Shown here: positions 1 to 64,000 of the stretch, one piece after another
Layout: every line of letters begins with the position of its first letter
Position numbering within the stretch: position 1 is the stretch's first letter
Source: Tautonia plasticadhaerens
Lineage (GTDB): Bacteria; Planctomycetota; Planctomycetia; Isosphaerales; Isosphaeraceae
Reading direction: 5' to 3'
NCBI RefSeq assembly: GCF_007752535.1
Contig: NZ_CP036426.1
Span: forward strand, 7,254,001 to 7,318,000
DNA length: 64,000 nucleotides
Position numbers and translations under genes: made by a program
The notes under the pieces: model-generated
Told to the model about the DNA's origin: nothing
What the model saw: the letters and a program-made list of their open reading frames with translations, nothing else
Databases searched by the model: none

Positions 1-650
1 AGTCGGTCCTGCTCTCCGACCACCACGCCGATCGGATCGCCCCGAGCCTCCCCGGCGACGTGACCGCATTCGTGGTCGAACACGCCCGGATCAGCACCCT
101 CGTCGGTTACAACTTCCACCAGGGGGCGCTGGCGGCCGGGAGACGGCTCCCGCCGATCGACCCGGGATCACTGGTCGAGACCCGGCCCGGGATGGTGACG
201 CTGGTCGCCTGCCCGGTCGTCCAGAACCCGGAGAACCTGGGGACGATCGTCCGCACGGCCGACGTCTTCGGGGTCGACGCCGTGCTCGTCGGCCCGACCT
301 GCCCCGACCCGCTCTCCCGTCGAGTGCTCCGGGTGTCGATGGGCACGGTGCTCGGCCTGCCCGTGATCCCCTGCGACGACCTGGCGGCCCGGCTCGACCG
401 CCTGCGATCCGACCTCGGCCTCCGGCTGGTGGCGACCGTCACCGACCCGCACGCCACGCCGATCGACCGCTTCGAGCGGCCGGAGCGCCTGGCGATCGTC
501 ATGGGGTCTGAGGCCCACGGGCTCGCCCCCTCCTGGGTCGATCGCTGCGACCACCGGGTGACGATCCCGATGCGGCCGGGGGCCGAGTCGCTCAACGTCG
601 CCGTCGCGGCCGGGATCTTCCTCCACCGCCTGGCCGTCCCCCGGCGGTAG
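1..650 (+). CDS. TrmH/SpoU-family RNA 2'-O-methyltransferase (3' part, cut by left edge)
   Basis: The frame is open from base 3 with no start codon, so the gene begins outside the window; about 215 codons are visible. The first part (VGYNFHQGALA) matches the SpoU substrate-binding domain. It is followed by the three SPOUT-knot motifs: NPENLGTIVRTA, VMGSEAHGL and the C-terminal PMRPGAESLNVAVA. By family knowledge these enzymes transfer a methyl group from S-adenosylmethionine to a ribose 2'-OH of tRNA or rRNA; the target cannot be told from sequence. The stop lies 6 bases from the convergent end of the FAD monooxygenase gene, so the two transcripts must terminate into each other. The product is presumably cytoplasmic. 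Confidence 0.9.
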   Translation, partial: SVLLSDHHADRIAPSLPGDVTAFVVEHARISTLVGYNFHQGALAAGRRLPPIDPGSLVETRPGMVTLVACPVVQNPENLGTIVRTADVFGVDAVLVGPTCPDPLSRRVLRVSMGTVLGLPVIPCDDLAARLDRLRSDLGLRLVATVTDPHATPIDRFERPERLAIVMGSEAHGLAPSWVDRCDHRVTIPMRPGAESLNVAVAAGIFLHRLAVPRR

Positions 651-656
651 GGCCGA

Positions 657-2345
657 TCATCCCCCGACCTCGGCGCCGAGGCCGAGGCACCGGTCCAGGT
701 AACCCCGGAGCCTCCCCGCATCCGGGGGGCGGCACCGAAAGCCGAGGTGGCCGTCGGGTCGGACCAGCAGCAGGCCCGGCCCCGGGCAGCCGAGGAGTCG
801 GTGGATCCGGCCGTCGGGATCCTCGATCGAGGAAGATGGCGTGGGGACCGCATCGTCCGGCATCCCGCCGGGGCCGACGACCGGGACGACCCGGACGATC
901 TCCCCGAAGCGACCGGCCGCGAGGTCGAGCACGGCCCGGATCGACTCGCCGGCGGCGGCCGACGGCGGCTCGATCCCCGGCAGGAGGAACAGGGTGAACC
1001 AGGGTCCCCGGGCGTGGTCGAGCAGCCCCCCGGAGGCCCCCGAAGGGAGGTCGGGCAGCCGGTCGCCGGGCCGGGGGCCGTCCCCTCGGTCGAGGGGATG
1101 GGGGGGCCACTCCTCGATCGAGAGCGGGCCGCCTCGGTACGTCACCTCCAGGTCGGCCACGGAGCGGATCAGCCTCCGGTGCAGCGGGGGGATGCGGACC
1201 AGAGTCGCGACGGCCGAGTCCCGGGCCCATCGGGCCAGGGGGTTGCGGAGGGTGACCACCCGGGTCGCCCGGTCGGTCGCGGCGAGGACGGCCTCGGCCA
1301 CCGGGCGTCGTTCGGCGTCGTACGAGTCGAGCAGGGTGTCGGGCGCCTCCCCCCGGGCCACCAGGGCGAGCTTCCAGGAGAGGTTGAACGCATCCTGGAC
1401 CCCGGTGTTCAGGCCCTGGCCGCCGACCGGGCTGTGGATGTGCGCCGCGTCCCCGGCCACCAGGCAGCGGCCGATTCGGAGCCGGCCGACCGCCCGGCGG
1501 TGGATGCGGAAGGCGGAGGTCCAGGTCGCCGGGCCCATCGAGGTCGCCGGGACGGGAGAATACCTGCGGAGCAGGTCGTCGAACCGGCCGACGATCGCCG
1601 CCGGCTCGTCCGAATCGAGCCGAGCGGTGGTGTCAATCAGCCGCCAGGCCCGCTCCCGGGGCATCGGCAAGGCCGGGACGACCCCCTCGGGGGTGAGCAT
1701 CAGGTGGCCGTGGTCCCGGGGCAGGTCCCAGTCGATCTCGACGTCGGCCAGCAGGAATCGTTCGGGATTCGAGGTCCCCTCGAACCGCAGCCCGAGCGCC
1801 TCCCGCACCGTGCTCCGGGCGCCGTCGCAGCCGACGAGCCACCCGGCCCGAGCCTTCTCGATGCGGCCGTCATCGGCGGTCAACCCGGCGTCCACCCCCC
1901 CGCCATCCTGGCCCAGCCCCGAGAGCCTCGTCCCCCATTCCACCCGCCCCCCCAGCGCCTCGAGCCGGTCGATCAGGGCCCGCTCGGTGGCCCCCTGCGG
2001 GATCGAGAGGATGAACGGGTACCTCGTCTCCCCCTCCAGGGGACTCGCGTCGAGCCGGAACCGGGGCCGTCGGCCCCGCCAGGCCACCAGGCCCCGGATT
2101 TCCAGGCCGCCGGCCACCAGGGTGTCGGCGACCCCGAGGGCCTCGAAGATCTCCATCGTCCGGGCCTGGAGGCCGAGGGCCCGGGACTCCCCCTCCGGCG
2201 TCGGCCCGGCTCCCGAGTCGACGACCCGACACGAGACGCCCAGCCGGCGGAGCGAACACGCCAGCGCCAGGCCGACCGGCCCGGCGCCGACGATCAGCAC
2301 CGGCACGACCTCCACACCGCCCGACGCCTCATCCCGGTTCGGCAT
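657..2345 (-). CDS. FAD-dependent aromatic-ring monooxygenase (phenol hydroxylase / TfdB type)
   Basis: 562 residues. The N-terminal dinucleotide-binding motif GAGPVGLALA sits near residue 20. The DG motif (GCDGARSTVRE) is in the middle, and the second FAD motif (VAGDAAHIHSPVGGQG) lies near residue 300. The last 150 residues resemble the thioredoxin-like tail of phenol hydroxylase-type enzymes (LLVRPDGHLGFRC). These enzymes use NAD(P)H and O2 to hydroxylate aromatic or polyketide-like substrates; the substrate here is unknown. I chose the ATG at 2345 because GAGGTGGGA lies just before it; an ATG 15 codons upstream lacks this. It is the last gene of a four-gene minus-strand operon beginning with the aldehyde dehydrogenase. 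Confidence 0.88.
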   Translation of the reverse strand: MPNRDEASGGVEVVPVLIVGAGPVGLALACSLRRLGVSCRVVDSGAGPTPEGESRALGLQARTMEIFEALGVADTLVAGGLEIRGLVAWRGRRPRFRLDASPLEGETRYPFILSIPQGATERALIDRLEALGGRVEWGTRLSGLGQDGGGVDAGLTADDGRIEKARAGWLVGCDGARSTVREALGLRFEGTSNPERFLLADVEIDWDLPRDHGHLMLTPEGVVPALPMPRERAWRLIDTTARLDSDEPAAIVGRFDDLLRRYSPVPATSMGPATWTSAFRIHRRAVGRLRIGRCLVAGDAAHIHSPVGGQGLNTGVQDAFNLSWKLALVARGEAPDTLLDSYDAERRPVAEAVLAATDRATRVVTLRNPLARWARDSAVATLVRIPPLHRRLIRSVADLEVTYRGGPLSIEEWPPHPLDRGDGPRPGDRLPDLPSGASGGLLDHARGPWFTLFLLPGIEPPSAAAGESIRAVLDLAAGRFGEIVRVVPVVGPGGMPDDAVPTPSSSIEDPDGRIHRLLGCPGPGLLLVRPDGHLGFRCRPPDAGRLRGYLDRCLGLGAEVGG

Positions 2346-2386
2346 GTCCCACCTCGATCGGACCGAAGATCGGAGCACCGGAGGGA

Positions 2387-2968
2387 TCACTCGAAGAACC
2401 GGGAGACCGACTCGTCGAACCCGGGCAAGTAGGGATCTCCCCCGAGTCGCTGGCGGACGTTGTGCATCACCGGCTCCTCCCCGGGGCGGTGGACCCGGAT
2501 CGTGCGGAAGTCGGGGTCGACCTCCCAGACGACCACGCCGGCCTCGAGGTACAGCGCGATCTTCTCGACGAGGTCCTCGTGGGTGTCCGAAGGAGAGAGG
2601 ATCTCGACCGCCAGCGCCGGGGGGCCGTCGTAGTAGGGTCGGCCCGGATCGGTGGCCGCGATCAGCTCGGGGGGAGCATAGGCGACATCGATCCCGACGA
2701 AGGTTTCCGGCTCCTGGCGGATCCGGAAGCCCGCCTCCCCGCTGTGGACCCGTCCCCTCGGCTCGGGCTGGCGGTCGAGCCAGCCCTTGAGAAGGTAGGC
2801 GATATTCGCCTCGACCCCGCTGTGGGACCGGTTCCGTCGCGTCATGGGGGTTTCCCTCAGCTCTCCCCGGATCAGCTCGCGACGGACGCCGTCGTCGGGC
2901 ATCGCGATCAGGTCGTCGGCGGTGGGGGTCCGCGACTTCGTCGAGGCGGGGGCGGTCGTGGTGCTCAT
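2387..2968 (-). CDS. Uma2-family protein (PD-(D/E)xK nuclease fold)
   Basis: 193 residues. The Uma2/DUF820 core is recognisable: RRELIRGELRE near residue 30, VGIDVAYAPPE in the middle, then ALAVEILSPSD and a following lysine (LVEKIALYLEAGV), consistent with the acidic residues and lysine of a restriction-endonuclease-like fold. The family is very abundant in planctomycetes and cyanobacteria and its biological role is not established. The ATG overlaps the stop of the upstream membrane-protein gene in an ATGA, which suggests translational coupling. A second, divergent Uma2 gene lies at 54588. Confidence 0.88.
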   Translation of the reverse strand: MSTTTAPASTKSRTPTADDLIAMPDDGVRRELIRGELRETPMTRRNRSHSGVEANIAYLLKGWLDRQPEPRGRVHSGEAGFRIRQEPETFVGIDVAYAPPELIAATDPGRPYYDGPPALAVEILSPSDTHEDLVEKIALYLEAGVVVWEVDPDFRTIRVHRPGEEPVMHNVRQRLGGDPYLPGFDESVSRFFE

Positions 2969-3741
2969 GGCGTCGCCTGGTTCTCGTCGGGGGCCGTCGC
3001 TGAGGGCGAGGAGACGGATCGGGTGTCCTCTGGGGCGGGTTCCGGGGGGCCTTGAAGGCGTCCCCCTCGGGGGTGAGGCTGGTCGGGCCCTCCCGACACG
3101 ATCGCTCCCGATTCCGCCCATTCGACGACGGGGGACGGCGTCGGCGAGGGCGCGAGCCGGGGGTAGGCGACCAGGACCACGCTCGACAGCCAGGAGGCGA
3201 TCCAGGCCCAGCCGAGCAGCCGGCCCGCCCGGTCCCTCCAGGAAGGCGAAGGCCGCCACCTCCGGCAGAGGGCGAGCAACCCCCATCCGATCGCCACCGC
3301 CAGCCCCTCGGCGCCGATGCCGAAGAAGGCCCGACTCTCGACGTACCACCACGGTGTCTCGCCCGAGAGCAGGCCGAGGGCGACCGCCATGGCCGACTGG
3401 ACCAGGAGCACGGCCGAGACGATCAGGGCGGCGAGCACCCCCGGCCGGTGGAGCGACTCGGCCCGGGTCGGGCGGGGGGGGTGGACCAGCGAGCAGAGCA
3501 GGGCTAGTGTCGGCGGCACCAGCAGGACGATCGACACCCAACGAAAGGAGAATGCGGGGCGGAGCACCCGGGCATGGGGACCCGCCCGGGGCAGGAACCC
3601 GACGTATTCGCTGAACCTGGGGGGCGTGTCGGCCCAGGCCCGGAACCAGGCGACCGAGACGGCCGCCGCGCCGCTCGCCAGCATCAGTTCCAGCGCGACC
3701 GGCCCCCGACGGGGCCGGTCGCCGTCCGGGTCCCCCGGCAT
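2965..3741 (-). CDS. Predicted multi-pass membrane protein, function unknown
   Basis: 258 residues that I do not recognise as a named family. Hydrophobic stretches suggest about five membrane segments (for example LELMLASGAAAVSVAW, VSIVLLVPPTLALLCSL, LAALIVSAVLLVQSAMAVAL, GLAVAIGWGLLAL, WIASWLSSVVLVAY). A hydrophilic, proline- and serine-rich tail of about 50 residues follows. It sits between the aldehyde dehydrogenase (3-base gap) and the Uma2 gene (4-base overlap), so it is probably translated from one messenger with them. Nothing in the sequence reveals a substrate. Confidence 0.7.
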   Translation of the reverse strand: MPGDPDGDRPRRGPVALELMLASGAAAVSVAWFRAWADTPPRFSEYVGFLPRAGPHARVLRPAFSFRWVSIVLLVPPTLALLCSLVHPPRPTRAESLHRPGVLAALIVSAVLLVQSAMAVALGLLSGETPWWYVESRAFFGIGAEGLAVAIGWGLLALCRRWRPSPSWRDRAGRLLGWAWIASWLSSVVLVAYPRLAPSPTPSPVVEWAESGAIVSGGPDQPHPRGGRLQGPPEPAPEDTRSVSSPSATAPDENQATP

Positions 3742-3744
3742 GGC

Positions 3745-5217
3745 TCACCCCCTCAGGCCGAGGGAGACGTACTTCGTCTCCAGGTAGGCCTCAAGGCCCT
3801 CGATGCCCAGCTCCCGGCCCAGGCCCGACTGCTTCATCCCGCCGAAGGGGCACTGCGGGGTCGCCGGCACCGGGTCGTTGATGCCGATGATCCCGGCCTC
3901 CAGCCCCTCGGCCATCCTCGTGGCGACGGTCAGGTCGTTGGTGAAGACATACGCGGCCAGCCCGTACGGGGTGTCGTTGGCGGCCTTGATCACCTCGTCG
4001 ACCTGGGAGAAGCTCAACAGCGGCATGACCGGGGAGAACGGCTCCTCGGTCATCAGCCGCATCGACCCGTCCACGTCCCGCAGCACGGTCGGCTCGAAGA
4101 AGTACCCCTTCTCGAACCGGCTCGGCCGCCCGCCGCCGGTGAGGATCGAGGCCCCCCGGGTCCTGGCGTCCTCGATCAGCTCCATGGTCTTGTCCAGCCC
4201 CTGCTGGGCGAACATCGGCCCGACGGCCACCCCCTCCTCCCAGCCGGGGCCGAGCTTCAGGCGTTTCGTCTCCTCGACCGCCGCCTCGGTGAACTGCTCC
4301 GAGAGCGACTCGTGGACGAAGAACCGAGACGGCGAGACGCAGACCTGCCCGTTGTTGCGGAACTTGCCGATGACGGCGGCCTTGGCCACCTGCTCCACGT
4401 CGGCGTCCTCGAAGACGATGAGGGGGGCGTGGCCGCCCAGCTCCAGGCTCAGGCGCTTCACGCCGTCGGCCGACTTGCGGATCAGCTCCTTCCCGACCCG
4501 GGTCGATCCGGTGAAGCTGACCTTGCCCACCTCGGGGCGGGCGAAGAAGGCGTCGGCGATCCCCCGGGCGTCCCCCATCACCAGGTTCGCCACGCCGGGG
4601 GGGCAGCCGGCCTCCTCCAGGCACTCGAACATGGCGATCAGCACCAGGGGGGTCTGGTCGGCCGGCCGGCTGACCACCGTGCAGCCGACCGCCAGCGCCG
4701 GGGCGATCTTCCGGCTCGGCAGGGCCGCGGGGAAGTTCCAGGGCGTGATCGTGCCCACCACGCCGACCGGGTGCGAGATGGCGAAGTGTCGCTTGCCCGC
4801 CACCGCCGGGGGGATGACACGGCCGTAGGAGCGCTTGGCCTCCTCGGCGAACCACTCGAAGGTGGCGGCGGTGTGCAGGACCTCGCCCCGGGCCTCGGGG
4901 ACGGGCTTGCCCTGCTCCAGGGTGAGGGCCCGGCCGATCGCGTCGGCCCGCTCCCGGAGCAGGTCGGCGGTCCGCTTGAGGACCTCGGCCCGCTCGTAGG
5001 CCGTCTTCGCTCGCCAGGCGGGCAGGGCCTTCGCGGCGGCGTCGATGGCACGCTCGGCGTCGGCCCGGCCGCCGAAGGCGACCTCGGTGATGGTCGATTC
5101 GTCGGCCGGGTTGGTCACGGCCAGCCGGCCGCCGTCGGCGGCGTCGCACCACGTGCCGTCGATGTACATCTGGGTGCGGGTCGGGACGGTCAATTCGGGG
5201 GCGGCGGCCGTCGTCAT
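3745..5217 (-). CDS. NAD(P)-dependent aldehyde dehydrogenase, succinate-semialdehyde dehydrogenase type
   Basis: 490 residues, the usual length for this family. The general-base glutamate is in LELGG (E259) and the catalytic cysteine in NNGQVCVSPSR (C293). Also visible are TPWNFP (158-163) and FTGSTRVGKEL (about 235-245). Overall similarity is to the GabD branch, which oxidises succinate semialdehyde to succinate, but the true aldehyde may differ. Oddly, the lysine that normally precedes PA in the coenzyme-binding motif KPAEQTP is arginine here (SRPADQTP, R184). The ATG at 5217 is preceded by GAGGTGA. It is the first gene of the operon that continues with the membrane protein, Uma2 and FAD monooxygenase. 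Confidence 0.9.
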   Translation of the reverse strand: MTTAAAPELTVPTRTQMYIDGTWCDAADGGRLAVTNPADESTITEVAFGGRADAERAIDAAAKALPAWRAKTAYERAEVLKRTADLLRERADAIGRALTLEQGKPVPEARGEVLHTAATFEWFAEEAKRSYGRVIPPAVAGKRHFAISHPVGVVGTITPWNFPAALPSRKIAPALAVGCTVVSRPADQTPLVLIAMFECLEEAGCPPGVANLVMGDARGIADAFFARPEVGKVSFTGSTRVGKELIRKSADGVKRLSLELGGHAPLIVFEDADVEQVAKAAVIGKFRNNGQVCVSPSRFFVHESLSEQFTEAAVEETKRLKLGPGWEEGVAVGPMFAQQGLDKTMELIEDARTRGASILTGGGRPSRFEKGYFFEPTVLRDVDGSMRLMTEEPFSPVMPLLSFSQVDEVIKAANDTPYGLAAYVFTNDLTVATRMAEGLEAGIIGINDPVPATPQCPFGGMKQSGLGRELGIEGLEAYLETKYVSLGLRG

Positions 5218-5617
5218 CGTGTCACCTCGGTGGGGCGTCGGCGGGAGCCGTCGGTGGCGTTCCGGCGGGGTCGAGGGCGGGTCCTCCGGCCTGCCCGGCC
5301 CGGGGCAGAGCGGGAGGAGATCCGGGCGGTCGCGACCCGCTCCCACCTTACCCGGGCCGATCGGCCCGTTGCAATCGACCCGGGCTCCCGGTCCCCGGAG
5401 GGGCCCCGTCCCGTCCCGCATCCTCGCGTGCGTATGGGCGGGCGCGAAACTGGCCTTGACGGGGACGGGACGCCGCGCCTCGAAATCCCCACAATCTGGC
5501 CGATCGCTTCAAGCCCGACGCCCCGACCTCCGATATTCCCGTTGTGCTGGGAGGAGAATCTGGCATCATGCTCCGCCGGCCTCGGGACGGGTCCGGAGCC
5601 AGACGGGTGGGATCGAC
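5218..5617. other. Divergent intergenic region between aldehyde dehydrogenase and PEP-CTERM genes
   Basis: 400 bases without a supported gene. It must hold promoters for both flanking genes. The only structure I can point to is a perfect 16-base palindrome, CGGGCCGATCGGCCCG, at 5353-5368. On the minus strand it lies just after a TTGCAA that could serve as a weak -35 element, so it could be an operator for the aldehyde dehydrogenase operon. GATC-centred palindromes are frequent in DNA this rich in GC, so this is only a suggestion. Confidence 0.3.
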
Positions 5618-6316
5618 ATGGAAACGTTTCGCAAGCTGATCGGGCGGCCGTACCGGCCGCCCCGCCTCGACCGCAGGGCGCTGGCCGCGCTGCTGGTCGT
5701 GGCACTGGCCCCGGCGATCGCGGAGGCCGGCCCGCTTCGGGTCCGGGCCCGGGCCATCGCCGAGCGGGTCGCCGCCCAGCGGGCCCTGCTCGGGGCCGAC
5801 GCCGGGACGACCCTGGCCCGGCAGGCCGCCGCCCAGGACGGGGCCGTCCGGCTCCGCCAGGCCTCGATCCTCGACTCCGAGGCGTTCCGACGCCAGGAGG
5901 CCTTCTATGCCCAGGCCCTCCAGGCCGGGATGACCCGGGTGCCGAGGCCCCAGTTCCTCGACCTCCTGCTCGTGCCGGACGCCTCGGGGCTGCTCCCCGA
6001 GTCGGCGACGATCGACTACCTGCGGTTCCGGCGCGGGCTCAACCAGGCCCGGTTCGACCGGGTCCACCCGTTCATCGGGCCGATCCTGGAGCGCGACCGG
6101 ATCGTCCGCACCCAGGTGCCGATCCCGCTGCCCCCCGTCGTGCCGGAAATCCCGACCATCCCGCCGGTGACCCCGCAGATCCCCGAGGGGCCGATCCTGG
6201 GGGGCGGCAAGCCGAGTCCCCAGGTCCCCGTCCCCGAGCCGAGCACCCTGGCCGTCTGGGTCGCCCTGGGCCTGGGGGGCGCCTTCGCCTTGCAACGCCG
6301 ACGGGCCTCCGCCTGA
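5618..6316 (+). CDS. PEP-CTERM-anchored secreted protein
   Basis: 232 residues. After a basic start comes a hydrophobic signal segment (ALAALLVVALAPAIAEAG). The C-terminus carries a textbook PEP-CTERM sorting signal: VPEPSTL, a hydrophobic helix (AVWVALGLGGAFAL) and a basic end (QRRRASA). Such proteins are known to be processed by an exosortase and delivered to the cell surface or extracellular matrix; no exosortase is encoded in this window. The middle is rich in alanine, arginine and proline, with a run of isoleucine-proline repeats before the anchor, and matches no domain I know. The ATG at 5618 is chosen because the signal peptide starts there and GGTGGGA precedes it. Confidence 0.82.
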   Translation: METFRKLIGRPYRPPRLDRRALAALLVVALAPAIAEAGPLRVRARAIAERVAAQRALLGADAGTTLARQAAAQDGAVRLRQASILDSEAFRRQEAFYAQALQAGMTRVPRPQFLDLLLVPDASGLLPESATIDYLRFRRGLNQARFDRVHPFIGPILERDRIVRTQVPIPLPPVVPEIPTIPPVTPQIPEGPILGGGKPSPQVPVPEPSTLAVWVALGLGGAFALQRRRASA

Positions 6317-6490
6317 TCGATCCGGCCGCCGGGACGAAGCCGTCCCGGGCCGCGGGCCATCCCGAGCCGACCGGCCCCTTTCCAAGGGCCGGCCCATCCC
6401 CTACCCTCGACCATCGGACCCGGGCCGGGCGCCTCGCCCTCCCCGGGCGGTGTCGAGGGGCTTCGGCGTTGTTGCGGGGATGGACCAGCG

Positions 6491-9400
6491 ATGGGCAGTC
6501 GACTCGGGCGGATCGGGGGCGTCGCCGGCCTCGGGGTGGTGCTCTCGGCCTCGATCGGCGTGGCCTGGGCGACCCAGGAGGAGGCACCGCCGCCGGGTGG
6601 CGTGTCCCGGCTGGTGCCGATCCCCGACACCTGGAAGGAGCCCCCCCGGGTCCGGCCGGCCGAGGGGTCCGGCTCCGGGCGGGACGGCTTCGCCTGGTAC
6701 CGCTCCGCCGTGGTCGTGCCGGGGGACTGGGAGGGCCGGGCCCTCGAACTGTTCGTCGAGCCCGTCGACGACGCCCGGGCGGCGTTCGTCAACGGGGTCC
6801 AGGTCGGCTCGGCGGGGACGTTCCCACCCCAGTACCGCAGCGGCCTGGGGGAGCCCGGCCGGCACCCCGTCCCCGAGGGCCTGATCCGCCCCGGCGAGCC
6901 GAACGTGGTCGCCGTCCGCGTCTACTACAACGACGGCCGGAGCAACTTCGCCGTCGCCGCCCCCGCACTGTATGACCCGGAGGGGGGCGAGGCGATCAAG
7001 CTGGAGGGCCCCTGGGAGTACCTCCCCGGCGACGACCCAGGCTGGGCCGAGGGCCCCGTCTCCCCCCCCGAGGCGACCTTCGGCCGGGTCGATCGCTTCG
7101 ACGACCTCGACGCCTACCTCCGCCTCCGACGGGGGGACACCGCGCCCCTGTCCCCCGAGGCCGCCCTCGACGCCTTCGCCGTGGCCGACGGCCTGGCGGT
7201 CGACCTCGCCCTGGCCGACCCGGCCATCTCCCAGCCGCTCCAGGTCTCGTTCGACGAGCGCGGGCGGATGTGGGTCGTCGAGTACCGCCAGTACCCCGAG
7301 CCCGCCGGCCTGACGATGGTCAGCCGGGACAAGTTCCTCCGGACCGTCTACGACCGGACCCCCGAGCCCCCGCCGCACGGCACGCCGGGCATCGACCGCG
7401 TCTCGATCCACGAGGACCGGGACGGCGACGGCTCCTTCGAATTCCACACGACTTTCCTCGACGACCTGAACCTCGCCACCTCGATCGCCCGGGGACGGGG
7501 GGGCGTCTGGATCCTCAATCCGCCCTACCTCCTCTTCTATCCCGACCGGGACGGCGACGACGTGCCCGACGGCGAGCCCGAGGTCCACCTCGAAGGCTTC
7601 GGCCTGGAGGACAGCCACTCCCTGGCCAACAGCCTGACCTGGGGGCCCGACGGCTGGCTCTACGCCGCCCAGGGGAGCACCGTCACCGGCCGGATCCGCC
7701 GACCCGGAGAGCCCGACGAGGCGATCGTGCACTCGATGGGCCAGCTCATCTGGCGCTACCACCCCGAATCCCGACGCTACGAGATCTTCGCCGAGGGGGG
7801 CGGAAACACCTTCGGCGTCGAGGTCGACGCCCTCGGCCGGGTCTACTCGGGCCACAACGGCGGGGACACCCGGGGCTTTCACTACGTCCAGGGCGGCTAC
7901 TACCAGAAGGGGTTCACCAAGCACGGCGCCCTCTCCAACCCCTACGCCTTCGGCTACTTCCCGCCGATGGGGCACCATACCGTCCCCCGCTTCTCCCACA
8001 CCTTCGTGATGGAGGAGGGGGGGGCCTTCCCCGAGCAATTCCGGGGCAAGCTGTTCGGCGTCGAGCCGCTCCAGGGTCAGGTGGTCCTCAGCGAGGTCAT
8101 GCCCGAGGGCTCCACCTTCGAGACCGCCGACCTCGACCGCCCGCTCGCCACCGAGGACCCCTGGTTCCGCCCCGTCGCCATCGCGCTCGGTCCCGATGGC
8201 GCGCTCTACGTCGCCGACTTCTACGAACAGCGGATCGACCACAGCAGCCACTACGCCGGTCGGGTCGACAAGGCCAACGGCCGGATCTACCGCCTCCGGG
8301 CCGCCGACGCCGAGCCCGGCCGGTATCCCGGAGGGGTCGGGCCGCAACCGCCCTTCGACCTCTCGGCGATGACCGGCAGTGAGTTGATCGCCCTGCTCGA
8401 CCACCCCAATCGTTGGACCCGCCACACGAGCCTCCGCGTCCTCGGCGACCGCAAGGACGCCTCGCTCATCCCCGGGCTCCGGGACTCACTCCTGACCCTG
8501 GAGGCCAGCGACCACGCCCTGGATCGCCTCTGGGCCCTGAACCTCTGCGGCGGGCTCGACGAGCAGACCGCCCTGGCGCTGCTCGACCACCCCGACCCGC
8601 ACGTCCGGCTCTGGGCCGTCCGCCTCACGTGCGACGACTCCGAGGCCGGCGACGCCCTCGCCGACGCCCTGGCCGACCTCGCCGCCCGGGAGCCCTACGT
8701 GGCCGTCCGGAGCCAGCTCGCCTGCTCCGCCCGACGGCTGCCGGCCGACCAGGCGTTGCCGATCGTCCGAGGCCTGCTCTCCCGGGACGAGGACGCGGCC
8801 GACCCCCACCTCCCCCTGCTCCTCTGGTGGGCGATCGAGGACAAGGTCGGCGAGGATCCCGATCGGGTGCTCGGCCTGTTCGACGAGGCCGGGCCCTGGG
8901 ACGAGCCGATCGTCTCGCAGGCGATCCTCGGCCGCCTCATGCAGCGCTTCGCGCGGGCCGGGACCCGGGCCGACCTGCTCTCCTGCGCGACCCTGCTGGA
9001 GCGGGCCCCGTCGCCGGAGGACGCGGAGACGCTGATGTCGGGCTTCGAGGCCGCCTTCGAGGGCCGGCCCCTCTCCGCCCTGCCCGACCGGCTGGTGCAG
9101 GCCATCGCCGGCTCCGGGGGCGGCTCGCTCCCGCTCCGGGTCCGCCAGGGCGGCGACGAGGCGGTGGCCGAGGCGCTGGCGATCATCGCCGACCCCTCGG
9201 CCGACGCCGACGACCGCCTGGAGCTGATCCGCACGATCGGCGAGATCCGGGACGAGCGGGGCGTCCCCGCGCTGATCTCGGTCGCCTCGTCCGACGGCCC
9301 CGAGTCGATCCGGGCCGCCGCCCTGGCCGCCCTCCGCCCCTTCGACGACCCGAGGATCGCCCGGGTCGCCCTCGACCTGCACGACGAACTCCCTCCCGAG

Positions 9401-10066
9401 GCCAGGGAGGCCGCGCAGGACCTGCTCGTCGGCCGACGGCCCTACGCCTCCGCCCTGCTCGACGCGATCGCCTCCGGCGGCGTCGACCGCTCGATCGTCC
9501 CCCAGTCGACCGCCCGCAAGCTCCTCCTGCTCGGCGACGACGCGCTCTCGGCGTCGGCCCGGGAGATCTGGGGGGACCTCGGCGGCGAGTCGACCGAGCG
9601 GCTCCGCCAGGCGGTGCAGACCCTGGAGGGGATGATCGCCGCCGGCTCCGGCAATCCCTACACCGGCAAGGAACTCTATCTGCAGACCTGCGGCAAGTGC
9701 CACGCCCTATTCGACGAGGGCGGGGACGTCGGCCCGAGCCTCACGAGCTATCAGCGAGACGACCTCCGGGCGATGCTCACCGCCGTCGTCGACCCCGGCG
9801 CCGAGGTCCGGGAGGGTTACGAGACCTACCTCGCCCTCATGCTCGACGGCCGGGTCGTCACCGGGTTCCTCGTCGACCAGGATGACCGGGTGGTCGTCCT
9901 CCGGGGGGCCGACGGCCGCAACGAGGTGCTCCCCCGGCCCGAGATCGAGGAACTGGCCGGCGTCCCCCAGTCGGTCATGCCCTCCGGCCTGCTCGACCCG
10001 ATGTCCGACCAGCAGGTGCGCGACCTGTTCGCCTATCTGCGGAGCACCCAGCCCCTGAGCAATTGA
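6491..10066 (+). CDS. Large planctomycete-type membrane-bound dehydrogenase / c-type cytochrome (beta-propeller, HEAT repeats, CxxCH)
   Basis: 1191 residues with a signal peptide (VAGLGVVLSASIGVAWA). Order of parts: a galactose-binding-like jelly roll (about 50-165; YRSAVVVPGDWEGRALELFV), a six-bladed PQQ/NHL-like beta-propeller (about 235-600, with DRDGDG and WGPDGWLYAAQG motifs), leucine-rich HEAT repeats (about 630-1030), and a C-terminal cytochrome domain with C1067-GKC1070-H1071 and the distal PSVMPSGL region. This architecture is the PVC-type haem-binding family abundant in planctomycetes. It is thought to be periplasmic and to oxidise sugars or similar compounds; the substrate is unknown. 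A paralogue without the jelly roll follows at once. Confidence 0.9.
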   Translation: MGSRLGRIGGVAGLGVVLSASIGVAWATQEEAPPPGGVSRLVPIPDTWKEPPRVRPAEGSGSGRDGFAWYRSAVVVPGDWEGRALELFVEPVDDARAAFVNGVQVGSAGTFPPQYRSGLGEPGRHPVPEGLIRPGEPNVVAVRVYYNDGRSNFAVAAPALYDPEGGEAIKLEGPWEYLPGDDPGWAEGPVSPPEATFGRVDRFDDLDAYLRLRRGDTAPLSPEAALDAFAVADGLAVDLALADPAISQPLQVSFDERGRMWVVEYRQYPEPAGLTMVSRDKFLRTVYDRTPEPPPHGTPGIDRVSIHEDRDGDGSFEFHTTFLDDLNLATSIARGRGGVWILNPPYLLFYPDRDGDDVPDGEPEVHLEGFGLEDSHSLANSLTWGPDGWLYAAQGSTVTGRIRRPGEPDEAIVHSMGQLIWRYHPESRRYEIFAEGGGNTFGVEVDALGRVYSGHNGGDTRGFHYVQGGYYQKGFTKHGALSNPYAFGYFPPMGHHTVPRFSHTFVMEEGGAFPEQFRGKLFGVEPLQGQVVLSEVMPEGSTFETADLDRPLATEDPWFRPVAIALGPDGALYVADFYEQRIDHSSHYAGRVDKANGRIYRLRAADAEPGRYPGGVGPQPPFDLSAMTGSELIALLDHPNRWTRHTSLRVLGDRKDASLIPGLRDSLLTLEASDHALDRLWALNLCGGLDEQTALALLDHPDPHVRLWAVRLTCDDSEAGDALADALADLAAREPYVAVRSQLACSARRLPADQALPIVRGLLSRDEDAADPHLPLLLWWAIEDKVGEDPDRVLGLFDEAGPWDEPIVSQAILGRLMQRFARAGTRADLLSCATLLERAPSPEDAETLMSGFEAAFEGRPLSALPDRLVQAIAGSGGGSLPLRVRQGGDEAVAEALAIIADPSADADDRLELIRTIGEIRDERGVPALISVASSDGPESIRAAALAALRPFDDPRIARVALDLHDELPPEAREAAQDLLVGRRPYASALLDAIASGGVDRSIVPQSTARKLLLLGDDALSASAREIWGDLGGESTERLRQAVQTLEGMIAAGSGNPYTGKELYLQTCGKCHALFDEGGDVGPSLTSYQRDDLRAMLTAVVDPGAEVREGYETYLALMLDGRVVTGFLVDQDDRVVVLRGADGRNEVLPRPEIEELAGVPQSVMPSGLLDPMSDQQVRDLFAYLRSTQPLSN

Positions 10067-10101
10067 CCCGCCCGACGCGCCCGCCCGACGAGGATTTCGC
10101 C

Positions 10102-13100
10102 TTGAATCGAGCCCCGATCCTCGCCCCGCTCGCGCTGCTGATCGCGAGCCCACTCCCCGGCCAGGCCGACGACGCCCCCCTCCCCCGCTTCGAGGCCCTG
10201 GAGCCGGCCGAGGCCCTCAACTCGTTCCGGGTCCAGGGCGGCTTCCGCATGGAGCTGCTCGCCGCCGAGCCGATGGTCCTCGACCCCGTCGCCGGCGCCT
10301 TCGACGCCGACGGCCGCCTCTACGTCGCCGAGATGGCCGACTACCCCCACGTCGATCGGGCCAACGACCGGCCGTTCGAGGAGAACGCCGGCGACCCTCC
10401 CATCGGCCGCGTCCGCCTGCTCATCGACCGGGACGGCGACGGCGTCTTCGACGAGTCCCACCTGTTCGCCGAGGGACTCTCCTGGCCGACCGGCGTCGCA
10501 CCGTGGCGGGGGGGCGTCTTCGTCGCCGCCACGCCCGACGTCTGGTACCTCGAGGACACCGACGGCGACCACGAGGCCGACGTCCGGGAACGCATCTACA
10601 CCGGATTCCGCAAGTACAACATCCAGGCGGTGATGAACAACCTGGCCTGGGGCCTCGACCACCGGATCTACGGGGCCGGCTCCAGCAACGGCGGCCAGAT
10701 CCGCCGCGTCGACCTCGACGACGCCGAGCCCGTCCCCCTGCTCCGCTCCGACTTCCGCTTCGACCCCCGCACCCTCGACTTCGAGCCCATCAGCGGAGGC
10801 GCCCGCTTCGGCAACACCTTCGACGACCGGGGCGACCGCTTCCTCTGCAACATCCGCAACCCCGCCCAGCACGTCGTCCTCCCCGACCGGGACCTCTCCA
10901 CCAACCCCTGGCTCCCCATCCCGACCGCCCTGCACGACGTGGCCGCCGCCGGCGACACGATCGTCATGCACCGCATCAGCCCGCCCGAGCCCTGGCGGGA
11001 GCTCCGGGCCCGGCGCTGGGTCGACATCGGCAAGCCCCTGCCCCAGAGCGAGCTGGTCGGCGCCGGCTACCTCACCTCCTCCAGCGGCATCACCTCCTCC
11101 CGTGGGGACGCCTACCCGGAGCCCTTCCGGGGCAACCTCTTCCTCGGCGAGGTCGCCAACAACCTGATCCACCGCATGAGCGTCCGCCCCGACGGCGTGA
11201 CGTTCAGCGCCGAGCGTGCCGACGAGGGGGGCATCGAGTTCGTCGCCTCGACCGACACCTGGTTCCGCCCCGTCAACTTCGTCAACGCCCCCGACGGCAC
11301 CCTGCTCGTGCTCGACATGTACCGCGAAACGATCGAGCACCCCTGGTCCATCCCCGACGACATCCGGGACCGCCTCGACCTCCGCTCCGGGGACGACCGG
11401 GGCCGCATCTACCGCCTCTCCCCCCCGGGATTCGAGCCCGGGCCCGCCCCCAGGCTGGGCGAGTCGACCTCCGCCGAACTCGTCGCCCTGCTCGATCACC
11501 CCAACGCCTGGCACCGCGACACGGCCCATCGCCTGATCTTCGAGCGGCAGGATCCCGACGCCGTCGCCCCCCTGCGTCGCCTGCTCCTGGAGGGGGAATC
11601 GACGCTCGGGAGGATGCACGCCGCCCATGCGCTGGAGGGCCTCGGGGCCCTCGACGCCCCCCTGCTGCTCAACGCACTGGCGGTCGACCATCCCGGATCG
11701 GCCCCGGTCCTCGAACACCTCGTCCGGCTCTCGGCCCCCCGGCTGGGTGGCCATCCCGACCTGAACGATGCCGTGCTCGGGCTGGCCGACCACCCCGAGA
11801 TCCGGGTCCGGTTCCAGGTCGCGCTCGCCCTGGCCCGCGTCGACGAGCCGTCCGCCCCGGAGGCACTCACCCGGATCGCCCTCCGGGATCGGGACGACCC
11901 CTGGATTCGATCGGCCGTGCTCGGCGCCGCCGGCCGGGCCCCGATCGGCGTCTTCCTCCGATTGCTGGGCGAATCCGGGCCGGGCGAATGGTCCTCGATC
12001 CTCGACCTCCTGGGGCCGCTCGCCTTCGCCATCGGCGCGGGCGGGAGCGACGAGGAGGCCGCCGACGCCCTCGACGGCCTGGCCCAGGGCCCGGCCGACT
12101 CGGTCGATTCCCCCGAGGCCGGCGTCGCCATGCGCCTCGGCGACGGCCTGATTCGCCGGGGGACCGGCCTGTTCGGGGTCGCGGTGTCGGCGGATGCGGC
12201 GCGATTCCTCGACCGCATCCTCGCCGACGCCCGGCTCGCGGTCGATCGCGACGACGCGCCCGCCGCCCTCCGGGCCCGGGCCGCCTCCCTGTTCGCGCAC
12301 CGGCCCTATCCCGAGGCCGAGGAGGCGCTCGTTCCCCTGCTCAACCCCGGCCAGCCCTCCGAGGTCCGTCTCCCCGCCGTGGAGACGCTCGCCCGGTTCG
12401 GCGACGAGCCCGGGGTGGCCGGACTGCTGCTGTCGGGATGGGCCTCGCAGACCCCCGCGGTGCGGGATGCGATCCTCTCGGCCCTGGTCGCCCGCCCCTC
12501 CTGGGCCGGGGCCCTGCTCGACGCGATCGAGGCCGGCGACCTCTCCCCCGGCCAGGTCCCGACGGCCAGGCGATCGGCCCTCCTGCGGAGCCGGGACGAC
12601 TCCGTCCGGGACCGGGCCGCCCTCGTGTTCGAGCAGCGGAGCGGCGGGCCGCCCCCCGACCTGATGGCCCGGTACCTCGACGCCCTCAAGTCTCCCGGCG
12701 ATCCGGACCGGGGCCGGGTCGTGTTCGACCGGGCCTGTGCCACCTGCCACACGATCGGCGATCGGGGCCACGCCGTCGGCCCGAATCTCGCCTCGGTTTC
12801 CCGTCGGACGCCCGACGAGTTGCTCACCCACATCCTCGACCCCAACCGGGAGGTCTCCCCCGACGCGATCGAGTACGTCGTCGCCCTCGAGGACGGCCGG
12901 GTCTCCTCCGGCGTGATCGAGTCGGAGTCGTCGGCCTCGCTCACCCTCCTCCGGGCCGAGGGGGAGCGGGAGACGATCCTGCGTCGGGACGTGGAGGAAC
13001 TCGGCTCGACCGGCCGGTCGCTCATGCCCGAGGGGCTCGAACAGGACATCACGCCCGCCGAGATGGCCGACCTGATCGCCTTCCTGCTCCGCCTCCAGAC

Positions 13101-13107
13101 GCTCTGA
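10102..13107 (+). CDS. Second planctomycete-type membrane-bound dehydrogenase / c-type cytochrome
   Basis: About 1001 residues. It has the same plan as the preceding gene but lacks the N-terminal jelly roll: signal peptide (APILAPLALLIASPLPGQA), beta-propeller (about 30-440, with DRDGDG and a WGLDHRIYGAGSSNGG blade), HEAT repeats (about 450-850) and a haem site C879-ATC882-H883 followed by PNLASVSRR and LMPEG. I prefer the TTG at 10102, which has GAGGA eight bases upstream and starts the signal peptide directly. A TTG at 10063 would overlap the previous stop and add 13 residues. The 35-base gap to the upstream stop suggests co-transcription. Substrate and electron acceptor are unknown. Confidence 0.88.
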   Translation: MNRAPILAPLALLIASPLPGQADDAPLPRFEALEPAEALNSFRVQGGFRMELLAAEPMVLDPVAGAFDADGRLYVAEMADYPHVDRANDRPFEENAGDPPIGRVRLLIDRDGDGVFDESHLFAEGLSWPTGVAPWRGGVFVAATPDVWYLEDTDGDHEADVRERIYTGFRKYNIQAVMNNLAWGLDHRIYGAGSSNGGQIRRVDLDDAEPVPLLRSDFRFDPRTLDFEPISGGARFGNTFDDRGDRFLCNIRNPAQHVVLPDRDLSTNPWLPIPTALHDVAAAGDTIVMHRISPPEPWRELRARRWVDIGKPLPQSELVGAGYLTSSSGITSSRGDAYPEPFRGNLFLGEVANNLIHRMSVRPDGVTFSAERADEGGIEFVASTDTWFRPVNFVNAPDGTLLVLDMYRETIEHPWSIPDDIRDRLDLRSGDDRGRIYRLSPPGFEPGPAPRLGESTSAELVALLDHPNAWHRDTAHRLIFERQDPDAVAPLRRLLLEGESTLGRMHAAHALEGLGALDAPLLLNALAVDHPGSAPVLEHLVRLSAPRLGGHPDLNDAVLGLADHPEIRVRFQVALALARVDEPSAPEALTRIALRDRDDPWIRSAVLGAAGRAPIGVFLRLLGESGPGEWSSILDLLGPLAFAIGAGGSDEEAADALDGLAQGPADSVDSPEAGVAMRLGDGLIRRGTGLFGVAVSADAARFLDRILADARLAVDRDDAPAALRARAASLFAHRPYPEAEEALVPLLNPGQPSEVRLPAVETLARFGDEPGVAGLLLSGWASQTPAVRDAILSALVARPSWAGALLDAIEAGDLSPGQVPTARRSALLRSRDDSVRDRAALVFEQRSGGPPPDLMARYLDALKSPGDPDRGRVVFDRACATCHTIGDRGHAVGPNLASVSRRTPDELLTHILDPNREVSPDAIEYVVALEDGRVSSGVIESESSASLTLLRAEGERETILRRDVEELGSTGRSLMPEGLEQDITPAEMADLIAFLLRLQTL

Positions 13108-13131
13108 CCCCCGTGGCACCTCCCATGCCGG

Positions 13132-13508
13132 ATGGAGGACCCCCGCACCCGGCATCCCCGGGTCGACCTCGCCGAGGTCGACCCGGCTCCCCTCGTCGCG
13201 CTGACCGGGAGGATCGCCGGCCTTCGCTTGGTCCTGCTCAACGTCGGCGGATTCCTCGGCCCGACGGCGGGCCCGGTCCTCGGGGCGGGCAAGGCTTCGG
13301 TCGAGATCGCCACCCTTGAGGGCGTGGGGGGCTCGACCGGCTCATCGGGACCGTCGGCGCCGATCGGATCCTCTTCGGCACCCACGCGCCGCTGTTCGTC
13401 CCCGAGTCCGCCGCGCGGAAGCTCCGAGAGTCTTCCCTCTCGGCGGACGCCAGGGAGGCCGTCATCCGGGACAGCGCCTTCCGCCTGCTCGGGGCCGATC
13501 GGCCGTGA
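13132..13508 (+). pseudogene. Amidohydrolase remnant, truncated and frameshifted
   Basis: Two adjoining frames read as the C-terminal 125 residues of a metal-dependent amidohydrolase (TIM-barrel, COG2159-like). Frame one from 13132 gives EDPRTRHPRVDLAEVDPAPL ... LRLVLLN ... VEIATLEGVGG. The second frame, from 13332, gives LDRLIGTVGADRILFGTHAP ... LRESSLSADAREAVI and stops at 13508. The switch falls on a run of six G (13326-13331); one more G would join the two parts. The N-terminal two thirds, including the metal-binding HxH region, are missing because the previous gene ends only 24 bases upstream. It is therefore a decayed fragment; the frameshift alone could be a sequencing error but the truncation is not. 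Confidence 0.72.
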
Positions 13509-13568
13509 TCACGACGTCGATCGCCCCGCAGTTAATGACGGGCGGTGCCGACCCGACCGGGATGGGGA

Positions 13569-14969
13569 TCAGTCCGCCTCCCGGACGATCTCGAAGGGCA
13601 GCTCGCCGACCGCCCCGGCGCCCGAATTCAGGTCCTCCTGGGAGACCCGGAAGCGGTAACGACCCGGGGGGAGGGACGCGGGCAGCGTGAGGCCGTAGCC
13701 GACGAAGAAGTCGAGGCGGGCCCGGGCGCAGCAATCCTCCAGGGGGCGGACCTCCCGCCAGAGGGCCTGGCCGCCCGCCTCCGGGACGATCTCCAGGGCC
13801 GTCCAGAGCCGGGCCGCCTGCGCGTCCCCCTCGGCCTCGTATCGGACCCCCTCCAGTTCGCAATAGACGATCAGGTCCTGGCCCGCCCGGCAGGCCCCGG
13901 CGACGATCGGATCGACGCGGCCGAACCCGAAGACTTCCCGGCAGAAGGCCACCCTGGCGACCCGCAGCGTCGGCTGCGGGTCGAGGCCCGGGGGCCCGGC
14001 GTCGGGAGCATCGGGGGTCGGCGTCGGGATCGGCTGCGCCTCGATCGAGCCCCCGGCCGGGGCTTCGGCCAGGTCCGGTTCCGGATCGGCGAGCATCACC
14101 ATCACGGTCTGCCAGAGGGTGGCATCGTCGACCTCCCCCTCGGCCTCGGCGACCCAGTCGAGCACCCGTTTCCGGGCCGCCCAGACCTCGGCCGACCCGT
14201 CGCCCTGGGCCTCGGCCTCCTCGGCAAGGTCGAGCAGGTCCTCCAGGCCGGCCCTCCAGTCGTCGTCCGGCGGGATCGCCCGCGCGTCGTCGTCAGGGCT
14301 CGACGAGGGCGACTCCCCCGACGCCGACGCGGCGGTATCCGCCGGGTCGGCGTCGGTCTCGGTCTGGATCGGCTCCAGGGGGGGCAGCTCGATCGGCTCG
14401 GAGGCGGTTGGCCCCGTCCCGGGCTCGAACGGCTCCGACTCGATCGCTTCGGGCGGGATCGGCGGGATGTCGACCGGGGACGCCTCGGGGCCTTGCATCG
14501 GCCCCCCGTGCTCCGGCGTCTCCGGGGCGAACGGGACCGGGGAGTCGGCCGGGGTCACCCCGCCCTCGACCGGGGCGATCGGTCCCGCCGCCGGATGGCC
14601 GACGCCGGGCTCGAAGACGACGCTCCGGACGGCATTCGCCCGGACGAGCGCGGCGTCGAGCATGGGGGTGGGGGCCGGGGGCGCCAGCGCCTCCTCGGGA
14701 GAGACCGGCTCCAGCACGGGGAGCGGGGGCAGATCCCGGCGATCGGCCAGGCGATCGGCATCGGTTCGGTCGTCCGGCCGGGACGCGTCGTCCGGCCCGG
14801 CGTCGTCCGGCCCGCGATCGCCGCGCAGATAGGTCGCATTGGCCCGGACCGGCACCGGGTAGAGCGACGGGTCGAGCCGGCGACGGACCGGGATCCAGTC
14901 GCAGCCGGCCGCCAGGGCCAGCAGCATCGCCAGGGCCTTGGCTCTCCAGATCGGGGCCACCATGCGCAT
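13569..14969 (-). CDS. Predicted lipoprotein with acidic, proline-rich middle, function unknown
   Basis: 466 residues. The N-terminus has a lipoprotein signal ending in LALAAGC. A long low-complexity stretch rich in proline, aspartate, glutamate and alanine follows (about residues 45-240). Then comes a helical acidic segment (LEDLLDLAEEAEAQGDG) and a more ordered C-terminal domain of about 130 residues with regular beta-like text (DLIVYCELEGVRYEAEGD, PPGRYRFRVSQEDL). The C-terminal domain may bind ligand or partner outside the membrane, but I do not recognise a family. AAGGA precedes the ATG at 14969. It lies downstream of pxpC, about 100 bases away, on the same strand. Confidence 0.72.
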   Translation of the reverse strand: MRMVAPIWRAKALAMLLALAAGCDWIPVRRRLDPSLYPVPVRANATYLRGDRGPDDAGPDDASRPDDRTDADRLADRRDLPPLPVLEPVSPEEALAPPAPTPMLDAALVRANAVRSVVFEPGVGHPAAGPIAPVEGGVTPADSPVPFAPETPEHGGPMQGPEASPVDIPPIPPEAIESEPFEPGTGPTASEPIELPPLEPIQTETDADPADTAASASGESPSSSPDDDARAIPPDDDWRAGLEDLLDLAEEAEAQGDGSAEVWAARKRVLDWVAEAEGEVDDATLWQTVMVMLADPEPDLAEAPAGGSIEAQPIPTPTPDAPDAGPPGLDPQPTLRVARVAFCREVFGFGRVDPIVAGACRAGQDLIVYCELEGVRYEAEGDAQAARLWTALEIVPEAGGQALWREVRPLEDCCARARLDFFVGYGLTLPASLPPGRYRFRVSQEDLNSGAGAVGELPFEIVREAD

Positions 14970-15071
14970 CGTGGCGTCCTTGCCGGGACTCGGGACGTCC
15001 AGGGGACGAGGGGTCGGGCCCCTCAGGACCGAGGGGCCGCGATCCTCCGCGTCGGAGATCGGATCGGGGCG

Positions 15072-16106
15072 TCAGCTTACCGATCCCCCCCGCCCCGGCA
15101 AGGCCGAATTCCCGCTGCCGGGCCCCGGCAGCCCTCCCGGGACGTCCCTCGACAGGCTCGCGACCCGGAGCCGGCTCCGACTCCTCCGAAGCCGATCGGC
15201 CCGATCCAGCCGCCTCGCGTGCTCCAGGGAGATCGGCCGGAACCGGATCGGCCTGCCCGGCCTCGCCTGGGCCAGCCGGCGGAGGTCGACCGAGACGACG
15301 TGGGCCACATACGGGTATCCCCCCATCGTGCCGCAGGCCACGCCGAGGACGATCGGCCTGCCGCCTGACACCTGCACCGCCCCGGGGGAGACGGGGACCG
15401 ACAACCGATCGGCAAGGGCCGACACGCCCACCTCCGGACCGTCCAGTCGGAGCCCCATCCGGTCGCTCTCCGGCAGGACCTCGAAAGCGTGACGGTGCCA
15501 TCGGCGGTCGTCCAGCAGCCCGGCATCGGGCCCGTCGACGACCCGGATCGGCGCCTCGTCGTCGACCGGGTCGATCACGTCCGGCCCGGGCCACCGCACC
15601 GGAGACCATCCCGGGACGGCGGGCAAGACGTCCCCCGGGCGGATCGGACGCTCCTCGGATCGGCTCCCGAGCACGACCGGCGACCGCCAACCTCCCCGGA
15701 CCGCCAGGTAGGTCCGGACCCCCGAGGCCGCCCCGCCGAGTTCCAGCACGTCCCCGGCCCGCATCCCGAAGGCGATCGGGGGCGAGAACCGGCGGGGGGA
15801 ACCATCGGTCCCCCTCCGGGTCGCCGGCATCGGCGCCCCGGCCAGGGCCACCGCCAGGGGGACCTCGGCCCGGAAGGAACCGCCGAAGAGGGTCAGTTCG
15901 AGGCTCGCCGCCTCGGGACCGTTGCCGACCATCGCGTTCGCCAGCGCGTGGCTCGGCAGGTCGAAGGCCCCTCCCTCGGGCACCCCTCGGTGTCGGTGCC
16001 CGGGGCGTCCGAGGTCCTGGACCCTCCCCCCCACGCCGGCCCGGAGGACGGTCAACGCCCCGATGGCCTCCCCGTCATCGACGGCGACATCGACCGCCGA
16101 CCTCAC
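15072..16106 (-). CDS. pxpC: 5-oxoprolinase subunit PxpC (biotin-dependent carboxyltransferase family)
   Basis: 344 residues, the usual size. The start of the conserved domain is clear: LTVLRAGVGGRVQDLGRPG followed by GVPEGGAFD and ANAMVGNG. The C-terminal region contains SVDLRRLAQARPGRPIRF. PxpA, PxpB and PxpC together are known to form the ATP-dependent prokaryotic 5-oxoprolinase that opens 5-oxoproline to glutamate. The gene starts with GTG at 16106, whose GTGA overlaps the stop of pxpA, a typical translationally coupled junction. Its partner pxpB is not adjacent but lies upstream beyond a rhomboid gene. Confidence 0.92.
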   Translation of the reverse strand: MRSAVDVAVDDGEAIGALTVLRAGVGGRVQDLGRPGHRHRGVPEGGAFDLPSHALANAMVGNGPEAASLELTLFGGSFRAEVPLAVALAGAPMPATRRGTDGSPRRFSPPIAFGMRAGDVLELGGAASGVRTYLAVRGGWRSPVVLGSRSEERPIRPGDVLPAVPGWSPVRWPGPDVIDPVDDEAPIRVVDGPDAGLLDDRRWHRHAFEVLPESDRMGLRLDGPEVGVSALADRLSVPVSPGAVQVSGGRPIVLGVACGTMGGYPYVAHVVSVDLRRLAQARPGRPIRFRPISLEHARRLDRADRLRRSRSRLRVASLSRDVPGGLPGPGSGNSALPGRGGSVS

Positions 16107-16831
16107 TCCTCGAAGCTCCGCACCACCACCCCCGCCCCGGACAGGGCCGAGCGGATCCGGTCGGCCAGGGCCACCGCCCTGGGGTCATCCCCGTGCAGGC
16201 AGATCGTCTCGACCCGGCCCCGATCGACCAGGGCCAGGACCTGTGCCACCACCTCCGCCGGATCCTCGATCACCGCCCCGGGCTCCGATCGGGGCACGAG
16301 CGAGCCGTCGTCCCGGGTCCGACGGTCCGCGAACCCTTCGGGCACGAACCGGAGCCCCGAGGCGCGGGCTTTCTCCTCCAGCACGCCGCCGGGCAGCCCG
16401 AGGATCGGCAGGTTTCGGCCGATCAGCGCCGCGATCACCCCGTCGGCGATGGTCGGATCCCGCTGGGCCTGGTTGTAGAGCGCCCCGTGCGGCTTGACGA
16501 ACCGGACCACCGCCCCGGCCTCCGCCGCCCAGGCCTCGAAGCGGTCGAGCTGCTCCCGGACGACCTCCCGCACCTCCTCCCGGGTCGCCGCCCGCTCCCG
16601 ACGCCCGAATCCCTCCCGATCCGGGAATCCCGGGTGGGCCCCGATCGCCACCCCCCTGCCCCGGGCCGCCTCGATGGTCCGGAGGCTGACCTCGCGCCCT
16701 CCCGCGTGGGCCCCGCAGCAGATCACCGCCGAGCTGACCCGATCGAGCAGCGCCTCGTCGTCGGGGAAGCCTTCGCCCAGGTCGGCGTTCAGGTCGATCG
16801 CGAGGGCTCGGTGCGAGGAAGGGACGATCAC
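16103..16831 (-). CDS. pxpA: 5-oxoprolinase subunit PxpA (LamB/YcsF family)
   Basis: 242 residues. The family signature is near the N-terminus (IDLNADLGEGF), followed by SSAVICCGAHAGG, IGAHPGFPDREGFGRR and VKPHGALYNQ, and ends with ETICLHGDDPRAVALADRIR. By family knowledge this subunit works with PxpB and PxpC to cleave 5-oxoproline, a waste product of glutamine and glutamate cyclisation. The start is GTG at 16831 with GGAG about nine bases before it; there is no suitable ATG. The end overlaps pxpC by four bases. The gap to the upstream rhomboid gene is about 80 bases. Confidence 0.93.
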   Translation of the reverse strand: MIVPSSHRALAIDLNADLGEGFPDDEALLDRVSSAVICCGAHAGGREVSLRTIEAARGRGVAIGAHPGFPDREGFGRRERAATREEVREVVREQLDRFEAWAAEAGAVVRFVKPHGALYNQAQRDPTIADGVIAALIGRNLPILGLPGGVLEEKARASGLRFVPEGFADRRTRDDGSLVPRSEPGAVIEDPAEVVAQVLALVDRGRVETICLHGDDPRAVALADRIRSALSGAGVVVRSFEE

Positions 16832-16912
16832 GATGGCGGCTCCGATCTCTCGAATGCCGATGGGTAGACCACGGATAACCCGGGGGCGGGATCGGGGCCG
16901 ATCCCTCGCCCC

Positions 16913-18178
16913 TCAATCATCCCCCTCGACTTCCAGGACTCCTTCGGCCTTCAACTCCTCGGCGCGTCGGAGCAGTCGCGACCGGAGGGCCTCCAGGTTC
17001 TCGGGAAGGGCTCCGGCGGGGATCGGCTCCAGGATCCTCGACGCGGCGAGGGGACGTTCCTGGCGATCGATCAGGAACTGGGCCAGCCGGAGCCGGACGC
17101 GATGGGCCCGGGAGGGATGACGGGCGATGAACTCGCGCATCGGGCCGACGGCCTCGGCCTCGAGCCCCTGCTCCAGCAGGACCCGGATCAGCCGGAGGTG
17201 CTCCGCCTCCTCCAGCCGGTAGCCCGGCAGGAGGTCGACCGCCTTCAGGTGGGCCTGCAGGGCGGCCGTCGCCATCTGCTGGTCGAGCATGTGAGCCACC
17301 CGGCGCCGGGCGTCGGCGATCCGCGCCTCCGACGGGAGCCCCGACCCGCCCCCTCCTCGCCCGACCGGGACCGGCGTCGAGCCCTCGGGCTCGGTCCCGG
17401 CCCGCTCGATCCGTCCCGTCGGGGCCGGATCTCGTCGCTTCCCCGCCTTCGGGGTCCAGTCTCGTCGAGTCGAACCGGTCCCCGACTTCCGGGCCAGCCG
17501 CCGCTTGCGACGGAGCGAGAACAGGTCCCAGTCCTCGCAGTCGACGAGGTTCGACCGCACCAGGACCGTCCCCAGCAGCAGGCCCCAGATCGCCCCCGTC
17601 GCATGACCGAGGGCCGAGGAGAGCGTCAGCCCGGTGAAGAAGAGCGAGGCGAACTCCCAGCCGATGTAGAAGATCGCGAAGAGGTAGATGGCCACCTCCT
17701 TCACGCCCGTGAGGATCCGGAAGCCGACGAAGAGCAGGTAGAAGACCGACAGCTCGTTCCTCGGCGCCCAGATCAGGACCATCCCCATCAGCCCGTAGAT
17801 CACCCCCGAGGCCCCCAGGGCGTAATCCGGGTCGGCCCCCAGCAGGGTCGCCTGGATCGCGGCCCCGGCGAGCACCTCCAGGCCGAGGTAGATCCCCAGG
17901 AAGGCGAGCAGCCCCACCTTCCCCTCGACGATCAGCCCGAAGGACCAGAGGAAGATCATGTTCCCGGCCAGGTGGAAGACGTCGGCGTGCAGGAAGCCGT
18001 GCGAGATCCACTGGAGCGGCCGGACCCCCTGGCCGACGGCGAGCTGGTAGCGCTCCCAGTCCTCCTGCCCGAAGTACTCCAGCGAGGCGAAGAAGGCGGC
18101 CACGTTCAGCACGATCAGGCCGATCGTGCCGATCGGTCGGTGGTAGATCGGGGCGTCGGTCCCGAGCGGGAAGATCAT
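16913..18178 (-). CDS. Rhomboid-family intramembrane serine protease with soluble C-terminal extension
   Basis: 421 residues. The first 215 form the rhomboid core with about six membrane segments. Visible signatures are HLAGN (H69, N73), the catalytic serine in GASG (S124) and the catalytic histidine in SALGHATG (H192). After the membrane domain comes a basic linker (RRKRRLARK), a disordered arginine- and proline-rich segment, and about 130 helical residues (RRVAHMLDQQMATAALQAHL onward) resembling TPR-like repeats. Rhomboids cut transmembrane helices of substrate proteins; the substrate is unknown. It lies between pxpB and pxpA on the same strand with gaps of about 80 bases, an unusual insertion in a pxp cluster. 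Confidence 0.9.
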   Translation of the reverse strand: MIFPLGTDAPIYHRPIGTIGLIVLNVAAFFASLEYFGQEDWERYQLAVGQGVRPLQWISHGFLHADVFHLAGNMIFLWSFGLIVEGKVGLLAFLGIYLGLEVLAGAAIQATLLGADPDYALGASGVIYGLMGMVLIWAPRNELSVFYLLFVGFRILTGVKEVAIYLFAIFYIGWEFASLFFTGLTLSSALGHATGAIWGLLLGTVLVRSNLVDCEDWDLFSLRRKRRLARKSGTGSTRRDWTPKAGKRRDPAPTGRIERAGTEPEGSTPVPVGRGGGGSGLPSEARIADARRRVAHMLDQQMATAALQAHLKAVDLLPGYRLEEAEHLRLIRVLLEQGLEAEAVGPMREFIARHPSRAHRVRLRLAQFLIDRQERPLAASRILEPIPAGALPENLEALRSRLLRRAEELKAEGVLEVEGDD

Positions 18179-18255
18179 CTGACAGCGGCCTCCGGCTCCG
18201 AGCCGCCCCGGGCCCGCCCGGGTCGCGACCCAGGCATCGTATCATGTCGAGGCGA

Positions 18256-18945
18256 TCACGTCCCGACGGCGCCCACCGCCTCGTCGTCGAGCAGGAGGCC
18301 CCGCAAGGCCTCGAACCGGCCGGGGCCGATCGGCTCGAAGCGGACCCGGTCCCCGACCCCCATCGCGAAATAGCCCCGGGCCGGATCCGCCAGGACCACC
18401 GGCGTCCTCCCGATCAGGTGCCAGCCCCCCGGCGATTCCCCCGGGTAGATCCCCGTCTGTTGCCCCGCAATCGCCACCGACCCGGCCGGGACCCTGGCCC
18501 GAGGGTGGGCCCTCCTCGGCAGGCCGGAGAGCGGCCCGGGGAGTTCCCCCAGGTAGGGGAAGCCCGGCAGGAAGCCGATCGCCCGGACCGTGTACCCGGT
18601 CCCGGCATGAGTCCGGATGACCTCCTCCACCGTCAGGCCGACTCGATCGGCCACCTCGGCCAGATCCTCGCCGTCGTAGAGCACCGGCACCCGGACCGAC
18701 CGGCCGACGGCCGATCGCCCGCCCGGGACCGGCTCGGCCATGAGATTCGCCTCGATCGCGTCCAGGTCGTCCGCGTCCCGGGCCGCGAAGACCGCCGCCG
18801 AGCGATATGCGGCGACCACGTCCGCCACGCCCGGCCACCGGCGTTCCCGCACCGCCTCGGCCCAGGCCGCGGCGTCCCGGGTCGTCTCGAACCGGGCCAG
18901 CCACGCCCGGTCCCCCATCGGAGACAATTCCGGTCCCCCTCCCAT
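18256..18945 (-). CDS. pxpB: 5-oxoprolinase subunit PxpB (KipI family)
   Basis: 229 residues. The KipI-type N-terminus is visible (LSPMGDRAWLARFE), then VRVPVLYDGEDLAEVADRVG, the conserved core GFLPGFPYLGELPGPL, PRARVPAGSVAIAGQQTGIY and GGWHLIGRTP. With PxpA and PxpC it forms the ATP-dependent 5-oxoprolinase. The ATG at 18945 gives the usual short lead before the conserved region; an internal ATG at 18918 would cut into it. The gene starts six bases after the stop of the selenoprotein candidate, so both are probably on one transcript. Confidence 0.92.
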   Translation of the reverse strand: MGGGPELSPMGDRAWLARFETTRDAAAWAEAVRERRWPGVADVVAAYRSAAVFAARDADDLDAIEANLMAEPVPGGRSAVGRSVRVPVLYDGEDLAEVADRVGLTVEEVIRTHAGTGYTVRAIGFLPGFPYLGELPGPLSGLPRRAHPRARVPAGSVAIAGQQTGIYPGESPGGWHLIGRTPVVLADPARGYFAMGVGDRVRFEPIGPGRFEALRGLLLDDEAVGAVGT

Positions 18946-18951
18946 CCGCGA

Positions 18952-19542
18952 TCACTCGCCCGAGGGCTCGCCGCCCCTCGGCGGGGGGGAGGCGAAGTAG
19001 TTCGGGTCGGCCAGGCCGAAGGCGTCGGCCACCCGGTTGAAGAACGCGAACAACGCCGCGATGTAGACGCACTCGGCGAGCTGCTCGTCGGCCCAGCCGA
19101 CCTGCCGGAGCGACTCCACCTGCTCGTCGGTGACCCGGTAGGCATGCCTGGTGATCGTCTCGACGAACCGAAGGAGGGCACGCTCGGCCTCGGGGAACGG
19201 GGCGCCGTCGAGGTCGGCCCGGGAGAGGTGGTCGTGGACGGAGGGGTCGGGTTCCTGCAACTGCAGGAAGAAGGCATGCGACCCCGTTCAGTAGGGGCAC
19301 TGGTTCAGGGCCGAGACGTAGGTGGCGATCATCTCCTTCTGCCGCCTCGTCAGGTGTCCCTCGGAGAACTGCAGACGCTCGGAGAATCCCACCACGTCCC
19401 GGAAGAAGTCGGGCCTCAGGCTGAAACACTTCAGGATGCCCGGGATCTTGGGCCGTCCCGGGTTGGCCGCCTTCCAGGCCGAGTAGGCGTCGGCGATCTC
19501 CCCGCCGGCCTCGTCCTCGGGGATCCACCGGATCCGAGCCAT
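18952..19542 (-). CDS. AhpD-like peroxidase-related protein with in-frame TGA: candidate selenoprotein (CxxU)
   Basis: Read through the TGA at 19288-19290, this is a 196-residue protein of the AhpD/carboxymuconolactone-decarboxylase superfamily (peroxidase-related branch). The first half runs MARIRWIPEDEAGGEIADAY ... EMIATYVSALNQCPY. Then TGA, then TGSHAFFLQLQEPD ... VYIAALFAFFNRVADAFGL in the same frame. AhpD proteins use a CxxC-x3-H redox site; here the residues are C82, position 85 (TGA) and H89, so TGA falls exactly on the catalytic cysteine. A SECIS-like hairpin follows at once. I read position 85 as selenocysteine. The ATG at 19542 (or 19545) has GAGGTG before it. Expected role, from family knowledge, is thiol- or selenol-based peroxide reduction. 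Confidence 0.83.
19243..19287 (-). promoter_or_regulatory. Candidate bacterial SECIS element
   Basis: Directly after the TGA on the minus strand the RNA can pair in two stacked helices. The outer stem is GGGGUCG (19285-19279) with CGACCCC (19249-19243). The inner stem is UUCCUGC (19269-19263) with GCAGGAA (19258-19252). The apical loop is AGUU (19262-19259), with G at its second position followed by U, 25 bases after the UGA. Known bacterial SECIS elements lie inside the coding sequence just after UGA and carry a G in the first two loop positions. Both stems are perfect 7-pair helices. Confidence 0.7.
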
Positions 19543-19625
19543 CATGCACCTCGGGCCTGTAGAATGCAGGGGAGAACACGGCATCCGGGACGAGTCTACC
19601 CGAGGAGACCCGTCGGAGGAATGAG

Positions 19626-20843
19626 ATGTTCCGGCCCCTCGCCCTCCTCGTGCTCGTCCTCGGCCCGACCCCGACCGCCGTCGAGGATCCCGGCACCATC
19701 GCCGCCGACCGCGTCGTCCTCCGGGACGGGACGACCCTGCTCGGCCAGGTCTCGCCCACGCGATCGACCCGGGTCGAGGTGGTCGTCCGCCGCTCCTGGG
19801 TCGAGCAGCTCGAGCCCGGTCGACTCGTCGAATGGGAGGCCCTCGACCGCCGGGCCCGGCACCGTGCCCGGGCCAATCGGCTCGACCGCCTCCGCCGCTG
19901 GAGGGAGGATCGCCGCTCGATGGCCGAGATCGGCCCCGACCCGATCGCCGAGTGGCTCGACGGGGAGCTCGATCGGCTCTCCGGGATGGCCGATGCGGCC
20001 TCATCCCCGCTCATGGTCGTCTCGGTCGACCGCCGCGACGTGACCCGGGTCGAATCCCAGGCCGAGGACCGCCGCCGGATGCTCCGCCAGGGCTGGAGGG
20101 CCGGGTTCGATGACGTGGAGACGATGCCGCTCGACCGCCTCCGGGCCGGGCTCCAGGCCCGGGGGTTCGCCATCGGCGACATCGACCCGGCGCCGATCGA
20201 CGACCTGCTCCCGACACCCATCGAGTCCGACCGCCGATGGCTCGCCCGGCGGGCCAGCACCGAGGTCCTCACCGACCACGACCTCCGGCTTGTCCGCTTC
20301 GGCGACCTCGTCATGCCCGACGCCGGCCCCGGGGGAGCGCAACTCGACCGGGCCCGATTGGCGGGGGTCGTGGGCGACCTCGTCGGCGACCTGCTCGGCG
20401 CCCCGCCTTCGCAGGACCCGATGCGGCCCCTACTGGGTCGGATCGAGGCCTCGGGCCGGGTCGGGGCGGTACTGACCAGCCTGGAGGTCTCCCAGGACCT
20501 CGACCGGGTGGCCGTCGAGTCGGTCCTGCTCGTCCGGACGGGCCCGGCCCGATGGGAGCGGGCCGCCTGGAGACGGGCCGAGGCCAGCACCGCCGATCTC
20601 CCCGCCGACGCCGGCCGGGAACTGGCCCGGGATCCCCAGATCCAGTCCGCCTTCGACCTGCTCCAGGGCCTCGGCATCGGCGGGGCCGATCCTCAGGCGA
20701 AACGGCTCGGCCTGGCCGTCGGCGCCGCCACGCAGCAGGCGATGGCCCGGGCCGGAGCGGCCCTCGACGCCGACCTCCGGTCGGCCGCACTTCGGCTCGA
20801 CCGGCCGGACGCCTCCCAGCCCCCGGGCGAGAGACCGCGTTGA
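19626..20843 (+). CDS. Predicted secreted protein, function unknown
   Basis: 405 residues with a short signal-like N-terminus (FRPLALLVLVLGPTPTAVE) and no lipobox. Near the start is a small beta-like motif (RVVLRDGTTLLGQV). The rest is arginine- and leucine-rich, apparently helical (RANRLDRLRRWREDRRS; RDPQIQSAFDLLQGLGIGGA), without cysteines or recognisable catalytic motifs. I do not recognise a family. The ATG at 19626 has GGAGGA eight bases before it. It is divergent from the selenoprotein candidate, with about 80 bases between the two starts that must hold both promoters. The downstream fabI gene is on the same strand but about 180 bases away. Confidence 0.72.
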   Translation: MFRPLALLVLVLGPTPTAVEDPGTIAADRVVLRDGTTLLGQVSPTRSTRVEVVVRRSWVEQLEPGRLVEWEALDRRARHRARANRLDRLRRWREDRRSMAEIGPDPIAEWLDGELDRLSGMADAASSPLMVVSVDRRDVTRVESQAEDRRRMLRQGWRAGFDDVETMPLDRLRAGLQARGFAIGDIDPAPIDDLLPTPIESDRRWLARRASTEVLTDHDLRLVRFGDLVMPDAGPGGAQLDRARLAGVVGDLVGDLLGAPPSQDPMRPLLGRIEASGRVGAVLTSLEVSQDLDRVAVESVLLVRTGPARWERAAWRRAEASTADLPADAGRELARDPQIQSAFDLLQGLGIGGADPQAKRLGLAVGAATQQAMARAGAALDADLRSAALRLDRPDASQPPGERPR

Positions 20844-21026
20844 GCGAACCGGCCTCAGGCGTTATGCTTGCGAGCATCTCGGAGTCCCGGGGCGATCGGC
20901 GTCCCGGGCGCTCGACCTCCGGCCCGACGGGCAAGGACCGCCCCGCTTGAGGCGACGTCCTCGACGGGCAGACTCGATCGTTCGATCCGGACGCACGGAC
21001 CGGCAGACACCACGAGGGACCCGGCG

Positions 21027-21836
21027 ATGGGGCTGTTCTCGGGCAAGAAGGGGCTGATCCTGGGAGTCGCCAACGACTACAGCATCGCCTGGGCGATCAC
21101 GCAGAAGCTCGTCGACGAGGGGGCGGAACTGGGCTTCACCCACCTCCCCGGCGAGAAGATGGAACGCCGGGTCCGCCGGGTCGTCGACCCGATCGGCCCG
21201 AAGCTGCTCGTGCCCTGCGACGTGCAGAAGGACGAGGACATCGCCGCCGCCTTCTCCGCCGCGAAGGAGACCTTCGGCACGCTCGACTTCGTCCTGCACT
21301 CGATCGCCTTCGCCCCGCTGGAGGACCTCAAGCGCCCCTTCGTCAAGGCCAGCCGGGAGGGCTTCAAGCTGGCGATGGACATCAGCGTCTACTCGCTCGT
21401 CGCCGTCTCCCGATACGCCTCCGAGCTGATGCCCGAGGGCGGCTCGATCGTCACCCTCACCTACTACGGCGGCGAGAAGGTGGTGCCGGGCTACAACATG
21501 ATGGGCGTCTGCAAGGCCGCGCTCGACGCCTCGGTCAAGTACCTCGCCTACGACCTCGGGCCGAAGAACATCCGGGTCAACGGCGTCTCCGCCGGGCCGG
21601 TGAAGACGCTGGCCGCCTCGGCCGTGGGGGACTCCGACAAGCTCGCCGGCCTCTACGAGGCCATCTCCCCCATGAAGCGGAACATCACCCGGGAGGAGGT
21701 CGGCTCCACCGGCATGTTCCTCCTCTCCGACCACGCCTCCGGCATCACCGGGGAGATCCTGCACGTCGACTGCGGCTACAATGTCATGGGTTCTCCCGGA
21801 CAGGCGCTGGAGGCGGCGCTCCAGGCCAAGGGTTGA
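21027..21836 (+). CDS. fabI: Enoyl-[acyl-carrier-protein] reductase FabI
   Basis: 269 residues, close to the usual length. The short-chain-dehydrogenase fold of FabI is clear: [15 protein letters not shown] at the N-terminus (the FabI-type nucleotide-binding loop), VLHSIAFAP near residue 90, and the active-site residues Y146, Y156 and K163 in [30 protein letters not shown] and [12 protein letters not shown] complete the signature. It reduces trans-2-enoyl-ACP with NADH or NADPH in the last step of each fatty-acid elongation cycle in the cytoplasm. The ATG at 21027 is chosen from family alignment. The NUDIX gene starts 57 bases after its stop. Confidence 0.95.
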
Positions 21837-21892
21837 GCCCGACCGGCCGCCCGGACCGGCCGGGACACCTTCCACGCGGGGCTCGAGGGCCG

Positions 21893-22309
21893 ATGCGAGG
21901 ACCGACCGAGGCGACCCGGGTGGGCATCGGCCTGGTCCGCCGGGACGGCCGCTACCTGATCCGACGCCGCCCCCCGATCCCCGGCTCGCCGATGCCCGGA
22001 CTCTGGGAGTTCCCCGGCGGCAAGTGCGAGCCCGGTGAGCCCCCGGAGCTCGCCGCCCGCCGGGAATGCCTGGAGGAGACCGGCCTGGTCGTCGAAATCA
22101 GCCGCAAGCGACGGCTGATCACGCACCGATATCCCCACGGGCTGGTCGAGCTGCACTACTTCGACGCGCGGCCGGCCGACCCGAGTTCCGAGCCCGCCCC
22201 CGACTCGGGGTTCCTCTGGGTCCCGGCCGGGACGCTGCCCGGCCTGACCTTCCCCGAGGCCAATGCCCCCATCCTGGCCGAGCTGGCCGGGTCGGTCCCG
22301 TCGCCGTGA
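21893..22309 (+). CDS. NUDIX hydrolase, MutT/8-oxo-dGTP diphosphatase-like
   Basis: 138 residues. The full Nudix box is present: GGKCEPGE then RRECLEETGL, fitting Gx5Ex7REUxEExGU. It is preceded by PGLWEFPGG, typical of MutT-type enzymes. MutT hydrolyses oxidised dGTP so that it is not put into DNA; other nucleoside diphosphate derivatives are possible substrates. The C-terminal half (HRYPHGLVELHYFDARP; FLWVPAGTLPGLTFPEAN) also matches MutT. The ATG at 21893 begins just before the conserved strand (TRVGIGLVRRDGRYLI). Confidence 0.88.
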   Translation: MRGPTEATRVGIGLVRRDGRYLIRRRPPIPGSPMPGLWEFPGGKCEPGEPPELAARRECLEETGLVVEISRKRRLITHRYPHGLVELHYFDARPADPSSEPAPDSGFLWVPAGTLPGLTFPEANAPILAELAGSVPSP

Positions 22310-22370
22310 TGCGAGGTCCGCTTCCCCGGCTCCGACCCTCCCGATCGGGGGCACACCGTTGACCTCGTCG

Positions 22371-23042
22371 ATGGCCGCGCTGCTGGTGACGCTCGGCCCC
22401 CTGGCCTGCTATTTCGCCGCCCAGGGGCTCTGGCTCTGCTCCCCCCGGCCGAGGCTGGTCTCCGGCACCGTCGACTATCTGCTGATGGCCTTCGGCCTCG
22501 GCGCCCTGCTCGCCTACGGCCCGGTGGGCGGATTCCTGCTCCAGGCCGTCTTCCGGTCGCCCGGACTCGCCGCCCACCTCGCCTGGCTGTCGTTGCTCAC
22601 GACCGCCGCCCTGGCGCTCGCCGGGCCGAGCCACCGCCGGCTGCTGGTCTACAACATCGACCCCGCCCGGGCCCACGCCGCCCTCCGGGAGGCGCTGGCG
22701 CAGCTCCCCGGCGAGTTCTCCCCGACGCTCAACGGCTTCGAGGACCGGGTCGCGGGGCGGGGCCTGGCCCTGAAGACCTCGGGGCGCTCGAGGACCGCCG
22801 AGGTGTCGGCCTTCGGTCGGCGGGCCGACGAGCTGATCCTCGCGCTCGGCCCCGCCCTGAAGGCCCGGCTGGCGACCGAGCGGCGACGCCCGGCCTGGCC
22901 GATCGCCTTCGCCTGGTTCGCCCTCGCCCTGGCGACCCTCGGCGGTCCCATCGCCTGGCGATCCGCGCGACCGCGTCCGGACGCCCCGCCCAGGCCGGCC
23001 GCCTCGGGCCAACCGGACCGTCCCTCCCCCGGGCCGGGGTGA
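22371..23042 (+). CDS. Predicted membrane protein, function unknown
   Basis: 223 residues. Three hydrophobic segments lie in the first 90 residues (LLVTLGPLACYFAAQGLWL, VDYLLMAFGLGALLAYG, HLAWLSLLTTAALALA). A soluble domain of about 90 residues follows (LVYNIDPARAHAALREALAQL ... GRRADELILAL), then one more segment (WPIAFAWFALALATLGG) and a proline-rich end. I recognise no family. The ATG at 22371 is used; a TTG four codons upstream is possible. It follows the NUDIX gene by 61 bases. Its end converges on the clpP operon terminator. Confidence 0.7.
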   Translation: MAALLVTLGPLACYFAAQGLWLCSPRPRLVSGTVDYLLMAFGLGALLAYGPVGGFLLQAVFRSPGLAAHLAWLSLLTTAALALAGPSHRRLLVYNIDPARAHAALREALAQLPGEFSPTLNGFEDRVAGRGLALKTSGRSRTAEVSAFGRRADELILALGPALKARLATERRRPAWPIAFAWFALALATLGGPIAWRSARPRPDAPPRPAASGQPDRPSPGPG

Positions 23043-23044
23043 CG

Positions 23045-23095
23045 AAAAATCGGAGGCCGACGGCCGATCGGGTCCCCCCTCGGTCGTCGGCCTCC
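23045..23095 (-). terminator. Rho-independent terminator of the tig-clpP-clpP transcript
   Basis: Read on the minus strand, an 11-pair perfect stem (GGAGGCCGACG at 23095-23085 with CGTCGGCCTCC at 23062-23052) is followed by a T-run (GATTTTTCG). It lies 28 bases after the clpP stop. The converse strand lacks a T-run at the matching end, so the element serves mainly the minus-strand operon. Confidence 0.78.
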
Positions 23096-23122
23096 GGACG
23101 TCCGCCGGGCGAGCCGCCGGGC

Positions 23123-23737
23123 TCAGATCGCCTCGGGGTTCCGGGGAGGGATGGGCATCTCCCGGTCCATCACGTTGTCGACCAGGCCGTACTCCTTGGC
23201 CTCGTCGGCCGACATGAAGCGGTCGCGGTCGGTGTCCTGCTCCAGCTTCTCCAGCGTCTGGCCGGTGTGCCTCTGGTAGATCTCGTTGAGCTGCCGCTTC
23301 ATGCGGAAGAACTCCTGGGCGTGGATCTCGATGTCGGTGGCCGTGCCTTCCATCCCGGCCAGCGGCTGGTGGATCATGATCCGGCCGTGCGGCAGGGCGT
23401 TCCGCTTGCCCGCGGCGCCCGAGGCCAGCAGCAGGGATCCCATGCTGGCGGCCTGCCCCATGCAGTAGGTCGCCACGTCGCAGGGGACGTACTGCATGGT
23501 GTCGTAGATCGCCATGCCCGCGGTCACGCTGCCGCCGGGGCTGTTGATGTAGAGGTGGATGTCGGCCTTGTCGTCCTGGTGCGCGAGCACCAGCATCTGC
23601 GCCACGACGAGGTTCGCCACGGTGTCGTCGATGGCGGTGCCGAGGATGATGATCCGGTCCTGCAGCAGGCGGGAGTAGATGTCCATCGCCCGCTCTTCGC
23701 GGCCGGAACGCTCGATCACGATCGGGATCAGGGGCAT
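23123..23737 (-). CDS. clpP: ATP-dependent Clp protease proteolytic subunit ClpP (copy 1)
   Basis: 204 residues, canonical length. The catalytic triad is complete: S98 in GQAASMGS, H123 in MIHQPLAG and D172 in [10 protein letters not shown]. The oxyanion strand INSPGGSV is at 65-71. ClpP forms a barrel of two heptamers that degrades proteins delivered by Clp ATPases in the cytoplasm. It is the last gene of the trigger-factor operon; the second clpP ends about 150 bases upstream and a terminator follows. No clpX is seen downstream, unlike the tig-clpP-clpX order of many bacteria. Confidence 0.95.
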
Positions 23738-23885
23738 CGTCTGAGGCTCCTTGGGCGAATGAGTCGGCGGTCGGCGGGGGGCAGTCGGCGGCGAAGGGAG
23801 GATGCGGAGGGCGGCGGGGTGCGGCCGGGGAGGCGGATCGGTGCCCAGTCCTGCCGACCGCCGACCGCCTCCCGACGACTCCCGA

Positions 23886-24536
23886 TCACTTCGACGGCTC
23901 GCCCTTCTTCGACTCGTCCGTCGGGATGTGGCCGACGACGTGGTCGACGATCCCGTAATCCCGGGCCTCCAGGGCCTTGAGGTAGCGGTCCCGCTCGGTG
24001 TCCCGGGCGACCTGCTCGAAGGGCTGGCCGGTGTGCTTGGCGAGGATCTCGTTGATCTCCCGCTTGGTGTCGATGATCTCCCGGGCCTGGATCTCGATGT
24101 CGGAGATCTGGCCGCCGACCTGCCCGTAGGGCTGGTGGATCATCACCTTGGAGTGCGGCAGGGCGTAGCGCTTCCCCTTGGTCCCGCCGGCCAGCAGCAC
24201 CGCGGCGCCCGAGGCGGCCATGCCGATGCAATAGGTGGCCACCGAGCAGTCGATGAACTGCATCGTGTCGTAGATGGCCATCGTGGCCGTCACGCTGCCG
24301 CCGGGGCTGTTGATGTAGAAGCTGATGCCCTGCGAGCGGTTCTCGTACTGCAGGTAGAGGAACTTCATCACCGTGATGTTGGCGATGCCGTCGTTGATCG
24401 GCCCCTCGAGGAAGACGATCCGGTTCTCCAGCAGCAGGTCGCTCAGCGTCATCTGGCGCTGGCTGTTGTAGTTGCGGTTGCGTTGCAGGACCGGCGAGAG
24501 GGGGTCGGCGTCGAAGGGCGCGCGGTCGAAGGTCAT
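23886..24536 (-). CDS. clpP: ATP-dependent Clp protease proteolytic subunit ClpP (copy 2, N-terminally extended)
   Basis: 216 residues with an N-terminal extension of about 12 residues compared with copy 1 ([15 protein letters not shown]). The triad is intact: S109 in [10 protein letters not shown]134 in MIHQPYGQ and D183 in [11 protein letters not shown]. The sequence around the serine (MAASGAA rather than QAASMGS) and the region [18 protein letters not shown] place it in a different ClpP subtype from copy 1. Two-subunit ClpP systems in other bacteria assemble into mixed barrels; whether this happens here is inference. The ATG at 24536 gives a natural start. Trigger factor ends 200 bases upstream. 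Confidence 0.93.
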
Positions 24537-24735
24537 GGGACGTGGTCCTCGGGGCGGATCGGGCGGATCGGGCGGATCGCGGGCCGGTCCGGCCGGGGCC
24601 GAAAGGGGGCCGGCCACCGGGCCCCGGGTCGGCCCGACGACGGGTCAAGGCGGGCCGGTCGACCCGACGGGTCGCCCGGCCCGGACGTGCGGATGCTCGG
24701 GGCGATGCGGCCGTCACCGTCCGGCCGCCGCCGAA

Positions 24736-26238
24736 TCACTCCTCCTCGGACGACCCCCCCGAGGCGGGCTCGGTCTCCTCGGCCACTGCCCCCGAGGCCG
24801 TCTCGTCGAGCGTGTCGGCCGCCGGCTCGTCCTCCGGCGTCGAGACTTCTTCCAGCTCGACGGTGATGTACTCCAGGATCCGGTCGATCGCCTTGCGCTC
24901 GAGGATCTGGGTGGCCAGGTTGTCCATCTGGCCCTCCTTCTCCAGGCGGGCCCGGACGCGTCGGGGCGTCTCGTCGCCCCGATAGGCGATCATCTCGATC
25001 TCGTCGGACAGGTCCTCGTCCTCGACCTTGATGTCCTCGCCCTCGGCGATCTTGGCCAGCAGGAAGAACTCCTTGAGGTTCCGCTGGGTGACCTCGTGGG
25101 CGTTGGCCCGGACCTCGGCCTCCCGGGCCCGCAGCTCGGAGTCCGAATAGCCGGCCTCCCGCATCTCGTTGACGAGGCGGCGGAGGGTCGAGATCTCCTG
25201 TCGCTTGACCAGGTCGGCCGGCAGGTCGAACGGCACCCGCTCGATCAACTGGTCGACGATCTGGCGGCGGACCGCCTGGCGGGCCTGGAATTCGACCCGG
25301 CGCTCCAGGACCGATCGCAACGCCTGCTTCAGATCTTGCTCGTCGTCGAAGCCGATCCCTTCGAAGAACGCGGGGTCGGCCTCGGGCAGGCGGACGGCCT
25401 TCAGGTCGTGGACCTGGATCGAGACGTCGACCTCCTTGCCCCGGAGGTTGGGGTCCGGGGACGAGGTGCCGATCTGCGCCTTGGCCGTCCTCGACTCCCC
25501 CGGCTTGGCCCCGGTCAGCGACTCGGCCAGCGCGGGGATCACCCCGTCCTGGAAGCGGAGCTGGGGCTGGAGGCGGAACTGCACCTCCTTGACCTCGTTG
25601 AGCGTCTTGCCGTCGTGCGAGAAGGAGAGATCCGCCACGACGTAGTCGCCCGGCTCGGCCCCGCCCTCGAGCTTCGGCACGATCTGGGCGTACCGCTCGA
25701 GGAAGGCCCGATACTGGCCCTCCACGTCGGCGTCGGCGATCTTCCGGACCGGCCGCTTGACGACGAGGTTCTTGTACTCGGGCGTCTCGAAGTCGGGCTG
25801 GACCTCGACGTCGAGCTCGATCTCCATCGGCCCGTCTTCGGGCAGCTCCATCGCCTCGAAGTCGAATTCCGGCTGGGTGATCGGGTTGAGCTTGTGCTCC
25901 TCGTCGAGCTGCTCCATGCAGGCCATCAGCAGGGCCGACTTGACCTGGCCGGCGACCTCCTTGCGGAAGCGGCGCTGGACCAGCTCCCTGGGGGCCTTCC
26001 CGGGCCGGAAGCCGGGCACCAGGGCTTCCTTGCGGAAGGTGCCGATCGACTCCTCGAACTGCTCGTCGATGTCCGATCGCGGCACGACGATCTTGACGTG
26101 CTTCTTGCACGGGCCGGCGTCGGTGATCTGCACGTCCAGGTTCAGACGCTTCTTGGCGTCCCCCTCCTGGATGGCCTCCCCCTCGGCCGTGGCGGCCTCG
26201 GTCTGGGGCTCGTCGCGCTCGTTCTCCCCGGTGCTCAT
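24736..26238 (-). CDS. tig: Trigger factor (ribosome-associated chaperone / peptidyl-prolyl isomerase)
   Basis: 500 residues, somewhat longer than the usual 430-450 because of an acidic N-terminal extension (about 30 residues) and an acidic, low-complexity C-terminus ending in SSEEE. The ribosome-binding signature PGFRPGKAP is near residue 75. The FKBP-like domain follows (GDYVVADLSF ... FQDGVIPALAESLTGAKPGE), then the helical C-terminal chaperone domain (RQIVDQLIERVPFDLPADLV). It binds nascent chains at the exit tunnel. A longer reading would run back across the tRNA gene and is not credible. First gene of the tig-clpP-clpP operon. Confidence 0.94.
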   Translation of the reverse strand: MSTGENERDEPQTEAATAEGEAIQEGDAKKRLNLDVQITDAGPCKKHVKIVVPRSDIDEQFEESIGTFRKEALVPGFRPGKAPRELVQRRFRKEVAGQVKSALLMACMEQLDEEHKLNPITQPEFDFEAMELPEDGPMEIELDVEVQPDFETPEYKNLVVKRPVRKIADADVEGQYRAFLERYAQIVPKLEGGAEPGDYVVADLSFSHDGKTLNEVKEVQFRLQPQLRFQDGVIPALAESLTGAKPGESRTAKAQIGTSSPDPNLRGKEVDVSIQVHDLKAVRLPEADPAFFEGIGFDDEQDLKQALRSVLERRVEFQARQAVRRQIVDQLIERVPFDLPADLVKRQEISTLRRLVNEMREAGYSDSELRAREAEVRANAHEVTQRNLKEFFLLAKIAEGEDIKVEDEDLSDEIEMIAYRGDETPRRVRARLEKEGQMDNLATQILERKAIDRILEYITVELEEVSTPEDEPAADTLDETASGAVAEETEPASGGSSEEE

Positions 26239-26367
26239 CGAGGGCGGTCCTTCCGCAGAGACATCAATCGGGCCGGGGGGCAGCTCGGGATACCCCGTCC
26301 AACCCGATATGCTCGAGCGTCGGCCGCCAGCCCGGGGGTCGGTGAATCGTCCACCAATAAAATAAAG

Positions 26368-26439
26368 AGCGGGAGATGGGATTTGAACCCACGACAACCA
26401 CGTTGGCAACGTGGTGCTCTACCCCTGAGCTACTCCCGC
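26368..26439 (-). tRNA. tRNA-Gly (anticodon GCC)
   Basis: A complete 72-base cloverleaf on the minus strand. The acceptor stem GCGGGAG pairs with CTCCCGC; the D arm is GCTCAGGGGTAGAGC. The anticodon stem CCACG/CGTGG holds loop TTGCCAA with anticodon GCC. The T arm is GTGGGTTCAAATCCCAT. The discriminator base is T and CCA is not encoded. A T-rich stretch (CTTTATTTTATT) follows and may end transcription. It lies upstream of trigger factor in the same direction. Confidence 0.96.
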
Positions 26440-26739
26440 CCGTCGCGATCAGTCGGTGGGGCCGGCCTGATCAGCGTCGAATTGTGTGCCCCGCGTGAGC
26501 GAGACGATCCCAATATATCCCCGCCCCGGCCGCCAAGGCAAGGCCCCACCGCCGAAACTTTCCGCCCCCCCGATCGCCCCGTCGGGCCCCGCCCGGCCCC
26601 CCCGGGATTGCCCCCAGGGGGATTCCGGTGGTATCGTAGAATGGTCAACTCATTTCCGACTCGGCCCCCAGCAATCGCGCTCGTCCCGGGCCCAGGACGG
26701 TCGGGTCCTGTCGCCCCCGATGGTGCTGAGGTTCGTCCC
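26440..26739. other. Intergenic region between tRNA-Gly and the FHA gene
   Basis: 300 bases between divergent transcripts. It should contain the promoters of the tRNA (minus) and the FHA gene (plus). A short A/T-rich spot (CAATATATCC, about 26511-26520) stands out in otherwise GC-rich sequence. I find no gene, repeat or convincing paired promoter elements. Confidence 0.4.
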
Positions 26740-27441
26740 ATGGATTACCAGCTTGTCGTCCAGCACGGTCGCAGCGCCGCCAAGACCATCCGACTGGCCG
26801 ACGGGGTCACCACCGTCGGCCGCCAGGACGGCTGCGAGTTGACGGTCCGCTCCTCCCAGGTCAGCCGCAAGCACTGCCAGCTCTTCGAGAAGAAGGGGCT
26901 GCTGCTGGTCAAGGACCTGGGCAGCGCCAACGGCACCTTCGTCAACGGCAAGCGGATCGAGGAGCAACGCGTCCTGGAGGCCGGGGACGAGTTGCTCGTC
27001 GGGCCGATCAAGTTCCGGGTCGAGAAGGCGACGGCGGCCGCCGCCCCGGCCGCCGCTGCCGGGGTCTCCTCCGGCTCCGACCCCGGCGCCAAGGCCGGAC
27101 CCGGCGACACGGCCATCCCCGAGTCGGTCGATCCCCCGATCCCGCTCGATGAGGACGACGTGCTCTCCTTCGTCACCGGCGACGACGACACGGCCCCTCC
27201 CCCCGCCAAGGTCGCCCCCGCCGCCAAGCCCGCCAAGGCCCCCGCCGCCAAGCCCGCCAAGGCCCCGGAGCCCGAACCCGCCCAGGCATCGAGTCCCCCG
27301 GCCAAGGCGGCCGCCCCCCCGGCCAAGCCCAAGGCCAAGCCCTCCCCCGAGCCCGAACCCGCACCGGAGAGCGGCGAGGCCGACGAGGCCATCGCCGAAT
27401 TCCTCATGGGGATCGAGGTCGATGACGACGACCGACGTTGA
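26740..27441 (+). CDS. FHA-domain protein with alanine/lysine/proline-rich tail
   Basis: 233 residues. The N-terminal 95 form a forkhead-associated domain: VGRQDGCELTV, SSQVSRKHCQ and LGSANGTFVNGKRI hold the conserved G-R, S-x-x-H and N-G residues that bind phosphothreonine. After it come an acidic segment (PLDEDDVLSFVTGDDD), a histone H1-like stretch of PAK repeats (about residues 150-210), and an acidic end (AIAEFLMGIEVDDDDRR). FHA proteins read serine/threonine-kinase signals, which planctomycetes use widely; no kinase gene is adjacent. The ATG at 26740 begins directly with the first beta strand. Confidence 0.88.
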   Translation: MDYQLVVQHGRSAAKTIRLADGVTTVGRQDGCELTVRSSQVSRKHCQLFEKKGLLLVKDLGSANGTFVNGKRIEEQRVLEAGDELLVGPIKFRVEKATAAAAPAAAAGVSSGSDPGAKAGPGDTAIPESVDPPIPLDEDDVLSFVTGDDDTAPPPAKVAPAAKPAKAPAAKPAKAPEPEPAQASSPPAKAAAPPAKPKAKPSPEPEPAPESGEADEAIAEFLMGIEVDDDDRR

Positions 27442-27499
27442 TCTCATGCAACCTCCCTCCCGCCAGACATCCCTCTCGCCTTCCTTTACCTTCATCGAT

Positions 27500-27508
27500 T
27501 GCTATACT
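27500..27508 (+). promoter_or_regulatory. Possible extended -10 promoter for the HTH/S24 regulator
   Basis: TGCTATACT stands in a locally A/T-rich patch about 94 bases before the regulator start. TG one base ahead of TATACT is the extended -10 form, which needs little -35 sequence; no good -35 is seen. Confidence 0.42.
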
Positions 27509-27601
27509 AGGATTCTTCCACACGCCGGGCGTCCGCTCGGCCGCGAGGGGGCGGTCATTATCTCTCCCATCGCTCCCGGGGGGGAGGAGGAATCTGCACC
27601 G

Positions 27602-28444
27602 ATGGCGCGCTGCAAGAGTTCCCCGGAGGTCGTCCGCACCAAGTGCGAGCTGGCCCACCGGCTCAAGGAAATCCGGACCGAACAGTACGGCGAGCGGGGC
27701 GGGCCGGAACTGGCCCGGCGGCTGAACCTGCCGATCCGGACCTGGTACAACTACGAGACGGGGGTGACCGTACCCTCCGAGGTGCTCCTGCGGTTCATCG
27801 AACTGACCGAGGTCGAGCCCCTCTGGCTGCTGCACGGCCAGGGCTCGAAGTTCCGACGGGTCAGGCCGATGCCCGGGGCAGACGCCCCCCCGGCCCCCCC
27901 CGGGTCGGTCCCCGACCTGCTGCGCCGGGCCCTGTCGATGCTGGAGCAGGGGGACGGGCTCGACGACCCCGGCGGGGTGATCTTCCCCCCCGCGTCCGGC
28001 CCGGATCCGGACGCCGATCAGGTCGTCGTCCGGGTCGAGGATCCCGACGCCGAGGCGGGGAGGCCGGGCGACCTCGACTTCGTCACCATGCCCCTGAAGC
28101 GGGAGTGGCTCGCCGGCATCCGGCACTTCCGGTGCATCCGGGTCCGGGGAGACGCCATGGTCCCCATCCTGGCCGACGGCGCCGTGGTCGGCGTCTCCGA
28201 GCAGTCGGAGGAGCCCGAGGCGCTCAACGGGGCCCTCGTGGCCGCCCGGGTCGGCGGCCGGACGGTCGTCCGATGGTTCCAGCTCGCCGGTCAGGTGGCC
28301 CTGCTCCGGGCCGAGGACCCGAGCTTCGAGCCGGACGTCGTGCCGGTCGCCCCCGAGGATCCGGCCGACGCCGTCGAGTTCCGCCGGATCCTCTGGTCGA
28401 GCACCCCGCACGCCTCCGCCCACTCCCCGGCGCAGCTCTCTTGA
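27602..28444 (+). CDS. HTH (XRE-like) regulator with S24/LexA-type C-terminal domain lacking the catalytic dyad
   Basis: 280 residues. The N-terminus holds a Cro/CI-type helix-turn-helix (LAHRLKEIRTEQYG ... LARRLNLPIRTWYNYETG ... VPSEVLLRFIELT). A proline- and aspartate-rich linker (about 95-150) leads to an S24 fold: FRCIRVRGDAMVPILADGAV, then ALVAARVGGRTVVRWF and LLRAEDPSF. In active LexA/CI-type proteases the serine sits in GDSM and a lysine in TVKR. Here these are alanine (A185) and V-V-R (223-224), so self-cleavage is not expected and the domain may act only for dimerisation or ligand sensing. The ATG at 27602 follows a strong GGGGAGGAGGAA. Confidence 0.85.
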   Translation: MARCKSSPEVVRTKCELAHRLKEIRTEQYGERGGPELARRLNLPIRTWYNYETGVTVPSEVLLRFIELTEVEPLWLLHGQGSKFRRVRPMPGADAPPAPPGSVPDLLRRALSMLEQGDGLDDPGGVIFPPASGPDPDADQVVVRVEDPDAEAGRPGDLDFVTMPLKREWLAGIRHFRCIRVRGDAMVPILADGAVVGVSEQSEEPEALNGALVAARVGGRTVVRWFQLAGQVALLRAEDPSFEPDVVPVAPEDPADAVEFRRILWSSTPHASAHSPAQLS

Positions 28445-28571
28445 CACTCGGGCCGGGCGGGCCGACCATTCTGTCATCCCGACCCGACCGGGGCCGGCCG
28501 GTGGCGGTTCGGCCCCCGGGTCGATCCGCACGCGCCAATCGCCCCGCCCCGCCCCGGCATCGAGGTCCCCA

Positions 28572-29354
28572 ATGAGACGGCTCCCGGCCCTCGCGGCGCT
28601 CTGCGCCCTGTCCATCGCCCCGCTCGGCTGCGGCTTCGCCAGCTACGAGGCCCGGTTGCAGGCCACCGAGCGCCGGATCAAGGACGAGATGACGATCAAC
28701 GCGACCCTCGCCGGGCCGATGCAGGGCGCCTTCGCCGAGAACGACATCTACTTCCGGGCCCCCCAGGGCCTGGAGCAGGTCGGGCAGTTCCAGCTGATCC
28801 CCCTGAATCCCGGCTTCTTCGAGGCCGAGAACAGCTTCATCACCCCCGGCGCCGGCGACCAGCTCTCGACCGGCCCGTACCAGGTCCACGCCCTCGCCCG
28901 GCGAGACTCCCAGGAGCCCGAGCAGGGCCAGGAGCAGCCCGAGCAGCCGCCGGTCCCCCGGGGCGACTTCCGCGCCGACGTTCTCGACGTCCTGAAAGTG
29001 GTCTACGGCGATGAGGTCACCTCCGCCCCCCTGGAGCAGGTCTCCAAGACCATCTGGCCCCGCAGCGAGCCCGCCCGCTCCCTCTCCTTCGAGCGTGCCA
29101 CCCTCACCGACCGCAACCAGCAGCTCATCCACATCTACTTCTACACCGAGGAATCGGGCGACGCCACCTACAACGCCGCGCTGATCTGGGAGTTCCCCGG
29201 CGGCGAGCCCCCCACCAGCGGCGCCAACCCGGTCGACCTGACGCTGGGCACCTTCGCCGTCGGCCAGCGTGCCATCGCCCGCTTCAGCGGCCGGCCCGAC
29301 AGCCCAGGCGGCGGCGGGACGGGAGACGCGGGCGCCTCGGCCATCGCCTTCTGA
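28572..29354 (+). CDS. Predicted lipoprotein, function unknown
   Basis: 260 residues. The signal peptide (LPALAALCALSIAPLGC) ends in a lipobox with the cysteine near residue 20. The mature part starts with a helix (SYEARLQATERRIKDEM), continues with a region likely to be beta-rich (ENDIYFRAPQGLEQVGQFQLI), has a glutamine/glutamate-proline insert, and ends with glycine-rich low complexity. I recognise no named family, though the layout is common among planctomycete cell-envelope lipoproteins. It lies 127 bases after the regulator gene and converges on csrA, 29 bases away. Confidence 0.75.
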   Translation: MRRLPALAALCALSIAPLGCGFASYEARLQATERRIKDEMTINATLAGPMQGAFAENDIYFRAPQGLEQVGQFQLIPLNPGFFEAENSFITPGAGDQLSTGPYQVHALARRDSQEPEQGQEQPEQPPVPRGDFRADVLDVLKVVYGDEVTSAPLEQVSKTIWPRSEPARSLSFERATLTDRNQQLIHIYFYTEESGDATYNAALIWEFPGGEPPTSGANPVDLTLGTFAVGQRAIARFSGRPDSPGGGGTGDAGASAIAF

Positions 29355-29383
29355 CCGGGGCCTCGTGGAGTTCGGCCGGGCCC

Positions 29384-29590
29384 TCAGGTCCGGCGAGGCC
29401 CGGCCGGGCCTCGCCGATCGGGACGACTCGGCCCCCCGCCCTCCCCGGCGATCTCCGCCCGGACGACGGCGACCTGGGGAGGGGCCTCGATCCCGAGCCG
29501 GACCCGGCCGCCCTCGATGGCGACCACGGTGATCCGGATGCCGTCGCCCAGCACGATGCGCTGCTCCAGCTTGCGGCTCAACACCAGCAT
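29384..29590 (-). CDS. csrA: Carbon storage regulator CsrA
   Basis: 68 residues. The N-terminal 45 are the typical CsrA fold (MLVLSRKLEQRIVLGDGIRI, then IEGGRVRLGIEAP). CsrA dimers bind GGA motifs in messenger leaders and control translation and stability. The C-terminal 20 residues are arginine-, glycine- and proline-rich and not conserved. It lies 152 bases downstream of the carotenoid cluster on the same strand; whether it is read through from there is unknown. Its 3' end overlaps a perfect 24-base palindrome. Confidence 0.93.
   Translation of the reverse strand: MLVLSRKLEQRIVLGDGIRITVVAIEGGRVRLGIEAPPQVAVVRAEIAGEGGGPSRPDRRGPAGPRRT
29392..29415. terminator. Perfect palindrome at the csrA 3' end, possible bidirectional terminator
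   Basis: GGCGAGGCCCGG is followed directly by its own reverse complement CCGGGCCTCGCC. It lies where the lipoprotein and csrA transcripts converge. There is no T-run, so it would be a weak or factor-dependent terminator. Confidence 0.33.
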
Positions 29591-29742
29591 CGATCCCCTC
29601 CCCCGGCCCGGCCCGATCGCACCGGGGCCCGGATCGGGGTGTTCGATCGCGCAGGCCCGCGTTGCCTCTCCTGGATGCTCCGGGAAGGCAGTCGAGAACC
29701 GTCCGGACCGGGCGACACTCGGCCGTCCGGTCGCCCGCCCGA

Positions 29743-30867
29743 TCAGCCCGGGGCCGGGTGCCTCCTCAGCCGATACGGGATCATCCAGTTGTAGAGCGGG
29801 TGGTTCATCCGGGCGGTATCCAGCAGTTCGCTGAAGCCGACCCGATTGGAACGGAACCCCGGCCCCCGGAACTCGGCCAGCCAGCGCTGGTAGCATGGCC
29901 CGGAGTCGACGTGGTGGTCGTTCCAGCGCTGCAGGCGCCTCCCGTCCCCGTCGGTGAACGTCATCGCCCCGTGGTAGGGCACGAAGAACTCATTCTTCCA
30001 GGGCTGTGCGACCGCCTCGGCCGGCCCCTCCCGGATCTCCTCCGGCTTGCCGTCCCGGCACGAGATCCAGAGCGACCGCCTCCCGCCGGACCTCGGCTCG
30101 GCGACGTAGTAGATCTCGGTGCGGTCCCCCTCGTGGACCCTCCCCCACTCCCAGCGCCGCATCGCCAGGGACAATTCCTCGGACCCGGCGTTGTGGTCGT
30201 GGTAGCCCCGGCCCTTGAAGGCGACCGAGTCGCCCCCGGGGCCGTCGATGGCCAGGGTCCCCTCGACCCGGCAATCGGCCGCCGCCAGGATCCAGCGGTG
30301 GGGCGAGCCCTCCGCCCCAAGGTCCACCTCGAACGGCTCGGTCCCCCCGGCGGGCCGGAACCGCAGGTCGGCGGTGATCCGACGCTTCGGGTCCCAGTCC
30401 GCCACCCCGACCACGATCCGGTACCCCTCCTCGTCCCGCTCGACCCGGCTGCCGGCGACGGAGACGCGGAACGGCGACGGGTCGTGATCGAAGGCGTCTC
30501 GGCGGTGGGCGTCCAGGGCGTAGGCCTGGGCCCGGTCTCCCGGGTTGCCCCGGCCCCGGCGTCGGATCGTCCCCCCCTCGGGCCGATACCAGCCGAGGCT
30601 GATCCCGCAGTGGTCCAGCGGGTGGGGCGCCGGGTGCCGGTCCGGCCGCTTCAGATGCCGCTTCGCCGCCATCCCGTAGGCCGGGTCGAAGGGGAGGCCG
30701 GCGAAGAAGATGACGACCAGCGCGTCCCGCCCGTCGTCGCTGATCGCGTCGAAGTACCACCACTCCTGCGAGCCGGGGGCTTGCAGGTCGAAGAAGCGGT
30801 CGGGGTCGAGGGCGGATGTCGTCGGAGTCGGGGCCGGGGCCGGGGAGGGTGTGGGAGAGGCGGTCAC
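29743..30867 (-). CDS. crtC: Carotenoid 1,2-hydratase-like protein (CrtC family)
   Basis: 374 residues. The family is suggested by SQEWWYFDAISDDG near residue 32, ALVVIFFAGLPFDPAYG, RGYHDHNAG in the middle and DSGPCYQRWLAEF toward the end, matching the lipocalin-like hydroxyneurosporene synthase family. CrtC enzymes add water across the terminal double bond of acyclic carotenoids to give a tertiary hydroxyl. It starts with GTG at 30867, 11 bases after the crtB stop; the first 20 residues are a proline/threonine/serine-rich lead. Last gene of the carotenoid cluster. Because CrtC-like sequences are diverse, the precise reaction is less sure than the family. Confidence 0.78.
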   Translation of the reverse strand: MTASPTPSPAPAPTPTTSALDPDRFFDLQAPGSQEWWYFDAISDDGRDALVVIFFAGLPFDPAYGMAAKRHLKRPDRHPAPHPLDHCGISLGWYRPEGGTIRRRGRGNPGDRAQAYALDAHRRDAFDHDPSPFRVSVAGSRVERDEEGYRIVVGVADWDPKRRITADLRFRPAGGTEPFEVDLGAEGSPHRWILAAADCRVEGTLAIDGPGGDSVAFKGRGYHDHNAGSEELSLAMRRWEWGRVHEGDRTEIYYVAEPRSGGRRSLWISCRDGKPEEIREGPAEAVAQPWKNEFFVPYHGAMTFTDGDGRRLQRWNDHHVDSGPCYQRWLAEFRGPGFRSNRVGFSELLDTARMNHPLYNWMIPYRLRRHPAPG

Positions 30868-30878
30868 GGTGGGGTCTC

Positions 30879-31775
30879 TCAGGTCCAGGAGCGTCGCAGC
30901 CCTTCGCCGATCGTCTCGAGCTGGCACCCTGCCAGCAGCCGGAGCTTGCGAGCGGTCGAGACCCGGGCCCGGGATCGGAAGACGTCGTAGTCGAGGCGCT
31001 CGATCTCGTCGAGGATCCCGCCGTAGAGCCGGCCCATCACCCGGACGGTCAGCCGGCTGGTCGCGCCGATCAGCAGCGGGACGCCCCGCCCCGACTCGGC
31101 ATAGGCCCGCCTCGCCCGGTCGATCTGGAACCGCATCAGGTCGCGGAACCGGTCGTCGACCCGCCCCTCGGCCAGCTGCCCCTCGGCGACCCCGAATCGG
31201 GCCAGCTCGTCCTGGGGCAGATAGACGCGGCCCCGGTCCAGGTCCTCTCGAACATCCCGGAGGATGTTGGTCAGCTGCATCGCCCGGCCGAGCGCCAGCG
31301 CCCGGGGGAAGCACGACGGGTCACGATACCCGAACACGCGGGTCATCATCAACCCGACGACGCCCGCGACCCGGTAGCAGTACAGGTCCAGCGCCTGGAA
31401 GTCCGGGTAGCGGTCGATCGTCAGGTCCATCGCCATCCCGTCGAGCAGGGCGTCGAACAGCTCCCGGGGGATCTCCCGTTCCTTCACCGTCCTCCGGAAC
31501 GCCAGGACCCCCGGCGACGCCGGGCCGTCGCCGTAGGCCCGGTCGAGCGTGGCTCGGGCCTGGTCCAGTCTCCTCGACGCCTCCTCGACCCCCTCCGCCT
31601 CGTCCACCGCATTATCCGCCCAGCGGCAGAAGCCATAGATCGCGTAGGCATGCCGCCGGGTCTCCCTCGGCAGGCAATGGGAGGCGAAGTAGAACGTCCT
31701 GGCATGATGCCGGGTGATCCGCCGGCAGACCCGCTCCCCGAGGGCCAGGTCGGCATCCGCCGCCGAGACGGCCAC
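30879..31775 (-). CDS. crtB: Phytoene/squalene synthase family protein (CrtB)
   Basis: 298 residues. Both aspartate-rich motifs of head-to-head prenyl synthases are present: DNAVDE near residue 53 and DVREDLDRGRVYLP near 175. The lead ARTFYFASHCLP is also typical. It joins two prenyl diphosphates (two geranylgeranyl diphosphates to phytoene in C40 pathways, or two farnesyl units in C30 pathways). The start is GTG at 31775, three bases after the crtI stop. Neighbouring crtI and a prenyl synthase place it in carotenoid synthesis. Confidence 0.92.
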   Translation of the reverse strand: MAVSAADADLALGERVCRRITRHHARTFYFASHCLPRETRRHAYAIYGFCRWADNAVDEAEGVEEASRRLDQARATLDRAYGDGPASPGVLAFRRTVKEREIPRELFDALLDGMAMDLTIDRYPDFQALDLYCYRVAGVVGLMMTRVFGYRDPSCFPRALALGRAMQLTNILRDVREDLDRGRVYLPQDELARFGVAEGQLAEGRVDDRFRDLMRFQIDRARRAYAESGRGVPLLIGATSRLTVRVMGRLYGGILDEIERLDYDVFRSRARVSTARKLRLLAGCQLETIGEGLRRSWT

Positions 31776-31778
31776 CGC

Positions 31779-33341
31779 TCAGGCCCCCTCCGTTCGGGCC
31801 ACGGGAGGCAGCCAGCGGTCGAGCACCTTCGCGCTGCTGACCACCCCCGGCAGCCCGGCCCCGGGGTGCGTCCCGGCGCCGACGAAGAACAGGCCCTCCA
31901 CGTCCTCGCTCTTGTTGTGCGGCCGGAACCAGGCCGACTGTGTCAGCACCGGCTCGAACTGGAAGGCGGAGCCCATGTACGCATCGAGCTGCGTCTCGAA
32001 GTCCTTGGGCGTGAAAATCCGCTTCGTCACCAGGTGCTTGCGCAAGTCCGGGACGAGATGATCCTTCTCCAGGGAGGCGAGGATCCGGTCGGCGTACTGC
32101 TCCTTGATCGCGTCCCAGTCCTGGCCGCCGCCGAGGTGGGGCACCGGGCTCAGCACGTAGAACCCCTCGCACCCCGGGGGGGCGAGGCACGGGTCGGTCC
32201 TCGTCGGCGTGTGCAGGTAGAGGGAGAAGTCGTCGGCCACCACCTTCCGGTCGAAGATGTCCCGGAGCAGCCCCTCGTAGCGGGGGCCGAGGATGATCGC
32301 GTGGTGCGGCAGGTGCTCATACGTCCGGTCCGTGCCGAAGTAGACCACGAACAGGCTCATGGCGTATCGCATCCGCTCCAGCCGTCGGTCGGTCCACTTG
32401 CGGCGGTGCTCGGGGCGGATCAGCTTGCGATACGTGTTCGCCACGTCCCCGTTGGAGACGACCACGTCGGCCTCCAGCCTCCTCCCGTCGGCCAGCCGGA
32501 CGGCCCGGACGCCCCCCCGCTCGACCTCGATCTCCTCCGCCCGCGCGCCCAGCTCGATGGTACCGCCGATGTCCCGGAACATCCGGACCAGGCCGTCGAC
32601 CAGGGCCCCGGTCCCCCCCATGGCGAAGTGGACGCCCCAGGTCTTCTCCAGATAGTGGATCATCGCGTAGATCGACGAAGACCTCAGCGGGTTCCCGCCA
32701 ATCAGCAGCGGCTCGAACGACAGCGCGACCCGCAGGCGGGGGTCCGTGATGAACTGCGAGACCCGGCGGAAGACCGGCACCTCGGCCCTCAGCCGCATCA
32801 GGTCGGGCGCGACCTTGGCCATCTCCCAGACGCTGTGGAAGGAGTGGTGGGCCAGGTCGGTGAAGGCGCGGTCAAAGACCTTCCGGGTGTACTCGACGAA
32901 TCGGCGGTAGCCGTCCACGTCGTCGGGGTTGAACTTGCGGATCTCGGCCTCGAAGCGGTCGGGGTCGCCGACGTAGTCGAAGACCGAGCCGTCGTCGAAG
33001 TAGATCCGGTAGTACGGGTCGCACGGCACGATCGACACGTAGTCCCCGAGCCGCTTGCCCGCCACCTCGGCCAGTTCGTCGAAGAGGAACGGCACGGTGA
33101 TGATCGTCGGCCCGGCGTCGAAGACGAACCCCTCGTCCTCGTACACGTAGGCCCGGCCGCCGGGCTTGTCGCGCATCTCCAGGATCGTGGTCGCGTATCC
33201 CTTGGCCTGCAGCCGGATCGCCGCCGCCAGGCCGCCGAAGCCGCTGCCGATGACCACCGCCCTCGGGCCGGGCCGGGCCGGGCCGTCGCCTCCCCGAGCG
33301 GGCGAGTCGACGTTCGAATCAACCACCGTCTCGATGCTCAT
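31779..33341 (-). CDS. crtI: Phytoene desaturase family protein (CrtI)
   Basis: 520 residues. The N-terminal FAD-binding motif is VVIGSGFGGLAAAIRLQAKG, followed by PGGRAYVYEDEGFVFDAGPT. The C-terminal carotenoid-desaturase signature FFVGAGTHPGAGLPGVVSSA is intact. CrtI enzymes insert double bonds into phytoene or its C30 counterpart using FAD. The number of desaturation steps cannot be read from sequence. It is followed directly by crtB and preceded, 90 bases away, by a polyprenyl synthase. Confidence 0.94.
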   Translation of the reverse strand: MSIETVVDSNVDSPARGGDGPARPGPRAVVIGSGFGGLAAAIRLQAKGYATTILEMRDKPGGRAYVYEDEGFVFDAGPTIITVPFLFDELAEVAGKRLGDYVSIVPCDPYYRIYFDDGSVFDYVGDPDRFEAEIRKFNPDDVDGYRRFVEYTRKVFDRAFTDLAHHSFHSVWEMAKVAPDLMRLRAEVPVFRRVSQFITDPRLRVALSFEPLLIGGNPLRSSSIYAMIHYLEKTWGVHFAMGGTGALVDGLVRMFRDIGGTIELGARAEEIEVERGGVRAVRLADGRRLEADVVVSNGDVANTYRKLIRPEHRRKWTDRRLERMRYAMSLFVVYFGTDRTYEHLPHHAIILGPRYEGLLRDIFDRKVVADDFSLYLHTPTRTDPCLAPPGCEGFYVLSPVPHLGGGQDWDAIKEQYADRILASLEKDHLVPDLRKHLVTKRIFTPKDFETQLDAYMGSAFQFEPVLTQSAWFRPHNKSEDVEGLFFVGAGTHPGAGLPGVVSSAKVLDRWLPPVARTEGA

Positions 33342-33431
33342 GCCTGCGACTCTCGACCTTCGAGCGAGGGACCTTGACCGCCGGCGGTCGGACGACGACC
33401 ACCCCCCCGGGAACCGGCCCGATCGCCCCGA

Positions 33432-34550
33432 TCAGTCCCGCCCCACCCCCGCCGCCGAGGTCGGGACCCCTCCCGGCAGCAGGTCGATCAGCGCCAGCAG
33501 CGATCGCCGCTGCATCGGATCCAGCGGCGACTCGACCAGGGCCGAGTGCGCCTCCTCCTGCAACGACCGCAGCCGATCCTCGCTCGCCTCGATCGCCCCG
33601 CTCTCGTGGATCAGGGCGTGCAGGCGTCGGCGACGCCCGATCCCCGGCCCCTCGTCGAGCAGCCGGGCCAGTTCCCGACGCCCCGAGGCCGTCAACAGCC
33701 GATGGGCGTCCCAGAGCACGATCGTCCGCTTCCCGCCGTCCAGGTCCGGGTGGTCCCCCTCGTCAGGCCCGACGGCCAGGGCGTCCAGGTCGTTGCGGAT
33801 CTGATAGCCCAGGCCGAGCAGGTCGCCGAAGCGGTCCAACGCCCGGCAGACGGCCCTCGGCGCCTCGGCCAGCATCGCGCCGAGCACCAGCGGCCCGGAG
33901 ATGCTGTAGCGGGCCGTCTTCCTCAGGTACGCCTCGATGATCTGGGCCTCGGTGATCCGCTCCAGCGGGCAGTCGTCGTAGAGCACGTCGAGCGCCTCGC
34001 CCAGGCCCGTCTCCAGCAGCATGTCGGAGAGCAGGCGGTGGACCCCGGGCGCCACCTTCGGGTCGATCCCCGCCCGGCTCACCATCCTCATCCCGAGGGC
34101 GAACAGCAGGTCCCCGCCGATCAGGCCCAGGTCGGAGCCGAGCTTGCGGGCCCGGTCCGACTCCGGCCGGTCGTGCCCCCGTCGCAACGCCTCGTGCAGC
34201 GTGTCCCGGTCGCGGCGGAGCAGGCTGCCGTCGATCAGGTCGTCGTGCACGAGCATGAAGGCGTGGAAGATTTCCAGGCTGCTGGCCGCCAGCCAGGCCG
34301 GCCGGGGAGGCACCTCGTCCTCCCCGGAGACGATCCGGTAGCTCGCCAGGCAGATCCGCGGTCGGATCCGCTTGCCTCCCCGCAGGACGGCCCCGCAGAC
34401 CTGTTCATACAGCGGTTCCAGGTGCGCGTTCCCCAGGTGCCGACGCCGGGACTCGGCCAGGAACGCATTCAGATACAGGTCGATCCGATCGCGATCGCGC
34501 CCGGGCGCGAGCCGATCGAGGACGGGGGCGGGGCGGGCGACCTCGATCAC
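33432..34550 (-). CDS. Polyprenyl (probably geranylgeranyl) diphosphate synthase
   Basis: 372 residues. Signatures of trans-prenyl transferases are clear: GGKRIRPRICL near residue 62, the first aspartate-rich motif LVHDDLIDGS near 105, and the second in QIRNDLDAL near 255. It condenses isopentenyl diphosphate with an allylic diphosphate to supply the precursor for CrtB. Chain length is inferred from the neighbours, not from sequence. I chose GTG at 34550, which has GAGGAG six bases ahead; an upstream ATG would add 28 residues with no family similarity. First gene of the carotenoid cluster. Confidence 0.88.
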   Translation of the reverse strand: MIEVARPAPVLDRLAPGRDRDRIDLYLNAFLAESRRRHLGNAHLEPLYEQVCGAVLRGGKRIRPRICLASYRIVSGEDEVPPRPAWLAASSLEIFHAFMLVHDDLIDGSLLRRDRDTLHEALRRGHDRPESDRARKLGSDLGLIGGDLLFALGMRMVSRAGIDPKVAPGVHRLLSDMLLETGLGEALDVLYDDCPLERITEAQIIEAYLRKTARYSISGPLVLGAMLAEAPRAVCRALDRFGDLLGLGYQIRNDLDALAVGPDEGDHPDLDGGKRTIVLWDAHRLLTASGRRELARLLDEGPGIGRRRRLHALIHESGAIEASEDRLRSLQEEAHSALVESPLDPMQRRSLLALIDLLPGGVPTSAAGVGRD

Positions 34551-35362
34551 GGGAACTCCTCGACTCGAAGGCTGGGGCCGGGCCCGACGCCGACCGTCGG
34601 AGCCGGGCCCCCCCGGCAGGATCGACACGTGCAAGCCCTCCCGGGCATCGGGGACATCCCCCGGCCCGGGTCGCGATCATTGTAGACCTCCGTGGAGGCC
34701 CCCATCGGGCAATTCCCCGCTTCCCCCACTCGCCCTCTCCGCCGGCGGGGTCGAGCCCCCCGACGACCTCACCCTCGACGGCCTCGACCCCACCCCCGCC
34801 CGCTCCGGCCGGGGGCCCCCCCCCACAACTCCCTCGCCCCGACGCCCAGGCCCCCTGGTCGCGCTTTGACTTCCCCGCCGACCCTGGCGAGCCCCGGGAT
34901 CTCGCCACCGACCGACCCGACCACGTCGAGACGCTCTCCGGAGCGTCCGATCGCTGGGCCGTTCCGGGCAACCGTCCCCGGGCGCCCAGACCGATTCTCC
35001 CAATTTTGAGTGAATTAAACGGCCCGCCCCCTCGATCGTATAGGAGACGGCCCGGCTCCTCTTCAACAGCCCAGGCCCCCGGCCATCACCCTGGCGACCT
35101 TCACCAGTGACGCATCATCCACACTCACGCAATCAGTCACGAAAACGATCCCACCAGGCATGGCACTATAGATCACGCAAGACAACACCCATAAGAACAC
35201 GCAACCAAACATGCGCCACCTTTTCGACTCGACTCCAGACCGTGGAGATCGAGCCTCTTCACACCGATTTCATGCACGCATCAGGCAGCGTCCCTCCGCC
35301 CGGGTTGATCTGGGTCCGGAGTTCGCCCGAACTCGAAGTCCCAAGGGGAGTGTCATTTCCCC

Positions 35363-35377
35363 GAGCGAACCCATTTG
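35363..35377. repeat. Direct repeat, copy 1 (GAGCGAACCCATTTG)
   Basis: Exact 15-base copy of the sequence at 35565-35579. It is followed by CCGAAC, against ACAAAC in the other copy, so similarity extends a little beyond the exact part. Confidence 0.75.
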
Positions 35378-35564
35378 CCGAACGCAACTCACCCAGGGCA
35401 AAGCCGTTGCGGATTTCCTCCCCAGCGCACCGATCCCCTCGCATCCCCTCCGACCCGCATCCGTCCAGCCGGATCGAGACCAATCCCAGGGGCCCAGGCA
35501 TCGGGGGGAGGACCAGGGCCCTCGCTCGGTCCCCCTCTCGCACACCGGGAGCGCAAATCCGACG

Positions 35565-35579
35565 GAGCGAACCCATTTG
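35565..35579. repeat. Direct repeat, copy 2 (GAGCGAACCCATTTG)
   Basis: Exact match to 35363-35377, 202 bases away. On the minus strand it reads CAAATGGGTTCGCTC. Confidence 0.75.
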
Positions 35580-35716
35580 ACAAACCACATACCGCTCCTC
35601 CTTAACAAGTTATGACGAATTCCACTCTCACCCCATTGGCGCACCGAACCAATCCCGGCCCCGTCCGGACCCCTTCTCGGTCTCCGACCCCCGGCCGCTC
35701 CGAGAGTCGGTCGGCC

Positions 35717-35746
35717 TTGTCGGGATGGCTGCCCCGACCGTATTGT
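35717..35746 (+). promoter_or_regulatory. Possible sigma-70 type promoter for typA
   Basis: TTGTCG (35717-35722) and TATTGT (35741-35746) are separated by 18 bases, each matching the consensus at four of six positions. They lie about 90 bases before the typA ATG in an otherwise GC-rich stretch. Confidence 0.42.
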
Positions 35747-35833
35747 TAAGGTGCCGAAGTAGCCCCACCTCCCCCCCCGGCCGCATCAATCCCCGACCCC
35801 CCGAACCGGTTTCCGCCGGAAGACACCTCGAAC

Positions 35834-37672
<1,839 letters not shown>

Positions 37673-37698
37673 TCGGCCGCCCGGATCGGGGGAGGCCG

Positions 37699-38106
37699 AT
37701 GTCCGCTCGTCCCCTGGTACTCGATCTCCTGCCCGGCAGCTTCGCCGTCTCCCGGCTCGACCCGGGCGCGGCAGTGCCGGGCTGGGCCGACCGGCCCGGC
37801 TCCCCGCTCTCCTCCCGGACCCGGACGGCCGATGAGCTTTCGGTGGTCTGCCCGGCCGACCTCGTGCCCGAGGGGGTCCGGGCGGAGCGCGGCTGGAGGG
37901 CCTTCCGGGTCGAGGGCCCCCTGCCCTTCGCGCTGACCGGCGTGCTCGCCTCGATCGCCGGGCCCCTGGCCGACGCCGGGGTCAACCTGTTCGTCGTCTC
38001 GACCTTCGACACCGACTACGTGCTCGTCCCCGGCCGGCTGCTCGACCGGGCCGCCGCCGCCCTCGAAGCCGAGGGCCATGCCGTCCGGCGTCCGGCGGGA
38101 TCGTGA
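37699..38106 (+). CDS. ACT-domain protein (amino-acid-binding regulatory type)
   Basis: 135 residues. The arrangement LPGSFAVSRLDPG ... FRVEGPLPFALTGVLASIAGPLADAGVNLFVVSTFDTDYVLV is the doubled small ACT domain found in stand-alone ACT proteins related to aspartate-kinase regulatory regions. Such proteins bind amino acids, but no partner enzyme is adjacent, so the role is unknown. The ATG at 37699 has GGGGGAGG seven bases upstream. It follows typA closely and is probably co-transcribed with it. It converges on the GNAT-fusion gene, 40 bases away. Confidence 0.82.
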   Translation: MSARPLVLDLLPGSFAVSRLDPGAAVPGWADRPGSPLSSRTRTADELSVVCPADLVPEGVRAERGWRAFRVEGPLPFALTGVLASIAGPLADAGVNLFVVSTFDTDYVLVPGRLLDRAAAALEAEGHAVRRPAGS

Positions 38107-38146
38107 CGTCAAGGTGCCCGGGACTTCGAAAACAAGCCGGGGAGGA

Positions 38147-39388
38147 TCAGGCGGGCGGGTGCTTCTTCCGCAGGTAGCCGCTGGGGTTGAAGGTCATGAA
38201 AAACTTCTCCCGGTCTCGGTCGATCTCGAACGCGTCGTTGCCGGCGAGGAACTCCCGGAGCGCCTCCATCGGCCCGGGGCCGAAGCCGGGGAGGACGGGG
38301 TGGCCGTTGATGTTCGTGTCCTCGACGACGAGGTACTGGCCGGGGGTGACGATCGGGGCGTAGGCGTACAGCTCCGCGAGGACGTGGTCCCGGCTGTGGT
38401 CGGAGTCGAGCACGGCCATGACCGACCTGCCCTCGGCCCGGCGCCGGACCTCGTCGAGGATGGCGCCGTCGACCGAGGAGCCGGCGAGGTAGGTGATCCG
38501 GGGGTGGTCGCGTCGGGTGGTGTACCGGGTGTCGACGTCGATGGTCAGGATCTCGCCGTGACCGATCAGGTCGCAGAGCGTGGCGAGGTAGAACGCCGAG
38601 CCGCCGAACCGGGTGCCGCACTCGACGATCAGGTCCGGCCGGGTGTCCCAGAGGATCTCCTGGTAGATCCAGGCGTCCGTCGGGCATTTCAGGACCCGGG
38701 CCCCGAGCCAGTGCGTATTGTCCCAGGTCCTCGCGGCGGAGTCGTAGAAGAGCATGTGGAACGCGCCCACCGCCTGGTCGACGGTCAGGCGGATCGGCCC
38801 GGGCGGGGTGGGGGCAGGCGCCTCGGCGCCCTCGGGGGCGGTCGCGGGAGCAGGGGCGGTCCCGAAGTAATCCTCCTCGATCAGGGCATAGCGGTGGGCA
38901 TCGTTCCAGCGGCCGTCCCGCCAGAACACCTTCCGGGAGACCCCCTCGGCGCGGTACCCGGCCTTCTCGTAGATCCGTCGCATCGACGGGTTGAAGGTGT
39001 GGCCCTCGACCCGGTGCAGTCCGAGCTGCTCGAAGGCGAAGCGGGTCCGGACCCGGACCGCGTCGGTCCCGAAGCCCTGGCCCCAGGCGTCTCGGGCGCC
39101 GAGGAACAGCCCGCCGGAGGCGCACCGCATCCGCCAGTTGACGTGCAGGCCGATCATGCCGAGGTGCCGGCCCGACTCGTCGTGGATCCCCCAGAGCAGG
39201 TCGCGATCCCTCGCCGATTCCGAGCGTTCGAAGAACGCCTCCTCCTCGCTCCGGGAGACGCCGAAGTGGTGCTTGAGGGTCGCCGTCACCGCCGGGTCGT
39301 TGAGCCAGCGGTAGGCGTTCTCCAGGTGCAGCGACCGGTCCAGCGGCACGAGGCGGACCCGGTCGCCCTTCAAGCCGACGACATCCAT
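38147..39388 (-). CDS. Fusion of a GNAT acetyltransferase with a cephalosporin-hydroxylase-like (CmcI/rhamnosyl O-methyltransferase) domain
   Basis: 413 residues in two parts. Residues 1 to about 175 are a RimJ/RimL-type GNAT domain (VRLVPLDRSLHLENAYRWLN, LGARDAWGQGFGTDA, NPSMRRIYEKAGYRAEG). After an alanine-proline linker (about 178-200) the second half resembles CmcI, a SAM-binding fold: DLIVECGTRFGGSAFYLATL, GEILTIDVDTR, VMAVLDSDHSRDHVLAEL and YLVVEDTNINGHPV. GNAT enzymes transfer acyl groups from acyl-CoA. CmcI-like proteins are SAM-dependent methyltransferases or hydroxylase partners in sugar and antibiotic modification. The ATG at 39388 lies two bases after the epimerase stop, so the genes are coupled. 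The joint substrate may be a sugar or lipid surface molecule. Confidence 0.85.
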   Translation of the reverse strand: MDVVGLKGDRVRLVPLDRSLHLENAYRWLNDPAVTATLKHHFGVSRSEEEAFFERSESARDRDLLWGIHDESGRHLGMIGLHVNWRMRCASGGLFLGARDAWGQGFGTDAVRVRTRFAFEQLGLHRVEGHTFNPSMRRIYEKAGYRAEGVSRKVFWRDGRWNDAHRYALIEEDYFGTAPAPATAPEGAEAPAPTPPGPIRLTVDQAVGAFHMLFYDSAARTWDNTHWLGARVLKCPTDAWIYQEILWDTRPDLIVECGTRFGGSAFYLATLCDLIGHGEILTIDVDTRYTTRRDHPRITYLAGSSVDGAILDEVRRRAEGRSVMAVLDSDHSRDHVLAELYAYAPIVTPGQYLVVEDTNINGHPVLPGFGPGPMEALREFLAGNDAFEIDRDREKFFMTFNPSGYLRKKHPPA

Positions 39389-39390
39389 GA

Positions 39391-40236
39391 TCAAGAACCC
39401 GTCCGCCGCGTGATGAAGGCGAGGCCGTCCCGGCAGAGCCCCATCGGGTCCGGGAAGAGGTCGCGCCAGACCCTCGTCGCCGCCGCCAGTGCCGGCAAGG
39501 CCCGACCGAAGGCCTCGATCGTGTACCAGCCGTCGAATCCGGCCGCCTTGAGCCCCCCGAAGTACCCGTCCCAGTCCACCTGCCCGGTGCCGGGCGTCCC
39601 TCGGTCGTTCTCCGAGACGTGGGCGTGGACGATCCGGTCGCCGCACGAGGCGATGGCCGACTCCTGCCCCTTCTCCTCGATGTGGGCGTGGAAGCTGTCG
39701 TACATCATCCGGCACGACGGGTGCCCGACGGCATCCACGAACCTGGCGGTCTGCTCGGCGGTGGTCAGGAAGTAGTTCTCGAACCGATTGAGGTACTCGC
39801 AGGCGAGCATCACCCCGTGGCCCTCCGCCTTCTCGGCGGCCTTCCGGAGCGAATCGACCCCGAACTTGAACTCCTCCCCGGTCGGCGCCTCCCCGGAGAA
39901 GTGCCCTAGTGCCGAGTGGATCGGCCCGCAGAGCACCTCCGCCCCGGCGGCGGCGCAGCAGGCGAGCACGCCGTCCAGGTGGGCGACCGCCGCGCTTCGG
40001 ACCGATGCGTCGGGCGAGATCGGATTGACCTCGGGCCCCATGACCGTCACCGCCGTGGCGCCCAGGCCCAGTCCCTCCAGCCGCTTGCCGAGCCGCTGGT
40101 AGGGGGCCGTGTCGGAGCCATCGAAGATCGGGATCTCGACGCCGTCGAAACCCAGGGCCTTGAGCTGTTCCAGCAGCGCATCATGCTCGGGGGTGACTGC
40201 GTCGGCCCAGAGCAGCAGATTCATCCCGATCTTCAT
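39391..40236 (-). CDS. Sugar phosphate isomerase/epimerase (xylose-isomerase-like TIM barrel)
   Basis: 281 residues. It begins at the first barrel strand (KIGMNLLLWADAV) and contains FDGVEIPIFD. Metal-binding residues typical of the tagatose/psicose 3-epimerase group are seen: glutamate in ACEYLNRFENY, aspartate in MMYDSFHAHIEEKG, histidine in HAHVSENDRG and glutamate in YTIEAFG. Such enzymes epimerise or isomerise ketoses. It lies between a Gfo/Idh/MocA dehydrogenase (51 bases upstream) and the GNAT fusion (2 bases downstream), a setting typical of planctomycete sugar-use operons. The exact sugar is unknown. Confidence 0.9.
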   Translation of the reverse strand: MKIGMNLLLWADAVTPEHDALLEQLKALGFDGVEIPIFDGSDTAPYQRLGKRLEGLGLGATAVTVMGPEVNPISPDASVRSAAVAHLDGVLACCAAAGAEVLCGPIHSALGHFSGEAPTGEEFKFGVDSLRKAAEKAEGHGVMLACEYLNRFENYFLTTAEQTARFVDAVGHPSCRMMYDSFHAHIEEKGQESAIASCGDRIVHAHVSENDRGTPGTGQVDWDGYFGGLKAAGFDGWYTIEAFGRALPALAAATRVWRDLFPDPMGLCRDGLAFITRRTGS

Positions 40237-40287
40237 GGCGGTCGTTCCCCTTCGTTGGTTCGGTTCGACGACGGTCCGGGTCGCATC

Positions 40288-41436
<1,149 letters not shown>

Positions 41437-41538
41437 TTCATACCTCGGGGCCGAGAGGAGGCGATCGTCTCGGGCGCGACGTGGTTCGGTCTCGGTGGAT
41501 CGGGACGTGTCGAGGCGACCCCGCCGATCGGGGTCGAG

Positions 41539-41793
41539 TCAAGGATCGGTGCGGATCTGCGGGACGGGGGATTCCAGGAATTCCCATCCTCCGGCCGGAT
41601 TGTGGCGATAGCAGCGGCCGTTCACGGTGTCGATCACGTAGAGGGTGTCGCCGGTGGCCGCGACGCCGAACCGCCCCACCTCACGCAGGGCGTCGGAGAT
41701 CTGGCCTCGGCCCGGCCGCGCCGAGAGGCCGACGCCGAGCGCGATGGCCGAGGCGAGCAGGGCCGCCGAGACCAGGAACGGACGTCGATTCAT
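41539..41793 (-). CDS. Small secreted protein, function unknown
   Basis: 84 residues. The start MNRRPFLVSAALLASAIALG is a clear signal peptide. The rest (GRFGVAATGDTLYVIDTVNGRCYRHNPAGGWEFL) looks like a single beta-propeller-like blade. AACGGAGGAG precedes the ATG at 41793. It lies between two sugar-metabolism genes on the same strand and may be co-transcribed with the TIM-barrel gene 35 bases upstream. No family assigned. Confidence 0.68.
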   Translation of the reverse strand: MNRRPFLVSAALLASAIALGVGLSARPGRGQISDALREVGRFGVAATGDTLYVIDTVNGRCYRHNPAGGWEFLESPVPQIRTDP

Positions 41794-41828
41794 CTCGGGC
41801 TCCTCCGTTCGATCGCGCGGATGGGTCG

Positions 41829-42884
41829 TCAATTCCAGCCGTGATGGTCGCGGACGGCGACCATCTTGGCGAGGATGTCGTTCCAGGTCTGGGGTTGCAT
41901 CATCACCGAGTTCGGGAACATGCAGCCGTCCCAGCAGATATGCTCGAACTTCCTCGTCAGTTCGCCCTGCCCGTCGCGGAGCCAGAAGGCCGCGTGATGG
42001 GGGATGTCGAGCTTGCCGTTGGGGTCGTTCGGCAGGCAATGGCGGCCGGTGTGGTCGTGGGAGCCGGAGCCGAAGACAGTCGCGTCGTTCTGGGCGACGT
42101 GGAAGTCGATCGTCCAGGGGCGCAGCGCGTCGGTCAGGGTCTTCAGGGCGGCGTCGAGCGTCGCCGTGTCGTCCCAGGAGAAGTCCATCGGCAGGATGCG
42201 GTCTCCCGGCGCGTTCTCGCCCAGGGTGTAGAGCAGCGTGTGGGCCATGTCGGCCTGGAACCCGACGGTGTCCGGCTCCCCCACCCGCTCCAGCAGGTCC
42301 ACCATCGTCTTCCAGGAGTGCATGCCTCCCCAGCAGATCTCCCCCTCGGCGGCGAGGCGTTCGCCGTGGTCCCGGGCGATGGCGGCGGCCTGCTTGAACG
42401 TCTCGGCGATGTGCTTCTGGCTGGTCTCAGGGTCGGCGGCCCAGTCGGCCGGCGAGCAGGCCGAGTCGATCCGGACGACGCCGTAGGGCCGGACGCCCAG
42501 CTCCCGCAATCGCTCGGCGATCCGGCAGCCCTTGCGCACTTGCGTGAGGAATTTCTCACGCCCCTCGCCGGGGTCGTTGGCCGGGCCGCCCCCGGTCGGC
42601 GGCCAGACGGGGGCGACCACCGACCCGATCACCAGCCCCCGGGACCGGACGTTGTCGGCCAGCGCCTTCAGGTCGTCGTCGCCGGCGTCGATGTCGACGT
42701 GGGGGGCGAACAGGAACAGGTCGACGCCGTCGAACTTGATGCCGTCGACCTCGGCCGCGGCGGTCAGGTCGAGCATCGTCTCCAGCTCGATCGGCGGGTC
42801 GTTCCCCTCCCCCCCCTTGCCGACGACGCCGGGCCAGGCGGCGTTGTGGAGCTTCGGGGACGCATTCGGGTGGCCGTCGCTCAT
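41829..42884 (-). CDS. Xylose-isomerase-like TIM-barrel sugar isomerase
   Basis: 351 residues. It reads as a xylose-isomerase-like barrel: [17 protein letters not shown] early, [10 protein letters not shown], then [35 protein letters not shown] and [18 protein letters not shown], which carry the expected acidic and histidine metal ligands. It differs clearly from the smaller epimerase at 39391. The ATG at 42884 is preferred; an ATG eleven codons upstream is also possible. Position in the sugar cluster suggests isomerisation of a pentose or related sugar upstream of the kinase at 46579, but this is inference. Confidence 0.85.
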
Positions 42885-43010
42885 CGGTTCTTCCCCCTGG
42901 GGGTGGGCAAGGCCCACCGGAGCCTCGTCGTCGAATCGTCGAACCCCCCGGTCGCCCGGCGAGAGTCCGGGCGGCCGGAGGGGCGTGTCGGTGCCGCTCG
43001 GGGGCGACCG

Positions 43011-44249
43011 TCACGATGCCTTGTGTGCCCCCACCTTCGGCAGGTCCTTGTGGACGTTCGGGCCGAAGTAGCGGAGGCTCACGAACGGCTCGCTGCCGGT
43101 GTTGGTGAAGGTGACGCCGCCGGAGGCCGCCTTGGCGGTGATGAACACCTCGTCCTTGGTCACTTCGCCATAACGGATGTAGACGGGCGAATCGACGTCC
43201 AGCGTCCCGATCGTGCCGCTACCCTGGGTGACGATCAGGCCCGAGGCGCCGGGGTCGGTGATCTTGGTCGAGTAGCCGGGCAAGACGGTCAGCTCGCAGG
43301 CGCTGAAGACCTGCTCGCCGCCGATCGTGCCGTACACCACCCACTTGTCGACGTAGCCGCGGCCCTCGCCGCCGGAGCGGACGACCGGCTCGAGGTAGTG
43401 GTTGTCCTTGAAATGTTCGTCGACGTTCTGCTCCCAGTCGAGCTGGTCGACGAGGTAGTCGAGGTCCTGGTGGTACTCGGGCGGCACGTCCTTGACGAGC
43501 AGCTCCCAGGGGACCCGGCGCCCCTCGACCATCGACTGGTACATGCCGAAGACGTCGGATCCCCACTGGGGCTCATACGTGCAGAGCGAGCCGGGGGCGT
43601 GGAGCACGCAGGACGGCATCAGCCAGCCGGTCCCGGGCTTCAGGCGGTAGGCCTTGGAATAGTCGAGGATGCCGTTGTCCCCCTCGTTCCAGCGCTCCAG
43701 GCAGCGCCGGATGTCGGCCTTCATCGTGCCCGGCTCCAGCCCCATGAAGGTGTAGGGGAAGTTGTTGGTGCCGGTCCAGTTGTGCTGGGGGGGGAAGTAG
43801 TAGCTCTCGGGCTTGCCCTCCAGGCCGAGCTTCTTGGCCTGTTCGGCGTTCTGGTGCATGTGATGCGGGATCGGCCCGAGGTTGTCGAAGAACTTGGAGT
43901 AGACGGGCCACTTCTTGTACGTGTCCCACAGGTCCTTGCCGATCGTCTCGGCGCCGTGGGAGGCGATGGCGTCCCGCAGGGTGAAGCGGTCGCCGCCGTC
44001 GGTGACGACGTAGGAGAGGCCCTCGTCCGGCGGGGCGCCTTCGTTGGCGGCGGGGGTGGTCGAGGAGAACCAGCGCTCGTCGATTCCGCCCCGGTGGGTA
44101 CCCAGGGCGTAGAGGTCCTGGCGGGCGAGCTTCAATCGGCCGCCGGGCATTAGGAACGATCGGGGGACCCAGGTGGGGGCGAGGCGGAGGATCCCCTCGC
44201 CGTCGTCGAGCGCCTTTCGGGCCCGGGACTCGATGTTCTGGTCGCTCAT
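43011..44249 (-). CDS. Cupin-fold protein resembling mannose-6-phosphate isomerase, function unproven
   Basis: 412 residues. The central part has the text of a cupin metal site (GPIPHHMHQNAEQA, ESYYFPPQHN, RLKPGTGWLMPSCVLHAPGSL, CTYEPQ). The C-terminal part has a second cupin-like stretch (VFSACELTVLPGYSTKITDPG, GSGTIGTL). This resembles ManA-type sugar phosphate isomerases without matching them fully, so it could be a sugar isomerase or a metal-binding sugar-processing enzyme. The ATG at 44249 begins MSDQNIESRARKALDDG. It precedes the xylose-isomerase-like gene by about 126 bases and is likely part of the same transcript. Confidence 0.75.
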   Translation of the reverse strand: MSDQNIESRARKALDDGEGILRLAPTWVPRSFLMPGGRLKLARQDLYALGTHRGGIDERWFSSTTPAANEGAPPDEGLSYVVTDGGDRFTLRDAIASHGAETIGKDLWDTYKKWPVYSKFFDNLGPIPHHMHQNAEQAKKLGLEGKPESYYFPPQHNWTGTNNFPYTFMGLEPGTMKADIRRCLERWNEGDNGILDYSKAYRLKPGTGWLMPSCVLHAPGSLCTYEPQWGSDVFGMYQSMVEGRRVPWELLVKDVPPEYHQDLDYLVDQLDWEQNVDEHFKDNHYLEPVVRSGGEGRGYVDKWVVYGTIGGEQVFSACELTVLPGYSTKITDPGASGLIVTQGSGTIGTLDVDSPVYIRYGEVTKDEVFITAKAASGGVTFTNTGSEPFVSLRYFGPNVHKDLPKVGAHKAS

Positions 44250-44396
44250 GGGGAAGGCAGTCTCCAGCACGGGCCGTGGCGCGCGGGGAATCGCCCCGTC
44301 GCGGGCCCTCGGACGGACGGTCGGTGGCGCCTCGCGAGATCGATGGCCGATCGGGCCCTTGGTTGTAAACCCCGGGATCGGCCGATGCAAGGACCT

Positions 44397-46541
44397 TCAG
44401 CCGCCCGGCGCGGCCCCCGCCGTCCCCCCCGGGACGACCGTCGCCGCTTGCCAGAGCGGGGCCAGCCGCTCGGCGTCCTCGGCGTCGACCCGGTAGAGGA
44501 AGATCGAGTGGCCGACCTGGTCGATCGGCTCCAGCCGCTCGAAGTAGCCGAACGCCCCCGGCTCGGCCGACAGGGGCGGCCATCGGTCCGGCGCATAGAC
44601 CCGCCATTTCAGCCCTCGCAGCATCGAGGCGCTGACGGCATATAACCCCGGCGGGGGCGGGCCGCTCGCCTGGCCGGGACGCTCGGGGAGCGTGCCGGGC
44701 AGGACCGGGGGCAGGAACCAGTCCAGCACCCGGGGCCCGCCTGCAGCCTGGGACTCGATGTTGAACACCTCGGGGTTGATCTGCCCGAAGTAGGCGATGC
44801 CGACCCGCTCGCCCGGTGCGTACTCGTCGAGCCAGCGTTCCAGGTTGACCAGATCCTGGCCCCAGTCCAGGTTGCTGTCGATCAGGTGCTTCGAGCCCCT
44901 CGACGCCCCGCCGGACGCCCAGTTGAAGTAGGCGATGTAATGCGGGTGGATCATCAGGCTGGCCGAGACCGTCGCCGACAGGGCCGCCACGATGACCGCC
45001 GTCGCCCCGGCCCTGGCCGCCCCCCGGAGGCCGGATGCCCAGGGGGCGAGCCTCCCCACCGCGATGAAGACGTACGGGAAGATCCCCAGGACGTAGCGCA
45101 GGCCGATGGCGATGTTGGTCCCGAAGCTCATCACCAGGACCACCACGGCCGGCACGACCCAGAGCGCCGCCTCGTCGACCGGGGACGACCGCGCCCGACG
45201 GGCCATCGGGATCGACGCGACCGCCAGCAGCACCAGCGCCCAGGTCCCCTCCGGGACCTTGTAGACGAGCGTCATGATGTAGTAATACCACCAGCTCCTG
45301 TTCCGGAGTTCCCCGTCGAGGTAGACGGGGTAGCCGGAGATCTCGTACCGGGAGATGCCCTGGCCCCTCGGGTCGTCGACCAGCATCATGGCCCGGACGG
45401 GGACCCCCTCGGCCTCCAGCTTCTGGTCGTCGAAGCCGATCACATAGGGCTCGGGCAGCGGCACGGGGATGTCGGCGAACACGGTGTCCCGGAAGCGATT
45501 GACGCGGAACTGGAGCACCCCGGCCTTCAGGTCGAGCGTCCGGAAGTCCGGATCCTCCTGATAGGCGGGGACGGGGGGCATCCGGTCCGCCGTGAGCGTG
45601 TCGCACGTGAAGTCGAACGAACCCAGCGGCCTGCCGATCCCCTCGAAGCGGTAGCCGAGGTTGATGACGAGGACGCAGAGCGCCACCATCGCCGCGCCCT
45701 GCACCGCAGCCCGGCCGATCCGCCGCAGCCTCCCGGCAGCCCCGCCTTCCGTCATCTCCTGGACCAACCAGAGCAGCGGCCAGAGGCCGAACAGCAGGAG
45801 CAGGCTGAACTTCGTCACCTGTGCGATGCCGAGCATCAGCCCGGCGAGCAGGACGCGTCGCCAGGTCGGGCGCTTGAGGTAGTGCCAGAACGCATAGGTC
45901 GCGGCCAGGCCGATGGCGGTCGCGGCGGCGTCGGTCGTCACCAATCGGGAATGGGCGAGGATGTTCGGGCAGAAGGTCCAGAGGACCAGGCTGATCAGCC
46001 CCCCCCAGGAGCCCCAGAGCCTCCTCGACCAGTCGAAGACGACGAGACCTCCCAGCACGGCGAAGGCCGGGATGACCAGCCGGGCCATCGACATCAGCTC
46101 CATCAGCCGGGGGGCGTTCAGGAGCATGAAGCCGTGGGCGAAGGCGGCCTTGTTGGCGTCGGCCCAGCCCCATCGGGGATCCCGGTAGAGGGACTCGGTG
46201 TCCGGGTCGGCGGCCAGCACCGGCAGGGCCGCCAGCAGCTTGACCAGCGGCGGGTTGTGGGGGTAGAGCCTGTAGTCCCCCCGCTCCCAGTAGCTCACTC
46301 CGGCCGGCAGGTGGACCACCTCGTCGACCGTCGCATTCTCCGACAGCAGGCTGAGGACGGCCAGCGACCACTGCGTCGCCAACAGGAGCGCCACGATCAG
46401 GATGAGCCGGGGTCTCGTGAGGAACGGCCGCGACGACCCGCCTTCCTCCACCCCCTCCGGCTCGGGGTTCGGGCCGGAGGCGGGGGCGGGACGTACCTCC
46501 GGGCGTGGCCGGGGGGCGGTCTTCGCTCTGCGACGGGCCAT
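44397..46541 (-). CDS. GT39/ArnT-like glycosyltransferase (multi-pass membrane protein)
   Basis: 714 residues. After a proline- and arginine-rich N-terminus come about ten hydrophobic segments. The first periplasmic loop after the first segment reads ENATVDEVVHLPAGVSYWE, the usual acidic loop of protein-mannosyltransferase and ArnT-like enzymes, and PHNPPLVKLLAALPVL matches the conserved NPPL motif. The last 200 residues form a soluble domain with LIDSNLDWGQDLVNLERWL. Such enzymes use polyprenyl-linked sugars and work outside the cytoplasmic membrane; acceptor unknown. It lies between xylulokinase (37 bases upstream) and the cupin gene. Confidence 0.85.
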   Translation of the reverse strand: MARRRAKTAPRPRPEVRPAPASGPNPEPEGVEEGGSSRPFLTRPRLILIVALLLATQWSLAVLSLLSENATVDEVVHLPAGVSYWERGDYRLYPHNPPLVKLLAALPVLAADPDTESLYRDPRWGWADANKAAFAHGFMLLNAPRLMELMSMARLVIPAFAVLGGLVVFDWSRRLWGSWGGLISLVLWTFCPNILAHSRLVTTDAAATAIGLAATYAFWHYLKRPTWRRVLLAGLMLGIAQVTKFSLLLLFGLWPLLWLVQEMTEGGAAGRLRRIGRAAVQGAAMVALCVLVINLGYRFEGIGRPLGSFDFTCDTLTADRMPPVPAYQEDPDFRTLDLKAGVLQFRVNRFRDTVFADIPVPLPEPYVIGFDDQKLEAEGVPVRAMMLVDDPRGQGISRYEISGYPVYLDGELRNRSWWYYYIMTLVYKVPEGTWALVLLAVASIPMARRARSSPVDEAALWVVPAVVVLVMSFGTNIAIGLRYVLGIFPYVFIAVGRLAPWASGLRGAARAGATAVIVAALSATVSASLMIHPHYIAYFNWASGGASRGSKHLIDSNLDWGQDLVNLERWLDEYAPGERVGIAYFGQINPEVFNIESQAAGGPRVLDWFLPPVLPGTLPERPGQASGPPPPGLYAVSASMLRGLKWRVYAPDRWPPLSAEPGAFGYFERLEPIDQVGHSIFLYRVDAEDAERLAPLWQAATVVPGGTAGAAPGG

Positions 46542-46578
46542 CGGGCGCTCCGGGGCGGGACGGGCGGGGTCGGGGTCG

Positions 46579-48117
46579 TCAGCCGCCCCGGACGAGGTCG
46601 GCCATCTGTGCGAACCGGCCCTTCAGGTCGCCGTAGAGCCCCCGGTAGATTGGGTAGGCCGCGTCGTAGAGCGCCTTCGCCTTCGGGTCGACGGGCACCG
46701 TCTCGGCCAGGGTGATCGTCGCGTCGCAGGCCTCGGCCACGGAGGAATAGGCCCCGGTACCGACCAGGGCCAGCAAGGCGACGCCAAATGCCGGGCCCTC
46801 GCTCGCGTTGATCGTGCAGGCGTCCTGGCCGTAGATGTCGGCCTGGAGTTGCCGCCAGAGCGGGTTGCGGGCGCCGCCGCCGGAGAGGCGGATCTGGTTG
46901 ACGGGGGCGCCCATCTCCCGGATCAGCTCCAGGCAGTCGCGCATGGCATAGGTCGCCCCCTCCATCACGGCCCGGATCAGGTGGGCCCGGCCGTGCCGGA
47001 CGGTCAGGCCGATCCAGCCCCCCCGTGCCTTCGGGTCGAAGTGCGGGGTGCGCTCGCCGGTCAGGTACGGCAGGAAGAACAGCCCCTCGGCGCCCGGGCC
47101 CACGGTGGCCGCCTCGTCGGTCAGCAGGAAATACGGGTCGACCCCCTGCTCCTTCGCCGCGGCGACCTCCGCCCTGCCCAGCTCGTTGCGGAACCACTGC
47201 ATGCTGCCCCCGGCGGCCAGGACCACGCCGAAGGCGCAGAACTCGCCGGGCACCGCGTGGCAGAAGCGCTGGAGGCGGCCCTCGGGGTCGAAGCCGACCT
47301 GGTCGAGGTGTGCGAAGACCACGCCCGAGGTCCCCATCGTCGCCGAGACCGCCCCCGCCCGGACGATCCCGTTGCCCACGGCCCCCGCCGGCTGGTCGCC
47401 GCCGCCGCCGACGATCGGCGTCCCCGCCGCCAACCCGGTCGCCTTCGAGCCCAGTTCGCTGACCTTGCTCGAGACCTCGAAGCTCTCGAAGCAGTCCGGC
47501 AAGAGCGACCGGTCCAGGTCGAGCTTGCCGAGCAACTCGTCGCTCCAGCGACGGTAGGTCACGTCGAGCAGAAGGGTGCCCGAGGCGTCGCTCACCTCCG
47601 TGGCGAAGGTCCCCGAGAGGCGATAGCGGATGTAGTCCTTCGGCAGGAGGACCATCCGGACCCGATCCCAGTGCTCCGGCTCGTGTCGACGGACCCAGAG
47701 CAGCTTCGGCGCCGTGTAGCCGGTCAACGCCCGGTTGGCGACCAGCTTGACCAGGGCCTCCCGCCCCCCGGCCCTCGACTCGATCTCGTCGCACTCCTCC
47801 CCCGTCCGCTGGTCGTTCCAGAGCAGGGCCGGGCGGACGACCGCGCCGGATTCATCCAGGAAGACTGATCCGTGCATCTGGCCGCTCAGGCCGACGCCGG
47901 AGACGTCCCCCGGCTTCAGGCCCGCCTTCGCCATGACCTCCCGGACGGTCGAGGCGGTGGCGTCCCACCAGAGTTGCGGGTCCTGCTCCGACCACCCCGG
48001 CCTCGGGTAGCTGCACGGGTATTCGGCCGAGGCCCCGGCGAGGATCTCGCCGGTCTCCCGGATGGCGATGGTCCTGGTGCCCGAGGTGCCGACGTCGATC
48101 CCCAGCGTCACGCTCAC
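46579..48117 (-). CDS. xylB: Xylulokinase (FGGY family)
   Basis: 512 residues. FGGY-kinase features: [15 protein letters not shown] at the start, [29 protein letters not shown], the catalytic aspartate region [23 protein letters not shown], and the C-terminal [18 protein letters not shown]. The SGQMHG motif is typical of xylulokinases, which phosphorylate D-xylulose to feed the pentose phosphate pathway. GTG at 48117 overlaps the stop of the upstream hydrolase in a GTGA. Nearby isomerase-like genes fit xylose or related pentose use, although no xylose transporter is seen. Confidence 0.92.
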
Positions 48118-48968
48118 GTCCGGATCTCCCAGCGCTCCCCGCACCGCAGCACCACCGGCTCGATCCCGGCGCTCAGCCCCCTCGACGCCTCGACGAAGCT
48201 GCTGACCGGCACGGTGTTGAAGGTGAACATGTCATAGTGATGCGGCACCAGGAACCTCGGCCGGCACGCGTTCGCCAGCCCGACCGCCTCCTCGGCCGAC
48301 ATGTTCCCCGCCACCCTGCGGCGGGGGTCCCAGCCGTTGATCGGCAGGAAGAAGGCGTCGAACGGCCCGGGGCCGAGGTTCTCGACCAGCCCATCGTAAA
48401 CCACCGAGTCCCCGCTGTGGTAGAAGCGCACGCCGTCCACCTCGACCACGAACCCGAGGTAGAGGCAGAGCCCCGACGTGTCCTTGTCCAGCGCCTCGTG
48501 AGCAGACGGCAGGGCGCGGACCCGGAACCCAGCCCGCTCGTGCTCCCAGCCGTCATCGAGTCCCACCAGCCTCCTGCTCGGCAGGCCGAGCTTCTCCGAG
48601 TGGTGGATGAGGGCCTCCGGCACGCAAAGCTCTGCGTTCGGATTGGCCCCGAGCAGGGGGGAAAGCGTCTCGCCGTCGAGGTGGTCGGTGTGCTTGTGGC
48701 TCGCCAGCACCAGGTCCACGCCCGAGAGCTCGTTGCCCCGGATCGGGCAGGCGGTCATCCGGACGTGGGGCTTGTCGGTGTTCGCGTACTTGGCGGTCAG
48801 CGACTCGGACAGGTACGGGTCGATCACCAGCGTGCCGGACCGGGACTTGTAAACGAACCCGCTCTGCCCGAGCCACCAGACGGCGATCGTCCCGGCCTCG
48901 GGGGTCGTCTCTCGGATCTCGGCCGCCAGCTCGGCACCCTTCTTCGATGGCTGGATCAATTCGGTCAT
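48114..48968 (-). CDS. Metallo-beta-lactamase-fold hydrolase, UlaG-like
   Basis: 284 residues. The metal site appears as SHKHTDHLD, with further ligands in YHSGDS and [34 protein letters not shown] at the start is typical of UlaG-like (L-ascorbate 6-phosphate lactonase) and related proteins. The reaction may be opening of a sugar lactone, which would suit the adjacent sugar kinase, but this is inferred. It overlaps both neighbours by four bases (ATGA upstream, GTGA downstream), so three genes are translationally coupled. Confidence 0.85.
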
Positions 48969-49624
48969 CGGTCACCTTCCGGTCGCATCGAATCCCCCCG
49001 GGGCCGCCGGCCGAACCAGAGCGCGACCAGCGCCCCGAGCCCTCCGGAGATCCGCGTGAAGCCGCAATGCCCCACCCGCTCGAACGCCAGGTAGCTCGGC
49101 TCGCTCCAGGTCGCAAACTCGTCTCCCTTGCTCGTCGTCCCCAGGACCGCCGGGCCGATCCCCACGACGGAGACGAACCGGTGGGGCGTCTCGATCCACC
49201 AGGTCGGCGCCCGGAACGTGACGCCCGCCGGCTTCGGGGGGTCGGGCCATCTCGGCGGGGCCTGCTGGGGCGTGTAGATCGGCGGAAAGGACGTGCTGGA
49301 GGGGTAGGTCCTGTCGTACGCGTCGGCGATCAGCCCCGAGGTGACGAGGTGTGGCTTCAGGTCCTCCTGGGTCCACGGCCCGAGCGCGACCACGAAGTAC
49401 CCCCAGCCGAAGACCGACGCCCCGAGCCAGACGGCCCGGTCCCGGGCCACGCACGCCCCGACCGTCGCCGAGAGCAGGGCCGCCAGCGTCGCCGAGACCG
49501 CCGCCGAGGCCCGCTGCCCCGGGTTCCCCAGCATCGCAGCCAGCACCAGCGCGACGACCGCGACCACGGCGATCAGCCCCGCGATCGAAAATCTGGGGAA
49601 TACGTAGGTCAGGATCCGGGGCAT
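48965..49624 (-). CDS. Predicted membrane protein, function unknown
   Basis: 219 residues. Three hydrophobic segments lie at the N-terminus (FSIAGLIAVVAVVALVLAAM, ASAAVSATLAALLSATVGA, WLGASVFGWGYFVVALG). A hydrophilic region rich in proline and aromatic residues follows (PPIYTPQQAPPRWPDPP), and a weak segment near the end (GGLGALVALWFG). No family recognised. Its start is two bases after the stop of the MetE-like gene and its end overlaps the hydrolase start, so it is part of a tight operon. Confidence 0.72.
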   Translation of the reverse strand: MPRILTYVFPRFSIAGLIAVVAVVALVLAAMLGNPGQRASAAVSATLAALLSATVGACVARDRAVWLGASVFGWGYFVVALGPWTQEDLKPHLVTSGLIADAYDRTYPSSTSFPPIYTPQQAPPRWPDPPKPAGVTFRAPTWWIETPHRFVSVVGIGPAVLGTTSKGDEFATWSEPSYLAFERVGHCGFTRISGGLGALVALWFGRRPRGDSMRPEGDR

Positions 49625-49626
49625 CG

Positions 49627-50661
49627 TCAGTCCCCCCCACCGATCGACCGGCGGACCAGGCGGACCCCCTCGACCAAGTTCCTCGCCTTGGCCGTCGCCA
49701 CGTGCCTCGCCGTCTGGGAGAAGCCGCAGTCGGGCGTCACCGACACCCGGGAGGCGTCGACGTGCGTCAGGACCGCCCTCAGCCGATCGGCCACCAGCTC
49801 GGCCGGCTCGACCCAGGTATTCTTCACGTCGACCAGCCCGACGGCCACGTCCATCGACTCCGGCAGCTCGGCCAGCAGTTCGACCTCGGCCAGCTCCCGG
49901 CTGGCGAACTCCATCGCCAGCTGGCTGACCTTCGCCCGGCCGATGTGCGGGAACAGCGGGCGGTAGGACCGCCAGCCGACCGCCCGGGCCCGGTAGTTGC
50001 CGAAGCACATGTGCATGCTGATGTAGGCGTCGACTCCCTCGACCGTCCGGGCCACGAGGTCGAGGAACTCCTCGGGGGCGTCGGGGTGGCAGGCGAAGCT
50101 CGGCTCGTCGAGCTGGAGGAAGTCGACCCCCTCGGCCGCCAGCGCCTTCAGCTCGGCGTTGACGATCGGCACGAGGGCCTCGGTCACCCCCATGCGGTCC
50201 GGATAGACCTCCCCGCCGGCGATGCACCCGGCCAGCGTGAACGGGCCTGGCACGGGCATCTTGGTCGGGGCGTCGGTGAGCAGCCGGAACCGCCGAAACT
50301 CGGCGACGGTCCCCAGGCCCCGGGGGGCGGCAAGCGGGGAGACGCAGCGGTACTTGCTCCGCTGGTCGTGGGCCGGGGCTCCCCAGAGGCGATTGCGGGG
50401 GATCGGCTCGATCCCCTCGATGAAGTCGTAGAAGCCCAGGTTGAAGTCGACCCGCTGCATCTCGCCGTCGGTGATCCGGTCGAGCCCCGCGCCGAGCTGG
50501 TCGGCCACCACCACCCGGACGGCGTCGCGCAGCGCCTCCTCCCGGTCGGCGGGGCCGTAGCGGTCGGGACGGTCGGCCACGTCGGCGATGAACGCCTCGT
50601 ACCAGCCGGGGAACGACCAGCTCCCGATCACGGTGGCGGGGATCAGCGGTTCGGAGGACAT
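49627..50661 (-). CDS. Cobalamin-independent methionine synthase-like protein (MetE C-terminal family)
   Basis: 344 residues, the size of stand-alone MetE C-terminal-domain proteins rather than full MetE (about 750). Zinc- and substrate-site text is seen: GLDRITDGEMQR, LQLDEPSFA, MHMCFGN and VTPDCGFSQTARH, the last two holding the cysteine and histidine ligands. Members transfer methyl groups to thiols such as homocysteine or coenzyme M, or have other zinc-thiol chemistry; the substrate is not known here. The ATG at 50661 is chosen because the family start is close (SEPLIPATVIGSW). Confidence 0.86.
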   Translation of the reverse strand: MSSEPLIPATVIGSWSFPGWYEAFIADVADRPDRYGPADREEALRDAVRVVVADQLGAGLDRITDGEMQRVDFNLGFYDFIEGIEPIPRNRLWGAPAHDQRSKYRCVSPLAAPRGLGTVAEFRRFRLLTDAPTKMPVPGPFTLAGCIAGGEVYPDRMGVTEALVPIVNAELKALAAEGVDFLQLDEPSFACHPDAPEEFLDLVARTVEGVDAYISMHMCFGNYRARAVGWRSYRPLFPHIGRAKVSQLAMEFASRELAEVELLAELPESMDVAVGLVDVKNTWVEPAELVADRLRAVLTHVDASRVSVTPDCGFSQTARHVATAKARNLVEGVRLVRRSIGGGD

Positions 50662-50704
50662 GGGAGAGGTCCCGATTCGATTCGCGTCGGAGGAATTCCC
50701 CGGT

Positions 50705-52705
50705 TCATTCCCCGGCCGGGGCACCCAGCAGCCGGTCGATCGACTCGACCGCGATGGGGTGGTACTTCGGCCGGGCCATCGCGTAGATGACCCGGGCGCG
50801 GTCGATCTCCCCGGCGTCGACCATCGCCGAGTAGAGCGGCATGAGGAACTTCCGCCGGCCGATCGTGGTCAGGAAGCGATCGAGCCGGGAATCGGCCTCG
50901 CCGTATCCGGTCCGGATCGCCAGTTCCAGCCATTTGCAGGCGATCTCGGCGTTCTGCTTCCGGGTGATCATTAGGCCCCGGTCCAGCTCCGAGACCCGAT
51001 CGACCGGCAGGTCCTCGGGCAACTGCCCGAGGAACCGCAGCCATTCCTGCGTCGTCCAGTCTTCGGTGCGCAAGTCCTCCGCCTCGACCTCGCCGTCCAG
51101 CCAGGCCCGGACCTGCTCCTCGACCCTCGCCAGCCGGTCGGAAGTCGGCTCCTCGATCGGCGGCAGGCCCGGCTCGTCGAGCCAGGCGCGGAGGTCGATC
51201 CGTTCGGCCGCCTCGGGATCGGCCTCGAAGAGGTGCTCGACGAGGTAGCGCTCGAACTGCTCGGTCGTGATGCTCCGGAAGGCGAAGTGGTCGAAGTAGC
51301 CCCGGAGGAAGTCGTCGAACCGCTCCCGGCCGAAGGCGAATTCCAGCGACCGGAGGAACAGGGCCCCCTTGTCGTAGGGGACGGAGGTGACGTTGTCGTC
51401 CGGGTCCCGGCCCCAGAGGTCGATGGCGAGGATCTGGTCTCGCTCGTCCAGCCCCTCCAGCTCGGCCCGGAGCCCGGCCAGGGCGAGCACCTGCTCCATC
51501 TCGGCGCGATCGGCCCCGAAGACGTCCTCGATGATCCGGCGTTCGAGGTAGGAGGTGAACCCCTCGTTCAGCCAGAAGTCGTCCCAGGTGGCATTCGTGA
51601 CGAGGTTCCCCGACCACGAGTGCGCCAGCTCGTGCGCCACCAGCGAGACGAGCGACCGGTCGCCGGCCAGGATCGTCGGCGTGGCGAAGGTGAGCATCGG
51701 GTTCTCCATGCCGCCGAACGGGAAGCTCGGCGGCAGGACGAGCAGGTCGTAGCGATCCCAGCGGTAGGGGCCGAAGCGCCCCTCGGTCGTCTCGATCATC
51801 TCCGGCGTGTCGGCGAACTCCTCGGCGGCGGCCTCGACCAGCGCCGGCTCGGCATAGACCCCCGACCGTCCCCCCAGCGGCCGGAACTCCAGGTCGCCGA
51901 CCGCCAGGGCGATCAGGTACGGCGGGTTCGGGTTCCGCATCTCGAACAGGTAACCGCCCCCCCGGCGGCGGCGGCCCGGCGGCGCCGTGCCGAAATTCCC
52001 TAGCCCGCTCATCACCGGCCTCAGGGCCGGGTCGCCCACCCGGATCTCGGCGAAGTAGCGGACCCGGACGCCCGGGGAATCCTGGAGCGGGATCCAGGAC
52101 CGGGTGTGGATCGCCTGCCCCTGCGAGAAGAGGAACGGGTGCGTGCCCCCGGCCGTCTGCTCGGGTTCCAGCCATTGCAAGGCCGAGGCGTCCCGGCCCG
52201 TCCGGTACTCGACGGCCACCTCCACGTGGTCCCCCACCTCGACCACCAGCGGGGCGCCGTGGATCGGCGAGCCGTCGGCCCTCGACCCGCTCGGGAACAG
52301 CCGACGCTCCCCCTCGGGAACCTCGGGGACGCCGACGGTGAAGGGCAGCTCGATCCGGGAGCCGTCCTCCCCCCTCGCCACCACCGCCTCGACCTCCAGC
52401 CCCTTCGTGTCGAGCCAGAGGGCCGCGCCCTCGGGGCAGTCGGGCGTCCGTTCCAGGGCGAGGACCGCATCCCCGGAGAGTCTCCTGGCCTCGAAGTCGA
52501 CCGCCAGGTCGAGGATGACGTAATTGACCCGGATCTGGTGCGGGTTGCCCCAGGAATGCACGTCGACCGAGCCGGGGGGCAACCCCTGCCTCGACGGCGG
52601 CGGGGGCGGCCCTTCCTGCGCGGAGGCCGACGTCGCGAGGATCGCCACCAGGCCGAGCACCCCGAGTTGCCCCGCCCGACTGGATTGCCCGATCCGCATC
52701 CCCAT
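50705..52705 (-). CDS. Secreted M1-family aminopeptidase (leukotriene-A4-hydrolase-like)
   Basis: 666 residues with a signal peptide (GQLGVLGLVAILATSASAQ). The M1 motifs are intact: GGMENP near residue 327 and the zinc site HELAH (H358, E359, H362) with E381 in WLNEGFTSYLE. The C-terminal helical domain resembles that of leukotriene A4 hydrolase-type peptidases. It cleaves N-terminal residues from peptides, presumably in the periplasm. A longer start upstream is not supported, because the signal peptide begins near 52705 and the extension is low-complexity. It is divergent from the DUF1501 gene. Confidence 0.9.
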   Translation of the reverse strand: MGMRIGQSSRAGQLGVLGLVAILATSASAQEGPPPPPSRQGLPPGSVDVHSWGNPHQIRVNYVILDLAVDFEARRLSGDAVLALERTPDCPEGAALWLDTKGLEVEAVVARGEDGSRIELPFTVGVPEVPEGERRLFPSGSRADGSPIHGAPLVVEVGDHVEVAVEYRTGRDASALQWLEPEQTAGGTHPFLFSQGQAIHTRSWIPLQDSPGVRVRYFAEIRVGDPALRPVMSGLGNFGTAPPGRRRRGGGYLFEMRNPNPPYLIALAVGDLEFRPLGGRSGVYAEPALVEAAAEEFADTPEMIETTEGRFGPYRWDRYDLLVLPPSFPFGGMENPMLTFATPTILAGDRSLVSLVAHELAHSWSGNLVTNATWDDFWLNEGFTSYLERRIIEDVFGADRAEMEQVLALAGLRAELEGLDERDQILAIDLWGRDPDDNVTSVPYDKGALFLRSLEFAFGRERFDDFLRGYFDHFAFRSITTEQFERYLVEHLFEADPEAAERIDLRAWLDEPGLPPIEEPTSDRLARVEEQVRAWLDGEVEAEDLRTEDWTTQEWLRFLGQLPEDLPVDRVSELDRGLMITRKQNAEIACKWLELAIRTGYGEADSRLDRFLTTIGRRKFLMPLYSAMVDAGEIDRARVIYAMARPKYHPIAVESIDRLLGAPAGE

Positions 52706-53206
52706 CCCCCCAATCCCGTTGCGGCGATCGTCCCCGTCCCGACGGCCCGGCCCCCTCGAGGCCGGCCCGATCGACTCTACCCCGATCGCCCTCCCGGCTC
52801 CAGGCGTCGCCCCGCCCCCGGATCCCGGACCGGCACCCCGGGGCCCCGGATCTGCAAGGGAATTCCCCGACCGCGACCCCGGCCCGGGGGCCCGAGGGGG
52901 GTCGATCGCCCTCCCCGATTTTTTTCCAACGTCCCTTGCATCCATCGCGTATCTCTCAGTATGTTCGACCCGATCTCCTGTTAAACAAATCGCCGAACTT
53001 CCGACGAATGGATCGGACCGGACCGGACTGACTCTCTGGCATCGCCCATCCTCCCCCATTCTCCTGCCTCGCCCGCTTCAGCCAGCACCGCGAACGAGCA
53101 CCCGGAGCCCCCGCCGACCTCACCCCCGAATCCGCCGGCAGTGCACTGAGGCCGCCGCCTCGGGCGTGAACGAGGTCGACCCACCCCTTCCCAAGGAGAC
53201 GTCCGC
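52706..53206. other. Divergent intergenic region between aminopeptidase and DUF1501 genes
   Basis: 501 bases without a gene I can support. The left half is GC-rich and proline-codon-like in every frame. From 52918 it turns A/T-rich (GATTTTTTTCC), and TTGCAT (52936) with TATGTT (52960), 18 bases apart, is a weak candidate promoter for the DUF1501 gene. A terminator-like hairpin precedes it (52894-52925). Open frames here have no similarity to known families. Confidence 0.4.
52894..52925 (+). terminator. Terminator-like hairpin in a divergent intergenic region
   Basis: GAGGGGGG and CCCTCCCC can pair around loop TCGATCG (one A-C mismatch, one G-T pair), followed by GATTTTTTT on the plus strand. 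It lies where no upstream plus-strand gene is known. Confidence 0.38.
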
Positions 53207-54508
53207 ATGGCCCTCCCGATCGGATCGATCGGCCGCCGAGGCTTCCTGACCGTCGGCGCCTGCGGCTTCGGCCTGACGCTCGGCGAGCTATTCCGCCTCC
53301 GGGCCCGGGCCGAGCAGAAGGCCTACGGCCCCGTCGACGCCCGGGCCGACTCGGTCATCCACATCTTCCTGCCGGGCGGCCTGGCCCACCAGGAGTCGTT
53401 CGACCCGAAGCCTTACGCGCCGATCGAGTACCGCGGCGAGCTGGGGACCGTCCAGACCAAGATCGCCGGCGAGCCGTTCAGCGAGACGCTGGCCCGGACC
53501 AGCCAGGTGGCCGACAAGCTCACCGTCATCCGCTCGATGACCCACGGCGAGGCCGCCCACGAGCGCGGCACGCACAACATGTTCACCGGGTACCGGCCGA
53601 GCCCGGCCCTGCTGTACCCGAGCATGGGCAGCGTGATCGCCCACGAGTACGGCCCCCGCAACAACTTGCCGCCGTACGTCTGCGTGCCGGACATGCCGAA
53701 TGAGTACGCCGGCACCGGCTACCTCAGCTCGGCCTTCTCCCCGTTCTCGCTGGGCAGCGACCCGGCGAACTCGGGCTTCCGCGTGCAGGACCTCGACCTG
53801 CCCGGCGGCGTGGACGACTCCCGATTCGCCACCCGGCGCTCGGCGCTGGACGCCGTCAACGATTACTTCCGCAAGCGTGAGAAGGCCGACGAGCTGACGG
53901 CGATGGATACCTTCTACGACCGGGCCTACAGCCTGATCAGCTCCCCCGACGCCCGGGCCGCCTTCGACATCAACGCCGAGCCCGAGGCGATCCGCAACGA
54001 GTACGGCATGACCCAGGCCGGCCAGCGCATGCTCATGGCCCGCCGCCTGGTCGCCGCCGGCGTCCGGATGGTCACCCTGACCTACGGCGGCTGGGACATG
54101 CACACCGGGATCGCCGGCGGGATGCGCGGCCAGATGCCCGCCTTCGACCAGGCCTTCGCCGCGTTGATCACCGACCTCGACCGCACCGGCCTGCTCGACC
54201 GCACCCTGGTCATGGTCTCCAGCGAGTTCGGCCGGACCCCGAAGGTCAACACCACCGCCGGCCGGGACCACTGGCCGAAGGTCTTCAGCGTCGCCCTGGC
54301 CGGCGGCGGCGTGAAGGGCGGCTACGTCCACGGCGCCAGCAACGCCACCGCCAGCGACCCCGACCGCGACCCGGCCGGGCCCGAGGACCTGGCCACCACG
54401 GTGTACAAGCAGCTCGGCATCGTCGCCGACAAGGAGCTGATGGCCCCCGGCGACCGACCCATCGAGATCGTCGACGGCGGCCGGGTCCTCACCGAGTTGC
54501 TGGCCTGA
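53207..54508 (+). CDS. DUF1501 protein (planctomycete sulfatase-like secreted family)
   Basis: 433 residues. The start GRRGFLTVGACGFGLTLGEL is a twin-arginine-like signal. The DUF1501 core is plain: HIFLPGGLAHQESFDPKP, IRSMTHGEAAHERGTHNM, VTLTYGGWDMHTG, LVMVSSEFGRTPK and GRDHWPKVFSVALAGGG. These residues resemble the metal site of the alkaline phosphatase/sulfatase superfamily, but no activity has been firmly assigned to the family. In planctomycetes it is usually paired with DUF1549/DUF1553 cytochrome proteins, as here (57932). Confidence 0.94.
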   Translation: MALPIGSIGRRGFLTVGACGFGLTLGELFRLRARAEQKAYGPVDARADSVIHIFLPGGLAHQESFDPKPYAPIEYRGELGTVQTKIAGEPFSETLARTSQVADKLTVIRSMTHGEAAHERGTHNMFTGYRPSPALLYPSMGSVIAHEYGPRNNLPPYVCVPDMPNEYAGTGYLSSAFSPFSLGSDPANSGFRVQDLDLPGGVDDSRFATRRSALDAVNDYFRKREKADELTAMDTFYDRAYSLISSPDARAAFDINAEPEAIRNEYGMTQAGQRMLMARRLVAAGVRMVTLTYGGWDMHTGIAGGMRGQMPAFDQAFAALITDLDRTGLLDRTLVMVSSEFGRTPKVNTTAGRDHWPKVFSVALAGGGVKGGYVHGASNATASDPDRDPAGPEDLATTVYKQLGIVADKELMAPGDRPIEIVDGGRVLTELLA

Positions 54509-54529
54509 GCCCGATCGGGCGAGAATCGA

Positions 54530-54563
54530 GGCGGGGCCGGGCCGTAGGTGGGTCGGCCCCGCC
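54530..54563 (+). terminator. GC-rich hairpin after the DUF1501 gene
   Basis: GGCGGGGCCG (54530-54539) pairs perfectly with CGGCCCCGCC (54554-54563). It stands 22 bases after the DUF1501 stop and before the Uma2 gene. There is no T-run, so termination would be partial. Confidence 0.38.
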
Positions 54564-54587
54564 CATCACTCGCCGGAGGCGACGACA

Positions 54588-55199
54588 ATGCCCCAGGTGC
54601 TCCTGTCTCGCGGGCAACTCAGACGGATCATCCGGCGCCGGAAGGAATCGGGGGCGTCTCGCTGGGACGAGGTCTGGGACGGAGTCTACGTCGTGTCGCC
54701 CGACCCGGATATCGAGCACCAGGGATTGGCCGGGCACTTGCTGCTCGCATTGCACCTCTCGATCGGCAACGAGGCCGGCCTCCGCATCTTCCCGAACGTC
54801 AATATCTCTGACCGAGAGGATCGCTGGCGGAAGAACTTCCGGTGCCCGGACGTCTCGGTCTTCCTGCCGGGAAACACTGCCGAGGACCGTGGCTCCCACT
54901 GGCTCGGCGGCCCCGACTTCGCCGTCGAGATCATCAGCCGAGGAGACCGGGCCCGCCGCAAGCTGCCGTTCTATGCCAAGGTCAACGTCCGAGAGGTGCT
55001 CATCATCGACCGCTTCCCCTGGAAGCTCGAACTCCATCGCCGCCTCGACGACCAGTTCCTCATGGTCGGGACCTCATCCCTTGCCGACCCCGGACCATTC
55101 CCCAGCGACGTCCTCCCGCTGAGCTTCCGCCTCATCCCGGGAGAGCCGAGGCCGATGATCGAGGTCACCCGGCGAGACGGCGCCCGTTGGACCATCTGA
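54588..55199 (+). CDS. Uma2-family protein (PD-(D/E)xK nuclease fold), second copy
   Basis: 203 residues. Core: WDEVWDGVYVVSPDPDIEHQG near residue 30, FRCPDVSVFLPGN in the middle and DFAVEIISRGDRARRKLPFYAKVNVREVLIID, with the acidic residues and lysine of the nuclease fold. It is divergent from the copy at 2387; the two share only the fold. The gene uses more A/T-ending codons than its neighbours, which may mean later arrival. It interrupts the otherwise coherent DUF1501-PPC-DUF1549 series. Confidence 0.88.
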   Translation: MPQVLLSRGQLRRIIRRRKESGASRWDEVWDGVYVVSPDPDIEHQGLAGHLLLALHLSIGNEAGLRIFPNVNISDREDRWRKNFRCPDVSVFLPGNTAEDRGSHWLGGPDFAVEIISRGDRARRKLPFYAKVNVREVLIIDRFPWKLELHRRLDDQFLMVGTSSLADPGPFPSDVLPLSFRLIPGEPRPMIEVTRRDGARWTI

Positions 55200-55293
55200 C
55201 GCAGCGGCAACGACTCCCGAGACCGACCCTCGCTTGACCGACCGCCCTCGGACCTACCCCCACCGCCGACGCCTTCCCCCCGCGAGGATCGCC

Positions 55294-57744
55294 ATGCGCT
55301 CCCTCCGCTTCCCTCCCCCCGCCGCCCTTGCGGTGCTGCTGGCGGCCTCGGCCGCTTCGGCTTCCTCCCCGGATCTGAGCAGCGTCCTGCCCCCCGGCGG
55401 CCAGCGGGGGACCGAGCTGGAGCTGGCCCTCTCCGGCGCCCGGCTCGGCGACGCCCAGCAGATCCTCTGGTACCAGCCGGGCATCGAGACGCTGGGCATC
55501 GAGAAGGTCGACGACAACAACGTGAAGGCGAAGATCCGGATCGCACCCGACGCCCGGCTCGGCCTCTACGACCTGAGGGTCCGCACCGCGACCGGCCTCA
55601 GCCACCTGCGGACCTTCTCCGTCGGCGCCTATCCCGAGGTCGCCGAGGCCGAGCCGAACAACGACTTCCAGGCCCCGCAGGAGATCCCCCTCGGCGTCAC
55701 CGTCGTCGGCGTGGCCGAGAACGAGGACGACGACTACTTCATCATCCAGGCCACCAAGGGGCAGCGGATCACCGCCGAGGTCGAGGGCATCCGCCTGGGC
55801 AAGACCCTGTTCGACCCCTACGTCGCCATCCTCAACACCGACCGCTTCGAGCTGGCCCGCAGCGACGACGCCAGCCTCGTCCGCCAGGACGGCATCGTCC
55901 AGCTCGTCGCCCCCGAGGACGGCCGCTACGTCGTGCAGGTCCGCGAGAGCTCCTACCAGGGCAACGGGAACTGCCACTACCGCCTCCACGTCGGCCACTT
56001 CCCCCGGCCCCGGGCGGTCGTCCCCGCGGGCGGGCCGCTCGGCGAGACGATCGAGGTCCTGTGGCTCGGCGACGTGGAGGGGGATCGCACCGAGGCCGTC
56101 ACCCTGCCCGCCGAGCCCGACCCGACCTTCGGCCTGGTCGCCGAGGACGACCGGGGCGTCTCGCCCGCCCCCTATCCCTTCCGCCTCAGCCCCTTCGGCA
56201 ACGTGATCGAGGCCGAGCCGAACGAGTCGCACGACCAGGCCGTCCCCTTCGCGCCGCCGATGGCGCTCAATGGCGTGATCGAGCGGGACGGCGACGTGGA
56301 CCACTTCGCCTTCGAGGCCAAGGCCGGCCAGGTCCTCGACGTCCGCGTCTTCGCCCGGTCCCTCGGCTCGCCGCTCGACGCCGTGCTCTGGGTCGCCAAG
56401 CAGGGCGGCGACACCATTGGCGCCAGCGACGACCAGGGCGGCCCCGACAGCTACTACCGCTTCAGCGCCCCCGAGGACGGCCGCTACGTCGTCGGCATCC
56501 GCGACCACCTCACCAAGGGCAGCCCGACGCACGCCTACCGGATCGAGGTCACCCCGGTCGCCCCGAAGCTGACGATCAGCCCGCAGAACGAGAACCCGCA
56601 GATCGGCGTCATCAACGCCCCGGTCCCCCGGGGAAACCGCGTCGCCCTGCTGCTGAACGCCGGCCGGGCCGACTTCGGCGGCGACCTCACCTTCGCCGCC
56701 TCCGACCTCCCCCCGGGCGTCACCTTCGAGGCCGACACGATGACGGCCAACATCGCCCAGATGCCCGTGCTCCTCTCCGCCGCCGCCGACGCCCCCGCCT
56801 CCGGCTCGCTGGCGAACCTGGCCGGCACGCCGACCGACCCGAACCTCGCCTCGGTCCCCTCCGAGCTGTCCCACACCGTCGAGCTGGTCCAGGGGGCCAA
56901 CAACGTCCCCTTCTGGACCCGCACCGTGGGCCGACTGGCCGTGGGGGTCACCGAGGAGGCCCCCTACTCCATCGAGGTCGTCGAGCCCAAGGTGCCGATC
57001 GTCCGCAACGGCTCGATGCAGCTGAAGGTGGTGGCGACGAGGGCCGAGGGGTTCACCGCGCCGATCTCGGTCTACCTCCCCTGGAACCCCCCCGGCATCG
57101 GCTCGGCCGGCGGCGTGGCGATTCCCGAGGGGCAGACCGAGGCGCTCATCCCCATCAACGCCAACGACAACGCCCCGCTCCAGACCTGGAAGGTCGTCGT
57201 CAACGGCGCCTCCGGCGGCCCGACCGGCCCGGTCGTCGTCAGCTCGCAGCTCGCCCCGCTGACCGTGGCCGAGAAGTTCCTCACCCTGGAATTCCAGCGC
57301 GCCTCCGGCGAGCAAGGGGCCCAGGTCCCCCTGCTGGTGAAGGTGAACAAACTGGCCGACTTCGAGGGCGAGGCCACCGTCACCCTCGTCGGCCTGCCCA
57401 ACGCCGCGACCACCGAGGTGAAGACGATCACCAGGGACACCCCCGAGCTGGTCTTCCCCATCTCGATCGCCGCCGAGACGCCCGAAGGCACCCACAAGAA
57501 CCTCTTCTGCCAGGTCGTCGTCACCCAGCACGGCGAGCCGATCCTGCACAACCTGGGCTCGACCGAACTCCGGGTCGACAAGCCCCTCCCCAAGGAGGAG
57601 CCCAAGGCCGAGGCCGCCGCCACTGCCCCCGAGCCCCCCAAGGAGGCGCCGGCGAAGCCCCTGAGCCCACTCGAAAAGCTCCGGCTCGAGCAGCAGGAAC
57701 GCAACAAGGCCAAGCCGGACGCGGCAGCAGGCGGCGACGAATAA
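55294..57744 (+). CDS. Secreted protein with pre-peptidase C-terminal (PPC) domains
   Basis: 816 residues with a signal peptide (AALAVLLAASAASAS). After an N-terminal immunoglobulin-like part (about 25-105, GGQRGTELELALSGARLGDA) come two PPC-like beta sandwiches starting with AEAEPNNDFQAPQEIPLG (about 116) and IEAEPNESHDQAVPFAPP (about 304). Each has the typical DxDxF/Y pattern (DDDYFIIQ, DVDHFAFEAKAGQ). Later parts are further beta domains (about 440-760). The C-terminus is a glutamate/lysine/alanine-rich coil (LEKLRLEQQERNKAK). PPC domains aid secretion or substrate binding; the role here is likely surface or periplasmic. The ATG at 55294 is preceded by GCGAGGATC. Confidence 0.87.
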   Translation: MRSLRFPPPAALAVLLAASAASASSPDLSSVLPPGGQRGTELELALSGARLGDAQQILWYQPGIETLGIEKVDDNNVKAKIRIAPDARLGLYDLRVRTATGLSHLRTFSVGAYPEVAEAEPNNDFQAPQEIPLGVTVVGVAENEDDDYFIIQATKGQRITAEVEGIRLGKTLFDPYVAILNTDRFELARSDDASLVRQDGIVQLVAPEDGRYVVQVRESSYQGNGNCHYRLHVGHFPRPRAVVPAGGPLGETIEVLWLGDVEGDRTEAVTLPAEPDPTFGLVAEDDRGVSPAPYPFRLSPFGNVIEAEPNESHDQAVPFAPPMALNGVIERDGDVDHFAFEAKAGQVLDVRVFARSLGSPLDAVLWVAKQGGDTIGASDDQGGPDSYYRFSAPEDGRYVVGIRDHLTKGSPTHAYRIEVTPVAPKLTISPQNENPQIGVINAPVPRGNRVALLLNAGRADFGGDLTFAASDLPPGVTFEADTMTANIAQMPVLLSAAADAPASGSLANLAGTPTDPNLASVPSELSHTVELVQGANNVPFWTRTVGRLAVGVTEEAPYSIEVVEPKVPIVRNGSMQLKVVATRAEGFTAPISVYLPWNPPGIGSAGGVAIPEGQTEALIPINANDNAPLQTWKVVVNGASGGPTGPVVVSSQLAPLTVAEKFLTLEFQRASGEQGAQVPLLVKVNKLADFEGEATVTLVGLPNAATTEVKTITRDTPELVFPISIAAETPEGTHKNLFCQVVVTQHGEPILHNLGSTELRVDKPLPKEEPKAEAAATAPEPPKEAPAKPLSPLEKLRLEQQERNKAKPDAAAGGDE

Positions 57745-57931
57745 CGATCTCGCCCGAAGGCCCGACTCGATCCCTCGAGCCTTCCTGCGGGTGAGAGGTG
57801 GTTGGAGGCCGGGTGAGGGGGCGACTGCTCGACTCGCCCCGCCCCTCGAACGAACGCCCGACGCAGCCGACCCGCATCCTCACGGACCGAACCCGACCGA
57901 CCGAAGCAGCCGACGGTAGGAGACGCCACCC

Positions 57932-60376
<2,445 letters not shown>

Positions 60377-60397
60377 TCCAACAGGGACGGATCCAAT

Positions 60398-60423
60398 CCC
60401 TCTCCCCGCCTGCGGGGAGAGGG
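60398..60423. repeat. Perfect inverted repeat between DUF1553 and cytochrome-WD40 genes
   Basis: CCCTCTCCCCGC pairs with GCGGGGAGAGGG around a two-base spacer (CT). It begins 21 bases after the DUF1549/DUF1553 stop. There is no T-run. It looks like a dispersed REP-type hairpin rather than a classical terminator. Confidence 0.6.
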
Positions 60424-60501
60424 TTGGGCGTCAACCCCATCCAACGCGACGAACGCACCCGCCCCCCGATCCTCCCGAGCCGATCCCCGAGGTCCCCTGC
60501 G

Positions 60502-62685
60502 ATGCGAGCCCTCCCCCCCACCGCGACCGCGGCCCTCGCCCTGCTGCTGCCGCTCGGCCTGCCGGCCGCCCCGGCGAGGGCGGCCGAGGACGCGAAGCTC
60601 AACTTCACCGACAACGCCTCGAAGATCTTCCAGGCCCGCTGCAACACCTGCCACAATGCCGACAAGGCCTCCGGCGGCCTGAACTTGACGACCTTTGCCA
60701 GCATGATGGAGGGCGGCGGCTCCGGATCGGCCATCGAGCCCGGCGACCCCGACAACTCCTGGCTCTTCCTCCTGGTCTCGCACCAGGAGACGCCGCACAT
60801 GCCGCCCAACGCCCCGCGGATCCCCGACGAGGAGTTGGAGACGCTCCGCTCCTGGATCGAGGCCGGCGCCCCCGAGTCGGCCGGCAGCGTCGTCAACGTC
60901 CAGAAGAAGCCGAAGATGGAGTTCACCCTGGATCCCTCGGCCATCGGCAAGCCCTCCGGCGAGCCCGCCATGCCCCAGGGCCTCCCCACCGAGCCCGTCC
61001 TGGTGAACGACCGCCCCGGCGCCATCCTCGCCCTCGCCGCCAGCCCCTGGGCCCCCCTCGTCGCCGTAGGCCAGCACAAGCAGGTGCTTTTGTATGACAC
61101 CCAGCACCAGTACCTCCGCGCCGTCCTCCCCTTCCCCGAGGGGGACGTCCACGTGGTCAAGTTCACCCGGGACGGCGACCTCCTGATAGCCGGGGGGGGC
61201 CGGGGGGGCCAGTCGGGCCGGGTCATCGTCTGGGACGTGAAGACCGGCGCGCGGATCATCGAGGCCGGCCAGGAATACGACCTCGTCCTCGGCGCCGACC
61301 TCAGCCCCGACCGCTCCCTCGTCGCCCTCGGCGGCCCGAGCAAGGTCCTCCGCGTCTACAGCACCGCCGACGACTCCCTCGTCTACGAGCAGAAGAAGCA
61401 CACCGACTGGGTCACCTCCGTCTCCTTCAGCCCCGACGGCGTCCTGCTCGCCTCCGGGGACCGCAACGGCGGAACCCTGGTCTGGGAGGCCCGCACCGGC
61501 CGCGAATTCTACACCCTCGCCGGCCACGGTGCCCGGGTCACCGACCTCGACTGGCGGCTCGACTCCAACGTCCTCGCCTCGGCATCGGAAGACGCCTCGG
61601 TGAAGACCTGGGACATGTTCACCGGCAACCAGATCAAGACCTGGTCCGCCCACGGCGGCGGCACGACCTCCGCCCGGTTCGCCAAGGACGGCCGCCTCGT
61701 CACCAGCGGCCGGGACCGCGTCGCCAGGCTCTGGGACCAGGACGGCAAGGAGCTGAAGGCGTATGGCGGCTTCGAAGACCTCGCCCTCCAGGCCGCCCTC
61801 GGCCACGACGACGCCACCGTCGTCGCCGGCTCCTTCGACGGCGTCGTCCGCCTCTTCAAGGCCGACGACGCCACCCCGCTCGGCGACCTCCGCGCCAACC
61901 CCCTGACCGTCGCCTCCCGACTGGAACAGCTCCGCCCCGAGGCCGAGGCGGCGCAGGCCCGGGCCGACGCCGCGACGGCCGAGCTGGAGCCGCTCAGCCA
62001 GGCCGCCGCCTCGGCCGCCGAGGCCCTCGCCGCCGCCGACACGCAGTTCAAGGTCGCCGAGGCCGCCGCCGCCCAGGCCGCCGCCGCGACCACCCAGGCC
62101 GAGGCCGCCGCCACCGAGTCGACCACCGCCCACCAGGCTGCGCTCGACGCCTTCCGCCAGGCCGCCGAGGCCGACGCGAAGGCCCTCGAATCCCTCGCCT
62201 CCGCCTCCCGGGCCGCCGCCGACGCCGCCTCGTCCACCCGATCCCTCGCCGAGCAGGCCGCCGCCGCACCGGGCGACCCCGCCGCCCGGCAGTCCGCCGA
62301 ACAGGCGATGGCCGACCGATCGACCGCCACCCAGGCGGTCGTCCCTGCCCTGGCCGCCGTGATCGCCTCGGCCGACGCCATCAAGGCCGCCCGGTCCCCG
62401 CTGGCCGAGGCCTCCGCAAAGAGGCAGGCCGCCGACGCCGCCCTCGCCGCCGCGAAGGCCGCCTCCCAGGCCGCCGCCGACGCCGTCGCCCCGCTCCAGG
62501 TCGCCCTCGACCAGGCGACCGCCGCGAAGGCCGCCGCCGACGCCGCCCTCGCGGCAAAGGCCCCCGCCGCCGACGCCCTCGTCGCGCAGGCCGAATCCTA
62601 CCGCATCCGGCTCGACGCCCTCCTCGCCGAACTCGACGCCCGGCAGCCCGAGCCCGCCGCCGCGGCGTCGATCAACGAGGAATGA
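60502..62685 (+). CDS. Secreted c-type cytochrome (PSCyt1-like) fused to WD40 repeats and an alanine-rich coiled coil
   Basis: 727 residues with a signal peptide (ATAALALLLPLGLPAAPARA). A small cytochrome domain follows with C47-NTC50-H51 and HMPPNAPRIPDEEL. Then come about seven WD40-like blades (about 165-465; VTSVSFSPDGVLLASGDRNGG, VTDLDWRLDSNVLASASEDAS). The last 250 residues are almost only alanine, glutamate, aspartate, serine and lysine (AEAAQARADAATAELEPLSQ) and should form a long coiled coil or extended helix. Its place after the DUF1549/DUF1553 gene suggests they act together outside the membrane. The ATG at 60502 begins the signal peptide. Confidence 0.9.
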   Translation: MRALPPTATAALALLLPLGLPAAPARAAEDAKLNFTDNASKIFQARCNTCHNADKASGGLNLTTFASMMEGGGSGSAIEPGDPDNSWLFLLVSHQETPHMPPNAPRIPDEELETLRSWIEAGAPESAGSVVNVQKKPKMEFTLDPSAIGKPSGEPAMPQGLPTEPVLVNDRPGAILALAASPWAPLVAVGQHKQVLLYDTQHQYLRAVLPFPEGDVHVVKFTRDGDLLIAGGGRGGQSGRVIVWDVKTGARIIEAGQEYDLVLGADLSPDRSLVALGGPSKVLRVYSTADDSLVYEQKKHTDWVTSVSFSPDGVLLASGDRNGGTLVWEARTGREFYTLAGHGARVTDLDWRLDSNVLASASEDASVKTWDMFTGNQIKTWSAHGGGTTSARFAKDGRLVTSGRDRVARLWDQDGKELKAYGGFEDLALQAALGHDDATVVAGSFDGVVRLFKADDATPLGDLRANPLTVASRLEQLRPEAEAAQARADAATAELEPLSQAAASAAEALAAADTQFKVAEAAAAQAAAATTQAEAAATESTTAHQAALDAFRQAAEADAKALESLASASRAAADAASSTRSLAEQAAAAPGDPAARQSAEQAMADRSTATQAVVPALAAVIASADAIKAARSPLAEASAKRQAADAALAAAKAASQAAADAVAPLQVALDQATAAKAAADAALAAKAPAADALVAQAESYRIRLDALLAELDARQPEPAAAASINEE

Positions 62686-62879
62686 TCCCTGACCGCGTCA
62701 CTCGGATCTCGACGGGCCGGTGAACTTCCCCCGGCCCGCCCCCTTGCGCGTGGTCGGATGGATTGCTCCTGTCGGACCTCGCTCGGGACGTCGGCCTGGC
62801 GACGAGCCGATTCCCGTCCGGCGACACGGTTCCGGTCATTCAACCGAGTCCTGCGAATGGGGCCGGGCCCGGCACACGC

Positions 62880-62907
62880 TTGCACCGCACCCTGCGACAA
62901 GTGTAAG
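62880..62907 (+). promoter_or_regulatory. Possible promoter for the gene at 62955
   Basis: TTGCAC (62880-62885) and TGTAAG (62902-62907), 16 bases apart, precede the start by about 48 bases. Both are partial matches, in a region otherwise poor in A/T. Confidence 0.3.
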
Positions 62908-62954
62908 GTGGCTCCCATCGGACAGGTGTCCTGGTCGACCTGGGGGAGCCGTTC

Positions 62955-64000
62955 ATGAAGAATGTATCGAGGGTGATCGCGCTCGCATGCCTGCTCCCCT
63001 GGCCGATCTCCACCGCGCAGTCTCCGGTCGAGGGGGACCACGCAGGCCACGCGGCGGACCCTGCCGAGCTGGTGAAGAGGATCCGCGAGTCGGAGGCCTG
63101 GATCGACCGCGTCAGCTCCTTCCACCTGGAGGCGATCTCCACCTTCCGGTTGACGCCCGAAGGGGTCGAGCAGCGGCGTCGGGAGTTTGAGGAACAGAAC
63201 CCCGGGGTCGAGCCCGACCCGGAACGCTTCCCCGACCTGCGGCCGGTCACGACCACGTCGGTCGAACTCGCCTTCGAAGGGGATCGGCTCCGCTACCTCG
63301 CCGCACCGGAGGACCAGTATGAAGAACTCCGGCTCTGGGATGGCCGCCGCTTCGTCGGCCGGACCCGGAGCCTCCAGCCAGGCGTCGACCGCACCGATTA
63401 CCTGCTGGCTTCGAAGCCGGAGGATCGATTCCAGCCCGTCTTCTGGCTCTACCTGTACGCCTTCCGAGCCGGCCCGAGGGCGGAACGCTGGTATCCGGAT
63501 GGGAGCTACCAGAGCCAACTCGGATACTACGGGGATCCGAAGGACTTCGTCGATGCCGGGAGCGTCGAGTTCCGCGGCATCCCGTGCCGCCGCCTGACTT
63601 ATTTCCCCTCCTGGACCCAGCTCTTCGTCGGCGTCGAGGACGGGTGTCTTCGGGGGACGAGGACCGGTGCCCAGAGTCTCCCGGACATGGAGCAACGAGT
63701 CCTCCGGGCGGTCAACGAACTCGGGCACTCCTTCGAATCGCTGGAGGATGCCGCCGCCTGGCGAGAGTCCCTCGGCCCGGAGCAACGGCAGCAGTTGGAG
63801 AGAGACCTGGGCCGGACGATGCACAGTTGGGTCGAACCGAACTTTGAACAGGCCCTCTGGGATTATCAAGAAGTCGCCCCCGGCTGCTGGCTGCCCATGA
63901 CCCAGGAGTCGGTCACCTTCGACGTGGACGAGGAGGGCCGGACCTTCGAGGCGCTGAGGAACCGGGTGGAGGTCGTCGCCGTCTCGGTCAACGCCGATCT
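62955..64000 (+). CDS. Predicted secreted protein, function unknown (cut by right edge)
   Basis: The frame is open from the ATG at 62955 to the end of the window (348 codons), so the gene is incomplete. GGGGGAGCC stands a few bases before the ATG. It starts with a signal peptide (KNVSRVIALACLLPWPISTA). The body resembles secreted planctomycete proteins of the LolA/outer-membrane lipoprotein-sorting type fold: a helical lead (LVKRIRESEAWIDRVSSFHL), then many short strands (VELAFEGDRLRYLAAPEDQY, ELRLWDGRRFVGRT). The fold assignment is tentative. No catalytic motif is seen. Confidence 0.75.
   Translation, partial: MKNVSRVIALACLLPWPISTAQSPVEGDHAGHAADPAELVKRIRESEAWIDRVSSFHLEAISTFRLTPEGVEQRRREFEEQNPGVEPDPERFPDLRPVTTTSVELAFEGDRLRYLAAPEDQYEELRLWDGRRFVGRTRSLQPGVDRTDYLLASKPEDRFQPVFWLYLYAFRAGPRAERWYPDGSYQSQLGYYGDPKDFVDAGSVEFRGIPCRRLTYFPSWTQLFVGVEDGCLRGTRTGAQSLPDMEQRVLRAVNELGHSFESLEDAAAWRESLGPEQRQQLERDLGRTMHSWVEPNFEQALWDYQEVAPGCWLPMTQESVTFDVDEEGRTFEALRNRVEVVAVSVNAD

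Follow-up and report, generated by a model that had tools for sequence, protein, structure and literature searches.

A gene for a predicted AhpD-like selenoprotein with a CxxU site in the planctomycete Tautonia plasticadhaerens

AhpD-like selenoproteins with a CxxU redox motif have been described before. Table 1 of a 2026 review carries an entry "AhpD-like protein, TIGR01926, CxxU," credited to the 2005 Sargasso Sea paper, together with further AhpD/CMD selenoprotein rows (PMC13188914). The 2005 paper reports 27 AhpD-like CxxU sequences (COG2128), and the 2008 GOS paper distinguishes AhpD-like 1 and AhpD-like 2. Prx-like selenoprotein genes have also been recorded as co-located with AhpD-like ones (2008 GOS paper; PMC13188914), and the selenoprotein-operon section of the review contains no AhpD–deiodinase or AhpD–pxp pair (PMC13188914). 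For planctomycetes, Sec genes are reported in the 2016 Porphyra paper, among them complete sets for I. pallida and G. obscuriglobus; its main text makes no mention of AhpD. No paper joining Tautonia and selenocysteine was found in open-licence PMC.

Here, we describe a gene of this type in a 64,000-nucleotide stretch of the T. plasticadhaerens genome, referred to as the window. A preliminary description, made from the letters alone, had read the gene as an AhpD-like selenoprotein and had remarked that such proteins were noted before. The remark is correct: because TIGR01926 CxxU is an already listed selenoprotein family, the protein adds one more member to it, and the novelty lies in its host and gene context, not in the kind of protein. 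We estimate, from sequence comparison, a probability of about 0.93 that an AhpD-like selenoprotein with a redox-type site is encoded at this locus; insertion of Sec at the internal UGA, judged on the same kind of data, appears close to certain.

Reading frame and conservation of the UGA codon

18952..19542, minus strand: AhpD-like (TIGR01926 / CMD fold) predicted selenoprotein gene, 196 residues including one Sec, plus the stop codon TGA
19288..19290, minus strand: in-frame UGA codon, predicted Sec, residue U85 counted from the ATG at 19542 and U86 from the ATG at 19545

The gene begins at ATG 19542..19540, with an alternative ATG at 19545..19543, and closes with the TGA at 18954..18952. It consists of 84 sense codons, the internal TGA (19290..19288), and 111 codons up to the stop, giving a read-through translation of MARIRW...SALNQCPY-U-TGSHAF...FGLADPNYF..., with the residues ...KEMIATYVSALNQCPY-U-TGSHAFFLQLQEP... 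around the UGA. A plain list of open reading frames divides the gene into two halves, one ending at NQCPY and the other a TTG-start frame of 102 amino acids (18952..19260), so that a conserved redox enzyme would be overlooked. The preliminary description had 84 codons followed by TGA, which stands; its 102 further codons correspond to the TTG-start frame, the actual second half being 111 codons long, and the strand had been left unstated. The two halves form one protein, because the Pfam CMD match crosses the TGA (residues 45–91 from ATG 19545, 52 bits versus a cut-off of 23) and TIGR01926, "peroxidase-related enzyme," covers residues 22–178 with 96.7 bits (cut-off 81.8; E 1.3e-27). TIGR01926 also matches 39 of 39 members of alignment A2 at a threshold of E <= 1e-5, which is not the family cut-off. 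Two further models score under their cut-offs: NF041238 (AhpD_rel_CFYUT) with 69 bits versus 175, and NF053654 (GroundWater_YciW (seleno)protein) with 28.5 bits versus 310. The internal TGA takes the place of the second cysteine in the CxxC-x3-H motif (CPY-U-TGSH), with the histidine at the expected distance, as had been proposed at the outset.

A stop codon that interrupts a frame could also indicate a pseudogene, cut at codon 85 by a nonsense mutation or a sequencing error. Conservation of the codon leaves this explanation with a negligible probability. A search of 118 genomes, including the host, yielded 27 with a match at E <= 1e-20 (host counted), and the aligned codon in these is TGA in 21 and TGC in 6. 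In a second set of named loci, the best 80 of 181 found via conserved peptides and sharing some genomes with the first, the codon is TGA in 78 and TGC in 2 (L107 and L110), numbers in which Cys forms may be under-counted because the loci are the best 80 of 181. Going by their titles, the taxa among these best 80 of 181 are 42 planctomycetes, 32 Acidobacteriota, among which we count Occallatibacter and Angelobacter by assumption, and 6 labelled otherwise or as "bacterium"; the closest named relative among them is Tautonia sociabilis (L072), at 85% identity. The aligned homologues are 45%–85% identical to the AhpD-like protein and have sense codons on either side of the TGA. TGC is the sole alternative codon seen, no residue other than U or C occupies the Sec position among the correctly framed homologues inspected, and N169 and R170, beyond the UGA, are invariant in 39 rows. 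The in-frame UGA aligns with the Cys of homologues, the relationship by which a bacterial selenoprotein is recognized. The preliminary description had considered a chance nonsense mutation unlikely and had looked to position 85 and the state of the second half for confirmation; both the codon counts and the second half, which is conserved, agree with it.

Selenocysteine machinery and a SECIS-like hairpin

Judged by its gene content, the organism can read UGA as selenocysteine. In the 9.4-Mb genome, selA (513 bits) adjoins selB (348.5 bits), and selD (351.8 bits; G000:C1:1193090-1194028, L010) has an in-frame TGA of its own at NCAG-U-AGKL, past which the fold of the next 57 nt contains a GC-rich hairpin whose tip reads GUC; all three matches are over the respective cut-offs. 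A tRNA-Sec (selC) scores 65.9 bits against an Rfam gathering score of 47, and ARAGORN calls it SeC with anticodon TCA. Four host sequences exceed the Rfam score, the other three being Ser, Leu, and Ser tRNAs, and the score is passed in 5 of 14 control genomes; it is therefore not specific by itself, and the anticodon decides. In the same 14 controls, the selB and selD models give matches below the cut-off in all and above it in 2, and selA matches in 4, above the cut-off in 1. The four genes that the preliminary description had proposed to look for are all found.

The form of the AhpD-like gene follows selA across genomes. A selA match above the cut-off occurs in 21 of 21 UGA genomes versus 1 of 6 Cys genomes (G016), and in 60 of the 118 genomes overall (Fisher p = 7.4e-5 for the association of the UGA form with selA, uncorrected for relatedness). 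Among the remaining five Cys genomes, G068 shows a weaker selA-like match that falls short of the cut-off, while the other four give no match at E <= 0.001. These data bear on the possibility that UGA is read as Cys or Trp, or passed by general stop readthrough, without a Sec system. Cys is indeed the alternative residue in homologues, which would fit such decoding. However, the AhpD-like gene itself terminates with TGA, the genome holds tRNA-Sec with selA, selB, and selD, the UGA form tracks selA, and a SECIS-like hairpin follows the internal UGA; decoding as another amino acid is accordingly very improbable. TGA conservation combined with the Sec machinery led us to reject pseudogene, sequencing error, and codon reassignment as candidates. 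A viral source was also rejected, since none of the 125 pattern matches in a scan of viral contigs was a relative.

19252..19269, minus strand: SECIS-like hairpin UUCCUGC-AGUU-GCAGGAA, apical loop 25 nt past the UGA
19243..19285, minus strand: possible lower stem GGGGUCG / CGACCCC, from a single-sequence fold

The bSECIS model, as outlined in the review, has a loop of 3–9 nt with G in the first two loop positions, a stem of 4–16 bp, a spacing of 16–37 nt, and an energy of <= -7.5 kcal/mol (PMC13188914). The window hairpin lies within these limits, with a 7-bp stem, the 4-nt loop AGUU, a spacing of 25, and -9.6 kcal/mol. Against 200 shuffles, its 60-nt fold is better than all and the 32-nt core better than 198. 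Recoding with synonymous codons matches the stability of the window hairpin in 158 of 5000 trials, so that in the window sequence by itself the hairpin is moderately unusual and no more than suggestive. The lower stem is weaker than the upper hairpin, since among relatives it is nearly whole in L025 alone; it is partial in L026 and L027 and absent from the L028 fold.

The comparative case for a SECIS element is stronger than that from the single sequence. Under the bSECIS rules, an energy of <= -7.5 kcal/mol is reached by 83 of 89 distinct UGA segments (92 of 99 with duplicates) and by none of the 7 distinct Cys segments (0 of 8 with duplicates). The UGA segments that miss the limit are L094, L141, L143, L148, L042, and L044, the last two clearly (-2.7). 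Loops of the planctomycete type among the 89 are AGTT (43) and GGTC (7), and none is AGTC or GGTT; the switch between AGTT and GGTC alters two amino acids, from Gln-Leu to Arg-Ser. The Leu codon in the loop is TTG in 43 of 43 cases. In the rest of the 50 planctomycete-type genes, TTG accounts for 138 of 706 Leu codons, and nine genes of the window use it for 12 of 288. Covariation was assessed in alignment A3, a hand-picked set of 34 of the 50 distinct planctomycete-type segments. Of the cells in its 8-pair helix, 94.1% are paired and 7 cells show a change on both sides, either value being reached by 0 of 500 shuffles, and sliding the helix out of register lowers the paired cells to 38%–71%. 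A-U/G-C and C-G/U-A pairs change jointly, in a compensatory manner. Two other measures are not above shuffles: 40 of 500 have at least as many doubly changed pairs (2), and 374 of 500 at least as many pair types. In Acidobacteria, the hairpin takes the variant form CCTGCG[T/G]GTTCAGG. A clear SECIS consensus is thereby gained for the AhpD-like selenoproteins of planctomycetes and acidobacteria.

Taken with the sel genes, the U or C at the codon, and the conserved second half, the covarying SECIS-like hairpin supports the selenoprotein reading advanced initially. We strongly infer that the host Sec system decodes the UGA by means of this hairpin.

Additional AhpD-like or CMD sequences were seen in related genomes. 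A second, distant group with 37%–43% identity has TGA at a CxxU site (CHYU/CFYU/CKYU) in L041, L042, L044, L045, and L047–L049, five of which (L041, L045, and L047–L049) have a nearer hairpin with a GUU loop; Cys forms of the group are L043, L046, and L050. CRYU-T-D-x-H variants outside the pxp context occur in two genomes of the same family (L036, whose contig is shared with L148, and L040). A CMD-family match in the host (G000:C1:3317721-3317906, L054) has one internal TAG and may be a pseudogene or a frame artefact.

Gene neighbourhoods in planctomycetes and Acidobacteriota

18256..18945, minus strand: pxpB-like gene (PF02682 CT_C_D), next downstream
16913..18178, minus strand: rhomboid-family membrane protein gene (PF01694)
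16103..16831, minus strand: pxpA-like gene (PF03746 LamB_YcsF)
15072..16106, minus strand: pxpC-like gene (PF02626 CT_A_B)
19626..20843, plus strand: divergent 405-aa gene without a Pfam match

These genes were assigned by Pfam and by comparison of 17 loci, namely the window and 16 of the 26 other matched genomes; the divergent gene was placed by the comparison. A pxpB gene lies downstream on the same strand as the AhpD-like gene in 10 of the 17 loci, including L060, where about 0.8 kb separates the two genes and the contig stops shortly beyond. Both pxpA and pxpC follow in 9 of 17 (L060 stops at the contig edge), and the rhomboid gene is present in 3 of 17 (the window, L061, and L063). The other 7 of the 17 loci have no pxp genes around them (in L068 the contig ends 0.8 kb downstream), and pxp linkage occurs within flanks of <= 4 kb in 7 (L072–L077 and L112) of the best 80 of 181 named loci. 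The pxp-adjacent position is therefore real but clade-limited. The preliminary description had put the new element in the position ahead of pxpB; that arrangement is shared by 10 of the 17 loci and was not found in print within open-licence PMC, and it does not extend to the other 7. Of the 17 loci, the 10 that have pxpB are also those with the divergent 405-aa gene as a neighbour; a fabI-like gene lies further on in 9 of these 10. Scans of 18200–19800 for consensus promoters and terminators found none.

The pxp linkage raises the alternative that the protein is a selenoprotein with a role other than peroxide reduction, for instance damage control as a dedicated partner of the 5-oxoprolinase, or some other activity of the CMD fold. 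No obvious redox function attaches to the linked pxp genes, which counts against a peroxidase role, and the CMD fold also takes in the debrominase 6ohi (Z 16.8). Against a 5-oxoprolinase partner, the linkage does not extend beyond a close clade, as the counts above indicate, and pxpB is present in 30 of 44 relatives, several of them without an AhpD-like match at E <= 1e-20. We consider a non-peroxide role unlikely, with a modest share of the probability, and a redox role for the AhpD-like protein the better-founded expectation.

A different arrangement is found in Acidobacteriota. Among the best 80 of 181 named loci, the 32 acidobacterial ones include 14 in which selB precedes the AhpD-like orthologue on the same strand, with selA also present in 11 of the 32 and selD in 10 (some loci end early), and a deiodinase-like gene comes after the orthologue in 16 of 32. 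The order selD-selA-selB followed by the AhpD-like UGA gene was observed in L108, L109, L119, L125, L128, L131, L132, L134, L139, and L145, all except L125 having the deiodinase-like gene downstream, an arrangement that unites recoding machinery with its client genes. The deiodinase-like gene has a TGA at GSYT-U-PPFRREVP in 7 of 9 loci searched; the two without it are the planctomycete-type L079 and L085, in which the gene is upstream of the stretch searched. It is located upstream of the AhpD-like gene in L079, L082, L085, and the Cys-form L107; in three planctomycete-type loci it is immediately upstream. The host genome has one deiodinase-family match, elsewhere, which reads as a Cys form.

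AhpD proteins are adaptors of the partner peroxidase AhpC. By extension, the CxxU AhpD and the deiodinase-like selenoprotein might constitute a two-part, all-selenol peroxidase that travels with its own recoding machinery; in the Isosphaeraceae-type genomes, the AhpD would have moved into the 5-oxoprolinase cluster and the host's deiodinase-like partner would be the Cys form located elsewhere. This is a speculative proposal, and a doubtful one. Within open-licence PMC, as far as titles and the starts of abstracts reveal, no 5-oxoprolinase/selenoprotein link was found and no selDAB-AhpD-deiodinase block is obviously described; neither the pxpB-(rhomboid)-pxpA-pxpC neighbourhood of Isosphaeraceae type nor the selD-selA-selB-AhpD(U)-deiodinase-like neighbourhood of Acidobacteriota was found there. 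The pxp and the selDAB-plus-deiodinase-like neighbourhoods make the function of the AhpD-like selenoprotein family testable.

Predicted fold, active site, and comparison with known systems

The AlphaFold model of the AhpD-like protein (mean pLDDT 95.1) predicts the all-helical AhpD, or "peroxidase-related," fold. The best relative in the PDB is the Deinococcus radiodurans protein 6k40 (VIA Z 22.6, rmsd 2.1 over 182 aligned residues), and further top relatives annotated as "peroxidase-related" or AhpD are 2oyo, 3c1l, 2pfx, and 2prr. With U read as C, all 39 rows keep E70, C82, Y84, U85, and H89 unchanged; these residues form the site E70-x11-C82-x-Y84-U85-x3-H89, with the Glu 12 residues ahead of the first Cys, an arrangement that corresponds to the TIGR01926 site. 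In PA0269, Glu36, Cys48, Tyr50, Cys51, and His55 are described as a proton relay, and the protein as a weak peroxidase (PMC3141380). Because the residue spacing equals that of the PA0269 relay, Sec at U85 would replace the second active-site thiol.

The following mechanism is proposed. UGA 19290..19288 would be decoded as Sec by the host SelA, SelB, SelC, and SelD, directed by the SECIS hairpin within the coding sequence, 25 nt downstream. Activated by E70, H89, and water, the selenolate of U85 may then attack a peroxide or the disulfide of a partner peroxidase. C82 would resolve the intermediate to a selenenylsulfide, which a cellular dithiol could recycle. The protein is likely a selenol-based peroxidase or redox adaptor; a redox activity of one kind or the other, peroxidase or reductase-adaptor, is probable, and homology points to a possible peroxidase activity.

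Compared with known systems, the protein is closest in fold to D. radiodurans 6k40, D. geothermalis 2oyo, and Ralstonia 2prr (Z 21.7–22.6), at 26%–28% identity. 6k40 and 2oyo share the aligned CxxC-x3-H site with the preceding Glu but carry Cys where the AhpD-like protein is predicted to have Sec. Mycobacterium tuberculosis AhpD (1knc, 1gu9) and Pseudomonas aeruginosa PA0269 (2o4d) share the relay residues, their spacing, and the two-helix catalytic core, but differ in chain topology or length and in having Cys (Z 10.7 for 1knc and 16.1 for PA0269). NF041238 (AhpD_rel_CFYUT "(seleno)protein," Sargasso hypothetical protein 1) has a homologous domain and a CxxU site, but the model is 357 positions long, of which the match covers 174–333 with a score under the cut-off. 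The TIGR01926 CxxU selenoprotein of the 2005 Sargasso Sea set belongs to the same NCBIfam family, for which the present protein is above the cut-off, and has the same CxxU motif. That set, compared here by its description, comes from a marine metagenome, whereas the gene described here comes from a planctomycete of Tautonia type, neighbours pxp genes, and has an AGUU/GGUC hairpin that is found across its clade.
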